From: Russula earlei
Taxonomy: Eukaryota > Basidiomycota > Agaricomycetes > Russulales > Russulaceae
Length of the DNA stretch: 64,000 nt
Assembly (NCBI GenBank): GCA_025769875.1
Contig: JAGFNK010000004.1
Coordinates: 125,001-189,000, forward strand
Direction of reading: 5' to 3'
In this document: positions 1-64,000 of the stretch, in pieces
Layout: each line of letters opens with the position of its first letter
Position numbering within the stretch: the stretch's first letter is position 1
Made by a program: the position numbers and the translations under genes
Notes under the pieces: generated by a model
Database searches by the model: none
The model's input: the letters and a program-made list of their open reading frames with translations, nothing else
Told to the model about the DNA's origin: nothing

Positions 1-2987
1 TGGATAGCGCCTGGTCAGCGGGCCTCAGGGCTTTATCCTGTCGCCGAGAGATCTAGTCAGCATAATAGTCCTTTACACCAGGCATCGGCCAACCAGGTGG
101 CCCCTCAACGCAACATGTCTACTCCGCAACAGAACTACTTACCTCCTTCGACAACACCGCAGCCGAATTTAACCCAAACGCCACACGTCTCCGGGAATGG
201 TTTACCGCTCCCTGGGGTGCTCTCACAGATGACTGGTACCGGTGCTCCACCGCAGCAGTCGCCTCAAATTCCTTCGCAACTACCCATTCAGCCCAATAAA
301 ATACCCCCATTAACAGAGGATCGGTTCAAAGCTGTCTTTTTACAGTATAGGGCCACTACTGGTATCAGGCTTAGTGAACGTGATCTGATGATTGAAGGCC
401 GACAGATCAATATCTGGGCTTTGCATAAAGCAGTATTCTTGCGCAATGGCTTTGATTCCGTACGTCTTTCGCTAATCAGTTGGTTGAGGCACCGACCGAC
501 GTCTTTGTCAGGTAACCACAAACGACGAGTGGCCTGTTATTGGGGCTGCTCTGGGATTCCCTTCGTTTACAGGTGGAGATGCTGGTCAACCTGCACGTTG
601 TGCACCTGCAGTAGCGCTCCGATTGCACCAAATATACAACGAAGTTTTACGCCACTTCGATCAAGCTTACATCAATAGTGTTATTACTCGGTTGAGGAAC
701 TCGCAGGCATCAGGTCAGATGCCTCAAATACCTCCTCAACCTGCGCAAACACAAGCACTGCCACATCAACCCACGGAGGCGGATTATAAGGCACTTTTGG
801 CCAGCATCACATCCGAATCCTCCGTTATGAATTCGGATGCGATGAGCATCCTGCCGCGGTTCTCGCATACATCTGGTGCTGATCTAGAAGCACACCGGGT
901 TCCGCAAAATGTGATTGCATTCGTGGAGCAGAATCGGGAGCATTTGCAACGTGCGGCACAAGATCAGAAAGGCTTCCGCGCGGGTCTTACGTCCACGAAG
1001 AATCAACCTCTCGACAACACTCAGGTCAACCAAGCATCTGCTCATCAAGCATTAGCGCGCCCTCCCCAGCTCATTCCTGGCAACCAGGGGCTTCAACAGT
1101 TGCCACGGCAGGCTTCAGCCCAAGGGCCAGGAAAGTCCACCACGTTGCCACCCGGTCAGCCATTTAACACCGCCGTTGGCCCTCTCTCCCGCGTATCGGC
1201 TTCACAGTCGATGAGCGCATCTGGCATGCCGTCGATGGGCTCCCAGATAGCTGGTTCTAACCCGAATGGCGTAGCACAGGGTCAGGGAGGAGCCATGTCC
1301 GTACCAATGAATCCGGCTGCTATGAACAGTGTCGCTTCTGGTTCAATCCTCCCCCAACCTGCAGGGCCGATGCAGATACGGCGACCAACAGCAGAAGAAG
1401 TCGTTGCTGCGAAGCGATGGGTGGATGAACAGAAGAGAATGGCTTTCAATCGCGGTTAGTCTAGTCTTGTCTGTTCTATACTCTGATTTTCTAATTCTTT
1501 CCCTTTTCATGCCAGACTTTGACGGAGTCGCTGGCTACCCCGCAACTCCAGAGAGTGACATTCAAGAATACCATCGCAATCTGGAACGTCTTGATCACGC
1601 ACTTGCCAATATTGAGAAGTATATTCATATTGCCTTTGCCGTGTTGAAGAAAGAAGACGTCGTCCAAAGGATGTTCACCATGGTGAGCCAAATTACTCGT
1701 CGTGAGATTGCATTTCATTCGGCTGAATATATGTAGATGGCGTCTGCGAAAGTTCAGTTGGAAGAATTTAAGAAGCCCAAACCGCGATACGTGCTCGAAC
1801 TTCACACAATCCGGGGAATGATACAGGAAGCAGATAATATGGATAAAGGTTTAAAGACAGTCCTTGGCCTTAGGATGCACCCCCAGATGATGCCCCCTGG
1901 TGGCGTCCCTTCGGCATCGCAACCCCCTTTACAGCAACCTTCAGCGGCCGCTCTACCGCCATTCGTCCCTCCTATCCCACCGACCGCGCCTCCAGTGGCT
2001 ACGACCTTGTCACGCCCTCCACATGGTCTCCCCTTGCAAACGTCGCAACACAGAAAGAAGTTATCCCAGTCGCAGGCTCCTGGGGCAGCGATATCCACCC
2101 CTACCCCACCTCCAATCCCAACTACCTCTACTCCGACTCCACAAGCCACGACTCCTGGTATTACGGCACCATCTCCTCAGACCCCGAAGTCTCCCAAAGG
2201 GAAAGCTCCGAAGCCGAAGCAACCGGGTCGTCGCAAGGCCTCGACGAAGGCCAACAGCCTCGAAACCCCGCAATCTGCACATTCAGCCTCTTCCATTCCT
2301 ACAGCTTCGACGCCTGAGGATGCGAAAGGGGGTGTGAAGAGGGTTCGTGAAGATGAGACCGACGCGCCCACACCGGGTGTTACGTCGGCGCCATCGCCGA
2401 AGAGGACGAAACCTGATTGGGAAGGAGCACCCAATGAGGAAGTTCGAAAGCGTGACGAACAAGCTGAGAATGTGAAGACTGACGAACAAGCCATGGCATT
2501 CGTTGAGCACGTCACAAAATTTATTGACGAGAATCCAGAGTCTGCTGAGGCAGCCTCGAGTGCCTTAGAAGCGATCCTTCGTACCTACCCGCCAGCACCA
2601 GATATGGAAGACCCAATGGTCCCAACATCCTTCAGCTTTGGTGATCTTCCACCAACATCCCCGCCACATGCAACCGGCCACGATATCTTTGGAGACTTTA
2701 TTGACTACACGGCATTTGAAGACACCCCTACCCCGGATCTCGTTGCGGGTTCGTCTACGAATCCCAGCCCAGAGTCCGCGTCTGATCAGGACCACCCTCA
2801 TACGGGCCGCGCAGGTCCTTCTCCCCAGATTTCTAACGCAAAAGTAGAGGACGCATATGATTTACTTCGACCGACGGTTTGGCAGGAAATTGCAGGCGGA
2901 GACCAGATGTTCCATCAAGCACAAGGATGGAGATGGGACGGTCCAATGGAAACGCCAGATCAAGCATGGGCTATCTCCACTTCATAG
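1..2987 (+). CDS. ARID/BRIGHT domain protein, Swi1-like (5' end missing)
   Basis: Probable DNA-binding subunit of a SWI/SNF-type chromatin remodeller, acting in the nucleus. The reading frame is open from the window edge, so the N-terminus is missing. A Gln/Pro-rich leader is followed by an ARID-like segment beginning LTEDRFKAVFLQYRATTGI. It continues across an intron (about 475-514) into TTNDEWPVIGAALGFPSF and ends near LRLHQIYNEVLRHFD. Two more introns are clear: about 1457-1511, and 1682-1736, which joins RMFTM to MASAKVQLEEFKK. The C-terminal half is low-complexity Pro/Ser/Thr with basic patches, then an acidic tail. The ARID call rests on the spaced hydrophobic and aromatic pattern. Assignment to Swi1 rather than another ARID protein is inference. 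Confidence 0.7.
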
Positions 2988-4033
2988 ACAGGGAGGCATC
3001 AGTTCTTCCCTACCTGACACCGGTTTGTACCTATCTATTAATTGCTTCTCTTTCATTTCCTGTCTTGTGTTTATCGCCTGTTCAATTATCGTATGACCGT
3101 TCCCCTCCCCATTTGTGGATTTAGTTGGATTTCGCCCATGTGCTCATTTTTTGCGGTTCAAGTGCTATCCCCCCCAATCCCCCCATCCGCTTCATTTTCA
3201 TTCGTACATATTCACGTTGCTCGTTCCGTATTCTGAGAATCTCTATCTCCTTGTCAGTTGCTCTCTGTATTCTTACATGTTGTTTGGCTTGCTTTGGATA
3301 CCGAGGATCCCTGCTGATGTTGTGATGAGTACATCTAAAACGCGGACAAAGTACCTCCTTATCTTACCAAAGTGTAGCACTGTCCGGTGCATGAGTTTGA
3401 TTGGGATGACTTTTCGCTCCTTGGGCTCACCTACTCCTGTGGGCTTGGGCTGCCGTTGACACTCCGCGTACTCTCCGCGTCCAAAAGGATACCAGCTGGC
3501 TTTTTTTTTCTCTGCAGCAGCTGTTGCGTGACACCGCGTGCGCAACAGGTCCGGTATTAATAATCTCTTCCTGCCGACACCCGTACTTCGCGGAGGAGTT
3601 GGTCGTCGCGGCATGGCTTGGGAGCGCAAGTCCGGTTCGGATACCAATCCCTGCGTCACTGCGCGGATCTCTGACTCGGAGAACCGTGCGTTCCGGTAGT
3701 TGGTGCCGCTGCCCACTCGTACTCAGCTGCTGACGGATACCTCGGCTGATGAGGGGATAACTTGCCCCGGGGTGGGACCCAGTCCGGTCCGATGTGACCG
3801 GCTGACTGTTTGCTTGTATGTCTGAAGTACCAGCGTATTCGAGAAAGGGGGGAAAGGGGAAGTTGGCGCAGATTAAGGGAATCATTATATCATATCAATA
3901 CAGATCAGCTGGCGATGGAATGCTCGACTTAAGGCTACAAAGCGTACGGGCAAGAAGGGGTCCTATCCACAAGAACGCAGGAAAAAAAAAAAAAAAAAAA
4001 GAAAAAAAAAACAATAAATAATATTAGAAGTTG
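2988..4033. other. Convergent intergenic region, no gene seen
   Basis: This lies between the stop of the ARID gene and the stop of the minus-strand splicing-factor gene. It starts T/C-rich, as expected for a fungal 3' UTR, and ends in an A-rich run at about 3979-4014, which on the minus strand is a T-run just past the neighbour's stop. Open frames at 3273-3885 show no domain or codon pattern and I do not support them. Confidence 0.5.
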
Positions 4034-5317
4034 TCAGGTCTTTCGTGGAGCGATGCCGGTGGCAAGGCGTCCTGCGCCTTTCCGAGAGACAGATTGGGCG
4101 AGGGCGTCCATGCTACCAGCACCAGCGCCGGCCACCGTGCGCCGTGCGCTGTTCGACAGTATGCGAGCGCGTAGCGACGAGGCCGCGTTCGACGCCGTGG
4201 GCTCCAATGAGGTCGAAGCTCCCCGCCGCGCCGGTTGTGCGGGAAGTAGGGGGGTTTCCAGCGCCAGCTTGCGCTTTCTACTGGCATTCTCCTCCGCTCG
4301 CGCGGCGCGTCCCCTCGCCCACTCGTGGCGCGCCTCTGCGACCGCGTCTGCGTCGTCTGCACGCTCCAGGGCGAGCTCGGTCGGGAGGCCATATTTCTCC
4401 TTGAGGCTTTTGTCCGCCTCTGCGAGCGCTTGCTCCAGCTTTTTCTCGGCGCGGAAGCGCTTGCGCATGCGCTGGGAGTGCGTGTATGGGTCCTCGTTGT
4501 AGTGCGCAGACAGATCCTCGAGCTGTTCGAGCCGCGGCGCCTGTACCTTGTTGGCGTGCGTCTGCGCATCAGTCGACTTTTCTAGCGCGGCGAGCGGATC
4601 GACGGGCTCTGTCTTGCCTTCCGTGTCTGTCGAAGAGGTGAGCGTGACTGGTAAGGCATGCACAGGACGAGAGGAGAGGGACGAAGTTGGCAGACCTAGC
4701 ACGGCGAAGCCCCCGTTCTCAGCTGGGTCCCAATCTTCTTCCTTTCTTCGTGCGCCAGAGACAACAATGTAGCGCGTATTCTGCGCGAGATACAAAGTCG
4801 GGGCTTAAGAAGCTTGTACTGGGAAGAAGGAGTGGATGGGCGCACCTGAGGGTCGGTCTGAATTTCGAACCAGCCACTGCAAAGATGGCACTTGCATCGA
4901 AAAGAAAATATGGGCGTAGAGTAGTACATTCCGATCTTCTTCTTCTCCGCATTATACCGAACGCCCATGCCAATGTGGGCCTCGCACGTTCCGCTGAGTG
5001 TAGCCTGTGTGAGCGGTGATATCATGGTCGAGAGATGCCCGTGTCTTACCACCATATGTTAAACGGAAGCTCAAAGCGGGTAATCAGAATACCCTGATCA
5101 AGCTTCCGGGCTCTGTCTCCAAGAGCATGCTTGCCTATCCATGGATGAGGACTGAGACTGTGGATGATGGGAAGTGTTCAGGGCACGGACCTCTGTACGC
5201 ATTAAGACTTTTATGCTTGGCATCATCGTAGTCGGGCGGGTAGTATTTATTAAAGCCTAGGAGTCAATAATGAGAAATGCCCTGTGAACGATTCAGCGAA
5301 GGCACCTTGCCTTGCAT
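4034..5317 (-). CDS. Saf4/CCDC130-like splicing factor (CWC16/Yju2 family)
   Basis: Nuclear splicing factor of the CWC16 family, which associates with the spliceosome. The conserved N-terminal half can be assembled from five exons: GFNKYYPPDYDDAK, then SLNAYR joined to GKHALGDRARKLDQGILI, then ITRFELPFNIWCGTCEAHIG, then YNAEKKKIGMYYSTPIF with the second Cys pair (CKCHLC), then NTRYIVVSGARRKEEDWDP. The two Cys pairs form the family's zinc site. The family-typical MQG start lies in a 12-nt first exon whose ATG is at 5317-5315, giving MQGK before GFNKYY. The C-terminal half is charged and helical, usual for CCDC130 rather than Yju2/CCDC94. It is divergent from uS10 across 145 bp. Confidence 0.88.
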
Positions 5318-5462
5318 GATGTCTTGATGACTGACTTGACAGACGCAGCGGACGGGCGCTGAGTGAGACGACCGCGGCATTCTCCGTAAGCAACTATAAG
5401 CTGCGAAACCTTAATCTTCAACCATCATCCTCGCTTCATTTTCAGTCACCTCTGTCTCTAAC
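5318..5462. promoter_or_regulatory. Short divergent promoter, Saf4-like gene / RPS20
   Basis: Only 145 bp separate the two start codons. The RPS20-proximal side is strongly pyrimidine-rich (about 5415-5462), as is common just upstream of fungal ribosomal-protein start codons. No TATA box is evident. Confidence 0.5.
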
Positions 5463-6013
5463 ATGAGTTACGTCGCTAAGGGCGAGAAGGAATACGATGC
5501 CGCCGGCGCCGTGCCTGCCGCAAAACTTCACAAAATTCGCATAACCCTCACCAGCAGCAACGTCAAGAACCTTGAAAAGTGTTCGTCATTCCCGTCTTGC
5601 GTGTCTGCCGTCGCGTGGTCATGCTCAACGCGCGAATAGTCTCAAACGACCTCATCAACCGCGCCAAGGACAAGCAACTTCGCGTGAAGGGTCCCGTCAG
5701 ACTCCCCACCAAAGTCCTCAAGATCACCACTCGTAAGACCGTATGTCGCGTACGATTCCTGCGCGCGCGTCCGTCATCAGACCTCGTCTCTCTTCCCCTA
5801 GCCTTGCGGTGAGGGTTCCAAGACCTGGGATCGTTACGAACTCAAAATTCACAAGCGCCTCATCGATCTGCACTCTTCGAGCGAGATCGTCAAACAGATT
5901 GTGAGCGTGTTTATGTTATCCTTCCGTTTTTGAACGAGGTTTTAAATAAAGCGCTCCAGACGAGCATCAGCCTGGAACCTGGTGTCGAGGTCGAAGTCAC
6001 CATCTCTGCTTGA
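5463..6013 (+). CDS. RPS20: 40S ribosomal protein S20 (uS10)
   Basis: Small-subunit ribosomal protein in the head of the cytoplasmic 40S subunit. The product starts [15 protein letters not shown], continues [18 protein letters not shown] and [19 protein letters not shown], then [13 protein letters not shown], and ends [23 protein letters not shown]. This matches the family end to end at about 120 residues. At least three introns interrupt it, near 5580-5638, 5742-5801 and 5900-5955. The stop TGA is at 6011-6013. An extended pyrimidine tract precedes the ATG. Nothing about it looks degenerate. Confidence 0.95.
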
Positions 6014-6807
6014 ATGTAGTGTACGCCTCTCGCAGGCGGTCATGTCGTACTCTGCATGAATGGCACTCGCATGACAATGAGTCTGGTGCATCGTCTCGAC
6101 GATTGTGACCCGTCCAATAACTGTATCGAACCATCGCCTTTCCCCTGACGACGCTCCGGTGAGCCTACGAGACAGATTATCGGGGTGAATCAGGGTGGAG
6201 GTGAAAGGCCGCTCGTCGTCCACTCAAGGTCTCAGACAATGCGGAAGCGATCTCGTTTTGCATTTGTTGAGGCTATCACTTTTTAGGGCTTGGAACCTGA
6301 GTCGGTGCGGTTGATCGCTAGTTAGTCCTGAATTGAGCAGTGTGCTCTTGTCATTGTTAAGTGTTTTATTATATTCCCGAGAGACGGCCTCGATCTCTGT
6401 TTCGCATTTACAAAAATGGGGAGTTCCTCTCCGCTTTTCCATCTTTGGTCTCAGCTCGCCTTGGATCAGTCAAGCACAACATGAAGGGTGGGCGATCAAC
6501 ATGACTCGGGAGCACATTGGAGAAGCACTTATTGATCGCCGTCGGGGTGCTAGGCATAGCGAAAACAATGTCTGCGAATGAGTGTACGTGCGATGCGATG
6601 AGGATACGCGCTCGCTTAAGTGTGTTGTGGTGGTGGATGGTGGATCGAACGAACGAGCGGGGATATAGAATGGATACGAAAGCATTTCAGTGTATGGTTT
6701 GTATGGTATGTGTGGAGGAATCGTCAATGCATGCCCCCCCCCCCTCCCCCCCTCCCAGCCTGGGCCAGTAAGCCAGCCAGCCAGCCAGCCAGATCTCTCT
6801 CTCTCTC
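6014..6807. other. Convergent intergenic region with simple repeats
   Basis: This holds the 3' flanks of RPS20 and the minus-strand 5-phosphatase. Open frames of 70-110 codons here lack any recognisable motif. The last 90 bases before the phosphatase stop are low complexity. Confidence 0.5.
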
Positions 6808-6809
6808 TC
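6727..6809. repeat. Simple-sequence tract: poly-C, (AGCC)n, (CT)n
   Basis: C-runs at about 6734-6756 are followed by five to six AGCC units (about 6771-6792) and a CT-dinucleotide run (6794-6809). The tract abuts the stop codon of the minus-strand 5-phosphatase and so would lie in its 3' UTR. Confidence 0.9.
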
Positions 6810-9800
6810 AAACGTAAATCGCGTAGACCCCAATCACGGGCCGATGGTCGCTGCGCCCTTCGAGCCGACGCATCCCCCGGTCGTCCAGCGTCCTATAACT
6901 GAGACACGCCACGTCGCCCTTGCGATGGCGCGGCTGTGATGACTCGGTGGGCACTGTTGCTGCTGACGCTGACGCTCCAGCTCCATCAGACCCACCGCTT
7001 GGCACCGCCGATCTCGGCGCGGCCATCGCGGCATTCCTCGAGGAGGCAGACTCTACACCGAGACCGGGACCAAGGCCGGCGTCGGCGTCGGGGGCATCGG
7101 TGGAGGAAGTGGTAGCAGCGGCAGCGGCAGCTTCGGCCGCTTCCCTCGCCGCCTCGGCCTCGCGCGAGAGGAAGGAAAGCAGTCGCCAGCGCGGGAGACC
7201 TCGCCCGCCACCGGCCGCTGGTGTGGTGGCGCTATTCGCGCCGGTGGAGGACGAGGGCGCCGAAGACGACGACAACGACGTCGAGGCCGTCGTGGTGCTC
7301 GCGAGCGAGGACCGGGGCGTCTTTGCCATCGGTGACGGCTCGCGGCGCCACTGATCGGGATTGACGGCGAGCGCCGAGGGAGCCGTCAGCGTGCGCGTGG
7401 GGGTGTTCGGCGCGAGGCTGCCCCTTTGACCAGGAAAGCGGGGCGTCTGAGCGCTCCCCGCGGTACCGCCAGCGGGAGGGGCGAGCGAGAACGTTGGCTG
7501 TGAGGGGGTTGCGGGGTCCGCGATGTCGATCGAGCGCGGTCGTGTGCGTTTGCGCCGTGGCACGTATGGGGTGGGCAGGACTCGCGCCGCCCCGTCGGAA
7601 CTCGAGTCGGCGGTGGGCAGCGATGGAAATGATGTGGCAGAGGCGGTGTGGGGTGGCGTCATGGAGCGCAACGAGGTCGAGGACGAACGCCTGAGCGACC
7701 GCCACGCTTGCGCGAACAGGCTCACGGGGAGGCGCTGGGGCGTCCCATGAGAGTCGTCCTCGGGCTCCGGGTCGGGCTTGACGGTCGACTTGAAAAGGAT
7801 GCGGTCACACCAGCTCGGGACGCGCCTTTTGCTGCTCGAGTCGTACACCCCCTTATCGTCTTCGGTCTCCACGGTGCCGTCGCCGACGGATGGTGGACTC
7901 GGCTGCAGAGACGGTTTTAGCGGAGGCACAGACGCGAGGACACCATCAGTGGAGTTATCGGTTGATGATGTCGCACGCAGGCCTAGGAGCGGCGTCGTTG
8001 GGATACTCCGAGGGCTCTTGTCGCTTGCTCCAATATGCGGGGTAGGGGGTTTCCCTCGTCGCGATCGCGAGCGTATGATGCGTGGGGACGATGGAGCAGT
8101 GATGAGCTCGACCAACTTGGACTTTGCGCGTTGTGCGGCAGACATAGAGATACGCTTGACAAGCCCGCCGCTGTGTTGAGGATAAGCCATCCTCCTGCGG
8201 AGATAATCCGATTCTGCGCCAGAGTCATCATCTTCGTCTGACACCTGGTCAGGCTGAGAGAGGGTCGTCGCCACAGATGAAATGATAGATGAAAGTTCGC
8301 CATTTGTGCCATCGTCAGAGCTAACGTCACTGTGTGGGTCGTCGAGACGCCTTTCTGGTTCTGGCTGTTCGTCCGCCTCGGGGGGTTCTTGGCGATGTGG
8401 AATGGCCGCCTCCGTAGCCGCTTGTGTATGCTTGGAACGCTTCCGTTTATGTCTGATCGTGCGCAGGACATCGTATTTAAAGGTCGGCGGAAAGTCGATC
8501 GGAGCCTCACGAAATCCTACAAACGCTTGTCCGTTCCGCATGATGTTGTATAGCTGGTCAAAGGCGAGTGCCTGTGCGTACTCTAGAACAAGTCAATGAC
8601 CATCGCCCAGAAATGCAGAACAGAGCATCGTCATACCACGCCGGGAAATGAGCCAGTCTGCATGCAGTCGCGAAAGATCAAGACGAAAGTTGAGATCACC
8701 AAATAGAAATGTAAAGTCGAACCGGTCTGTGATATCTGGGGATAGCGTAATGTGAATTGACAAGGGGCGCAGATTAACGCAGTAACGCTCTGACCTTCAG
8801 CTACCATCCGTGGGTCATCCGGGTTAAGGAAATCGTCTACTGCCAGTTCATTCTACGCGGATGCTATCATTTAACTGAGACCGACAAAGGCGCCGTAAGA
8901 ACATACCTTAATTTTCGCTAGGTTGGCTAATCGATGAGGAACCTTGCCCTCGTGCGCTGCATCCAAACAGTATCAGGACCTGAGACGGCGTTCGGGAGAG
9001 AATGAAATCACCCGTTAGATGAGCGTTGACGAACAGCAGCGTCGTGTCGGCGATCTTCAAGCTGATCCCGACAGCACCCTTGTTGCCTACCCGCCCACCG
9101 ATAAGACCTGCGGTCACTGCGGACTTGGACGTGCCTTGACGGCCACACTTTCAACACCTTCCTCCGGCAATGTGTTGGAGGAAAAGACTGACCTCGCACG
9201 AGATGTTTGGCACCGCGATGTACAAATATCGCGAGGTAGATCCCCATCAGACGCTCCTTTACGAGCATCTCGTATGGGCCCCTTGTTCCCGACTTGAAAC
9301 GACGCCTCATGTCGCCAGTCGAATGCGAGGGTCCCAGCTCAGGATGCGGGCTCTTGTCCCTCGCGCGTGCAGCCGGGGCCGACAACGGTCAGTCCATGAA
9401 CGAAAAAGTCCTCGAGGATGGACGTCCAGCCAGAGTGGTGAGGGGCGGGCTCATCGTCACGTTGCTCGGACCTCGAAGGACGTCTCTCGAACGGAGGGTC
9501 AGAGGGCTCTTTCTCGTCATTGTCGCGGTCTCTGTCTTTCTCCTTCTCTTTGTCGCCACCCCCCAATTTAAAAGCCTGCGCCAAGGCCGAGTGGTATGCC
9601 CGATAAGCTTGGGCACTCCTGTCCGGCGCTAGGCGATGTGAATCTAGAGTGCATGAGAAACGAAAAGATGGCGCACATGACGACGAGATGATATGTATGC
9701 TCTGAATCATGAGGGACTTGAGGAAGACCCTTGGAGACATGGTCTTCCGGCGGTGCATTGTAGATGGGAACGTGTCCCAGGAGCTCCTGCAGGTCGCCCT

Positions 9801-9971
9801 GAAACACGGGTGGCTCGTGAGAACCGGACGTACCGGCCACCGAAATGAGGAATAAGGTACCTTGGGGAGGGACTCGTGCATGTTCCATGTCACAATGCGG
9901 ACTTTGAGGAAGGTTGGCTGTCGTGGAGGCGCTTGTGATGGAGCAGTGGATGATGATTGGCATGTTTCCAT
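6808..9971 (-). CDS. Inositol-polyphosphate 5-phosphatase (IPPc domain)
   Basis: Phosphoinositide 5-phosphatase removing the D5 phosphate from PI(4,5)P2-type lipids. IPPc motifs appear in order: KVRIVTWNMHESLPK, then a spliced GQECPSLSG segment with the metal-binding Glu, YEMLVKERLMGIYLAIFVHR, VTAGLIGGRVGNKGAVGIS, FLFGDLNFRLDLSRL, FREAPIDFPPTFKYD, KRRVPSWCDRILFK and SDHRPVIGVYAIYV at the C-terminus. Catalytic GDLNFR, WCDRI and SDHRPV are intact. Two long Ser/Pro/Thr-rich inserts sit inside the domain, before and after WCDRILFK. The start chosen is ATG 9971-9969, ten codons before the PP-rich lead into the domain. Reading requires dropping one extra base near 9570-9573 (AAAA on the plus strand) and probably one more near 9340-9385. 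Confidence 0.9.
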
Positions 9972-10372
9972 CGGAGGACAGGTGAGCTGATAATGGGCTC
10001 TGTGGGAGGAGAGCATGCAGGCGTGTGAGCAGGGCTGTTCAGAGCGTGACGATGTCAGCGAAGGGGCTCGAATACGTGGCGCTAAAAGGCGCGCCTGGTC
10101 GCGATGGGCCAGCCTCTGGCGATGCGGGCGAGTCTGAGGGAGGTACTGCGGTGCATGAAAAGTGTCGGGTGAGTGTGAGCAGTCTGGGGAGAGCGACGAG
10201 TGAATGAGACGCATGAGATACGCAGGAAAAGTTGGGGGTCGCTTGTCGTGTCGTCGGGAAAAGGCTAATAATATAATAACATAACACAATCACGTCACAC
10301 GACAACCAGGATCTCTTTCTACTACTACGACAAATACAAGAGATGAAACAACGACCCCCGATTCTACCAAAC
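9972..10372. other. Intergenic region between 5-phosphatase and SH3 gene
   Basis: About 400 bp between the phosphatase start and the SH3 gene stop, both on the minus strand. It should contain the phosphatase promoter and 5' UTR. I see no TATA box and no conserved open frame. Confidence 0.45.
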
Positions 10373-11331
10373 TCAGAATATGGCGTCCACAATACCGCCG
10401 CCAATCGCAGCACCTTGACAAGATCAATCTCAGTCGCTATCGATAGTCGATGCTCGTGGAAACCACAGACCTGCACCAAAACCTACGCCACCAACAGCAG
10501 AGGTCGCCAGCTGTGTGGACGATCATTCGAGTCAGTTCGGTTCAAATCGCAGACACGCACCACTTGGCCGAGACCGCCAAAGCGATTGGATTTGGGTGGT
10601 TGGCTTGGGGGCGCTTGCTGGACCATAACCTGCTGCGGTGGAGGTTGACCTGGCGGGCCCATGTACTGATTATACACTGGCATTGGCTGAGGTTGATATC
10701 CCCCTTGGGGAGGCCCATCATAGGCGGGCTGGTAGGGTGCGGATGGGGCACTGTTATACGGCACAAGAGAAGGCGTAGGGGCTACCGCCACGGTTTCACT
10801 TGGCGGGGGGTATGAGGGAGGGCCGACAGGCCGAGAGACCTTCTCAACATAACTGGAGGGGAAGAGTCCCTGCCTTCCGTTGACCTTGCCAGTCCACCAA
10901 TCTGAATTCGTTTCAGGCGACCACCTCGATGATATCACCCGCGCGGAAGGACAGATCATTGGATTCCTGGAGCAGACGTCTGTCAGCGCTTAGGCAGCGG
11001 AGAGGCACGGGGAAAGGGTTACAGATCCGTCCTCGTTGTAGGCCCAGAGGGCTTTCGCTCGCTGCACGGCAGAGGGCGGTTGGGATATGCGGCGAGGGGG
11101 GGGGACCGATGGTGGTCTAGGGGAACGATCATTCTCGGTCGACGACTGGGACAGAGGAGGTGGAGATGGCACTGTCAAGCGTCTCGTCTGTTCTGTGAGA
11201 TCGCGGAGGGCGACATCACTTGGGGTTGGGAGCTGGGAAAGGATGCGCTGTCCGACAAGAGGAGAGATCTCATTCTGCGCGATGAGGAACTCGATGTTCT
11301 GGCGAGTCTGAGATACGATATGAGCCATCAT
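10373..11331 (-). CDS. SH3-domain actin-regulating protein, Pin3/Lsb1-type
   Basis: Probable Las17/WASP-binding SH3 protein of cortical actin patches. The N-terminal helical region starts MMAHIVSQTRQNIEFLIAQN. The SH3 domain spans an intron: AVQRAKALWAYNEDG, then DLSFRAGDIIEVV, NSDWWTGKVNGRQGLFPSSY and VEKV. The ALxxY, WW and P-S-Y ligand-binding residues are present. A Pro/Gln/Tyr-rich stretch follows. Two small 3' exons complete the typical tail: FGGLGQ, LATSAVGGVGFGAG and AAIGGGIVDAIF, with stop at 10375-10373. This Gly-rich ending is characteristic of fungal Pin3/Lsb proteins. The gene is divergent from Nup159. Confidence 0.85.
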
Positions 11332-11501
11332 GGCTGAAGGGTGAGGGTGATGAGGTGACCGTTGTGGTGTGCATTTCTGGCACTTTGTTGGGAGGGCAAA
11401 CGCACCGCCGCACCGCCTCGTCCACGTGTTCCCCTTCGCGTGAGGCGCGCTTTGTCGAGCTCGGCTCGAGCGAGCAAGGCTTTCTTGTATGCAGCAATAT
11501 C
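11332..11501. promoter_or_regulatory. Divergent promoter, SH3 gene / Nup159
   Basis: 170 bp between two opposed start codons. No TATA box is evident on either strand. Confidence 0.4.
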
Positions 11502-14500
11502 ATGAACGTCACACGGCTGCAACAACCACCTCCAATACAGCCAGGTTCTGCAAGGCCTGCATCAGAGGCACAGGACTCCACCCCAGACGTGCGTCTCTTT
11601 ACATCCACCTTCATCTTTGTGCTCAAATCCCCGTCCATCCCAGTTTCTGTCCATAAGACTCGTCAATAAACGCGCACGCGCCAAGCTCTCCCCCGAACCA
11701 CTTGACCTTACCCCAATTCCAAACAAGGGTCAACTCTTTGTCGTCGCGGGCTCCCTCGGATGGTTTGTGGCCATAATCAGCACCGATACAGGACTTGGTA
11801 CGTACCGTACTATGCTCATGTTTACCCTTCTGAGTACCCTCCCTCAAGCTCTCGCTGCCTCTCCACTCGCGGACCTCCGCTCCCACTTGTCCTCTCTTGA
11901 CGTAAAGTCTGATAATGCCTTCGAACCGCAGCGCAAGATCCCCTTCTCTTCTGTCACTCCAAATTATCTTCTTTTTGCCCTCAATGACACTAGGCTCGTC
12001 GTCGGTCTTATACAGGGCCCAGTCATCGTGTTTGATGCTTCGGCCATCTGCTCACCGGGGGATAATCAAGTCGCTCCATTACATACGTTCCTGCCAACCA
12101 CGCCAGCTCCGACAGCCGTCCGCCAAATGTACGCAAATCCAGGTGATATTCCTGAGCTTGTTGCCCTTTTACGGGAACCAGATGGCAGTCCTGATAGCCA
12201 ACTGGTCCAAGTCATAAATGTCTCAACCATGCAGTCTATCGCCGGGTGGAGCAGTGGAGGGTCACCGGAGACCTTTCCGACAAGCAGTAAGGTTGACCCA
12301 CTTCTCTTAACAATGTCCTCGCTGAGTAACTTCATAATAGTTTCTTGGTCCCCCAGAGGAAAGCAGCTTGCCATTGCTCTTCAAAGCGGCGACATTGTCA
12401 CATTTTCTCCCAATGAGACCCACCAGGCCAAGTCCTTTGTCTCTCATCCTCCCTCCATGCAAGGCCAAAGCCTCATACACGCAACGTGGCTCTCTAATCC
12501 CGCGTTCTATGCCATCTTTGCCCCTCCTGGTCCGCTGGACCCCCAGGTCGACCAGAATCATATGGTCATTGTACACGACACAAAGCGTCCGGATACTTCC
12601 GCAGACATCGTTCTCCCAATCAACTTTTTCCCCAGCGGTATTCGCCTTCCGGGTGCATTCACGATTACGCTGAGGGGATGGGATCCCGCCAAAGTTCTCC
12701 TTTTAGTCGGAGACAGCACCACCTCTGATATTGGGCTTGTCTGCTGCACTGTCGACGACAAGTGGCAGAAGCTGTCGTTCGACGAAGGTGCACCTTCCAT
12801 GCCGCTTGATGCGGACCAGAACGAGACGACGATGATTGGATTCGAACTGGACCTTAAGAACACGACCCCATACGATGTCACTACATCAACTGGCGAAACT
12901 GTGTCCGTCCCACCTCCACCAGTTGTCTGGGCTTATGCAAGCGACGGGACAGTCACAGCGTGGTACGTCGTCAATACTCAGGGTACTCAATACCCTGGCA
13001 TGGGGCAGGCAACTGCCCTCTCGCCTCTATCTGCCCCTACCGTCCCTGTGTCAGCGACAAGTCCTTTTTCTCAAGCCGTCCAACCTGCTTTCGGACACAC
13101 ATCGTCGCCTGCGTTTGGTCAATCTGGTCAGCCCGGTCTCACGTTTAGCTCGGCTGCGCCTACTTTCGCCCAACCTGCATTTGGTCAGGCATCGACGCCT
13201 GGGTCTGCGTTTGGGCAACGTCCCACCTTCGGAAGTACTGGGTTTGGTCAGACGTCAGCTGCGCCGACATTCGGTCAAGCTCCTCCCTCGGGCCAAACTT
13301 CCTCTGGGGGAGCGTTCGCCTCGTTTGCCTCAGCGCCAGTTAAATGGGGTCAAGCAAACTTTGGATCGGGTCTGACCGGTTTCAGTGCCGCACCTCCCCC
13401 TCAGATCCAACCCACTGAATCGACCGAGTCGATGTCAACTGATACCAGCCAGGAATTGTCGTTTTTGGGGATGTCCCTTGGCGAGAGTATAGACGATACG
13501 CAGCGGAAAGCAGGACTGGGGACGACTGGTATGTTCGGCGTTCCTTCGTCAGCCGCACAGTCTCCACCCTCCCAAGCCTCTACGTCCACATTTGGCGGTG
13601 GCCCGTTCTCCCTCTCTCCAGGCGTTGGCGCATTCGCAAAATTCGCACCTTAAGCCGGTAGACGAGGCTGCCAACACGTCCGCAGTCGAGGCTCCCAACC
13701 CGTCATCGGCGTTTACCCAGACGGGATTTGCTGCCTCCCGCTTTTGGTCAATCCGCTTTCGCTCAGTCGACGGCTCTTGGGTTCAGTAAGTCAGGGCTTG
13801 GCACCCCCATGTCTACGACGCCCATTGTGACGCCCATCAGTGCCACGTCCCCCTCAACTTTTACCAGCGGTGGAGCATTCACCGCGTTACGCTTCGGGAG
13901 GACCTGCAACGCTGAGTGGCACCAAGCAGGCGGAAGCCAAACCAGGGGCCTCAGCCACGGGTGGGGGTGCAGGGTTCGGCGCGTTTGCTTCTGATGGTCC
14001 CTCTGTTTTTGGCCAGGTCGCGTCACACACATCCGTGCCTGCATGGAAGACTAGTGGGGACGCCACATTTGGTAGTGGCACTGGGTCAACTGTCTTTGGT
14101 GGGACATCCTCGTCCTCACCACTTGTGCAAGCTACTACCCCTGTAAAGACTCTTTCGACTTCAGCTGAACCTGCTGCAAGCACTACGCCTGCCTTCTCGC
14201 CTCCTGCAACCACCTCGGCTGAGAAGGCGGCCACGCCAGTTGCGACCGCACCGACATCAACGCCTTCCTTTGTTGCTGCTACTCCTTTACGAGAATCTCA
14301 ATCGCCACCGTCAACAGACTCCAACGCACCGACCCCTCCGCCGACTGCAGTCGCCTCTGCTCAGCCGGCTGCTCTGCCAGCAAGCACAACGCCTGCGGGC
14401 CCTCCTCCGGTCCCCAACGCGTTCATGGGCCTCAGAATGAGCTCTGGTTTTGGGCTGTCAAACTTCAATGCTAAAGACTCTCCGTTCGCAAACCCAAAGC

Positions 14501-17500
14501 CAGTTTCCCAGACTGTCAGCGCGTTTGGAGGGGGACAGTCATCGGCCCCAAAAGCTCCTGTGCCAGCAACTCCTGGTACCGTCTTCGGTCAGACCAGCGC
14601 CGTCGGCCCAGCTCCGAAGCCAGTCTCTGCATTTGGACAACCCGCGTTTGGTTCTCCATCTACGCCCACCTCTCGTGCCACCACTACGCCGAACAGCACG
14701 CAGATAGCATCAAGCAACGCTTTCAGCGCGTTCATTGGCACGCCAAGCGCCTTTGGGAAGGCTGGATCAGGGTCGTCATTCAATGATTTGCTGCGGAATG
14801 CTGCGTCGCCACCCGACGGCACCAAATCGAAGGAGATCCCGAAGACGCCTGACCGTGCTCCCGTGCCTACCACGATGGCGACACCCAAATCGGCGTTTGA
14901 CAAGTCACCGACCCCGCGACCTGCGACTATCCTTGCTTCGCATGACTCTGAAGAAGAAGGCGAAGGGGAGAAAGATAAAGGCGGAGAGCGTCAGAGCGTC
15001 TCCGCCGCGAGCTCGTTCAGCAATTTGTCCATGTCATCGTCGTTCGTTGACGTCCTACACGAAGATGACGAGGAAGAACAGGAAGAAGAACCAGCTGCCG
15101 CTTCCTCAGAAGGTGGCGATGGTGAGCTAGGAGAGCAACAGCTTGATGAGTTCCTCTCAAATACGGATTCGGAAGGAGAGACGGACGAAGAGGAGCCAGA
15201 GGCGGAGGAGCTGAAGGGCGAGGGTAAGGGAGACGACGGGGGTGAGGCAGAGGATGTGCAACCGCAGGAAGAGTCAGAAGATGAGGAAAACCAAGCGCCC
15301 TCACACGATGAAGCTGACCCCACATTGGTTCCTTTGCCACCGTCGCGCTCGCCTTCAGGTACTCCCGAGGCCGAAAAGCCGTTACTCAATGTACAGTCAA
15401 CACGTCTCCCTGAGCAAACGCCACCAGCGTCATTGACTCCCCGCGCGCGAACCACAACACCGCCAGGGTCGCCGGCGACTGCGCCATTGTCATTGCAGAC
15501 TCCACTTCAGCAGCCGACGCCCACAGCCCCATCGCTTTCGCCGTCCCCAGGTTTCCGCCGGTAGCCTCGGCAGACCCAGCACGCGTCCACTCCGCAGCTC
15601 GCCCCTCGCAAACACGCCAGTATCAGGTGGAGACGAGGAAGAAGTCAAAGGCGAAAAACCTTCGCTTAAACCACGACCGGCGTCGCCAAAAACACCGTTC
15701 GGGCAATGGGATGGCGCCTCCAAAGCGCCACCCTCTCCCCCGCCTGCGGAAATCATAGTAACGACGGAGCCTCCGGTTAAAGAGGAGCCCTTGGCTGACC
15801 AGCCCTTCAACGCGCCGTCCTCGTCTGCGGCAGCGAGACCAAAGACCCCGCCACTGCTCACAACGAAGGGGGTCCCCCTCGACAACACAGCTTCCGCTTC
15901 TGCTGCTACTGCGCAGGTTGTGACGCCCGCGCCAACGCTAGACTTGAACAGCTTCTCGCTTGGCGCTTTTCCGAAACCCATCACAAAGTCCACCACGGAG
16001 GATGCAACGAAGCAGCCCATTACCACGGCCGTTCCCAGCCCATTCGCGGGGATTAAGCTCGGCACATTCAGTCTCTTGCCAAAGCCTGAACCGGGTTCGG
16101 AGGCACCAGTCACTGATTCCAAGCTCACGGCTGGCCCTCTCTTTGGGACGAAACCCCCAGTTGTCTTAGGGACCACACCTAAGTTTCCATTCGCACCTGC
16201 GACTTCGTCACCCGCGGTTGGAGGATCACCTGGTGCTGCCACACCTGCTACGGGTGCGAGTAGCGTGCAGAGCACCACCCTGCGCACCCAGGTGGCACCC
16301 TCGCTTGTCACGCCATCTAAAGATTTACCCTCGCAAGATCCGATGCATCCAATGCAGGTCCAATTTTTGGAACTATATACCGAAGCCGAAAAAGAGGTGG
16401 CAGCTGTACGTCGACTCCCTCGTTCACTGGTGCTTTTGCCATTCATCGCTGTGCCTCCCCTTAGTTGATGGGCCTTACTCGTGATGCTCGCATCAGGCGA
16501 GAACGGATAGTCCGGCCTGCATCGTCTCCGCCGTCTGTCGAGGTCCTCGAAGGACTCGCAAAGTCTATTCGTGAAATTTTAGGAGATATCGAACAGAGCG
16601 AGCTCGCGCGGGGCGAGGACCATGCCATGATCAGGGAGCTTGAGATTGGCGTGCTTAAGGGTGCGTTGACCAGTGCGGAGAGAGGCGCGCATCGAAGGCT
16701 GATTCTCGCGTCACGCATCCGTTTAGCCAAAACGAGGAAAGAGGAGATTGTGCGCTTCGATAAGGCTCGGTCGGACGTGGAGTTTGGCAAGATGCTCAAG
16801 GCGCGAGTTCTCAGCCCGGAGCAAACTGAACTGCAGATACAGTTGCGGCGCGACATTCGGGTAAGTCCAGCAGGGGGGATGAGCGTCCTTGCGCTTGGTA
16901 TACTTGGGCCTCATGACACGTTGTAGTCTATCCAGGACCGGGTCACAAAACTGGAAGATCGTCTAGAAGCGTCCAAAAAGAAGCTCAACGAGTTCAAGAC
17001 GGGAAGGCCCTCTATCAGGTGAGCGTCCCTCTGACGCCCTCCTGATATCCCTGGCTTACACACGTTTCAGACCGCCATCGCTGGACACTATAAATCGCAC
17101 GTCCCGGAACATCAACATCGCGATTCGCCAGCAAAGCGGGGACATCTCTGCCCTCTCATCGCGCATCGCAAAGTTGAACATCGATGACGGCAGTCCTGCG
17201 AGCACGCCGGCACGCGCTCGCGAACGGGACCTTGTGCGACGCCCGTTTGACGTGACCCCACACGTTGCAAGCACGACCGCCGCGGCGCTGAATGCCGAAC
17301 AGGCCGCGCACCGTCTCAAGGAGGCGCTTCTGTCCGTGCGCAAAGAGCCGCTCCTCAACACGCAAGCAGCGGAAGCCAAGCCAGCCCCGCGGGCATTCGA
17401 CACGCCGCAGAAGCCTGGCGCGGAGCTCGGCTCGAGCGGAGGCAGCTGGAGCGGCGGAGAAGGAGGAGGGCTGTTCTCGACACCTTTCACGCTTCCACGG

Positions 17501-17719
17501 CTAAGCGCATCTGAGAGTTCGAGCTGGGGAACCTCGCCACTCGGGAGCGTTGGGAGACGCGGTGCTGCACAGGCACAGAAACACCACGCAAAATCGGTGG
17601 CGCTGAAGAGTACACCCGCAGCGGGATCCGCGTCAAAGCCTGCGTTCGACTGGGGTCCCCTCCCTGGGATAAAACCGATGACGACGCTTTCGTCGGATTT
17701 GAGGTCGAAGGTTACATAG
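11502..17719 (+). CDS. NUP159: FG-nucleoporin, Nup159/Nup214 type
   Basis: Cytoplasmic-face nuclear pore protein that docks the mRNA-export helicase Dbp5. Exon 1 (ATG 11502) encodes MNVTRLQQPPPIQPGSARP. Exon 2 carries FLSIRLVNKRARAKLSPEPL and then GQLFVVAGSLGWFVA, the start of the N-terminal beta-propeller, which continues through SWSPRGKQLAIALQSGDIVT to about 12970. From about 13080 FG repeats dominate (AFGQ, TFGQ, GFGQ, VFGG), then Ser/Pro/Thr-rich and Asp/Glu-rich spacers. From about 16340 a helical coiled-coil tail begins QVQFLELYTEAEKEVAA, which anchors the Nup82 complex in the family. Introns are clear in the 5' and 3' parts. Four single extra bases interrupt the frame, near 13652, 13735, 13890 and 15562; each restores on removing one base. 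Confidence 0.9.
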
Positions 17720-18036
17720 TCTCACTGGAGGACCGCATTTGCTTCGGATAGATTGTTTTTTTTTTTTTGTTGGGTACGAGAGCCACGGGTAGCACGACAA
17801 ATGTAACATCGTTCAAGTTCTACTCTTTCGTTTTCCTAGCTCGGTTCCTCCCCGTCTGAAAACTGACCTTCCTCCGGCGTGCCATTGACTTTTGAAGCGG
17901 ATGGGTGGTTCTCAGGCTGTCGTTCACATGGATCGTGGATGATTGCTTCAAGATGAGCGAGTGCGGCCTGTGCAAAAGACAAAAGACGTGCACGACAGGA
18001 AGACAAAACGGAGGGAGAGGGGGAAAAAAAAAGTGT
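17720..18036. other. Convergent 3' region, Nup159 / pICln
   Basis: 317 bp between two stop codons. It includes a T-run at about 17756-17769 just past the Nup159 stop and an A-run at about 18024-18032. No gene seen. Confidence 0.5.
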
Positions 18037-18886
18037 CTAGTAGGGCTGAAAGCGGTTATCGTTGGTAGGAGCACTGCGCACCCTGCCGACCTCGCTGAGC
18101 TCCTCACCCTCTTCACCGTTGAACGCTTCAAATGCGGTGGCATCCGCATCGACGTACGCGTCGTCTTCGTCCCCGTCTCCGTCCCCGTCCCCGTCGTCGG
18201 ACTCTTGTGGATCGGGGTGAAGAGAGGCGCAATACGAGAGCGCTTCGAAGATGGGCTCCACTGCGGCGACGACGATGAACGGCAAGTTCAGCTCGTTAGT
18301 CAAAAAGGCACGGAACGTCGCACAAAAAGAAAAAAAAAAGGGAGAGAAAGTAGAGGATGGGCCAGGGCCCGGGACGCACGAGAGGAGACGCCTTGGGGCG
18401 TCAAGCTGAGCTCGCGCATGCCCGGCGTGTCGTCGTCGTCGTCGTCGTCCAATGAGGCCGCGGGAGGCTCGTCGAGCTGGCAGTACAGAAAGGGGCCAGA
18501 GTCCCCGCGCGATGTCGCGTGGAGCGATATGGACGGGTACTCGATCTGAAACGCGCGACCGGTCGACGATTTGAACGCGAGGACGCTAAAAAAAAAAAAA
18601 AGGAGGGAATGGGCCACGTCGTGAGCGGGCGGCGTCGGATGGCGATAGATCCCAGAGCGGAGGAAAGTGACAGAGACCTGTCGATGATGTAGAGCGTTCC
18701 TCGTGCGCCGTCCTCGGGAGAGAAACCGTCGAGGGGAGGATCGAACGCGACGCGGACGTCGTCCACCTTTTGTCTGAGGACCGGAGGGATGTCGCTGAAG
18801 GAGGCGGGGGTGGCGCCGGTGAGGGACCTGTGTTCGTCTATGGAGACATGGTTGGGGATGGCGTCGATGAATGAGACTGCGGGCAT
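18037..18886 (-). CDS. pICln, methylosome/snRNP-assembly chaperone (Voldacs domain)
   Basis: Chaperone that presents Sm proteins for snRNP assembly and partners the PRMT5 methylosome. The product starts MPAVSFIDAIPNHVSI (ATG 18886-18884). It continues through the PH-like fold as GARGTLYIIDR, SVLAFKSSTGRAFQIEYPSI, SLHATSRGDSGPFLYCQLDE, MRELSLTPQGVSS and, after a long T-rich intron, LEPIFEALSYCASLHPDP. Acidic stretches (Asp runs between strands and a DGDGDGDEDD tail) are typical of the family. The splice from CTC|GTGCGT to GCAG|TG gives the family-typical LEPIFEALS. The stop is at 18039-18037. The gene is divergent from the four-pass membrane protein. Confidence 0.88.
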
Positions 18887-19485
18887 CTTTGGAGAGTTGA
18901 GGTCCTCCGGTTGGGTTGGGTTGGTCGTCGCTTTGCTCGCTTGCACATAAATCACGTGATGTTCGGGTGGAAACATATGTATGGCGAGTACAGTACTGTC
19001 GAACAACAGAGATGTTGAAATCTCGGGTTTATCAGGACAGAGGGGGGACAACGCTCGGTTTGAATAACTCTGGTTCCCGAGGGGCACTCAACACCGGACG
19101 GACGACGCAAGTCGACATTTTCGGCGGTACACGGCACTTACGTAAGTTTGGGCGAGGCTACTTGCCGCTGCGGCCAGGGTGGGTCCCATCACAGATTCTG
19201 ACTTGAACCACGACTCCCTTCAACGACTTGTTCAATCCGCTCTTCGCCACATCTCCTTTTCCCCCACGACCCCGTGTTGCGCAGCGTGGTCGTGGTCAAA
19301 GCACAGCATTACATCTATCTCCCGAGTTGCCCCCACAGCACAGCACCGCCTCCACTCCGAGGATAAACCTCGCTGCTGTACAACACCTTCACGCGCAGCA
19401 GCAACCACCCCGTCTTCCATACACCTCTACCTTTCCTTGGTTTCGCGATCGCAAGAACATTTCCTGATCCCCCCTTCCTTCCGTC
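18887..19485. promoter_or_regulatory. Divergent intergenic region, pICln / membrane protein
   Basis: 599 bp between opposed starts. The plus-strand-proximal half (about 19210-19480) is C/T-rich, compatible with a fungal 5' UTR. No TATA box or coding pattern is convincing. Confidence 0.4.
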
Positions 19486-20941
19486 ATGTCGTTCTTCGAC
19501 AAGATAAGAGATAAGCTGATCCCCGACGCATCCAATATGCCAATGTCGACGTCCGCGTCCGGAGGCATCGGAAATGGGCGTGGTGCATTGGGATTCGAAG
19601 ACGAAGTGAGCGTCCTTTTACCTTTTCGTTCACGGTGATCCATTTGCGCAACGCGAGCGAGCCCGTCGCCTTCGTCTATTTTGGCCACCCTCAACCCACT
19701 TTACGTAACGGTGTTCGTTCTCCTGAACGCCTGCCCATGGCCACCGCTTCAGACGGGCTCCTTCGTGTTCTTGATTCTCATCCCTCTCCTATGGGTTTTA
19801 TGGCTTTGGGTTCATACCTTGGCTGCATTTTCTCCGCGGCAGGCACTGACCGTTCTGGCTCTCAGATGATCGTTTCGAAACCGGCTATCATTTGCCACAC
19901 CTCTCAGGCCTTCTTCGGCTTCCTTGCTATGTGCTGCTTTGCTAGCGTCGCAAGCTTCCAGGCACGCTTCAAGATAGGTCCCTGTGCGTATTCTTCTCTT
20001 CCTTGCCACAGGACGCGTCGCTGACGCGCGACTCGACATCGCTAGCCGGGTTGTCGGGATTCGCCATCTTTATATCCCTCGCAGGGATGTTCCTAGCCCT
20101 CTTTTTACTCCTAGTCCCTTTGCTCAATGAAAAGTTCGACAAGCTGACGCGGGTGGCACGCGCGCTGAAGGAGGATCGCACAACGTTTGTGCTCGTCGGC
20201 ACGGGCACTGCCCTCACCTTCCTAATTGCGTAAGTCGTATCCAGCACCCCGAGCTGCCCAACGTTGAACTCTGTCAAGGTTTGTTTCAACGATTTCGGCT
20301 TGGACAGAGCCAGGCTGTAAGGATGCGAAGAGCGACCCGCATGCCAAGGCGCTTGGTGACAGCTTTACCAATGCATTGCCAGGCTGGTGTGCCACAAAGA
20401 AGGCAGGCGCCATCTTTTTCTGGCTGGCTCTAAGTGAGTTTATCCCCGTTAAGCGGACCATCCTCGCTTATAACCCTTGACCCAGTCTTCTGGTGTGCAT
20501 CATTCACCCTCACTTTCCTCGAGTGGCGCAGGAACAGGGCATCACGACCACGTGATCCACCCTTTCGAACTGCCCTCCGACGCCCATGATGAGGAAGGTG
20601 ACGGAGGGTCGACATATGGAGGAGTCCCATCTTACAAAGAAGAAGATGCCGACAATGAGACCCGTTCTCCCTTCTCCGACGCCTATCGCTATTCTGGCGC
20701 GTCGTCCACGGCGGCTGGCAATTCTGCAGCCTTTTCGTCCCCTGGAAGGTACAACATTCCATCTGCGCCACAACCACGTCCAAGCCTGGACGCGTACGGT
20801 GCATTCTCTGACCCCGCTCCCAGCGGGTTCGGTGCCCCCTCGAACGACGTAACGGGAGTGAGCCGGACGATGCAGTACGCGGATCCGTACGCAGCTGTCC
20901 GTGCTTCAGTCGCAAGAACATCCCCACCGGCCTACCAATGA
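19486..20941 (+). CDS. Four-pass membrane protein, MARVEL/Sur7-like topology
   Basis: Function not known; probably a plasma-membrane tetraspan protein. Exon 1 encodes MSFFDKIRDKLIPDASNMPM. After a long intron (about 19605-19865) come IICHTSQAFFGFLAMCCFAS (TM1), LSGFAIFISLAGMFLALFLL (TM2), TTFVLVGTGTALTFLIA and its continuation (TM3), then an extracellular-type loop with two cysteines (EPGCKDAKSD, PGWCATKKA), and AGAIFFWLALIFWCASF (TM4). A Ser/Pro-rich cytosolic tail with a YKEEDADNE segment ends TSPPAYQ. Two joins need one base removed: before the intron near 19981, where a CCC run precedes the donor, and near 20540, just after TM4. MARVEL or Sur7 membership is inferred from topology only. 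Confidence 0.65.
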
Positions 20942-21127
20942 CCCTAACTGTGTAGTTGTATTACCGTGACTGCGAATTTTACTATGGACTGGTCATATTA
21001 TTCGTTACACGACCCGAGACGACTATATTTATTCACCTCTGCCAATCGTAAAGGCTGCTGCTGCTTTGCTCTTGTTGAGCCTGTTTGTGGTTAAATTATG
21101 TAATCTCCTGTTCATTTTCCCCCTCCC

Positions 21128-23902
21128 ATGTCTCGAGATCAGCCAGGCTTGTTTTCAAGCGTTCTTGGCTATCTATCCCGCGAAGTACAAGATTTTGTGA
21201 CAAACGCAGCTGGTGGTAGTACAACTGGGGTGAGCGCCCTAGCCCAAACTCCCCAGATCCATCCTAACCTCTGCGTGGAAGGTTGTCGCGTCCTCCAGCT
21301 CGCCGTCCCGTGCAAAGCCGAAACGAGATGCTCAATCCTCCAGGAAAGGGCGTCTGAATTTGCACGAGCAAACTCAAGGCGAGGAAGAAGAATGGCCAGA
21401 GCGACCACATGCGTCTCGTAGATCGAACAGTAGCAGCCGAACCCAACGCAGAACATCGTCCTCTCCGACGCCCTCCCCCCCTCGCGGAGCACCGCAGCAT
21501 CTACACCGCCCTGTCTCCTCGCGCCGTCGAAAACGATCTCCGCGTGCGACATCCAACCCCCGCCACATATCACCGTCCCCATTGCTCGACGCCCGCGCCT
21601 TTCCCGAAGAACACGACGACGACGCAGGCGCGAAAAGTCTGCAGGAAGAAGACGAAGAGCCCACGCCACCCCCTCTTTCCCGCACCCTACGCCGCCACCC
21701 GTCCGTCACGATGCCCGGTTCCCTCTTCCCTCGCAGCCCATCCATGGTCCCCGAAGCGCCCGCCGCCGCCGCCGTGGCGCTGTCACGCCACGTGCACTTC
21801 CCCACTCAACCCACCCACCTTGACCACGGGTTTCCCTCTCCTGGACCGTCGAGCTCTCCGGAGCGCCCGAGGCCTCCTCTGCCCAGTTCGATTCCCCGCA
21901 GACCTCGCGCGGGGTCCGTCGGCGATGCATCCCGGCGGAGGGCGCAGGAGGACGACGCAAATGCGGGTGATGATGCCGTGCCGCCGGGGCCGTCGGGGAA
22001 GTGGAAGGGAAAGCAACGCGCCATGCCGGACGTTCTTCCGCAGAGCGAGGAGGGGTCCCCGCGGCCGATCGGCTCCGGGAGAGGTGAGGGATACGCGAGG
22101 CTTGAGCCTGCGAGTGCGGACACGTCTGGCGAGATTCGCGTGCGCGGGAAGGAGCGGGAGTTGTCCGCCGTGCGGGAGGAACGGAGAGCGCGTGAGTCGT
22201 GGTGGGAGACCGAGGTGGAGACGACGGTCATTCGGGAAGAGAAGGCAGAGTACGAGGATAAGATCAGGCGGTTGGAGGAAGAAGTCCAACGGCTCAGAGC
22301 AGAGGTGCGCATTAAACTGCCCGTTCCACGTTTTCTGTCCGTGCTGATAATTTCTTTTTGTTTGTTTTTTTCAAAAAGTTGGCGAAGCGGCCCACACGGA
22401 CAACGACATCCACAGAATACGAGTATTCGCATCTCATGCCCCCACCCCCTCCCCCACCGCCACCGCCACCACCAATACCCCTTGTCCTCCCACGGATCCC
22501 GACCACGCCCGCGACGGCGCATGTATCTTTCGCTGATGTCCGTGCGCACCTACGACATGCTGGTCAACCTGTGGAAGCCCCAATCAATTCGTCGTTCACA
22601 GTGGCGGCACGGGTCGGGCAGCCCACGATCGGTGTCCCCGCGGACAAAATGGCGGAATTCCTTCAAGAAATGAAAAGTGTGCGACTGAGGAAGGTGCTCA
22701 ACGCTCCCGCAGACATGGGTCGATCACCTCCTCGTGCGGCCTCTGCCGATAGTTCGTTCATTGGTGCGGGTATCCAGCGGCCGCCGCGCCCGCCCGAAGG
22801 CATGGTCACCTTGGGCGAGAAGCGGAAGAGAGAGGTGGACACCCTGGCGAAGGAGGGTGTGTTGTCCATCAGGCGTCGACTGATGGGTCCCCGCTCAGCA
22901 AACTCGTCCATCTACTCTACAAACACCAGCTTCTCCGAATCTCAACCCCAGTCTCAGTCTCAGTCTCAGAGCCAGGGCCAGAACCAATCAGAGGCGGGGC
23001 CTTCAAAACCGTCGCGCTCGAACATACCTGTACCCGTTCGAGCTTGGCCGTCGAGCTCTCTGGATGGAACAGACGTCACGCCTTCCCTCACGTCAGACGG
23101 CGACGCCGAGCAGGGACCAGATGAACCGTTACCCCCCACGCCTCCTCACGTCCCCACAGTTGACGTCGAGGCACCGGGGGAAGCACAAGAGGCGTTCCCA
23201 CCGCCGCCGGCGCCTCCTCCGTCCGGCCCTGAGAAGTTGGCGCCGCCGGTGCTCCTCCCTCCTACGCCTCCCCGGACACTTGGGATGTCAGCTCGGAGCG
23301 TATTTGAAAAACGTCCGCCGCGGTCTCCGCTCCCAGCACCCACCCCACGCAAGGCTCGGCCTCCATCGCGGCCCGCTGTGCGTCGTCGCATAGTGGACGA
23401 ATCCGATGATGACGAGGAGGATGACCCGTTGGCGAGCCCCGCGTTTGACTCGCCGCTCATGGCCGCTGCCGCTGCCCGAAAAGAGCGAAAGCCCGCTACG
23501 ATGACGGCGACGAGGGGACATGAACAGCAAGGACGCCGGCGGAGGAGCGTGTCGACGCGGCAGAGCTCTCATACGTCGAGCAAGGATAAGGCGGCGCGAA
23601 GACGGACGCTGGACGTGGAGCTTCGTAACTCGGACGGGGTCACCGATGAGGATCTCCGAACGCTCGACATCGAGCCACACGTGTTTTCCGCCATGGGCTC
23701 GGCCAACGGTAGGCACGGACGGAAAGGTTTCTTAGCTCACGGGGGAGGTGCTGGTGTGCCCATTTTTATGAGCGCTTCCGATGGCCCGGGAACGGATGAC
23801 GACGGGAGCGACGTGGAAATCATTGAGCGTCCGCCACCGGTTCCACCGCCACTGCCGAGAAGACATAGGGGACGTGCCGTCGTTGGCGCACGGAGGAGGT
23901 GA
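21128..23902 (+). CDS. Proline-rich protein with WH2-like motif and coiled coil
   Basis: I do not recognise an ortholog. Exon 1 starts MSRDQPGLFSSVLGYLSREV. After an intron (about 21230-21282) a long Ser/Arg/Pro-rich region leads to a charged helical segment (KAEYEDKIRRLEEEVQRLRA) predicted as coiled coil. After the next intron (about 22304-22379) comes a run of 12 prolines, then KMAEFLQEMKSVRLRKV. That fits the WH2 actin-binding pattern of an amphipathic helix followed by LRKV. Further on are a Ser/Gln repeat, polyproline blocks and a basic tail ending RRHRGRAVVGARRR. Polyproline beside a WH2-like motif suggests an actin role like verprolin, but that is inference. No frame breaks were seen. 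Confidence 0.6.
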
Positions 23903-24161
23903 ACATAACATCTGTACATGGATCTATGATGGTTCTGTTCTGTCGCGAACCTTGTTTTAAGTTCCTTTTCGTTCATCCTGTTGAAATGGTGTGTTGTCTC
24001 CAGGGCTTTGGTTTTTCATGTTGTCGCCTCACCGAGGTCGTGCGTGCTGCATTGGATTTCATCATCGGTCGGCTCCGCGTTTGTCGGTCGTCGGTCGGGT
24101 CGGATGTTTCGGTGGCAAATGCAACGGTTGAATGCTCGACCTTTCTCTTTTTTGTACCATC
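23903..24161. other. Intergenic region upstream of Nudix gene
   Basis: 259 bp containing the 3' flank of the proline-rich gene and the 5' flank of the Nudix gene. T-rich in the last 40 bases. No TATA box found. Confidence 0.4.
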
Positions 24162-25474
24162 ATGACCGCAACCGCCGTGCTCGTCATCCCCGACGAAATC
24201 ATCGCTGCACTCTCCAAGAAATCACAGGCGTGCATAGAGCGGCTGCGCAAGCACAAACCTGATCTAACGAACGAGTGCGTTTGGCGTTTATTTCTGATTG
24301 ATCGGACCGTCTGGCCGGCTTCGGGTTGGTTGGGATGGAGCCCTAAAACCGTATCTTGCTTCCCCCCCCTCTACAGGCACGCGAATCTTTACAATCAACC
24401 TTCCGTCAACAGGCTCGCGGCCGTGCTGGTTTTGTTGTATGAACGCGCGGGCGGGCTACGCGTGCTCCTGACCACGCGCTCGAAGGAGCTTCGCTCGCAT
24501 CCGGGGCAGACGGCCCTCCCGGGGGGGAAAGCGGACGAAGGGGACGCGGGACTGGTCGAGACGGCGGTGAGTGGTCGCGGACGAACCACCGCCGGATCCC
24601 CGCGCTGATTGACGCCTGGCCCCTGGGCGATTTTCCCTTTTTCTCCTCTGCCGCCTCGTTTTTTTTTTTTTTTTTTTTTTTTTTTCGTTAGCTGAGGGAA
24701 GCGAATGAGGAAGTCGCGCTCCCGCTGCGCTCGCCGCACGTTCACACGCTCTGCACGCTCGAGCCGTTCGTTTCCCAGCGCCGCCTGCTGGTGACGCCCG
24801 TGATCGCGCTCCTGGACGACGTCTCGGTCTTGGAGGAGCTGCGCGCGGCACCGCGCGAGGTCGCGCGCATATTCGATCACCCGCTCGAGGCGCTGCTCGA
24901 GCCCGAGCTGGCGCGCCGGGAGGAGCTCGCGGCGCTTGGGGGCGAGGATTGGCCGTACGAGACAGAACTCCATGTGCGTCGTCACTTTCTCGAGATTTTT
25001 TTTTTTTTCTTTTTTTTCTTTCTTTTGTTTTGCGGCCTCCCACTCCCACTTCCCGTTTCTTGGTTTCGTTTTTCTCCATCCCCCCCCCCCCCCGGGTCAT
25101 TTTTGCGTCTCACGGTTGCTCCCCGATTCAAACCAGAATACCACGGACGTCCCGTGGTTGGGAGGCATGTACCGCATGCACCGATTCCGGACCACCGCCT
25201 CGCCAGTGAAGGGATTTACGGCCGACATTCTGGTATGCAACCCCCTTCCCCCCGTTCCATCCTTGTCTCTTCTCCGTTGACGAGCTGCACGAAAAAAATC
25301 TAGCTCGCCACGGCGGCGATTGCATACGCCCGCGAGCCGGTGTTTCAGAGGTGGGGGGAAGGGCAGTTGAGGACATTCGCGGAGGTGCTGCCAGCTGTGG
25401 AAGCCGTTGCTGCCCTTTCACAGCCGTCGCCACCGGATGGACATTATGCGCCAACTATGACTGTCAAGGCATGA
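24162..25474 (+). CDS. PCD1: CoA-diphosphatase-type Nudix hydrolase
   Basis: Probable peroxisomal or mitochondrial Nudix enzyme cleaving CoA or its derivatives to phosphopantetheine and 3',5'-ADP. Exon 1 begins MTATAVLVIPDEIIAALSKK. The Nudix box crosses an intron: HPGQTALPGGKADEGDAG, then LVETA joined to LREANEEVAL. The core REANEE glutamates that bind metal are intact, and the PGG(K/R)xD-xxD lead-in is the form used by the Pcd1/NUDT7/NUDT8 group. Downstream are VPWLGGMYRMHRFRTT and VKGFTADIL, typical of the CoA subfamily. Introns carry long T and C homopolymers (24660-24685, 25000-25030, 25080-25093). No clear peroxisomal C-terminal tripeptide is present; the end is TVKA. Confidence 0.85.
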
Positions 25475-25659
25475 GAGGTAGTAGACAGAGAGAGAGCGTG
25501 ACCATTACTACTATGATAGAATTATTATAATAATAGACCGGCTCCGCGGCTCCCCCCAATCAAAGGTTCTCTGCTGGGCGTCTCGTTTCCCGGCGGAGGT
25601 GAGCGTGCTGCTTGTCTCTCGTCTGATGCCCCTGCAACCTGTCCGTTTACATGACATAG
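25475..25659. other. Short intergenic region between PCD1 and bioDA
   Basis: 185 bp between two plus-strand genes. It contains an A/T-rich patch at about 25505-25536 (attattataataata) that could serve as the upstream gene's poly(A) region or a core promoter. Confidence 0.35.
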
Positions 25660-28488
25660 ATGTCACTGCTATTCAAGAATTTCCGCGTGCATCAGGTCTT
25701 CGGTGCCAACACCGATGTCGGCAAAACGATCCTCACCTCCGGCCTTGTACGAGCCTCCGCGGCCAAAAAGAATCATGTCTTTTATCTCAAGCCGGTGAGC
25801 ACGGGGCCCATGCACGACGCCGACGACGAGTAAGTCCTCGCCCGCTGGACCTCCGAGACGATTGATGAGGGGGGACGTGTAGGCACGTGAAACGATATGC
25901 GGGTCCTCTCGGAGCCCTCGTGACCGCTCGCTGTCTTTACCGCTTTGACGAGCCGGTCAGCCCACACCTGGCCGCGGAGAGGGAGGGTGCGCAGGTGAGT
26001 GAGTCGACGCCCCCTCGCGCGCGCGCGCGTGTGCTCTCCGTTACCCGGACTGGATCGACGGATTCCCTCCTCACTTTCTTTTAGAACGTGCCCACCGACG
26101 ACGCGTTCGTGACGTCCGTGGCGAGCTACATCCGCAAATGCGCGTCCGGGACGACGGAGAGGTCACACATGTACATCGAGACTGCTGGAGGTGAGGCTTG
26201 GGGTCCTTCCGTGAGGTCCTTGCGGCGTTGCCTGATCTCCCCCCCTCCCCCCGCCCCCACCGCTGCGTTTCCGGCAACCACGCGTCGTCTTGACCGCGCG
26301 TCTTGTATCGGTCAGGCGTCCACAGCCCGACGCCATCCGGCACGACGCAGCTGGATAGTTACAGGCCCCTCTTCCTCCCCACCATCCTCGTCGGCGACTC
26401 GAGGCTCGGCGGCATCTCGTCCACGATTTCCGCGTACGAGTCTCTGCTGCTCCGGGGCTTCGTCGTCGACGCCGTCTTGCTCTTCAAGGACCCGTATCAC
26501 CGCAACTCGGAATATCTGGAGCCCTACTTGGCGGAGCGCGGTGTCAAGGTCTCGGCGGTGGATCCCCCTCCTCCTCGAGAAGCGGACGCGAGAAAAAATT
26601 TTATGGTCACGGAGGAGTACTACCGCAAGCTCGCATCCGATGACCGTGCTGGCGGGCTCCTCGGCGTCGTCGAGCATCTGGATGAGAGGCACGAAGGGCG
26701 CATAAAAGAGCTCCACAGCATGCCCCGGCGCGCCCTCGATACCGTGTGGTGGCCCTTTGTGCAGCACGGGCTCCTCAAAGGCGAGGGGGACGTGAACGTG
26801 ATCGACAGCGCGTGGGGGGATCACTTCTCTGTGTTTAACGGACACAGGCGATCATCATCATCATCATCGCCGCCGTCGACGGCGGGGCTCGGATCCTTGT
26901 TGGAGTCCCAATTCGATGGCTCCGCCTCATGGTGGACTCAAGCTCTCGGTCATGCTCATCCCGCGCTCACCCTGGCCGCTGCCCGAGCCGCCGGTCGTTA
27001 CGGACATGTCATGTACCCGCGCGCGATACACGCCCCCGCTTTACGGCTGGCGGAGCGCCTCGTCCACGACGGCCCCGGAAAGGGGTGGGCGGCCCGCGCA
27101 TTCATTTCCGACAACGGGTCCACGGGGATGGAGATCGCGCTCAAGATGGCCCTGCGGGTCGCCAGCAGGCGTTTCGGATTGGCGCCACGGGAACGCAAGA
27201 CGATGGGCGTCCTCGGGCTGAGAGGCAGCTACCACGGAGACACGATCGGTTCGATGGACGCCTGCGAGGAGGGCGTGTACACGTGCGAATGGCACCAGGC
27301 CAAGGGATACTGGTTCGAGCCGCCGACGGTCGAGATCGAGAACGGAAGGGCGTCGGTCCGCGTTCCGTCGGCGGTGGCGCACCGAGACGTCGAAGGACGG
27401 TCGCTGTCGCCGTCGTGGATCTACGACGTCGGCGCGCGCCTGGACACGCCCCTCGCGCGCGCCTATCGGGACCTCGTCGACGGCACCCTCGAGAAGCTCG
27501 CGGGACGCCCCGGCGCGGCGCCGCTCGGGGCGCTGGTCCTGGAGCCCCTCGTGCTCGGGGCGGGGGGGATGGTCTTCGTGGACCCGCTCTTCCAGCGCGT
27601 GCTGGTCGACGCGGCGCGCGCGCGGGGGCTCCCCGTCGTCTTCGACGAGGTCTTCTCGGGCCTCTGGCGGCTCGGCCTGCGCTCGGCGGCGGCGGCGCTC
27701 GGCGCGCACCCGGACGTGGCCGTGTACGGCAAGGCGCTCACGGGCGGGCTGGTCCCGCTCGCGGCGACGCTCGCGACGGAGGACGTGTTCGGCGCGTTCG
27801 AGGGCCCGGACAAGGCCGAGGCGTTGCTGCACGGCCACAGCTACTCGGCGTACGCGGTCGGGTGCGAGGTCGCGAACGTGGCGCTCGAGCGCCTCGAGCG
27901 CCTCGGAGTCGGGGAGACGTGGAGCGACGCGAGGGCCGCGTGGGGCGCGGTCGGAGTCGCGCGGGCAGGGGCAGGGGAAAGACGTGAGGGGGCGACCCCG
28001 GCCAACGCGGGCGGTGGAGCTGCTGCTGCCCCTGCCCCTGCCCCTGCCTCTGCCTCTGCTACGGTGTGGAGCGTGTGGTCTCCCGGGTTCGTCGACGTGC
28101 TTTCGAAGCTGGAGATCGTGGACCATGCGATGACCCTCGGCACCGTGCTGGCGTTCAAAGTGAGGGGCGGGGATGCCGGTGCGTTTTTTTTTTTTTTTTT
28201 TTTGCTCCTTGCCTTGTTTCCTTAAAGCTTTTGCTCCTGATCGACTGGGGGGGGGGGGGCGCGCCGTCGAAAGGATACGAGTCACACTCGGCAGAAGCGC
28301 TACTCAACACGTTGGGTGACGCCGTTGGCGGCAGCGGTCGGAACGTGACCAGCGTGCCGGGGGGCGCACCGTCTGGGATAAATTTTCGTACATTGGGGGA
28401 CGTGGCATATTTCATGACAAGTCTCAACACGCCGCCTGCCACCATCAGGGCTGTGGAGGACAGGATTTGGGCGGTGCTCGGTCGATAG
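25660..28488 (+). CDS. bioDA: Bifunctional dethiobiotin synthetase / DAPA aminotransferase
   Basis: Two successive biotin-pathway steps on one chain: KAPA to DAPA (aminotransferase) and DAPA to dethiobiotin (synthetase). The N-terminal BioD part begins MSLLFKNFRVHQVFGANTDV with the P-loop GANTDVGKT, then VFYLKPVSTGP, HMYIETAGG, and GDSRLGGISSTISAYESLLL. The BioA part follows: DTVWWPFVQHG, NVIDSAWGDHF, ISDNGSTGMEIALKMALR, GSYHGDTIGSMDA, PVVFDEVFSGLWRLG, and VYGKALTGGLVPLAA with the PLP lysine, then HGHSYSAYAVGCEVAN. The last intron (28181-28272, with T and G runs) joins GGDAG to YESHSAEALL. The end is DRIWAVLGR. A Pro/Ala-rich insert of about 30 residues precedes WSVWSPGFVDVLS. The BioA half is far more GC-rich than the surroundings. 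Confidence 0.94.
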
Positions 28489-28857
28489 AGTGCACATCGC
28501 GTGTGCAGGTACGTGTACGTGTTAGCGGTACCTTTGCGTTCTTCGTTCATGGAAAACGACCAACTCGTCTGTTTGGAGGCGCAGAATGCCATTCGTCGGC
28601 GAAAACATCTCATGACACAGCCTGCGGGAGTCAAACGGATCTAAGGTTTCGACGAGTGTGTATCTTAGAGAGCCAAGAGATCTGACGGGCACGTCAAAAT
28701 AAAAAAAGAGTACAATTAGCGGTGGAAAGAGCGTGTGTGATCGCGTGACGTGTACAGGTCGAGAAGACTGAAGACCCCTCTCGTTGTAAAAATGGCTCGC
28801 GTTCACAACCCGTTTCCCATCGGCCTAGGCGTATATCGCATGACACCTTTGGCCTTT
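28489..28857. other. Convergent 3' region, bioDA / SEC61B
   Basis: 369 bp between two stop codons. Contains an A-run (about 28698-28708). No gene seen. Confidence 0.5.
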
Positions 28858-29364
28858 TCACTTTGTAAAGGCTCGAATGAGTTTGGCGGCGATGTGGAGG
28901 AAGAATATAGATGCGATAAAGGAGAGCGAGAGGACGAGGACGATGAACGGGTCACTAAGCACGGACGGGATTGTTGGCATCAGCGACAGAGAGTAAGGGA
29001 ACGAGGGGGGTCGAAGGAAACGTACACTCGAAGCCCCGGTGAGTCGTCCGTGTACAGCTTGAGCATGGTATTGGACGACCCTCCTGCGCCAGCGGCGCGC
29101 GAGGAGTTGGGCTTGGAAACCTGCGACGCACCGGCACGTCGGCTGAAATTTTTGGGTGTGTTAGCATAGAGGGTCACCAAAATGAAACCAAAAAAAAAAG
29201 GACACGTACCGAATTTGGGCACCGGGCGGTTTGGCGACGGCGCCTGTGGCGGAAGACGATCTGGAAGGGAGGGAACGCGTGGGTGCGTCTGAATCGGACT
29301 GGGAATGGGTGGGACATGAGAGAGAATTAAAAAAAAATGAGAGAGAGGGGGGGAAACTTACCAT
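28858..29364 (-). CDS. SBH1: Sec61 beta / Sbh1 translocon subunit
   Basis: Small tail-anchored subunit of the ER Sec61 protein-conducting channel. The assembled product is about 100 residues: [56 protein letters not shown], then the C-terminal membrane anchor [20 protein letters not shown] and [27 protein letters not shown] is the family signature. Four exons are needed. The first is only the ATG (29364-29362), followed directly by a GTAAGT donor; the splice from AGT|GTACGT to TTAG|TGACCC gives RVDP. The stop is at 28860-28858. It is divergent from SDE2 across 99 bp. Confidence 0.93.
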
Positions 29365-29463
29365 GGTTGTGGGTGTTTGGGTGGGTGGGTGACCGGTCAG
29401 TCACCTGGCTTGGGTGGGGGGGTCCGTCGGTTTCAACCTCCGCTTTCGTGCCTCCTCTCTCCA
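29365..29463. promoter_or_regulatory. Very short divergent promoter, SEC61B / SDE2
   Basis: Only 99 bp between opposed ATGs. It is G/T-rich on its left half (ggttgtgggtgtttgggtgg, 29365-29384) and C/T-rich near SDE2. No TATA box. Both 5' UTRs must be very short or overlap. Confidence 0.5.
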
Positions 29464-30437
29464 ATGTCATCCACGACCGTCCTCGTCTCCTCATTTCCGC
29501 CCTTTCCTACCCTCGCGCTCTCCGTTCCCGAGGAGACCACCCTCGAGGATCTCCATGCGGTCCTCTTGGCCCGCTACCCGTTCCTCCCCGCCGCCGCTGC
29601 CGGCGCCGACCTGCGCCTCTGTCCCGTCTCGGGGGGCCCGCCCTTCGCGGCCGACGGGACCGCGGCGGCGGCGACGACGACACTCTCCTCCATCCTGGGC
29701 CCTCGGCAGCAGCAGCAGCAGCAGCACGCTCACCCTCTGGTCTCCCTCCGGCTGGTTCCGCGCATGCGCGGCGGGAAGGGCGGCTTTGGATCGCAGCTGC
29801 GCGCCGCGGGCGGTCGCATGAGCAGTCAAAAGACCAGCAACAACGACTCGTGCAGGGACCTCAGCGGCCGGCGCCTGAGCACCATCAAGGAGGCCAAAAA
29901 GTGCGCACGCACCCCCCCCCCCTCCTTTCTCCGCTGCGTCGGGGGGTAATGAGATGACCATGTCAGGTTGGCGGAATATCTGGAGCAAGAGCCGGCGCGC
30001 AAAAAGGCCACTGTGGAGGCGCAGCGTGCCAAGCTGGAGGCGCTCGAGCGCAAGCTCGGCATCGACGGGGATGCGGGCCCTGGCTCGTCGTCGAGCGCCG
30101 ATCCGACTCAGGTTGCCGGGAGGAAGCACCGTTTTGATGACAACGAATATTTGGAGCAGAGCAGGGAACTGGTGGATAACGTGAAGACTGCGGTCACCGC
30201 CGGTCGGTCTCCCCTTTCCCCCTCGTCTTTGTTTGGACCCTGCGATCCTGGCCATGCCTATTACTCATGCGATGCTCCTCAGGGCTTCTCAAGAAGCGTA
30301 AGAAGGCGAAGAAGGATCAAAGTGCACCGAAACCAAACGTGGAGGCACCACCATGTCAGGGACAAAGAGATGTTCCACATACCGTACCCAGCATAGAGGA
30401 GAACCCGGCGGTTAACACCGCAGCCGTGGGTGCTTAG
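29464..30437 (+). CDS. SDE2: Sde2 ubiquitin-like splicing/genome-maintenance protein
   Basis: Nuclear protein made as a ubiquitin-fold precursor that is cleaved after a GG pair; the freed C-terminal part joins the spliceosome and guards replication. The ubiquitin-like part starts [20 protein letters not shown] and ends [10 protein letters not shown]. Cleavage would leave [20 protein letters not shown], followed by [17 protein letters not shown] and, after an intron, [20 protein letters not shown]. The GG-KGG junction and the block after it are the family hallmark. A helical segment containing [20 protein letters not shown] leads to a basic KKRKKAKK tail. The last exon ends at TAG 30435-30437. 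Its 3' part is tandemly duplicated just downstream. Confidence 0.9.
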
Positions 30438-30669
30438 CTGCGACGTCTTTCTCCTTTCTGTTTTATCATCAATCGTCCGGCGTACTTGTAAATGGCTATT
30501 CACCCTTCGTTGCTCCATCAGGAACAAAGAGATGTCCCACATACCATGCCCAGTACAGAGGAGATCTCGGCAGTCAACATGGCAGCCGTGGGTGCTTTGC
30601 TGCGACGTCTTTTTCCTTTCTGTTTTATCATCAATCGTGTAAATGGCTGTTCACTCTTCATTGCCACAT
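30357..30669 (+). repeat. Imperfect tandem duplication of the SDE2 3' end
   Basis: Copy 1 (30357-30518) covers the last 27 codons of SDE2 and its 3' flank. Copy 2 (30519-30669) repeats it with roughly 15-20% differences. Shared landmarks include acaaagagatgt, gcagccgtgggtgctt, gctgcgacgtcttt and ctgttttatcatcaatcgt. The stop TAG of copy 1 is TTG in copy 2. Confidence 0.9.
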
Positions 30670-31619
30670 AAGGTTTGACACAACCAATGCGGCAGTCTCG
30701 CTGTGCGAGCTAACCGATCTAAAATATTCCTCCATTGTTTTCATTCTCATCCGATGCCAAGCGAATGCGCGATTCGACGTATTCGTTGTTTGCGATACTC
30801 GGTGGGGGCAATCCCTGGAACTGTATGGCTCTATTGGCGCTCTATACTTTTCATGTATGTATGTGGGCTATACAGTACTAGCAATCATCTATTGTTACCG
30901 CTTCTTTGACGCCGGAAAACACGCGGGTAGCCGTGATGTCCGTGTCACCTGATAGAGCTTCCTTTCCATTCTGTTCAATTCAAGGGGCACAGCCGACGCC
31001 GGGGAAACCATCAGTCAGTTTCATCATCGGCGTCGTCGTACCAACTTCCACAGACCCGGCCTCTGAATCGTTTTTCTTTTCGCTCAGCGACGATCTAAGG
31101 TTTTGGGCCACATTTGTGCGACAGCCTCGTGTCCTCGCACTTCTCCTGGCAACGAGTCTTTGCTTGTCCGAGCAGGAGGTATAGTTGGCCGTGGGGCAGG
31201 TGTCACCGGGTTGGGAATGAAAGGCTGCGCTGCCTCGTGTCCGCACAGGATTGATATTATTACCCTTGGCGGAGGGCCGGGCCGTTGGCCCCGCCCAACG
31301 AGGCAGGCCACAACCGCCAGCTTGAACGACCGCCAGCTTGAACGAGCAAACTGTGCCGCGACCGTTCCCCGTCCTCTGTCGATCCCCTCGACTTGGTCAC
31401 CTTCATCACCGAAGTTTCCATTTTAAAATGTATGCAACGGACAAACTGCCCGGAGGTTGGTCCCCCCACGCACCCGGTCGATAAGAGATCGCCACGCCCT
31501 GGAGTGCAGGTCCTAGGGTGGTAGTCCTAAGCGCTCGCACTTGCGCTCGACACATATAAGGCAGCCCTCATGACTCAGAAAGGCGGTCCCAACCCCCCCC
31601 TCCCCTCTCAACAGGCGAC
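30670..31619. other. Intergenic region with no supported gene
   Basis: About 950 bp. Open frames of 60-107 codons exist but have no recognisable motif. A short internal repeat (cgccagcttgaacga, at about 31315 and 31330) is present. The right end holds the promoter of the next gene. Confidence 0.45.
31553..31560 (+). promoter_or_regulatory. Candidate TATA box (catataag)
   Basis: CATATAAG lies about 60 bp upstream of the orphan gene's ATG at 31620, a plausible core-promoter distance. It is one of the few clear TATA-like elements in the window. Confidence 0.45.
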
Positions 31620-32443
31620 ATGTCCTCTCTACTAAGCATGTGCGACGCATTGTTGTCGATCCCCTTCTATTCATTGCTCATCGTTCCTTTCCTAGGATGC
31701 CTGAGCACAACTTCGAAGTCCATGTGCTCAGGACATTCACGCGGGACCTTATCGGGTGGCTAAGCCGCCTCCAGGCATCGTCGCCCCAGGCCGGTAATCT
31801 GATCAATCATCTCATCCACGCGCTGGAACAGACCTTTCGCGATGTTGAGCAAGTGTACCTCATTTGGCGTCACGAGCGTATACAGTCTGTGTTGCAGCAC
31901 GGTACGTTCTCCCTCCCCCCCCACCCCCCACCCTATCGGCAGAAGGTGATGCCGACATGATATGCAGGATTCTGGTATGCAAGAGCACGCCTTGAAGCAG
32001 CCATGTGGCGACGTCAGAATGGGAGACATCCTGCTTCATTTCCAAACATCTATTCCACCAACTACTACTACGCGGGGACCAGTCAGGCTCAGCCGCTTTA
32101 CCCACCTCCCCCCGCGTACGGATCCTACCCGCCCTTTAACAACCCCGCTCCCAATGCTGGCTTCCCGGGCTCCCCTCAACAGCACGGCAATTATTCGTAC
32201 ACTCAAGGCTTTCGCAACGAGCCTGCGACAGCTGGGCCGTCTGGCCAGGCCCCATGGCACGAGCCAGGGAGCCCTCAGTTTTCGCCCCCTCCTTTCCCCC
32301 CTCCTTACTGGAAGCCACCGTCTCCCAACCCTGCGGCACCGCCCGTATCACCAGAAGTATATGCTGGCGCGGAGATCGCCACTCGCTATCTCGAGGCAGT
32401 CAACAAGGCGGTGAATGTCTCGATCGATTTGAATGCGCTGTAG
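31620..32443 (+). CDS. Unrecognised protein with helical N-terminus and Pro/Tyr-rich tail
   Basis: No family recognised. Exon 1 is short (MSSLLSM, ATG 31620); a GTGCGA..CTAG intron (31641-31695) leads to MPEHNFEVHVLRTFTRDLIG. The following segment, WLSRLQASSPQAGNLINHLI and ALEQTFRDVEQVYLIWRHER, looks like amphipathic helices. A second intron (about 31901-31967) joins VLQHG to FWYARARLEAAMWRRQ. After that the protein is rich in Pro, Tyr, Gly and Ser (YPPPPAYGSYPP, PPPFPPPYWKPPSPNP), ending AVNKAVNVSIDLNAL. The Tyr/Pro-rich part resembles disordered tails of RNA-binding or vesicle proteins, but that is no functional assignment. Confidence 0.6.
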
Positions 32444-32901
32444 ACGAGGGGTGTCCTGTGCCCGGAGTGACATCCAGATAGTACTCTCTGCTGTGCAGAT
32501 AACGCCGCCAGGGCCGGTCCACGTGTGACGTTCTCATCCTGATGTGATTTGCTAAAAGTAGTTCCTCTCCTTCATCCCCCCTGGCGGGAGGTCGTGGATG
32601 GAGAGTCCTCCTCTCGAACACGTCCCCCCCCCGCATCCATTCATTTCGTTCGTGACACTCCTGCAATGCAAACATGTATATGGCATAGAAATTGTATCAA
32701 TGTTGAGATGTGACATGTCCACCGACTCCTAATAATGGTATTGATTGATTTGATCCCCGAGCGACATCACCTTGGCCTCGTGTTCTGACTGGAAATAGTG
32801 GCGGTGGGGCATGGGGACACCCCTCGTAACTTGACCCTTGGCGCGTCCCTACAATCGACCCCTCCCCGCTGCCACATCCTGCAGTCCCAACAAATACGGA
32901 C
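32444..32901. other. Intergenic region upstream of LYS4
   Basis: 458 bp holding the orphan gene's 3' flank and the LYS4 promoter. An AT-rich patch at about 32670-32700 may be the poly(A) region. No other feature seen. Confidence 0.4.
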
Positions 32902-35170
32902 ATGCTCCTGTTCTCACCTGCCCGTTCGACGCCCTCGGCGTTATCGAGACGGCGGTTGGCCACTCTCCCCGAGCGACGGACGGTACCCCAGACCGTGATC
33001 GAGAAGATCGTTCAGAAGTACGCGGTCGGTCTCCCACCCGGAAAGCTCGTCAAGGCGGGGGATTTTGTCATGATCCGTCCGGAGCACGTCATGACTCACG
33101 ATAACACGGGACCGGTCATATCAAAGTGCGTAGCTGGCTGGCAACGACCCCTCCGTTTTGTCCAATTGTTGTCATGGTCTGATCGCGATTAGGTTCAAGT
33201 CCATCGGGGCGACGCAGATAAAGTCACCCCGGCAGGCGGTCTTCACGCTCGATCACGACGTGCAAAACAAGTCTCGAAAGAACCTGGCCAAGTACGCCAA
33301 CATCGAGGCTTTCGCGCGCGAGCACGGCGTGGATTTTTACCCCGCAGGAACGGGCATCGGTCATCAGGTCCTCGTCGAAGAGGGCTATGCTTTCCCTCAC
33401 ACCCTCACCGTTGCGTCCGACAGCCACAGCAACATGTACGGCGGCGTCGGCTGCGTCGGGACCCCGATCGTCCGCACGGATGCCGCCGCCATCTGGGCGA
33501 CCTCCGTCACCTGGTGGCAAGTGCCCCGCATCGTCAACGTCGAACTTCGGGGGAGGCTCGCTCCCGGCGTCACCGGAAAGGACGTCATAGTCGCCTTGTG
33601 CGGCGCCTTCAACAACGACGAGGTGCTCAACGCCGCCATCGAATTCACGGGCGACGGTATCGCCGCCCTGTCCGTGGACGATCGTCTCACGATAGCCAAC
33701 ATGACCACCGAATGGGGCGCGCTCGTCGGGTACTTTCCCGTCGATGACGTGCTGCTGGACTGGTACGAGGCAGTGCTGAGCAGGCTCGAGCTGCGCACCT
33801 TCTCCGTCGACCCTTCCATCATCCCAGCACCGCCCGAGCATTTCCGAATAAACAGGCACAGGCTCGATGCTGTGCGCGCAGCGCCCCTCCTTTCTGATCC
33901 CGACGCCCAGTACGCCGCCCACCTGACCATCGACCTCCCCACGCTCGTCCCACACGTCTCGGGACCGAACGGCGTGAAGCTGTCCACGCCGCTCCCCGAG
34001 CTCGAGAGGAGGCGCGTCCCCGTTCAGAAGGCCTACATCGTCAGCTGTACCAACTCGCGCGCCTCCGACCTTGCCGCCGCAGCGGCCGTCGTGCGCGGCC
34101 GGCGCGTCGCACCGGGCGTAGAGTTTTACGTCGCGGCCGCGAGCTCGGCCGTGCAGCGCTCGGCGGAGCGCGCGGGAGATTGGCAGGCCCTCGTCGCCGC
34201 TGGCGCGCGCGTGCTCCCCGCGGGATGTGGCCCGTGCATCGGCCTGGGCGCGGGCCTGCTCGAGGAGGGCGAGACGGGCATCAGCGCGACGAACAGGAAC
34301 TACAAGGGCAGGATGGGTCATCCGAACGCGCAGGCCTACCTCGCCAGCCCCGCCGTCGTCGCGGCCAGCGCGCTCAAGGGCTACATCGCCTCTCCGGACT
34401 CGCTCGACGCCGCCGCGTTGCCCCCCTCGGGACCCCCCGCGCATTCGGCGATCGTCTTGTCGTCCTCGTCCGCCGATGACGCGGCACAACGACGACCAGC
34501 CGACGAGCCGTTGCTCCCGTCTTTCCCCTCCACGTTCCGCGGGCCCCTCCTCTTCGCGCCGCAGGACAACCTGAACACGGACGGGATATACCCCGGAAAG
34601 TACACGTACCAGGACGACATCACGCCCGCCCGGCAGGCCGAGGTCGTCATGGAGAACTACGACCCGACCTTCGCCGCCCTCGCGCGCGCCACCGCGAAAA
34701 GAATCAACGACGACGACGACGACGACGACGAGAAGGCCGGCGTCGTCCTCGTCTCGGGGTACAACTTTGGCACCGGCTCGTCGCGCGAGCAGGCCGCGAC
34801 GGCGCTCAAGGCGGCGGGCGTGCCGCTCGTGCTCGCGGGCTCCTTCGGCGACATCTTCAAGCGGAACGCGATCAACAACGGCCTGGTCTGCCTCGAGGCG
34901 CCCGAGCTCGTCGCGGACCTCACGCGCGCATACGCGAAGGACGGCGCGCGCGGCCGCGGCGGGCGCCACGGAGAGCTCACCGTCGACGCCGGTCTCGCGG
35001 TCAGCGTCCACATGGCGAGCGGGAGGGTCGAGGTGACCGGCTTCGACGGCGGCTCGCGGACTTACGCCGTGCGCCCCGTCGGAGCGAGCGTGCAGGAGTT
35101 GTGGCTGTGTGGTGGGCTTGAAGGCTACATTCTAAAATCCATCCGGTCATCACAGTCACCGACGGCCTGA
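32902..35170 (+). CDS. LYS4: Homoaconitase, mitochondrial
   Basis: Iron-sulfur hydro-lyase converting homoaconitate to homoisocitrate in the alpha-aminoadipate lysine pathway, in the mitochondrial matrix. An Arg/Ser-rich presequence (MLLFSPARSTPSALSRRRLA) precedes TVIEKIVQKYAVGLPPG and the MTHDNTGPV motif. One intron (33126-33191) separates the first exon from KFKSIGATQIKSPRQAVFTL. Aconitase-family blocks follow: GHQVLVEEGYAFPHTLTVAS, DSHSNMYGGVGCVGTPIVRT, the cluster cysteines in YIVSCTNSRASDL and PAGCGPCIGLGAG, TNRNYKGRMGHP, and the swivel-domain YNFGTGSSREQAATALKAAG. Both Cys sites are intact. An Asp-run (INDDDDDDDEK) sits before the swivel domain. Codon use is strongly GC3-rich, which creates a long antisense open frame. 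Confidence 0.95.
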
Positions 35171-35498
35171 CAAAAGCGTTGTTCTAGTGCTCAATTATTC
35201 CCCCCCCCCCCCCCCCCTCCCATTGGGAAAAAAAAAGGGGGGGGAGGGGGGGCGGTGTAGTAGGGGCAAATATTTCGCAATTCTGTGCATAGAAATCTAC
35301 TACAACAGCCACGAGTACGAGTACATGTAAAATGTTCCTAATGTGCATTGGTTGTCAGTGACGATGAGACGTGTTCGTACACGTCCCATCGTCACTCACG
35401 GGTGGACGTGTGGACGTTGACATCTCAATTCTTTGCGGTTGGAATCGCGTATGACTTCGGTGGGCGGGCAAAGGCAAGGCGGGCAAGTTCGAGGCGAT
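35171..35498. other. Convergent 3' region with C-run / A-run / G-run tract
   Basis: 328 bp between the LYS4 stop and the stop of the minus-strand dioxygenase. At about 35201-35253 a C-run of about 17 is followed by tcccattggg, an A-run and G-runs. The C and G runs can pair as a hairpin. No gene seen. Confidence 0.6.
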
Positions 35499-36900
35499 TC
35501 AGAAATCGTCACTCCATACCGAGCGCTCTCCAGGCTCTGCGGTCGTGTCGCTGGTCGGAGACGCAAAACGCTCACCCAGGACGGCCAGTCGTGAGCGGAG
35601 CTCGTCCGCTCCGATGTATGCGCCGCACATGCGACGCTTTCCGGTGAACGCAGAGCGGCCGTGAAGAACACGGTGGTTGTCGATCGCTGAACAGGAAAAA
35701 AATCAGCCCCCGCCGCTTCGAAAAAAAAAAAAAAAAAAGGGGGGGGGGGGGGGAATCCGGAGGTGGGAGACGCGGGAGTAGGGGGTAGGGGGCGAAGAAA
35801 AAAAAGTCCTTACAAACGAGGGTTCCGGGAGCGAGCTGTACCCAATATTCCGAATCTTGGGAAGTGATCAGCTCGTTCCACAAGCGCATGGCCCCATACA
35901 GACGCGGGACGTCCGCGTGCGGCACGTTTCGAAGCGCGCTCCTGTCGTCGCTGTTCCATCGCACCGCACGCAGGTTTCCGGCCGCGTCGTGCTGCAATGG
36001 CGTGTGGGCGGACCGGTACAGGATCCCGGGTTCGCCTGCGGCGTGCGCTGGTATCGGCACCGTGGAAAGGAGGCGGTACGCATCTGGGTGGAGATCGCGC
36101 AGGATCGATGCGGCGTAGAAGCCGTCGACGAGGAGGGTCGCACCGCCGGTCCCGCCGGTGTGCTCGAGTAGGTGAAAGAGTTGTACCCCACAGGGATCCG
36201 TCTGCGTGGCGTGATAGACGTCAAGGGGGAGAAAGATCGCGTGTCGGATGGGACAGCACGCACGAAGTAAGTGTTATCCGTGTGGGCGTTTAATGCAATG
36301 TTCGTGTACGCCGTGTCGCCACGGTCCAGATCGGAGGTAAAGTCCCAAAACTTTCCATCTAGCCGGCGTTACAATGTTAGGGGCGGACGAAACATAAAAG
36401 ATGCCTTCCGCAAAACCCCACAGTGTGTTTCTCTGATGAATCCGATTCGGTTAGCGATTTCCTCGGTGGCCTCTGCAGTCGCCGGCAACCCGGATACGAA
36501 ACAAACGCCGAACGTGTCCTACGCGGAAACCTGAAAGTCAGAGAGAAGGCATAAGGTAGAATGAGGGGTTCACCAACTATCTTCGATAGCCACTTATGCA
36601 CCCCACGTTCAGTAGATACGACTTCGTCGTAGGTGACCGACGGTGGGTCTTTCGCTATTTTCGATCCCCATAAAATCTTTCTAGACAGCGCGAGAATTGA
36701 GGATCATGACCGAGACTTTCAAAGTTAGATGGATACTCGAGGGGTTCCCGAATCATCGGAGGGGAATAGCTATTCGCACGAAGCCAGGACCACGGATATG
36801 TAGAAACGTGTTGCCCTGATGATGCTGACCCTAGTGACGCATCAGAGGGTGGATCTGAATTGACGTAATTGAGCGCGCTGACAGACCACCTGAAGACCAT
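35499..36900 (-). CDS. Trimethyllysine dioxygenase (carnitine synthesis), N-terminus uncertain
   Basis: Fe(II)/2-oxoglutarate oxygenase hydroxylating trimethyllysine, the first step of carnitine synthesis. Motifs in order on the minus strand: STYPWSWLRANSYSPPMIRE, RKILWGSKIAKDPPSVTYDE, STERGVHKWLSKI, DTFGVCFVSGLPATAEATEE, IANRIGFIRETHCG, KFWDFTSDLDRGDTAYTNIA, LNAHTDNTYF with the HTD metal site, TDPCGVQLFHLLEHTGGTGG, YWVQLAPGTLV, and IDNHRVLHGRSAFTGKRRMC with the second His and the Arg, then GAYIGADELRSRL. It ends WSDDF at 35501-35499. The 5' end is unclear: matching frame (IDPGDLPTNSANEREVFIQW) occurs near 37130-37210, so the gene probably extends to about 37.2 kb. The splice into RKILWG needs one extra base removed. 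An intron has paired A and G runs (35719-35752). Confidence 0.87.
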
Positions 36901-39900
36901 CAACGGTAGATCGTGTGGAGACAGGCTCCAGGTCGGGGGGGATCTACACGTGCATCAATAAGGCGGTAAGGGCGATGATGGACGGAACAGAGGATATCAC
37001 TTCAAAAGTATTGATCAATCTCTGCTTCGTGATGGCGTGAAAGCATTCGGGGCATCTACAGTGGTCGCGGAGCCAGATGTGATGGCTGACCAAACGTCTT
37101 CACGAGCCCAACAAGCGTTCGAAGGGGACATCCACTCACAACTTTGACCGAGTGGTCCCGTCCCATTGTATGAACACCTCGCGCTCGTTCGCGCTGTTTG
37201 TGGGCAAGTCACCTGGGTCGATTGTGTCGCGAGGTTGGTCCGAATGCGGACTTTTAGCGAGTGCTGAGAAAGCACAACAGCTCTGAACGGGTGCGAGGGA
37301 CCGTACAGGAGACGTCTGTGTGCCAAGTGGCGCTCATATTATCCGAACCGAACATTCGACCATCTGATGGCAACCTCGTACCGATGCTTTATGAGATGAA
37401 AACGTGGGGTGGCGACACTGTTTCGAAACACGAAAGAAAGTTCGAAATGGAAGCATGGCGGCCTCCGTACCACTGGCACTTGCACTCAACGTCGGTGGGT
37501 TGGTTTGGTCGGTTGTCTTGGTTGATCAACCCAATGCAACGGGACGTCCGGTCCGCACCCGCCAATACCCCGTCTCGGGGACTGGCCAAGTACCTGCAAC
37601 CGCCGGGCGCCTCTCAAAAAACTGCTAGGCTGGAATCGAGAATCAGACCCGCACCTCCCTTAACACCTGGTAAGAAGGATTGCAGGCATCTGGGTCACCC
37701 ATGTGCGTCTTCTCCGCTTCCTGCCGTGGCCAAATAAATTACGTTGTGTCTGGGCGTCTGACATTCGCAGGTACTGATTTTTTTGGGTGGCCATCGCTGT
37801 GTCCAGAAGATGTGGGGACTTGCCCTTGTTCGGGTGCCTTGTACAGCGCATCGTCGGAGTCATAGCACGGTCATTTGGACTTATGGGGAATCCGATCCTC
37901 AACGGAAGCTTTGTTGACATGCCCCACTGGGGTACCTTAATGATGTACTCTGGGCCTGATTATGAGAAGGTAGTGGTCAGTACTTGCACTGTACCCGCTG
38001 ATGCGCCGAGATTGATCCTGGTGCTTGCCATACTAGCACAAAATGAACCTTACGGAATTCGCACTAATGCAAAGGCGGCACCATGGACAATGACATACCG
38101 GTACTAGGATGGCCAGGCAAACCTAAGATTCACATTGGACTCTATCAGTGCTCGGCGCATCGCTGCAGAAACCCTATCATCTTGACGTATCTCCGCTTTA
38201 TATTGGCAACACTATATAGAATGGTTTAGTCTATAAGTGGCAGAAGCGATCCAACGACTTGACTAGCCTTAGAAACACTGTAGCGACGCTCAAAACCACG
38301 GATGCAGGGAGTAGATAATAACTCGTATGAGGAGACAACAAGTGATCAACTGGAACTGTTTTTTTTTTTTATTACTGTGGGGAAGGATCCGACCTGAGCC
38401 CGAAACATGCGCAAGAACATAGTGGAATGACCTTGTCTTGGGTCTTCACTTTGTCTCACGGGCTGCTGGCAGAAGATACCTCGATGGACGAGGATTGAAT
38501 GCATAAGGATATGAAAGTAAATGACGGTTGTGCCTGCTGTGAAAAGCGTCGAACCTGACCCGCGTGCTTAGAGTACGCAGTAGTTGGTGCGACATCAATG
38601 GACGTGCAACGACTCAGAGGGAAGACGTGTTGTGGTACTTGGATGCAAAATCGCCACAAAAACCCGACTATTGACGGGATCTCGAGCTAGAGCACGCGCG
38701 TTCGTTTTCTTTGTCTAGCCCGCTCTCCGTGCACTCTAACCTGCGCCTGTGATACAGACTGACCAGGAGGTCATCAGAGCCCTCTCGGTGTTCACATCCG
38801 CGCCACGCGCGGCGAACTCTAAAGCAAGAGCAGGAACGGAGAGACGTGAGTTTGAGGGTGGCGTGGCGTATCTATGACTCCCAAATTGTCGGCGAGACGA
38901 GGACATCGGCCCATTCTCTGAAGAATGAATGCCATGGGTGATACGAGTCATGAGGCCAGAAGTATTACCAGCACAGGGTCCAAGTCGTCCTTTCCCATGT
39001 CACTTGTATGTCAGCGGGAGTTCAGGGACAGCTGTCACGGCAACTGGTGCCCTACCTCGGCAAGGCTGGAGGTTCTATCATCAAGGATTGGTGATGGTAA
39101 ACATGAACAACTAGAAGCGTCGGGACGCCTGGAAGACGCCGGACATAGAGATGAATCCAGAATCGAGAATTGTCACCATGTCATTAAACGGCGTAAGTGC
39201 TGACACTGCATCAGGTTTATAATACAGTTCTAGGGACTACAGATTGTAGCTCCTGCCCACGTGTAGCGGAAAAGTCCCTTGATGACCACCGCTTCCAGTG
39301 AAGGTTGACCGGTTCTTTCTGATTGACCTTGGGAAGAAAGGAAAGTGTAGGCGCGAATGCAAGGAATGCACAGCAATGCTGAGAGAGGTTATTCGTATTG
39401 TACCTAGCGGACGAGAATTCTCCGAGTACGAGCTGCTAGTGGAGCGTAAGATACACAGCCCCACTGTATGTCGGAGTTTGAGAGAAGGATCAAAGGGGGG
39501 GAGGTGCTCATGCAATATGGCCGCATCAAGCAAGGAGAACACAGTGACCTGGTGCCCTTGTTCGTTATTCTCATGCCAATCCGGTCCAGAGCAAAAGCGA
39601 CATTGAAGCCTGTAAATAGCGCTGCGCTGCAACCATCATAGCAATATTTGACACGGGTGAGACACTTCGTGAAGTATGACACAGCACAGCCACTAGCCAA
39701 CGTCATGAGTTCTGCAAAGGTCGACCTAGCGAGCCCACATCGAAGCCGAAACGAAGAGACTTGTTGGTTGGGTTGGTTGTGACCTGTCCTGTGAACGACC
39801 GTCTCAATTTCGGCCGTTTTAGCCGTCGGCCGATCAATAAAAAAACGTAAAAATTAAATCAAATCAAGGCAAAAAAAAAGTTGCCTCAACGTTGTCGTCG

Positions 39901-39950
39901 TCGTTGTCCGACCTAGTTGCCTTGCTTGCCCACCGCTCAGGTCTTTTTTC
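36901..39950. other. Gene-poor 3-kb gap, no supported gene beyond dioxygenase 5' exons
   Basis: The left end (to about 37.25 kb) probably holds 5' exons of the trimethyllysine dioxygenase. The rest has no domain, no consistent splice pattern and no repeat family that I can see, and looks lower in GC than its flanks. The largest open frame (37261-37737, 158 codons) looks random. A T-run lies at 38359-38370. The last 150 bp before ILV5 are A- then C/T-rich and should be its promoter. Confidence 0.5.
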
Positions 39951-41578
39951 ATGGCATCCCTTGCATCTCGCTCCTCACAGGCCCTTCGTGCTGCTTCGCA
40001 TCGCGTGCCCCGCACCAGCAGACTAGCTCTCAAACCCGCAAACGCGGCCAGCTACTCGTTGCTCGCGACGCGCTCTGGCGTTGCCAGTGCGTCTCGTCGC
40101 AGGACTACAACGTTCGAGGTCACTTCCTCCCCCAAATACCTCATCTCGTGGCATTTGCATCTCTGACCTGGGGTCTAACACGCCGCACGCTCTTTTACAG
40201 TCGGTCCGTGGTGTAAAGACACTCGACTTTGCTGGCTCCCAGGAGGTCGTCTACGAGCGGAGCGACTGGCCGCTCGCCAAACTGCAAGACTACTTTAAAA
40301 ATGATACGCTCGCTCTCATCGGCTACGGCTCTCAGGGCCACGGACAGGGCCTCAATGCGCGCGACAATGGCCTCAACGTCATCGTCGGCGTCCGTGAGAA
40401 CGGCGAGAGTTGGAAGCAAGCACAGGAAGATGGTTGGGTGCGTGCGAGGAGTTTTTTTTTTTTTGTCGCGCTTCTCCCTTTTCCCCCTTTCTTTCTCCAG
40501 TAGCTGACATATCTCCTTTTCTTTTGATTCATTCGACAAAAGGTGCCCGGTGAGACCCTGTTCCCTATTGAAGAGGCAATCAAGCGCGGGACGATCGTCA
40601 TGAACCTACTCTCCGACGCCGCGCAGTCGTCGACGTGGCCAAAGATAGCACCTCTCATCACCAAAGGCAAGACGCTCTACTTCTCGCACGGCTTTTCCGT
40701 CGTGTACAGGGAGGACACCAAGGTCATACCACCGCCGGATGTCGACGTGATCCTCGTCGCGCCCAAGGGCTCCGGCCGCACTGTCCGCACTCTGTTCAAG
40801 GAGGGCCGTGGCATCAACTCGTCCATCGCTGTGTGGCAGGACGTATCGGGCAAGGCGAAGGAGAGGGCCACTGCACTCGGCGTTGCCATTGGCTCTGGCT
40901 ATATGTACGAGACTACGTTTGAGAAGGAGGTCTTCTCTGACTTGTACGGTGAACGTGGCGTGGTGAGTTATCAGCTCGATTCATTCGTGATGGAGAACCT
41001 GTGTCTGATCTTTTCGTTTCCTTAAAGTTAATGGGTGGTATTCGTGAGTCTTAGCCTATGCTTCGAGCTCAGACTGTATCATGTCCAATTACTATTTCTC
41101 CCCTTCCTTCCCTATTTACAGAGGGCATGTTCCTTGCGCAATACAAGGTTCTTCGGGAGAATGGCCACTCGCCCTCGGAAGCCTTTAACGAAACCGTCGA
41201 GGAGGCGACGCAATCTCTCTTCCCGCTTATCGGTGCCAAGGGGTTCGTTTGTCTTTTTCTTGCCCTCTTACTGACTCTGATGGTGGGAATAACCCCCCCT
41301 CCCTTTCCAGGATGGACTACATGTACAACGCTTGCTCGACTACAGCACGACGCGGCGCCTTGGACTGGGCCCCCATCTTCGAGGCGGCAAATCGTCCAGT
41401 CTTTGAGAAGCTCTACAAGAGCGTGCGCGACGGCACCGAGACGCGCAAGGCGCTCGAGTTCAACGGACGTGACACATACCGTGAAGACCTTGCGCGTGAG
41501 CTCAAGGAGATTGACGACCAGGAGATCTGGCGCGCGGGTAAGACGGTACGTTCGTTGCGCCCGGACTACAAGCCCTAA
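39951..41578 (+). CDS. ILV5: Ketol-acid reductoisomerase, mitochondrial
   Basis: NADPH-dependent acetohydroxyacid isomeroreductase of valine, leucine and isoleucine synthesis. A Ser/Arg/Ala-rich presequence ([20 protein letters not shown]) is followed by an intron (about 40124-40200). The mature part begins [20 protein letters not shown]. The Rossmann glycine motif is [20 protein letters not shown]. Further blocks are [45 protein letters not shown] joined to [38 protein letters not shown], and [20 protein letters not shown]. The end is [11 protein letters not shown], a typical fungal Ilv5 C-terminus. Catalytic acidic residues (DLYGERG, ETVEEA regions) are present. Introns are short and T/C-rich. 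Confidence 0.96.
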
Positions 41579-41820
41579 ACTTTCGGTCGGAGAGATGGTG
41601 CCCTTTCGGGTATTAGGTGAGGGGTAGCTGTCTTTCTGAGCACTGCCAGGCGGGATGGGACGTGAAAGTGCTAAAAAAGTACGCGTTTAGAGTGCGATCT
41701 ACTGTCATTAGCTATGTACATGTTTACAGCTGTCGAGTGTTACATAAAAGTCGTTCGTTTCACTCTGGAGCGCGCCTTGCGATGCTCTGAGAGTGCAGCG
41801 CACTGCAACACGAGCACGCA
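41579..41820. other. Convergent 3' region, ILV5 / DUF1295 gene
   Basis: 242 bp between two stop codons; no gene seen. Confidence 0.45.
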
Positions 41821-43282
41821 TCATTCTGCCTTTACCCTGTCCTTCGTTTCCGCCTCACGAGCACCTGGACCCCACACCAAGTCATCAACGTCGCCTTTCT
41901 TGCCCCTCAAGCTGAGAAGCGCGCTCCACACCGGCGTCAACGGTGGTACGAACATCGCAACGCGTGCACGGTAAGCGGCGTAACCTCGCGGGTACTTGCT
42001 CTCCGAGATGGACTCGGTGAAGCGTGTCGAGGATACGAAAAGCAGGCAGAGTGCCAGCGAGGGTGAAAGCGGCACTAGGGCGCGGAGGGCGTCGGCGAGC
42101 GTGCTTTCGTGTGCGGGAACCAGCGGTGGCGCATCGCGCAAGGAGAGCAAGGGGATGAGATTGATCACAGCCTATTGTCACAACGGCACCATGCATGACG
42201 CGTATGCATACGAGGTTTTTTTTTTTTTTTTTTTTTTGGGGGGGGGGGGGGGTGGGGTTTAGATTTTCGATTTTGGGGCCATCAGCGAGGCAGGAAACGA
42301 AAAGGAGGGGAGGGGAGGGGAGGGGAGGGGCGGTCGCGGACGCACCCAGAACGACTGCTCGGCGAAAAAGTTCGGGTGACGACTCCAGGCCCAGAGACCG
42401 CGCGTGCAGAAGCCCCGCGCGGCGTCGTGCTCGGTCCACGCGAGGCGCGCGCCGGGCCAGTGCGCGCGCGGGTCGTACGTGCCGTGCTTCCACGCGTGGA
42501 AGGCGAACTGCTGGTTGTCCGCGGTGAACTCCCACGCGAGGAGGGCGAGCGCGGTGAGAGCCAGGACGCCGTCCGTGAGCGTCAGCGGCGTCGGGTGCGT
42601 CGCGGCGATCAAGGCGGGAGAGGCGATTAGGAGCAGGAGGACGTTTTGGATCAGGGCTGGGGGGGGGGGGGGGGGGGTGGACGGCATTGAAACGTCGAGG
42701 TAGAACGGACGTACCGATAAAGACGAGGTTGATGATCTGGAACAGCCACGGCGGGACTTTGGTGCGGAGGACGGCCCAGCGGTAGTCCTCCTCGTCGCTG
42801 TCGAACACGTCAACGAGCACACTTGGGTGGAGCTGGACATGGACCAGAGGGTGGAGAGAACGCACAGTCGGAAAAGGCCACGTCTCCAGGTGTTGTAAGA
42901 TAGCCTGAACGTCCACAGAACCTGCTCGGTGTGTCAGTGAATGGGAAAATTCATCTATCAGGGGTCACCGTAAGGCGCGAACAGTGAGACCGAGGATGAG
43001 CAATGCGCGAGGGCTAAGGTGCCGCGCAAAGTAACTGGCCTCCTCTGGGACAAAGGGCAAAAGGAATCTCCAGTATGCGCTCTTGAGAGGCCAGAGGGGG
43101 AGGAGGGCCCAGTAGGCGGTATAGATTGTTGGCAAGAAAGTCCAGACCCGATCGACTTGGGAGACGTTGCCCGTTATCAGGGAGAGAACGTAGGTCGTGA
43201 GGGTGGCGGCGGCGCATAACCTCAGAGGATATGCGAGCAGGGAGTAGAGGTCCTGGTAGTTGGATGTGGGAAGAGGCGACAT
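41821..43282 (-). CDS. DUF1295 / steroid 5-alpha-reductase-like membrane protein
   Basis: Multi-pass membrane protein of the DUF1295 family, related in its C-terminal part to steroid 5-alpha reductases and isoprenylcysteine methyltransferases; substrate unknown. Start ATG 43282-43280. Segments are MSPLPTSNYQDLYSLLAYPL, SLITGNVSQVDRVWTFLPTI, YWALLPLWPL, then across an intron LWTFRLSYNTWRRGLF and SDEEDYRWAVLRTKVPPWLF, QIINLVFI, ALIQNVLLLLIASPALIAAT, DGVLALTALALLAWEFTADN, FCTRGLWAWSRHPNFFAEQS, and a final membrane segment plus ESKYPRGYAAYRARVAMFVP. The DRVWTFLP, EDYRW and SRHPNFFAE blocks are the family signature. One intron ends in a 17-C run on the coding strand. It shares a short divergent promoter with CIA30. 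Confidence 0.88.
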
Positions 43283-43375
43283 GGGTTGTTGTGTTGCGTG
43301 GGTCAGGGGTCGTGGTGGAGTTTGATCAAGAGGCTCGAATAGACCGCCGCGTCGATTCGCTTTATAACAACCAGG
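43283..43375. promoter_or_regulatory. Very short divergent promoter, DUF1295 gene / CIA30
   Basis: About 93 bp between opposed start codons. The sequence tttataacaa (43361-43370) lies immediately before the CIA30 ATG. No other element recognised. Confidence 0.45.
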
Positions 43376-44627
43376 ATGATGTCGCGATTAACCACATATC
43401 TCAACAGGTCAAGCAGAGTCGCCCGCGACGCTACCACAAGAGGTTGGTAGTTCCAATCCAGCCCACGCACACAATCTATATATCCCCCGAGCCCCTCTGC
43501 GGCGGGAACTGCTCTCCTCGAACCCCCCCCCCCCCCCTCCCCTCCGTGCGACGCACATTGATAACGAATGATGAACAGTGCTGCAGATGCAAGGGGCCGA
43601 GAAACCCTCCCGAGCGCCCCTCGCGCTCTTCACGTTCCGCACGCCCGAGGCCGTCAAGGAATGCGCGCTCGGCTGCGACGCCGACGTCGGCGGCACGTCT
43701 ACCGTCCACTTTGACTTTGACGACGACCCCGCGCGCGCGCCGCCTTTGCCTCCGGGGCCAAAAAAGCCCAGCGCAGGCAAAGGCGACGCGGACGCGGATT
43801 CAGATGCGGGTTCGGGTTCGGGTTCGGGTTCGCGACGACGCGGCGCGGCGCGGTTCCACGGGCACATGCGTCTCGCCGTGCGCCCGGGCTTCGAAGATCG
43901 CGTGCGGGGCGGTTACGCGGGCTTTCGCAACAAGGTAGGCGTCGTCAGATCGCGTCGCGCCCAAGCAAGAACTAATAGGAGCCCCCCCCCCCCCCCCGCC
44001 TCCCCTTTTCTTTTCTTTATTTTTTCTATTGATCGAATGTGTGGTGTGCGGTTGTCGTGTCGCACGCACGGCAGTTCCGCCCGTCGTTGTTCGGAGAGCT
44101 CACGGACGACGTGTCGAATCACCGCTTCCTCGCCCTCCGCGTGCGAGCTGCGGGCCACCCGCGCACGCGCGGCTCCTATTTCGTCAATATACAGACGGAG
44201 GGTCCGACGAACGACGATCTGTGGCAGCACCGGCTGTACTTTTCGCGGGACGACGGCGGGTGGGAGGATGTCTTTGTGCGTCCCTTTCCATTTCCGTTTC
44301 ACTTTCTTCCCCCCCTCCCCCCCCCCCCTCACTCACTCACTCAATCGTCTATTGGTCGACGAACCAGATCCCGTTTGATGGCTTCGTGATGACCAAAGCG
44401 GGCACAATCAACACACAACCGGTATCCATGCTTCGCGAGCGCGTCCGTTCCGTCGGCATATCGCTGCTCGGTGGCAACTCGGGCGTCGAAGGACCCTACG
44501 AGCTGGGAATTGATGAGATTCGTGCGGTTAACGAGGAGGACGTTACCGTCGAGCCGCGTGTGTTAATAACCTCACTCTCGGGGTGGACTGTACTGACTTG
44601 TTTCGTCGCGTCCTCCTTGTTCAGTAG
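43376..44627 (+). CDS. CIA30: Complex I intermediate-associated protein 30 (NDUFAF1-like)
   Basis: Assembly chaperone for mitochondrial complex I. Start MMSRLTTYLNRSSRVARDAT (ATG 43376 or 43379) looks like a short targeting segment. After an intron comes MQGAEKPSRAPLALFTFRTP, then ECALGCDADVGGTSTVHFDF, ARFHGHMRLAVRPGFEDRVR, GGYAGFRNK, FRPSLFGELTDDVSNHRFLA, RGSYFVNIQTEGPTNDDLWQ, GGWEDVF and IPFDGFVMTKAGTINTQPVS. The end is PYELGIDEIRAVNEEDVTVE-PR. The GCDADVGGTSTV and GISLLGG motifs are family hallmarks. The coding frame runs into GTGTTA; a GT..CAG intron (44562-44624) would place TAG directly after CCGCGT, giving a stop-only last exon. The first intron join appears off by one base. Confidence 0.88.
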
Positions 44628-44894
44628 ACAATTCAATCCAGGAACGAGGTCCGATATGATGATAACATGTTCTTTCGCCACGGCGAAACGTGCTTCTTCC
44701 ACTTCCATCAATCAAAGCAGCGAAAGCTATCGAGGGAACATGAGTTGTATAAGGAATGTCGACCGTAAGCGCACAAAAAAAAGCATAAACACGAAAAAAA
44801 AAAGACATGTAAGCTGGTAACAATGAATCTGAGTGTATAATACAAGGGAAACATATAAAAATGGGAAGTGTAGGTGATGACACGGCTTGCAACA
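44628..44894. other. Convergent 3' region, CIA30 / RAS1
   Basis: 267 bp with A-runs at about 44774-44805. No gene seen. Confidence 0.45.
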
Positions 44895-46079
44895 TTATGC
44901 GACAACGCAGCCCCCGCAACAACCTGTACCCGTTTGGTCCAGCCCATCAGGATGATTGTACGAACCGGGCGCGTTAGGGCCATTCGACTGGACGGGACGA
45001 CCCGTTTGTTGTTCCTTAATATTCGGAATGAATGGTTTTCAAGTCAACAAACGCCGAAGTTCGATATAAAGCGGCACGCGATCCGATAGAAAAGGACCAA
45101 AATGCATAAATGGAAACGCACCTTGTTGTATTTGCGAATCTCGCGGACCAAGTTGGAGAAGGCCTCGTCCACGTTGATGCGTTGCTTAGCCGAGGTCTCG
45201 ATGAAGCGACAGCCGAAATGCTTAGCAAGATCACGACCCTCTGTGCGATTTTGGGAGAAGGTATGATGAGTGAGATTCGCACGGGTCGTGAGAGACATTA
45301 CCGTTCATGCCAACCTGGCGCTCAAACTCGAGGTCGCACTTGTTTGCGACGACGATGACGGGGAAGGAGTCCTTGTCCTTGACGCGTAAGATTTGCTGGT
45401 GGAACGTGCTGATTTCCTCGAACGAGTTCCGCGAGGTGATCGAGTAGACGAGCAAGAATCCTTCGCCGGTCCGCATGTACTGCTCGCGCATGGCACTGGT
45501 GGCGGAAAGGGATATCAAAGGGAGATAAGAGCGCGCCATAAAACCGGATGATGTGATTGGAATGACGACGATACGGACCCATACTCTTCTTGTCCGGCCG
45601 TGTCGAGGACGTCGAGGAGCGCGACCTCGTCGTCGATGACGCATTGTTTCCGATATGAATCTGTGACGTTGGCCATGCCAGAGCGTGAGCAGCGGGATGA
45701 AGCAAGCAAAAGTGAACAAGGTTGTGTGTGCGGACGACGCCACGTACCCTCGATCGTCGGGTCATACTCGTCCACAAAGTGGCTTTGGATGAATTGGATG
45801 GTGAGAGCGGACTTGCCGACACCTGGTGGCGGAAGAGACGAACAGGGTGAGCAAGGGCCTGGGGCGAGCGCGGGGCGGACATTCCCGGTGGGGGAGGAAA
45901 GGTGACGTACCACCACCGCCGACGACCACTAGTTTGTATTCCCGTAAGAACTGAGCCTGAAGTCAAGAGAGCAGCAAGGGGAGGACGGTGAGCAAAAAAA
46001 TTCCGTCGAGGGAGAGGGAGAAAAAAAAAAGGGGGGGGGAGGGACGAGAGTATAAGAGATGAGGACGAACCCTGGACAT
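44895..46079 (-). CDS. RAS1: Ras GTPase, canonical, CaaX box CVVA
   Basis: Membrane-anchored signalling GTPase. Exon 1 is only 9 nt (ATG TCC AGG, 46079-46071). Then [41 protein letters not shown] joined to [98 protein letters not shown] and [18 protein letters not shown]-loop GGGGVGKS, effector [21 protein letters not shown] and ETSAK are intact. The last exon encodes a short hypervariable tail with GCCGGCVVA; the CVVA box predicts farnesylation and the two upstream cysteines predict palmitoylation. The stop is at 44897-44895. A second Ras gene lies 685 bp upstream in the same direction. Confidence 0.95.
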
Positions 46080-46763
46080 TGAATCAGAGAGAGGGAGAGG
46101 ATGTGGGAAGGGGGAGAAAAAAAAAGCGTATGGGGAGAAGAGGAAAGGCGGCTTAGGATGATGTTATTAAATTAATTCTTTGCGGCACGACAGCGGCGAA
46201 TCCCGCCAAACTTTTGACTTGCCTCCTCGTCTCGCACTGCACTCAAATGACAAAGAATTTATATATCCGTTGATGTTATGCACTGCGCAGCAGCTCCTTC
46301 ACTCCGAGCCCCTATACGTAACGTACGTACAAATACGCTCGAGGGCCATTTACAGGAAAACAACAATCAATCTAATATAATATGATACGGACGCCTCTCC
46401 AGGCAAAAGTCGTCGAGTTGACGTCAAGGCTAGGATTACAGCTCCTAATGAATCAAAGTGGGAGCGATACATTGGCTGATGCATCACGGCAATAGAGCGC
46501 CCGCCATCCATCTTTTTGACGAGGGATCAGTGCATAAAGCGGCGCCACGGCGCCAATAGTGTCAGACCGTCCCTCCGACGTGCACACCCCCAGTCATCGC
46601 ATGCACCAGAAACGGACGTGGACCAAAAAACCGAGTGCGGAATCATATCGGAACGCGGTTGTGTTCGTGACCGAGGGAATGAATCAGGGAGTCGTTGCGT
46701 GTGCGTGTAGAGGTGGATGTAGGCGTGGCGTGGCGTGGCGTGGCGTAGCACGTCGATGGTGGA
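46080..46763. other. Intergenic region between the two Ras genes
   Basis: 684 bp holding the RAS1 promoter (G/A-rich on the plus strand at about 46015-46130, hence C/T-rich on the coding strand) and the 3' flank of the second Ras gene. No gene seen. Confidence 0.45.
46722..46748. repeat. GGCGT pentanucleotide repeat
   Basis: Five GGCGT-type units in a row (aggcgtggcgtggcgtggcg and on), just past the stop of the second Ras gene, probably in its 3' UTR. Confidence 0.85.
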
Positions 46764-48151
46764 TCATAAAACGATGCAACCGCTGCTGTTCCAACAACCC
46801 GCACCGGGCAAGTTGATGGCGCTATCGGGCGTGATTGGCCGCAAGATGCGGCGCATGTGTAGTAGCGCCTGGTAGAAATAGGAATGCGGGGCGGTGACAA
46901 TAGAATATATATAAACCCAAAGTTGGTCATCCGAATAAACATCCCACAAAAAAGGAACGGACGGACGGACGAGAGGAAGGACATACTCTGTTACGATCGC
47001 GTATTTCACAGACGAGGCCGATGAACGTTTCGGTCACGTTGATCCCGAACTTGGCTGACGTCTCCACGAAACGACATCCGAGCTCTGCCGCGATGCGTTG
47101 ACCCTCTGTGTTGGGGTTATTTTTTTTTTTTTTGGGTTTCGTAGCGGAGCCCCAAAGCCGTCAAATCGAGATTCCGAAAGGGGGTGAGGGGACGGAAAAG
47201 CTTCGGGACGCACCAACCGTGTCCACTCGGCGTTCCTGCTCGAGATCGCTCTTGTTCCCAACGAGCACTATGGGAACCGATTCCGTATCCTTGACGCGCA
47301 AGATCTGTTGGTGGTACCCCTCGATCAAGCCGAAAGAATCCCGTTCGGTGACTGAGAACACCAGGAGGAAGCCCTCGCCGTCAAGCATGTAGTGTTCCCG
47401 CATCGCGCTGCAAAAATCAAAGTCGTCAGCATACCGGTCCCGGTGGGTCCCCAGGACCCACAGCCAAACGAAATCCGAAAATGCGGAAGGGTCGGGCGAC
47501 CTGCCTGAACTCTTCTTGACCTGCCGTGTCCAGCACGTCCACTATGGTGTCCTCTTCCTCGATGACGCACATCTTCCGGTACAGATCTGGTTTGATTTTT
47601 TTTTTAAAATGTAAAATTTAATTATTATGTTATTTCAGGGCAAGGGGGGGGGGGGGGCGAGAGCCTTCCGTTAGCGCTCAAGTGATGATGCAAAAACGCA
47701 AAAAGCCGCGCACAAACGTGCGCATCTTGCACGGGGTCAGCGCCACGTTCGTCCGTGTTTCCGAATCCGCGCTCGTGAGCACTGGCGCCGCACAACCGTA
47801 CCTTCGATCGTCGGGTCGTAGTCCTCCACAAAGCGATTGTGCATGAACTGGATCGTCAATGCCGACTTGCCAACCCCTATATCGGTCGATGAGGAACGCG
47901 CGAAGAGGCTCGGCGGCGAGCGAACGAAAGGATGAAGCCCACCTCCGCCTCCGAGGACGACCAACCGGTATTCGCGCACGAACTGGAAATGAAGGGGGGA
48001 GGAAACCCCGACAAGGCAAAGGCAAGTCAAAATGGGTACGGTGTTCGCAAAGTGCGATGGACGTCATTCCGTTTTCAGCTCTTTGTTACAAAAAAAAAAA
48101 AAAAGAATTCATAGCATGGCCCAAAAGCCTACTCACCCGGCTACTAGCCAT
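46764..48151 (-). CDS. Ras-family GTPase paralog, CaaX box CIVL
   Basis: Second Ras-type GTPase. Exon 1 is 15 nt (MASSR, ATG 48151-48149). Then [138 protein letters not shown] and [20 protein letters not shown]. All nucleotide-binding motifs are present; the effector loop reads YDPTIEDLY where RAS1 has YDPTIEDSY. The last exon gives [20 protein letters not shown] and ends [11 protein letters not shown], a CaaX box whose Leu predicts geranylgeranylation, with one upstream Cys. The stop is at 46766-46764. Probably the fungal Ras2-type paralog; the exact subfamily is not settled. Confidence 0.9.
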
Positions 48152-48772
48152 GTTGTGAACAACTTGTTGGAGGCCCAAAGGTAAAGAAACGTGGGAGCTC
48201 GAACGCCAAGAGGGCGGTTATCTGGGTTGGACTGGACTGGCCAGCCGAGACAAGATGGAGGGATGTTCCAGCGCGAGGGTACACAAGTCCTCGCTTTATG
48301 CAACTCGGCTATCTTCTGGCGCGCCTTTTCTTTTTTCGGGTTTCGTTCTGATAAGTCCATGGATCCATGATGTTTGATGTATAAAGGGCCACGTTTACAA
48401 CGGGTGGGGATCATTGCGCCTGTTACTTAAAGAGGCATTGAGCGGAGAACACTACAAATCATCGTACTAAGGTTCGCTCGAGCGCTTCGCAAAGTCTGAT
48501 CCCCGTGCAGCGCAGAGGGTCCATCGAAGGGAGACATAGGGTTCTTATTATTTTCGCTAGCACACTGTGGTGATAGTTATGGGATGTGAAATGAAGGGAT
48601 GGGGGCATGTGAGATAGAAAGTATAGATAGTGAGAAATTTTTGTACTATCGAGTCAGTGCATGCGTGAAAAGAGTGAATAACTTTTTGACGAATCCTTAC
48701 GCGTTACCCTCAGATAACGCTCTTACAACGCGAAAGACAACCACCCACGGACGCCATCCGATATCCGATATC
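48152..48772. other. Intergenic region upstream of the second Ras gene
   Basis: 621 bp; promoter of the Ras paralog plus 3' flank of the receptor gene. No gene or clear element seen. Confidence 0.4.
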
Positions 48773-51417
48773 CTATAGATATTCGTGGTGTGACGATAAT
48801 GACGCCGAATATGAATGGCCGCCAACGAGGGCGTGTGAGCTCGCGTGCGACAGCACACTCGCAGTACGAGCATGATGCTTGGGCGACCCTGGTGGGACCG
48901 GCAGTGCCCTGGACCCGGGGCGATCACCTGGCTTCTGAGATCTCTCCGACGTCAATGACCGCTCTGGTACGGCGCGAGATGGTGCATTCACGATGGTTGT
49001 CTTGCCCACTCGCAGAGGTTGCGTCGGATGCAGTGCAGCACGCACCTCGGGTGACGGGGGGCTGTCAGGCTCAGTATCCGAGTACCGGCTCGCGTCAGTC
49101 GAGTCGTCCGGTGATACCAATCGGACAGGTGGTCGCTGAGGATGGGGGACGCGCGGGCGTGCAGGTCGTTGTCTGCCGCCAACAGCACCGATCGATAACG
49201 CTGCCTTGGGGCGGAGACCAACATCTTCGGGTGGAGGAGCCACGGGAAGATCAACTGAAGAATCGCGCTGGACAGCGGCGGCGGGGAAAGGCGGCAGCTC
49301 AGACGCCACGGTGGAATCGCGTGAGAAGTACATGCTGATCACCGAGCCACCGACCTCTGCTGTAGGAGAGGTTGGTGGAGAACGTAGGGTCACCTCGAGG
49401 AACGGAGCGGCCGTCGAGAGAGAGGCCGACACTGTAGGTGACTCTGAAGTCGGGTTCAGGTCACGGGAAATCCGTGCCCGCTTGCCGCGCGGAGAAGGTG
49501 TCAGACCCGAATGATTCGAATCGTGAATGAAAGCAGGTAGGTCTGAGGTCGAGAGACTTAGTTGTTGGGCGATCTGCTTCGGTTTCTGAACCCCTTCGGC
49601 AGGAACGGCAGGTCCAGTGTTCAACACATTAGAGGGCGACAGGATCCTTCTGAGAAGGGGAGACGAAGATGAGGACCCGCGAAGCTCAAGGTTGGGAATT
49701 GGTGAATCATTGCGTGAGGGTGGGTCAGGTGTCAGTAAGCGAACAGAGGAATCCGAATTCCCAGTCTTGCGACCCTGGAACAGCGACTTCGCCAGGGAAG
49801 AGCGTGAGGTCCTACCGTGGAAGATAGAGCCAGGCGGGTACGCTGGTGGTGCCGATCTCGTCACCGATCCCGTTTCCATTTTTGTGGACGCAAACGATGA
49901 CTGCGGAATCCAGTCGTGCTTAGGACGCGAAATGGGGGGTCCTTCAAAACTCCCTTTCTCAGAGTCTGTAGAAGCGGTTGATTTCACAGCTGTGCTAAGC
50001 GCTCTGAGCACATTGAAAAGGATGAAAACGTTGATTACGCCTGCGTCACATGTCAGAGTGAGACATAAGGACTAGGAATCGTCATACCCTCCGAGTACTC
50101 TAGAATATATGAGAATGCCAATGCCCCGGGTGGCACATTGATCCCAGAAATATCCATCAGTTGCGCGATGGAAGAGGGGAATGAAATAAGAACAAAGGCT
50201 AAAAACATCAAGTTAGGGTGCTTGTGCCACTTCGATCGCCAAAACTGAGCTCACTGATCGGGAGCCTGGGCAGAAGGGTTTAATTCCGATTATATATGGG
50301 CACGGGGAGGGTTGACTTACCAGAGCATCGTCCGCGCCACAGAGTAGACGAAGCGTTGATACTCTTCAAAGGTTCCATTGTGCACTCGCAACCGGCGCTC
50401 GGGGTCAAGGTGGATTCTTAGGCCACCGTTGATGACGAGGGTGCCGCGGAGCATCAAAAAGATGAGAGAATAAACTGTAACGGAGAGAAGCGACGCAAGA
50501 AATAACTTTTGGGTACATGAGAACCTGGGGGTAACACGCGGTCTATAAAGGGGAGTACTCACCGGCAGGAAGTGGAGAAGCATATGGGGGACAGGATACG
50601 ACTTTGAGATTGTACATGTGAAGCTGTCGATGCTATAGAGTGGGCCGCTGACATGACTCGACATTGACATAGGAGCGAGGCCTGATAGGATGACTTTAAA
50701 AGATAGAAAATGCGAGGGTGGAATGGGACAGACCAATAAGGAGTGAAGATACACATGCGATTATGATGATGACAATGCCAAGCCACTGTGGCGGACGATT
50801 ACGCAAGACGAGGGTGTTGAAAGTATGGATGCCCATCGTAACCACGAAGAAGAATGTGCCAAACTGTCCAATCTGCCGCAATGCTCCTGGTGGAGATGAG
50901 GACGGTCAGAACTGCACGCGAACGAGTTAGGGCAGTGCGTACCTTGAGCAATGCAAGCTGAACCTATGAGAATAGAGACCAGTCATGAGGCATGATCAAC
51001 GTTCCTCCATCGTATCGTTCACTCCAAGGTGTTATTCTGCTTACCTGCTTTGACCTCGCCATTATTGATCCATTTGATGTCTATCAATCCGCTGACAGCT
51101 CTGATCCAATGGCTGAACAGTAGACAGCTCGCATATTGACCGAGTTGGGAGCGGAAGAAGAATGCCTTGAGTGAAAGGTTCTGGTACGACGTTCGTTTGA
51201 AGACGGTGCATGATACTACCCAGATGACGGAGAGGAGCACGATGGAGAGCACGAGGGTAGAAAGGAGGGCGAATAGGAAAGTACTCTATGAAAGTGCACG
51301 CTCAGCCCCCGCAGAGTCGAGAAGCGCGATGCGAAAACTCACGATGGCCGCCGCCCTTTCTCCCGAATTGAATGCGTGAAAGCGTGCAATGGCCGCCGTA
51401 TGTTGAGGCACGCTCAT
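48773..51417 (-). CDS. Seven-pass receptor-like protein with long cytosolic tail
   Basis: Putative G-protein-coupled receptor of the fungal glucose/cAMP-receptor-like type; ligand unknown. Start MSVPQHTAAIARFHAFNSGE (ATG 51417-51415). Hydrophobic segments in order: STFLFALLSTLVLSIVLLSV (TM1); LGQYASCLLFSHWIRAVSGL (TM2); FGTFFFVVTMGIHTFNTLVL after SACIAQGALRQIGQ (TM3); WLGIVIIIIACVSSLLI (TM4); an outer loop with a Cys (DSFTCTIS) and then HMLLHFLPA-VYSLIFLML (TM5); AFVLISFPSSIAQLMDISGI after a basic loop (TM6); ALAFSYILEYSEGVINVFIL (TM7). A cytosolic tail of about 400 residues, Ser/Pro/Arg-rich with no domain, ends SLSSHHEYL. The Cys before TM3 and the loop Cys match the usual GPCR disulfide. 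Family placement is inference from topology and the TM3 region. Confidence 0.68.
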
Positions 51418-51794
51418 CGAAACGGCGGACGTAGGACTTGTGAATCGTAGGCCGGTCTAGGCCGGGACTGTTTTAAAGGAAAATCGAACGAGAAAGGAGG
51501 CAGTCCTGCAGCCTGAGTCGTCGAGAGAAAATCGAAGGAAAAAAAAAGGAACCGGTCCAGTCGAACGAAGAAAAAATAACGAAAGGATGTGGTCGTCGGA
51601 AGAGACGGGGGAAGGGACAGCCCGACACGCTCGGTCTTGGATGCGCGGCCATCATTATCAGTCAACTGCTGGCGAAGTGGATCGCAACACCACACAGCCT
51701 GGATCCTCGAGAGATACCCTACGTTTCCATCGCTACGGGATGTGGTAACGGGAAATGGTGACAGATCTAGTTAGACCGAGGCAGATTGCTGTGT
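51418..51794. other. Intergenic region, receptor promoter / RAD30 3' flank
   Basis: 377 bp. No gene seen. Coding-strand pyrimidine-rich at about 51475-51610, consistent with a fungal 5' UTR or promoter for the receptor gene. Confidence 0.4.
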
Positions 51795-54603
51795 TTAACT
51801 TGGCCGCTCCACGAAAAACTTGGCTATCCCTTCTCTGGTGCCAGCGGCACTGCCTGTTCGCCTCTCCCGGTCCCGATCCTTAATCCTCTCCTTCCTCCGT
51901 TTCCTTTCTCGATCCGCTGCGCGCAACCCCCCCGTGCCCCCAACGTTGCCGCCGTCTGGAAATTTCGACAGGTCCTCGGCGATGTGAAAATCATCATGCT
52001 CCTGACGCAACCTCGCGAGCGCGTTTGCTCGCCTATCCTCCAGTTCCGGCTCATGCTCCCTTCCAACATCGTCCCCGAGCTCAACCTCAATACACTTGTG
52101 ACACCGTGGGCACACAAATGATACCGTAGACCCCCGATCAACTGCAAGGGTATCTAAAGGGGAACCCTCTCCATCCTCTGCCTCACGCTGGCGCTTCACG
52201 TGATGAGATCGTCCGAGGAGGTCGCCATCATTGTGTCTACCAGGGGAAGACGGCGGCTTTGAGCTTGTTCCTGATCGGATGAAACCTTCGATGCTCCGTT
52301 GACCTGCCTCCCCTGGTTCAACGCCCGAGAACCCAAGCGCGATGGTCGTCACGGGGTAAGGCAATGAGCCATCTGGCTTACTACCACCTCCTACCAAGTC
52401 CTTCCATAGTCGATCAGCAAGTCCTACAATCATATCCACTGTGACATTTCGTGCGAACGGGAAAGCCGTCTGTTTTGATCGGGACTTATCGTATCCTGTT
52501 TGTTGGGTCGAAATCAAATTGATAAGGCGATATCGAGACAAATGGGTCATACGGTGCCGGGCATGGAGAACGATGGTTTTTGGCCAGACGGAGAGGTCTG
52601 TTGCGCGAAGTTCGTTTAGTCGTAGCGCGAGCTCTGCAGCAAGAACTCGCAGCCAATGTGGACCTTCCGAGACTTTGGTAATCGGTCGAGGAAGATTTTT
52701 CGACGCCATCATGCTCTTGGTCAGTGTTGGCTTTTCTTTCACTGGGCGGTGCGACATGGTTTGGGCGGTGCCTGTGATAGCATCTCCCGTCACTCACCTT
52801 CTGTTCTGTCAATCCCTCTGTAGTGCTACTTGGCTGCCTGTCCAATATCTCCAGTCATAATTGCCGCAAACGTACCTCAATATCTCATATACCCAGATAG
52901 ACTCCTCCCCAAAATTTTGTTGAAATTCATCTGTAGGGCTGTAGGTCAACAAGCGCTCACTAGACGGTGCTGATGGCGTGGCGTTCACCTAGACAGATGG
53001 ACCTGAACATCGCACATTATGCCTTATTTCAGTATTCCGTGACAAATTTGAATAGACTCTTCTTACAGAAGATCGCCCACTGTCGAAGCTTCAAACTTGT
53101 CTGCCAATGCTTGTCCGAGTTTGCCACCCAGGAACCTAATCTAAGTCGCGCCTTTTGAGAGGGCTGGACTGTATGGACAGCGATCACATAAATTTCACCT
53201 TTTGGAAAGGCATGGGAATAAGATAATTTGGAATTGCGGCATTGCGGAGGACGCTCTGTCCGGAGGTTAGCCCACCCGTGAAACCGATGTGATTTGAGCG
53301 GCATGACCTGCGAGTCACGCTTCTTGTACGACGCGGTGAGCTGTACCGTACGCCGCCATGCGTGAGCGGCCAGCGCAAGCACTATGACTCGGACGGCCGC
53401 GCACCTTGGCAAGGAACTTGTTTCTTGCGACGCCCTGTAAGCGAGATGGGCGCGGATGATCGATCCATCAGGCGTGATCAGAACGCTCTCGAATCCGAAT
53501 CAAAGCAAGTGGGCATTGCGAACACCTACCGCAGATGTGGTGTACCCGAGCTGCGTGCGCACCTCCGTCCTGATCTTGTCCATGAGCTCCGCGGCTATTG
53601 ACAGAGCGACGTCGTGCCATGTCCACAGTGCATCGACATCATCGCCGCCCACAGCCTCCGTGTGGCTTCCCGTCCCCGGAGTGAGACCGGCTTGCTCTGC
53701 CACCGGAGGGTCAGGGTCGATCGGAATGAGGATCCCACGTGAGCTCTCCCAACTTATCGGAGGGGGCGGCGGTAAGACCGTGTCGAGGCCCTCTGGCGCA
53801 TCAGCGGGCACCTCGGCGAGGTAGGGATAGCGCGCTAGGAGCTCCGCCCGCGCCGGACGCGTAAAGTCGATAAAAGCTTCGTCGATGGAGGCCTTCTCTA
53901 GCTTCGGGTTTCAGCAGACCTGGCAGGCGGCCCCCCGTAGCAACGTAAACACAGCCCACCGATTTCGCCGTCTGGCAGACACTCTTTGAATATCGCGATG
54001 ATCTTGGCGCTCTCTCGGCGATAATAGTCTAGAGAGACCTGGATGCGTGTCGCATCAGCGCACGGTCAACATACAACCGTCAACGGAGAAAACCCTCGCA
54101 GGGGACCGACGCGTCCGTGATCGAAACGGTCTCGATCACGACGTTCTGGCTCCCGCTACAATGGTGGTGGAGGGGGCCGGGCGTACCTTGTGAGTCGCCG
54201 TGTCCGGATTGTCCCAATATCCTGGCGCCGGGTCCCCCTCCTTGTACGTTGCAACGTGTACGACGGTCAGCTCGGGGCACTTCTTGAGCGCGTCGCGCCA
54301 GTTGCTCATTCGCGTGATACCGAATGCGCGCGCGGGGTAGTTGACGGCGATCAACGCGTCCCACTGCCGAACGACAAGTGGGCGCGACGGGTCTATGCCA
54401 AGTCGCACCTGCTCACACGCTGCGTAGAATGCATCACTGTCGCAGAGCGCGATTACGCGCAGTGGGTCGCGCGCTCCTAGGGGCGGCGAGAGAATGTGCC
54501 TGTAAGTTATCGGGTGGTTGAGATCCATAAATTCATCTTGCGGTGTGAACTTGGATTTATCTTTTCGCAATGCAGGATTCTTTAGGGGTGATGTGGGGAA
54601 CAT
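51795..54603 (-). CDS. RAD30: DNA polymerase eta (Y family, translesion)
   Basis: Translesion DNA polymerase that copies past UV photoproducts in the nucleus. Start MFPTSPLKNPALRKDKSKFT (ATG 54603-54601). Catalytic blocks: RVIALCDSDAFYAACEQVRL with a metal-binding Asp, LIAVNYPARAFGITRMSNWR, EIEKASIDEAFIDFTRPA with the DE pair, GVARNKFLAK, LTASYKKRDSQ, SVLRNAAIPNYLIPMPFQK, IRFLGGKLGQALADKFEAST, EESIWVYEILRGIDRTEV, MMASKNLPRPI, and the little-finger part up to FARNVTVDMIVGLADRLWKD. The tail has a UBZ-type finger (SFVCPRCHKCIEVE ... EHDDFHIAEDL) and ends EGIAKFFVERPS, a PIP-like motif lacking the usual Gln. Many short introns. The Asp of DSDAF and SIDEAF are intact, so it should be active. Confidence 0.93.
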
Positions 54604-54758
54604 AATAACTAACACAACTTCCGTGCTGTGCGTGCAACCATGCCGTGGTAAGGACGGGCCGGAATCCCGCTTCGGATTTATCGACATAGCTATAGTACAG
54701 TTTACACACGGCCATCATAACTTGGATACTATCAGGTTTACCACCGGCGTTGACCATT
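54604..54758. other. Short spacer between RAD30 and AIFM3-like gene
   Basis: 155 bp separating the RAD30 start from the stop of the upstream same-strand gene. It must contain the RAD30 promoter unless that lies within the neighbour. No TATA box seen. Confidence 0.4.
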
Positions 54759-57118
54759 TCACTTGGGGTGGATGTTCGCGGCAACGGATGACACGTCGAT
54801 GTCAAGCAAGTTCTGTGCATTACAATGTATGACTGTCACACACATGGCAGCGTGGAACGCTATTGACTCACCTGGCCCGCTTTGATCGTGTCCACGGAAG
54901 GCATCAAGCCTAAGCGGAATAGCTCGGAAGCTTTTGATACGACTGGGTCGTTTTGCATGCTAGGCCCCACAAGTGAGAAGTGCTCCGCTGGTGAAAAAAA
55001 GACAAGAGGGGCTTACCTTGCAACAGCTGTGACTTTTCCTCCCTTGATATAATAAGCGATAAACTTCAATTCTGCGGGGTCACCCTGGATATAGATATCG
55101 TCATGGCCCACGTCGATACCGCAGTAGCGCAGCTGTTGTCCCTCTTCGTATGGGCGCAATTAGAAGTGATGAGGCGCTAGGAACGATCATAACGTACGGG
55201 CGCTCCAGAAGATAGGGACCTTCACAAACGGTTGCGGAGATCCTGCAATCGTTTTGCCTACTGCGCGGCCCATATTACCCGCGACCTAGAAGGTTCCGAT
55301 TACTTCACAGACTCTGAGGAGAGTGCGTGCACCCACGTTCCAGTGTTCAATGCGCCGATATGTACCTCCAGGGAGCTGCGGGTAAGTGGCGATATCACCA
55401 ATAGCATATACATCAGGGCGGTCCGGCACGCGCAGCAGCTCATCCACTTTGACACTTCCGTCCTTTTCGAGTTCCCATCCACTCTTCTTAAGATAGTCCG
55501 TCGCAGGTCGTACGCCGACTCCCATGACAATCAGATCGGCGTAGATTGTCGCACCGTTTGAGAGTTCGACCTTGGTCAGCGTCTCACCAGGATCCTTGCG
55601 CATTGCCTTGACAGACGTGGAACTATGGAAGAGAACACCTTGCTTTTGGTGGAACTGTTTCAAGCCGGCACCAATTTCTTTTCCTAGGACGGCCTCGAAG
55701 GGGTACTGTTCCAACCCGATAACGTGAATAAGCGCAAGATTGCGTTTTGAGACGGCCCCGACAAGCTCCATACTAATGAATGAGCTGCCAATCACGACAA
55801 GGTGCTTTCCTTCCTGGCAGGCTTATGCACACGTCAGCGAGGTCACCGCAGAGGTAGGAAATTGTACCCGATTCAATCTTTTGCGTATCTTGAACATTTC
55901 GGAACGTGCAAACGCTCTCAAGATCTGCACCTTCGATTGGGAGGCGTCGGGGAACACTGCCACTGGCAAGGATAAGGGTGTCATATGGAAGTATTTCTTT
56001 GCCATTCTCGATGGTCACAGTTTTGTTGGAGGTGTCTACGGACGTGACAGTCTATTTATTTCCAGGCTCTTACCGGCGCGGACGGTGGTAGAGTGGGCGA
56101 AAGACACACCGTGCCGATGCGTAGCGTAGTGCCATATTTGATTTTGAGATCCGCAGGCGTGCGCCACTCGAGTTTAGACGCATCAGTGATGAGTGCTTTG
56201 CTCAACTTTGTCCTGAAACGGGTTAGACTACAGATCCTCAATGACGAGACAAAGTCCGGCGACACACCTGTCGATAGGCGCGTTCGTTTCCTGGGAGATG
56301 ATTGTGATCGGAGCCTTATACCCATGCTGGTGAGAGCACTTAGTTTCAGTCGGGAATGCAGAGACGCCCGACTCACCTCCCTTAAGCTCTCGGTTGCGTG
56401 AAATGCACCCGACCCACCACCTACGATCACAACGCCCGCCCCACCAACCTCACCGCCGGATGAGAGAAGCTTTGGCGGCCGTGACAATTTGTCTTTAGTG
56501 GTATTCGCGGGATCGGCTGTCACATAAATCTTGCCATCGGTAATGTGAGTTTGGAAGGAATGAAGGGCTGCCGGCGCGGGAGCATCCTCTGGAGTGTGTA
56601 TAAGCAAAAGACTGGGATCGAGAGCAAAGGACAAACCAATGTCGCCGGTGCATATATTGAAGCATGCTACGACAATGACGTGAGAGTAAACATTTGGTTT
56701 ACAGTGAGCGTATACCTCCATGCCATGGACTGCGTCCTTGAGATCGGAGCGTTGACATACGATGAGGAGTGGCTCACCAGACGACCCTGCCATCGGCTGT
56801 GAGGACGCCTTTGACGAGCGGAGCGCCATAATGAGTGCAAAATGCGCTGGTCGCATGAACTTTATCACCCAGACGAGACAGAAGGACCTTTCCTGAATCA
56901 AATTGGACTTCCTTCCTGCGCAACGGTCACCAGTAGGCGAGGTGGGCACGGCTAATTACATACATCTGACCGTCCTTCAGATCCTCTTGGTCGAGGACGG
57001 CAATGGTTTTAGCGGTGGTCATTGCTCGCTTTCCGATTGTTGCGAGTGGGCGTTTGAGTGCAGAGAAAGGACAGGTCCTTCTGGCGATGATACCAGTGGC
57101 ACCAAAGAGGGCGATCAT
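54759..57118 (-). CDS. AIFM3-like flavoprotein with N-terminal Rieske domain
   Basis: FAD/NAD-dependent oxidoreductase with a Rieske [2Fe-2S] domain, of the AIFM3 (AIF-like) type. Start MIALFGATGIIARRTCPFSA (ATG 57118-57116), an Arg-rich likely mitochondrial presequence. The Rieske domain: TIAVLDQEDLKDGQMYVISR, VLLSRLGDKVHATSAFCTHY, GAPLVKGVLTADGRVVC, WHGACFNICTGDI. Both CxH and CxxH-type pairs are present. Then the FAD fold GGAGVVIVGGGSGAFHATES, ITIISQETNAPIDRTKLSK, LPYDTLILASGSVPRRLPIE, the NADH fold HLVVIGSSFISMELVGAVSK, LIVMGVGVRPATDYLKKSGW, and DVYAIGDIATYPQLPGG. The C-terminal part has LRYCGIDVGHDDIYIQGDPA and ends SSVAANIHPK at 54761-54759. The gene has many small introns and tightly follows the palindrome region. 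Confidence 0.9.
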
Positions 57119-57320
57119 TTGTCGCAATATAGCCGATGATAATCAAGGCTTATATTCCCATAACTGTAATTATGTTTTCCATATAACGTTTTTATAATTT
57201 TATTATGACCCGTTTATGACCTGCTATGTAAGTTACATATGAGTTACATGATTAAATAATGGAAATGGACGGGTGTCTGAAATAATAACTGAACGTTATA
57301 ATACTATATACAATTATAAA
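57119..57320. promoter_or_regulatory. AT-rich divergent promoter segment
   Basis: About 200 bp of unusually AT-rich sequence between the AIFM3-like start and the palindromes. It includes the near-palindrome atgtaagttacatat and several TATA-like stretches (tataattttatta, actatatacaattataaa). Confidence 0.45.
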
Positions 57321-57410
57321 TCTCTGTCTTGGCCTAGTAAGGTCTACTAGAATCAGACTGCCAGAAATAGGCAGTCTGATTCTATAGACCAGACCAGGCC
57401 AAGACAGAGA
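57321..57410. repeat. Inverted repeat 1: 41-42-nt arms, 7-nt loop
   Basis: Left arm 57321-57362 starts tctctgtcttggcc and ends aatcagactgcc; right arm 57370-57410 starts ggcagtctgatt and ends ggccaagacagaga. The arms match with only a few differences around the middle (tagtaaggtcta versus tagaccagacca). Confidence 0.95.
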
Positions 57411-57558
57411 TGGCATGGTCATAGTTGAGCAACGATAGTGCACGTCTGGTCTACTAGAATCAGACTGCCAATAGGCAGTCTGATTCTATATTTTCAAGTA
57501 GACCAGACCAGGCCAAGACAGAGATGGCATGGTCATAGGTGAGCAACGATAGTGCACG
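57341..57558. repeat. Tandem duplication of about 105 bp containing a hairpin
   Basis: Copy A (57341-57444) and copy B (57448-57558) share ggtctactagaatcagactg, ggcagtctgattctata, gaccagaccaggccaagaca and gagcaacgatagtgcacg. Copy B has an extra ttttcaag and a shorter loop. Within copy B the arms 57444-57469 and 57474-57508 form a second hairpin. Confidence 0.95.
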
Positions 57559-57578
57559 CGCTATCGTTGCTCACCTAT
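57535..57578. repeat. Perfect 18-bp palindrome just before a start codon
   Basis: Arms ataggtgagcaacgatag (57535-57552) and ctatcgttgctcacctat (57561-57578) are exact reverse complements around an 8-nt loop. The right arm ends 4 nt before the ATG at 57583. Confidence 0.97.
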
Positions 57579-57582
57579 AACG

Positions 57583-58411
57583 ATGCCCTCTCTATCTACT
57601 ACTTCCCTTCTTCTCGTAGAGAACATGCGTGTCACACGCTCCATGTCCAAACTTGCCTCGCAGGGTTGCGGTGAGTAAACCTCCTCATGTTGTTTTGCGC
57701 CATTCGATATGACATACTCCAGCCGGGGTGATCGTCCGCCGTCCTCTGTCCAACAGGACGACGTCCACAAACAGCGGCACTAAGCCTTCCGCGAAGCAGG
57801 AGGCATCTCCGCTCAAACCCCTTGTTACGAAGCCTGCCTTCTCTGTCCCGCACCCGTACAAGACCGGCTTTGGTTTCGTCCTCAGGGGTGCTCCTAGAAC
57901 TCCCGAAGAACGCAAGCGTCTGCGCAAAGAGCGGCTTGCATTCTTCCGCAGGGCCCGCGCGTACAAACGCAAGAACCTGCCCAAGTTCAACCTTCGCCGT
58001 GCCCCCGCTGTTGCTGACGATGTCCCATACGTCCGGGAGTACGTCGACGAGCGGATCGGTTGCTACCGCATCATCCCCAGTCCTGCATTGCTTGCCCCGC
58101 CGGCGACGAATGTCCTGGGCCAGATTCTCCATCGTGACACTTTCACCGTCGTACCCGAGATACGCGAACATGCACCGCCCGAGTGGGACGAGTGGCGTCC
58201 GAGGTGCCACCCTGACCTTGATCCCGAGGTCGATTTGTCCATGCTCTCTGTCCCTTCAATGGACGCATCCGGCGACTTCCATCCCTACCATGTCGCACGT
58301 TGTTTCCCCATCTTGTGGCGCAGAGCCCTTGCCGAACACACTTGCGAGGTCCGCGACAAGAAGAAGCGCTCGTCCAAGGCCTGCACCATAGGTGGCCGTC
58401 ACCGCTTGTAG
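57583..58411 (+). CDS. Unrecognised basic protein
   Basis: No family recognised. ATG 57583 gives MPSLSTTSLLLVENMRVTRS and then MSKLASQG. A GTGAGT..CAG intron (57671-57722) leads to GVIVRRPLSNRTTSTNSGTK. The rest is one exon: HPYKTGFGFVLRGAPRTPEE, RKRLRKERLAFFRRARAYKR, DDVPYVREYVDERIGCYRII, LGQILHRDTFTVVPEIREHA, PEWDEWRPRCHPDLDPEVDL and HPYHVARCFPILWRRALAEH, ending CTIGGRHRL. The first third is very basic and helical; the rest mixes aromatic and acidic residues. No signal peptide or membrane segment. The frame is clean and codon use is coding-like, so I think it is real, though its promoter is occupied by palindromic repeats. It could be a mobile-element-associated or lineage-specific gene. 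Confidence 0.55.
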
Positions 58412-58659
58412 GGGCACAGCTTGACGTCTCCCTTTCCCGGCGGACCCTGAACAAAGAGCGTCAAGGCCCCTTGCATCTCAGCTAAGTAGTCATATCCATC
58501 ACCTTCCCTTTCCGCGTCCCGGAGTTGTGTCCGTCCGCATGGCGCACCCGCGACTGCGACGTGCGGCGGATGCAGCTCCATCATGGGACCACGGGTCTCC
58601 CAACAGAGGCTTGTGTGTCGGATATGCCCTTTCTTTTCTTTTAGTCCCATTTTCCGCGT
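58412..58659. other. Spacer between orphan gene and repeat mosaic
   Basis: About 250 bp after the stop. No gene seen. It grades into the T-rich tract and acceptor-like tttttttttacag at 58668-58680 that begins the mosaic. Confidence 0.4.
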
Positions 58660-61600
58660 GATATGCCTTTTTTTTTACAGATCCCCAATGGATCAATTAG
58701 CGGCGAGTTTCGATCGAGGGTGCGCACCCATCAAGACCCGATATCGAGTCAAGACCTGGAAGACCTGGAGCAGGATGCCGTAGTACGCTTGGATTTTCGA
58801 GGCTTGGCTAATTTTCCTATGTGGCCCGGACTATGTTGAACTACTGAGCGAGTTTGACTTGTCCCAGGACCCAGCAACTCTCCCGACTTCCCTTGGACTA
58901 CATTTGCTGACATTCTTGCTGCTTCCGCAGACTTTGCCATCCGGTCGATTCGGAATCATGACCGACTTTCTCGTGTCCTTATCTCTACAAGGGCATTCCC
59001 AGCACATGCTTGAGTGACTCTGTATTTCTATCCAAGCATGTTCCGCGTAGCAGAAGCGCCAGTTCTTTTGTGCAGAAGGGTGTGCCCAGGCCGAGGTCAC
59101 GCTTGGATGCTCGAGAGATCGGTGCTTGAGCGCCCTTTGGGCAATAGCGGGGTGCGTGCTTCGACCTCTTGTGAGAGACCATTTCTGACCAATCGTCTAG
59201 TTTGGAATAATAGAGGCATTGGCTTATTAGGTCGGAGGAGTACACTCAGGCCGAGAGTCTGCTCTGACAGCCGAGAAGCCAGTGCTTACGCGCTGTTTGG
59301 GGTCACTCGAAGTAAGCCCCCACGTCCAGTATCCTCACAGACGATCAAAGTTTGACAGCAGCGCTCAACTGCACCTCAACCTCGACTCGACTCTGTCAGC
59401 AAGGGCGTGCGGGACCGAAAGCAGTTCGTATTTCATTTCCTGTCGTCTAACTCATTGTTCCAGAATGGCTTCGGATCATAATGCGTATGCAAGAACGGAC
59501 TTTGAAAGTGACGGGGAATGTTCAGGTCGAGGACATGCCTTGTCACGGACGGGTTCATGCGCGTCTGTACTCGCACTGGCTCAAGGTGCGTGATGTTATC
59601 TGATCCATACCTTACTTGATGGTGTTTAACGAGATCATAAGGACAGGTATCGGACGAATTTCAGTCGATGGGGTGCGCCTGTTTTGTGGGCGAAAGGGCG
59701 CACCCAGGCCGAGGGTGTACCCGATCGTTCGTGAAGCTGGCAGCACCCGAAGCGCAACGGCAGTTGCCCCATGGAGTGGGTCTTCTCGCATTTACACTCG
59801 CGTAATCCATCCTTACAACAGTTCAAGGCCGTCTTGTCCGACGCATTTCCGCATGCTATGGCGTACGCAAAATGCATCATCCATCTACGCCGAGGAGGTC
59901 CTCTCACACCACTGTGTCTATAACAGACATCATACGCTTGATGCATAGCCGAGAAGATTATCCCCTTCCACTTTTCCATGACTATGGCTGATTATTCTCC
60001 CAGATCAAGATCACCTTATCAGGCGTATCAAGTGTGTTGTCTTTGTTGGCGCAGGGGTTTCACTCAGGCCGAGGGTGCGACTTCTCGTCCTCAGAGGCGG
60101 CACCATAATGTGTCTGCATCGCCCCAAGGTGTGTGCTCTCTACCTCCCTTTCGACTCCCCAGGTCACGTTTCGTATGCCCTCCTTCGCATGCCTTGTTTA
60201 CGATGATGTCTAATTTACAGCAAGTATCTCAGTGTGTGGCATCTTGAAGCATACGTAAGGCCGTCAGCTTTCTGGAGGGTGGGGTGCACTCAGGCCGAGG
60301 GTGTGCCTCATCGTCTCTGAGGCTGGCGCCGAGCGCGCTCCGCGATGTCACCAAGTAAGTGCTCGCCGACAATTCTAGCCCCTGTATCTGACAGTGTCTT
60401 GGGACAATTCGATACTGGCTCGACAGGATGAAGAGTTCACGGATGGAATTATCATGCGTTGCACTTGATGTCAAATCCACCTAGCCGAGGATGGGTTGAA
60501 TTCATCATGGACACGCGCTCACTGGAGACCTGTTTGATCCTGTTTTGTCAATGGCTCTACAACTAATGCTCCATTCACGATCTGAACAGATGCTTCTAGG
60601 CGTCAGTGCTGCTTGCGGCGTTGTATGCCCTGGCCGAGGGGATCGCACTTCGCTGCATGTACGTGAGACGCTCCTGTGTCCTCGCCGGGATTCGAGGTGA
60701 GTTCTTTTTTAAGTCCTAATATTGCCCATAACTTTTGCCACCAGACCAAGCTTTAAATCGTCTCGTGGTCGAACCGGTCATACTGTCAACTCGTATATCC
60801 TTGGTGCAAGTGTGGGCGTGTTGGCATCGCTGGCGAAGGAGCGCACGTTGGCCGAGCGTGCGTTTTGACGTCGGTGGTGTCGACACCCCGTGTGATTTCA
60901 GTTTACGTTGCGAAGGTATGTCTTCCGCACGGCCATTATAGTTACAGGCGCTCTGTACCGACGCTTTTCTCATTATATAATAGTCCGGCAGCAGGGGAAA
61001 ATGACTATGCCAGACGGATGAGTGAACCTTGGCCGAAGGACAGTGTTCGGACGTCGTGGTTTGGTCGACCCCACGCGGTTTCGACGTATGTATTATCCCA
61101 TTATCCTAAATGGCTGCTTTGGGAGCTTATCCAACTAGATGCGAGATTTGGACCCCCGCTCGTATTGACGAAAATGCGCCTTTCGTTTACCTTGGATCAT
61201 CCGAACGCGACGATTGTACCCGTGGGCCTATGGAAATTCCAACCTCATTTCATTTTTCTCTTCTTTCTTCTGGAACCTGCTCATTCAAGTCCCTCAGCTG
61301 CCGGCCTCTGTGAAGCGGGTGTTGTCCGGAACCTATTACGACTCAGGGATCGTGATTGCCCATGTCTTGGCTACCGGCCCGTCGAGCTCTCCGACAGGTG
61401 GGAATTTTTCTGTTCACTGGATTGTGTTCGGAGCTGTGTTCGGAGCTCCGCTGAGTGTTGTTACAGGGCCGATATACCGAGGCACCAGTGCCTGCATCTT
61501 CCCATGGAATCGACTTCGCTGGTGGAGGTGTGCTCTCAGGCCGAGGGGGCATGCTCTCTGACTTGCAGAGTCGATTCCTGAGATTTCATGAAAAGTTGAA

Positions 61601-61921
61601 AGGTACGATCCCCTTGCTTCACAACAACCGTATGCTCACCGTCTGCTGTTCGTTCAGTATGTGCGCTTCGCAGACGACGACAGGGTACACTCAAGCCGAG
61701 CTATGCCTCATCACAGCTGGGATTGAGCCCGAGCGTGCCACTCGCGTGCCAAGGTACTAGGTCGTCTACATCCGACTCTGCAGACCAAGGAACTTGCTCT
61801 GCGACTCCAAGATAAGCATAAGCCAACCGAATTAATTAAATCACAGACGACAGCACCGTATTTGACAAGGAACACGCCATGGTTACCTGAGCAATCGGAA
61901 ATCATAATTAGGATGGTTTGG

Positions 61922-62838
61922 ACTGGACGACGTAATCACACCGATGAGTATCTACCTATCTCTCCCAATTCCCGCCCTGGCATCGACGTCCAAAGCACGA
62001 CGTATCGCGACTGCGGCGTGCGGCGGACGCCGATGCCGCTCAAGGGTCACTTCTATCAATCTTCCCCATTCGAAACCGTACTCTCACAGATTCTAGGTAC
62101 TCCAGCGGACTGCAATTACCGACAGGGTGCGCACCCCTCAAGACCTTGGCCTATTAGCAAGACCAGCAAAGCGCTTATAGGCGGTCTCCTGAAAAGCCGA
62201 ATATCCTACGTCCAGGAGTCCGGTCAGTGAGGCCATCGCGGCGATTTTGATTGAATTTTTTTGCGTCTGTTTAGGGGCGCTCAGCTTGGATGTGTGATTT
62301 CGTTGACCCTCCTTTCCACTTCAGGTTCGTTGCGGTGCTCTTCTTCTATTCCAGGATTATCAATGTTTGTCACCGTCGTAATCACTGGACGACGTAATCA
62401 CACCGATGAGTATCTACTATCTCTCCCTATCCCCGCCCTGGCATCGACGTCCAAAGCACGACGTATCGCGACTGCGGCGTGTGGCGGACGCCGATGCCGC
62501 TCAAGGGTCACTTCTATCAATCTTCCCCATTCGAAACCGTACTCTCACAGATTCTAGGTACTCCAGCGGACTGCAATTACCGACAGGGTGCGCACCCCTC
62601 AAGACCTTGGCCTAGTAGCAAGACCAGCAAAGCGCTCATAGGCGGTCTCCTGAGAAGCCGAATATCCTACGTCCAGGAGTCCGGTCAGTGAGGCCATCGC
62701 GGCGATTTTGATTGAATTTGTCGCGTCTGTTTAGGGGCGCTCAGCTTGGATGTGTGATTTCGTTGACCCTCCTTTCCACTTCAGGGTTGTTGCGGTGCTT
62801 TCTTCTATTCCAGGATTATCAATGTGTGTCACCGTCGC
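61922..62838 (+). repeat. 462-bp near-identical tandem duplication
   Basis: Copy 1 starts at 61922 and copy 2 at 62384, both with actggacgacgtaatcacac; copy 2 ends about 62838. They differ at only a handful of positions (for example attttttt versus atttgtcg near 62252 and 62717). A third, strongly diverged partial copy lies at about 63370-63560 (cgacgccgatg-type landmarks and ttctcacagattctag versus ttcacagatcctag). Confidence 0.95.
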
Positions 62839-62880
62839 GGATAATTGGAGGTGTTGTGAGGGACTCAGTGTCACGTTTCA

Positions 62881-63053
62881 GAAAAGGTGCGTTGTTCTGA
62901 CCTTCCTCGGTCTGACAGTTAATCAGGGCTAGGTTTTGCAAGTTATTTGAGCCCTTGGGATTGTCCTTTCCTCCCATGGTCTCAAATAGCTTGCAAAAAA
63001 CTAGCCCTGATTAGCTGTGAGACCAAGGAATAGCATGACAACGCACTTTTTTC
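62881..63053. repeat. Foldback (MITE-like) inverted repeat, about 71-nt arms
   Basis: Left arm 62881-62951 begins gaaaaggtgcgttgt and includes taatcagggctag and gcaagttatttgag. Right arm 62981-63053 begins ctcaaatagcttgc, includes ctagccctgatta and ends caacgcacttttttc. Arms match at roughly 80-85% with a spacer of about 29 nt. No coding sequence inside. Confidence 0.92.
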
Positions 63054-63640
63054 GGAGGAAAGGACAAAAACGGGATCGCCATCTGGCGGAGGAGCGCTCT
63101 CAGGCCGGGGCGGCGTACTTTGCGGCTTACAAAGTCGATTCCTGAGAGTGCACGAAAAGTCAAAAGGTACGATTCCCTTTCCTCACAGGCCGCGGTCGCT
63201 CACTGTCTAGTGTTCGTTCAGTATGTGCACTTCTCAAACAACAACCATAGGGTGCACTCAGGCCGAGGGTATGCCTCATCACATCTGTGCTCGAGCGTAC
63301 CAGTCGCGAACGAGGAGTGCCAAGATGGATTGCCCTGCTTGAACTGGACGACATGTACACGGGGACTACAGGTGAGTATTCATCGTATCTCTTGTCCTTC
63401 CTGCCCTGGAATCGACGACCGAAGCACGACAGACCGCAGCTGCGGCGGGCAGTGGACGCCGATGCTGCTCAGCTGCAGTCTTCGTACTCATATCTGGGAA
63501 TCCTCCCATCTGAAGCCGCATGTCTTTCACAGATCCTAGATTCCAGTAGCTGCCTATCAAGCCCTCGACCGCGTGACAAATTCCATCAGCGCGCGCCAAT
63601 CTCCTCGACGGAAATCCTTGCTCGGGTATGTATTCATTCC

Positions 63641-64000
63641 TAGTGACCTCTTAAAACCTTTCTCTTATAAACACGTCCATCTCTTGCTCATGCCATATAA
63701 ATACGGACAGGCAGAGCGAAAAAAAAAAAGGGGAGGGGGGAAGAAGAATAAATCCAGTAGCGAGTCATCGCAGTCATCTTCTGAGGATGAAATGCCAGCA
63801 CCCAAGCCACCCTTAGCGAATGGGAAAGTGCGTGTCACAGCTTTTATTGCATGACACAAAATTTACTCTTCCATGGCAGTCCGAAGCTACTAGCTGACTC
63901 TTCTTCCGACTCGACGACTCGAGCGATAGCGCATCTGAACATGAACCCATCGCCAAGGTCCCTACCACTACGAGTGGGGCCACCAGGTTACCTGCCAAGA
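63641..64000 (+). CDS. Partial Lys/Ser/acid-rich gene, Nopp140/Srp40-like composition
   Basis: The window ends inside this stretch. After an acceptor-like atacggacag (63710) comes AERKKKRGGGKKNK, then SSSESSQSSSEDEMPAPKPP and LANGK, then a GT..CAG intron (about 63830-63877) leading to SEATS, a Ser/Asp run (DSSSDS, DDSSDS) and SEHEPIAKVPTTTSGATRLP. Alternating Ser/acidic clusters with basic linkers resemble nucleolar phosphoproteins of the Srp40/Nopp140 type. The frame is broken twice in the Ser/Asp run (an in-frame TGA at 63894-63896), so it is either a damaged copy or carries sequence errors. Whether the upstream repeat modules belong to this gene cannot be decided here. Confidence 0.4.

Follow-up and report, generated by a model that had tools for sequence, protein, structure and literature searches.

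The question raised by this locus of Russula earlei is what kind of element repeats a short core along one strand. An initial annotation had counted 13 core copies and favoured small coding exons, duplicated together with their introns and then decayed. In the 64-kb window (the whole stretch of DNA that was analysed), AGGCCGAGGG occurred 19 times with at most one mismatch, a count that was never reached in 100 shuffles (mean 6.1, maximum 14), and eight of the 19 matches lay on the + strand within 59.09–63.27 kb. From the 28 sites listed by a looser core scan of 58.4–63.7 kb we took 14 as units E1–E14, which bears out the repetition and raises the count by one. Because this choice was made partly by eye, with loose matches that fold poorly (for example, 59888 and 59947) left out, we also tested a second set, 16 sites selected with a sequence rule. 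E1–E11 (59.05–61.58 kb) were taken as the intact hairpin set and E12–E14 were treated as decayed. All array statistics refer to this one locus in one genome.

On the + strand, each core of E1–E11 was predicted to fold into a stem of 15–33 pairs, with arms paired over about 28–36 positions, and the predicted + strand fold was more stable than that of the − strand in all 11 units. Own-arm pairing summed over the 14 units came to −469.7, compared with a permuted mean of −315.6 (s.d. 21.5), and none of 20,000 permutations reached it. The 16 rule-picked sites gave a mean of −30.2 kcal/mol versus −20.9 kcal/mol when permuted (0 of 20,000), and 103 control sites picked by rule elsewhere in the window showed no own-arm preference (−18.7 versus −18.9). 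A strand-symmetric pairing score for E1–E11 reached 334.5 as against 215.0 in permutations (s.d. 18.5; 0 of 20,000). The pairings in these units comprised 234 Watson–Crick, 74 G–U, 14 A–C and 43 other combinations. As proof of strand, the excess of G–U over A–C is weakened by a control with cross-paired arms (751 to 243; difference from own arms, P = 0.09), which traces it largely to base composition.

The stems have changed while remaining paired. In an alignment of E1–E11 with 28 aligned pairs, 70.8% of cells were paired, compared with 60.9% in shuffles, and both sides had changed in 20 of the 28 pairs, compared with 14.4 in shuffles (4 of 500 as high). The covariation score was 0.479, against 0.288 when shuffled (0 of 500 reached the observed value) and 0.15–0.25 in slid registers. 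The inner 11 pairs scored 0.587 versus 0.319. The outer stem is less certain: its covariation score was 0.431, one slid register reached 0.333, and its 10 pairs changed on both sides were no excess over shuffles (190 of 500). RNAalifold, run without a supplied structure, returned 14 pairs, all in the register of our alignment and 13 of them with compensatory change. The tip, (A)GGCCG(A), was near-invariant, with the majority letter in 10.7 of 11 units in the loop as against 6.3 in the stems and 4.7 outside; the predicted loop is mostly 7 nt (AGGCCGA) or 5 nt (GGCCG), and the flanks of the hairpins cannot be aligned. Similarity beyond the short core, on which the initial annotation had made its duplication reading depend, was present: whole hairpin segments were ahead of shuffled sequence by at least 6 in 20 of 55 pairs and their inner 29 nt in 33 of 55, compared with only 1 of 55 for each of the two flanks. 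Because the arms kept pairing through compensatory change, simple decay is not supported for E1–E11; it does describe E12–E14.

In a blind scan for single hairpins of at least 27 pairs, the array did not stand out: its 5 of the 64 kb contained 18 of 239 hits on the + strand and 15 of 230 on the − strand. Only six of the 14 units ranked in the top 2% of the window for fold stability, and in four (E7, E12, E13 and E14) the fold did not surpass that of shuffled sequence (z above −1.5). A model built from E1–E6 (R2) was tried on the eight held-out units. It recovered E9 (32.9 bits), E11 (30.4 bits) and the inner part of E14 (27.7 bits), all with E of 2 × 10−5 or lower, and missed E7, E8, E10, E12 and E13; the next match, at 12.0 bits, was E4 on its opposite strand, and nothing outside the array scored above 11.5 bits. 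We conclude that the repeat is real and that its core is the tip of a predicted RNA hairpin, not a decayed coding exon. The array is very probably a structured RNA.

The units, all on the + strand, differ in fold and in splice-like edges (fold energies are in kcal/mol). E1 (59050–59132; core start 59089) folds at −38.6, compared with −18.4 on the − strand, and has a donor-like site at 59152 (+63; score 8.14). E2 (59210–59292; core 59249; −37.1) lies between an acceptor-like site at 59201 or 59214 and a donor-like site at 59312. E3 (59486–59568; core 59525; −29.5, 15 pairs) has the loop variant AGGTCGA, acceptor-like and donor-like sites at 59464 and 59586, and a second small hairpin formed by the same 83 nt. 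E4 (59668–59750; core 59707; −48.5, 31 pairs) has an acceptor-like site at 59647 or 59665 and a weak donor-like site at 59776 (score 4.24). For E5 (60027–60110; core 60067; −36.5, 29 pairs including 9 G–U) the sites are at 60004 or 60023 and at 60129, and for E6 (60254–60336; core 60293; −48.6, 32 pairs) at 60221 or 60233 and at 60355. E7 (60443–60526; core 60483) is a weak hairpin (−21.3, z = −0.8; loop TAGCCGA) with an acceptor-like site at 60427 and without a good donor; 2 of 26 cross pairings beat its own arms. The loop TGGCCGA is shared by E8 (60593–60675; core 60632; −34.4; acceptor-like 60590 or 60600, donor-like 60697 with a score of 11.14), by E9 (60811–60893; core 60850), the strongest hairpin (−55.1, 33 pairs, z = −7.2; donor-like 60916; the 75 nt upstream contain no acceptor-like site, but there is one at 60745), and by E10 (60992–61074; core 61031; −30.1; donor-like 61086, +55). 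E11 (61500–61582; core 61539; −42.8, 32 pairs) has acceptor-like and donor-like sites at 61467 and 61603. Among the decayed units, E12 (61655–61737; core 61694; z = −0.3) has a loop-like AAGCCGA, a weak donor and own arms beaten by 19 of 26 cross pairings. E13 (63064–63146; core 63103; z = −0.6), a duplicate of the E11 block, has a loop-like AGGCCGG and a donor-like site at 63167, and E14 (63222–63304; z = −1.3) keeps an intact core at 63261 and is without a good donor.

Of the splice-like edges that had been described, the donor side held up better than the acceptor side. Donor-like sites scoring at least 7 were found at the near-fixed distance of +50 to +75 in 10 of the 14 units, compared with 3.5% of 20,000 random places; E7 and E14 lack a good donor and those of E4 and E12 are weak. 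Acceptor plus branch-point signals were weaker (8 of 14 units versus a 12% background). We infer from these signals that the array may be a spliced non-coding RNA gene. The units probably spread by duplication, in keeping with the exon-plus-intron duplication first proposed: exon-like segments lie between intron-like stretches, and the E11–E12 and E13–E14 blocks are still 76% identical.

The coding part of that proposal, a decayed array of duplicated small protein-coding exons, fared differently. In the xGRG frame (frame 0) there were 3 stops, whereas the two others had 10 and 8; its amino-acid similarity was also higher. A simple column shuffle gave this frame z = 2.3–2.7. Under a null that keeps columns and pairs, the frame advantage (P = 0.26) and the stop deficit (P = 0.33) both follow from column composition and pairing, and no codon-level signal is left; the short peptides are related, as the initial annotation observed, but only as expected from conserved columns. 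Of the 10 proposed exons examined, 6 carry a stop in this frame, most of the 11 exon junctions considered break it (worked out by hand from splice-site offsets), and among 266 candidate relatives of the longest open frame (238 aa) none had an E value of 0.1 or better. Coding exons would also leave the arm-to-arm covariation unexplained. We therefore rejected a coding-exon array on the grounds of the column-and-pair null, the stops and the missing homologue, and find this reading scarcely credible.

We searched for copies elsewhere and for known families. Rfam gave no match at gathering score in the whole window, and 11 matches in 57–64 kb at E up to 5, all under gathering and none on E1–E14. 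No described Rfam family of H/ACA or C/D snoRNAs matched the array, a test outside which undescribed snoRNAs fall. DNA and pattern searches (the former skipping very common words) found no second locus in the R. earlei genome. With E up to 10, the 5.3-kb array query returned itself and three partial matches, one being its own inverted repeat; apart from that repeat and a gene fragment, there was one 43-nt match. A degenerate 23-nt pattern matched 13 places in the genome, of which 6 lie in the array (reversed control, 3). One place outside the array, on contig C57, fits this 23-mer with one mismatch. The 17-mer core with up to three mismatches matched 117 and 115 places across the genome, compared with 59 and 46 for the control. 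Part of this excess is a different multi-copy sequence, CACTCAGGCTGAGGGGG, which accounted for 16 of the 24 places outside the array that have two mismatches; these 16 loci, when fetched, gave no R2 match above 13.0 bits. Within the limits of these searches a dispersed transposon is ruled out, in agreement with the initial annotation, which had recognised no transposon or known repeat. A satellite, one of the alternatives it named, is ruled out by Tandem Repeats Finder, whose single hit in the region was a 12-nt array at 61423; the units themselves gave no tandem array. The bare core occurred at 7 places in viral and 15 in bacterial collections, with one match per place, which by our own estimate is about what is expected by chance. 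Another model, R1, scored up to 26.6 bits on these 22 core-selected loci and 21.8 bits at a site lacking the selected core; in GC-rich DNA, R1 scores of twenty-odd bits therefore carry little weight. No viral contig encoded a relative of the neighbouring protein, and no description of the array appeared in the titles and abstract openings among the literature matches listed.

The best overall explanation, to which we give an even chance, is a + strand non-coding RNA gene that is spliced and displays many loops to a loop-reading protein. The locus would be transcribed from the + strand and its intron-like stretches removed, and in the joined RNA one loop would appear about a dozen times, on stiff double-stranded stems. 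The near-constant tip on changed stems points to a reader of the tip in the cell, since a conserved loop on a freely changing yet paired stem marks hairpins that are read there. That one RNA would have many copies of the loop hints in turn at multivalent docking: the RNA would be a platform (scaffold or sponge) for a protein that reads the loop and binds double strands, perhaps an enzyme of the RNase III type that might also cleave the array into its units. We put this docking mechanism at slightly short of even. So long a stem is not obviously needed by a docking loop. More doubtfully, the locus may be a new kind of RNA gene, made by exon-plus-intron duplication, whose transcript would join, on splicing, a dozen long hairpins with little in common except the tip. 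Such a fungal multivalent hairpin RNA would show one loop code many times with stems free to drift; the protein that reads and perhaps cuts it would be an RNase III that recognises the loop, or another double-strand-binding protein. The genome has six RNase III loci, four of them two-domain.

Several other readings accept the hairpins. They could form a small-RNA precursor cluster, with Dicer cutting each one, as a pre-milRNA or a source of hairpin siRNA, to give about 11 different small RNAs in all. The long stems and small loops resemble such precursors, and the genome holds 16 Piwi-domain matches on 6 contigs, some broken, besides the four two-domain RNase III loci. In a miRNA family, the mature arm is conserved, whereas here the conserved part is the loop (10.7 of 11, against 6.3 in the stems), which is discarded in such processing. 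Few near matches to the arms were found elsewhere: the 5.3-kb search gave only the 43-nt match, and 5′-arm 22-mers with up to three mismatches gave one extra place, with three mismatches, in a search that took in 3 of the 11 units (E4, E9 and E11) and that imperfect targets could escape. A report on Coprinopsis gives a milRNA rule with read-count, RANDFOLD and structural criteria, the structural ones being one hairpin loop, a minimum free energy of −20 or lower and at least 18 bp (PMC6145500). Applied in this structural part and read by eye, the rule fits 10 of the 11 folds of E1–E11 (single loop, −21 to −55 kcal/mol); E3 fails with two loops, and E12–E14 also lack a single stable hairpin. We consider a small-RNA cluster unlikely, though a serious possibility.

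Selection on RNA may not be needed at all, since template switching during replication can, according to one study (PMC8794818), create and maintain hairpins with compensatory changes. Near-perfect inverted repeats at 57.3–57.6 and 62.9–63.05 kb in the same locus favour such neutral palindromes. This origin would favour Watson–Crick runs, in contrast to the 74 G–U and 14 A–C pairings of E1–E11 (the G–U share being partly composition), and it leaves unexplained both the near-invariant loop between unalignable flanks and the donors at near-fixed distance; we regard it as very improbable. Hairpins in a long spliced untranslated region might instead regulate a neighbouring protein-coding mRNA in cis. 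About 0.6 kb ahead of E1, a same-strand open frame (57728–58411) comes to its end; its protein has relatives in other Russulaceae, with 70 further ones listed. The downstream neighbour, by contrast, is just a gene fragment, and we judge a cis element improbable. It overlaps the docking reading, so the two are not exclusive.

Among known systems, pri-miRNA and fungal milRNA clusters are similar to the array, which likewise has several long, small-loop hairpins in one presumed transcript, but it conserves the loop rather than the arms and places its hairpins in exon-like units. The Xist A-repeat has several conserved-tip hairpin copies in one non-coding RNA with less conserved spacers. By description, the array is similar in its repeated tips and less conserved spacing, and differs in being fungal, with one hairpin per exon-like unit and long, diverged stems. 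Substrates of the yeast RNase III Rnt1p share the conserved loop on a variable paired stem. Rnt1p prefers tetraloops, NGNN (mostly AGNN) or AAGU, according to one report, which mentions triloops and pentaloops as well (PMC4334505); the array's predicted loops, mostly 7 or 5 nt, are not AGNN/NGNN tetraloops, and they recur about a dozen times in the locus. Fungal intronic snoRNA clusters, described as multi-exon non-coding hosts with several small RNAs (PMC3596301), differ in that the array's structured part lies in the exon-like segment. The nucleolin recognition element is likewise a stem with a loop ending in CCGA, given as UCCCGA in one source (PMC12293987), from which the array's GGCCGA differs in two of six letters.

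No Rfam family matched this candidate structured RNA, which comes with internal replicates in its 11 diverged hairpin copies and a natural control in the three decayed copies E12–E14. Its expression, if confirmed, would reveal one way for a non-coding gene to grow, namely by duplication of a hairpin exon, and would give a direct route to the protein that reads the loop.

The surroundings contain further hairpins on the + strand. B0, of a second type, lies upstream of the array (58513–58595; −49.0 kcal/mol, 31 pairs) and shares 25 nt at 88–92% identity with the B1 and B2 units, which stand in tandem at 61922–62837 as 97%-identical copies of a 461-bp sequence with this hairpin type. The 61.9–63.6 kb region consists partly of other elements, namely this tandem duplication and a long inverted repeat, and a nucleolin-like gene piece starts at about 63593. 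An older copy of the B unit, B3 (63373–63471), has a different fold and matches B1 at 78% over 99 nt and B2 at 81% over 72 nt.

The window covers bases 125001–189000 of contig C4 (374084 bases) in the 66.6-Mb, 1374-contig genome of Russula earlei (order Russulales). Its + strand carries 14 AGGCCGAGGG-related cores at 59.09–63.27 kb. In folds of the surroundings, the core forms a hairpin tip. The 83-nt segments of units E1–E11 have fold energies of −21 to −55 kcal/mol, with 15 (E3) to 33 pairs (E9) in the main hairpin, and the loop is AGGCCGA in the majority; in E7–E10, a T-A pair is able to close GGCCG (AGCCG in E7). Compared with shuffled letters, the fold z was −3.5 or lower in 7 of the 14 units, approximately −2.1 in E3, E8 and E10, and above −1.5 in E7 and in E12, E13 and E14, which have lost the fold. 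The + strand folded better than the − strand in all 11 of E1–E11, as would be expected if the RNA were read from that strand. Their pairings include 74 G-U versus 14 A-C, which points in the same strand direction but mostly reflects base composition.

We examined whether this pairing exceeds chance using an alignment-free test in which every 5′ arm was paired with every 3′ arm. The own-arm sum across all 14 units was −469.7, versus −315.6 when permuted (sd 21.5; none of 20000 permutations was as good). Because the units had partly been picked by eye, we also selected sites by rule (at most one mismatch to GGCCGAGG, + strand, 58.6–63.6 kb). At the resulting 16 sites, own arms scored −30.2 per site versus −20.9 permuted (0/20000); they were best or nearly best at 11 sites (outdone by 0–3 of 30 cross pairings), with no such preference at the other five. 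At 103 control sites that this rule picked from the rest of the window, on both strands, there was no effect (−18.7 versus −18.9). When E1–E11 were aligned, both sides had changed in 20 of 28 pairs (shuffles 14.4; 4/500 reached 20), and the covariation score was 0.479 versus 0.288 shuffled and 0.15–0.25 in slid registers. RNAalifold, given no structure, placed 14 pairs, all in this register, and 13 of them show compensatory change. Most of the signal came from the inner 11 pairs (0.587 versus 0.319). The outer 16 were weaker (0.431 versus 0.284, one slid register reaching 0.333), and shuffles often matched their count of pairs changed on both sides. In E1–E6 by themselves, 14 of 28 pairs had both-side changes, and an RNA model built from these six units (R2) detected the held-out E9 and E11 in addition to E14, the latter over its inner part, and missed E7, E8, E10, E12 and E13. 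Its best match beyond the array scored 11.5 bits, and the opposite strand of E4 12.0 bits.

The majority letter was shared, on average over E1–E11, by 10.7 of 11 units in loop columns, 6.3 in stems and 4.7 outside, and flanks aligned above shuffled sequence in only 1 of 55 pairs on each side. Given this conserved loop and pairing between unalignable flanks, the copies look old, having retained both while their surroundings diverged past recognition. The structured-RNA reading draws on internal replication, among copies within one locus of one genome.

The initial annotation had described degenerate exon-like modules, one frame of which gives xGRG-type peptides, and its splice-like edges found support. 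With a donor matrix built from general knowledge of fungal introns and untrained on R. earlei, 10 of 14 units scored at least 7 at +50 to +75 (random places, 3.5%), nine of these ten sites falling at +61 to +66. An acceptor-like site with branch point was found in 8 of 14 units versus 12%, and the best-defined donor/acceptor pairs delimit intron-like stretches of roughly 48–92 nt. We infer that the units may be spliced. The coding part of the proposal was not supported. The xGRG frame has 3 stops versus 10 and 8 in the other frames, higher amino-acid similarity and a z of 2.3–2.7 under a first column shuffle, but this signal vanished against a null keeping both columns and pairs (p=0.33 and 0.26). 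Six of the ten proposed exons contain a stop in that frame, and a 238-aa open frame at 60865–61581 had no relative.

Genome-wide, the 17-mer core occurred at 0 or 1 mismatch in four places, all in the array. A degenerate 23-mer (at most two mismatches) occurred in 13, six in the array and seven scattered (control, 3), and Rfam gave no match on the units. Apart from the query and its inverted repeat, a search with the whole 5.3 kb gave only two matches, to the start of a nucleolin-like gene (contig C136) and to 43 nt on contig C65. The last (C65:68463–68505; locus L038, 4963–5005) is 91% identical to the E11 3′ arm and donor region (61566–61608), sits about 80 nt upstream of an ATG, and may represent a captured fragment or else a target. 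Separately, a multi-copy element with CACTCAGGCTGAGGGGG (for example C23:146873 and C112:85663) was present at no fewer than 16 identical places among the matches listed; as far as R2 tells, it is unrelated to the array hairpins.

RNAs that are read at the tip keep the loop constant and let the stem vary as long as it stays paired. An array RNA may be read in this way. A dozen loop copies in one RNA suggest a platform for multivalent docking, and the long stem suggests that the partner may be a double-strand-binding protein. Six RNase III loci, four with two domains, occur in the genome, as do Piwi-domain matches. The main rival is that Dicer cuts the hairpins into small RNAs. Against it, the conserved part of the hairpins is the loop rather than the arm, and the 5′ arms tested, from 3 of 11 units, yielded one near copy elsewhere, with three mismatches. 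The RNase III loci at C23:182105–183043 and C530:31700–32638 have identical scores and spacing, and may represent a single Dicer-like gene whose two haplotypes stayed separate in the assembly. Alternatively, template switching, by which hairpins can be created and maintained, as described in PMC8794818, might have made and kept these hairpins, although it accounts for neither the conserved loop nor the donor-like sites.

The array also carries marks of later duplication. E11–E12 and E13–E14 are 76% identical (over E11–E12), and a block of E11, E12 and a second hairpin type, the B unit, probably duplicated to give E13, E14 and B3. The B unit, with its own loop region CGCGACTG, was duplicated again recently, so that the 461-bp unit stands in tandem (B1/B2, 61922–62837; 97% identical); it has related pieces at 58549 and, more diverged, at 63373–63471 (B3). 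Between B2 and E13, a foldback at 62882–63051 pairs some 70 positions, with a fold energy of −111 kcal/mol across 62870–63060; a search found no further copy of it. From about 63593, the 3′ end of the region is a fragment of what we take by eye to be a nucleolin-like gene (63593–64000 and L002 601–2033), 96% identical over 127 nt to the C136 gene (locus L039), which by eye appears complete. The fragment lacks the first coding exon and ends near the first RNA-binding domain, beside transposon-like sequence presumably of hAT and Copia type, also named by eye.

On the other side of the array, three near-perfect hairpins of about 29–39 pairs, built from segments that are repeated and inverted, lie between two genes at 57320–57597. 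They had no further copies in the genome at E 0.001, and look like a young foldback or nascent hairpin RNA source. The open frame at 57728–58411 encodes a protein that has one match within the R. earlei genome and no Pfam domain found, and that matches R. earlei F5148DRAFT_561642 at 100% over its full length. A protein search with it returned 71 proteins, counting its own record, those named being from Russula, Lactarius, Lactifluus and Multifurca.
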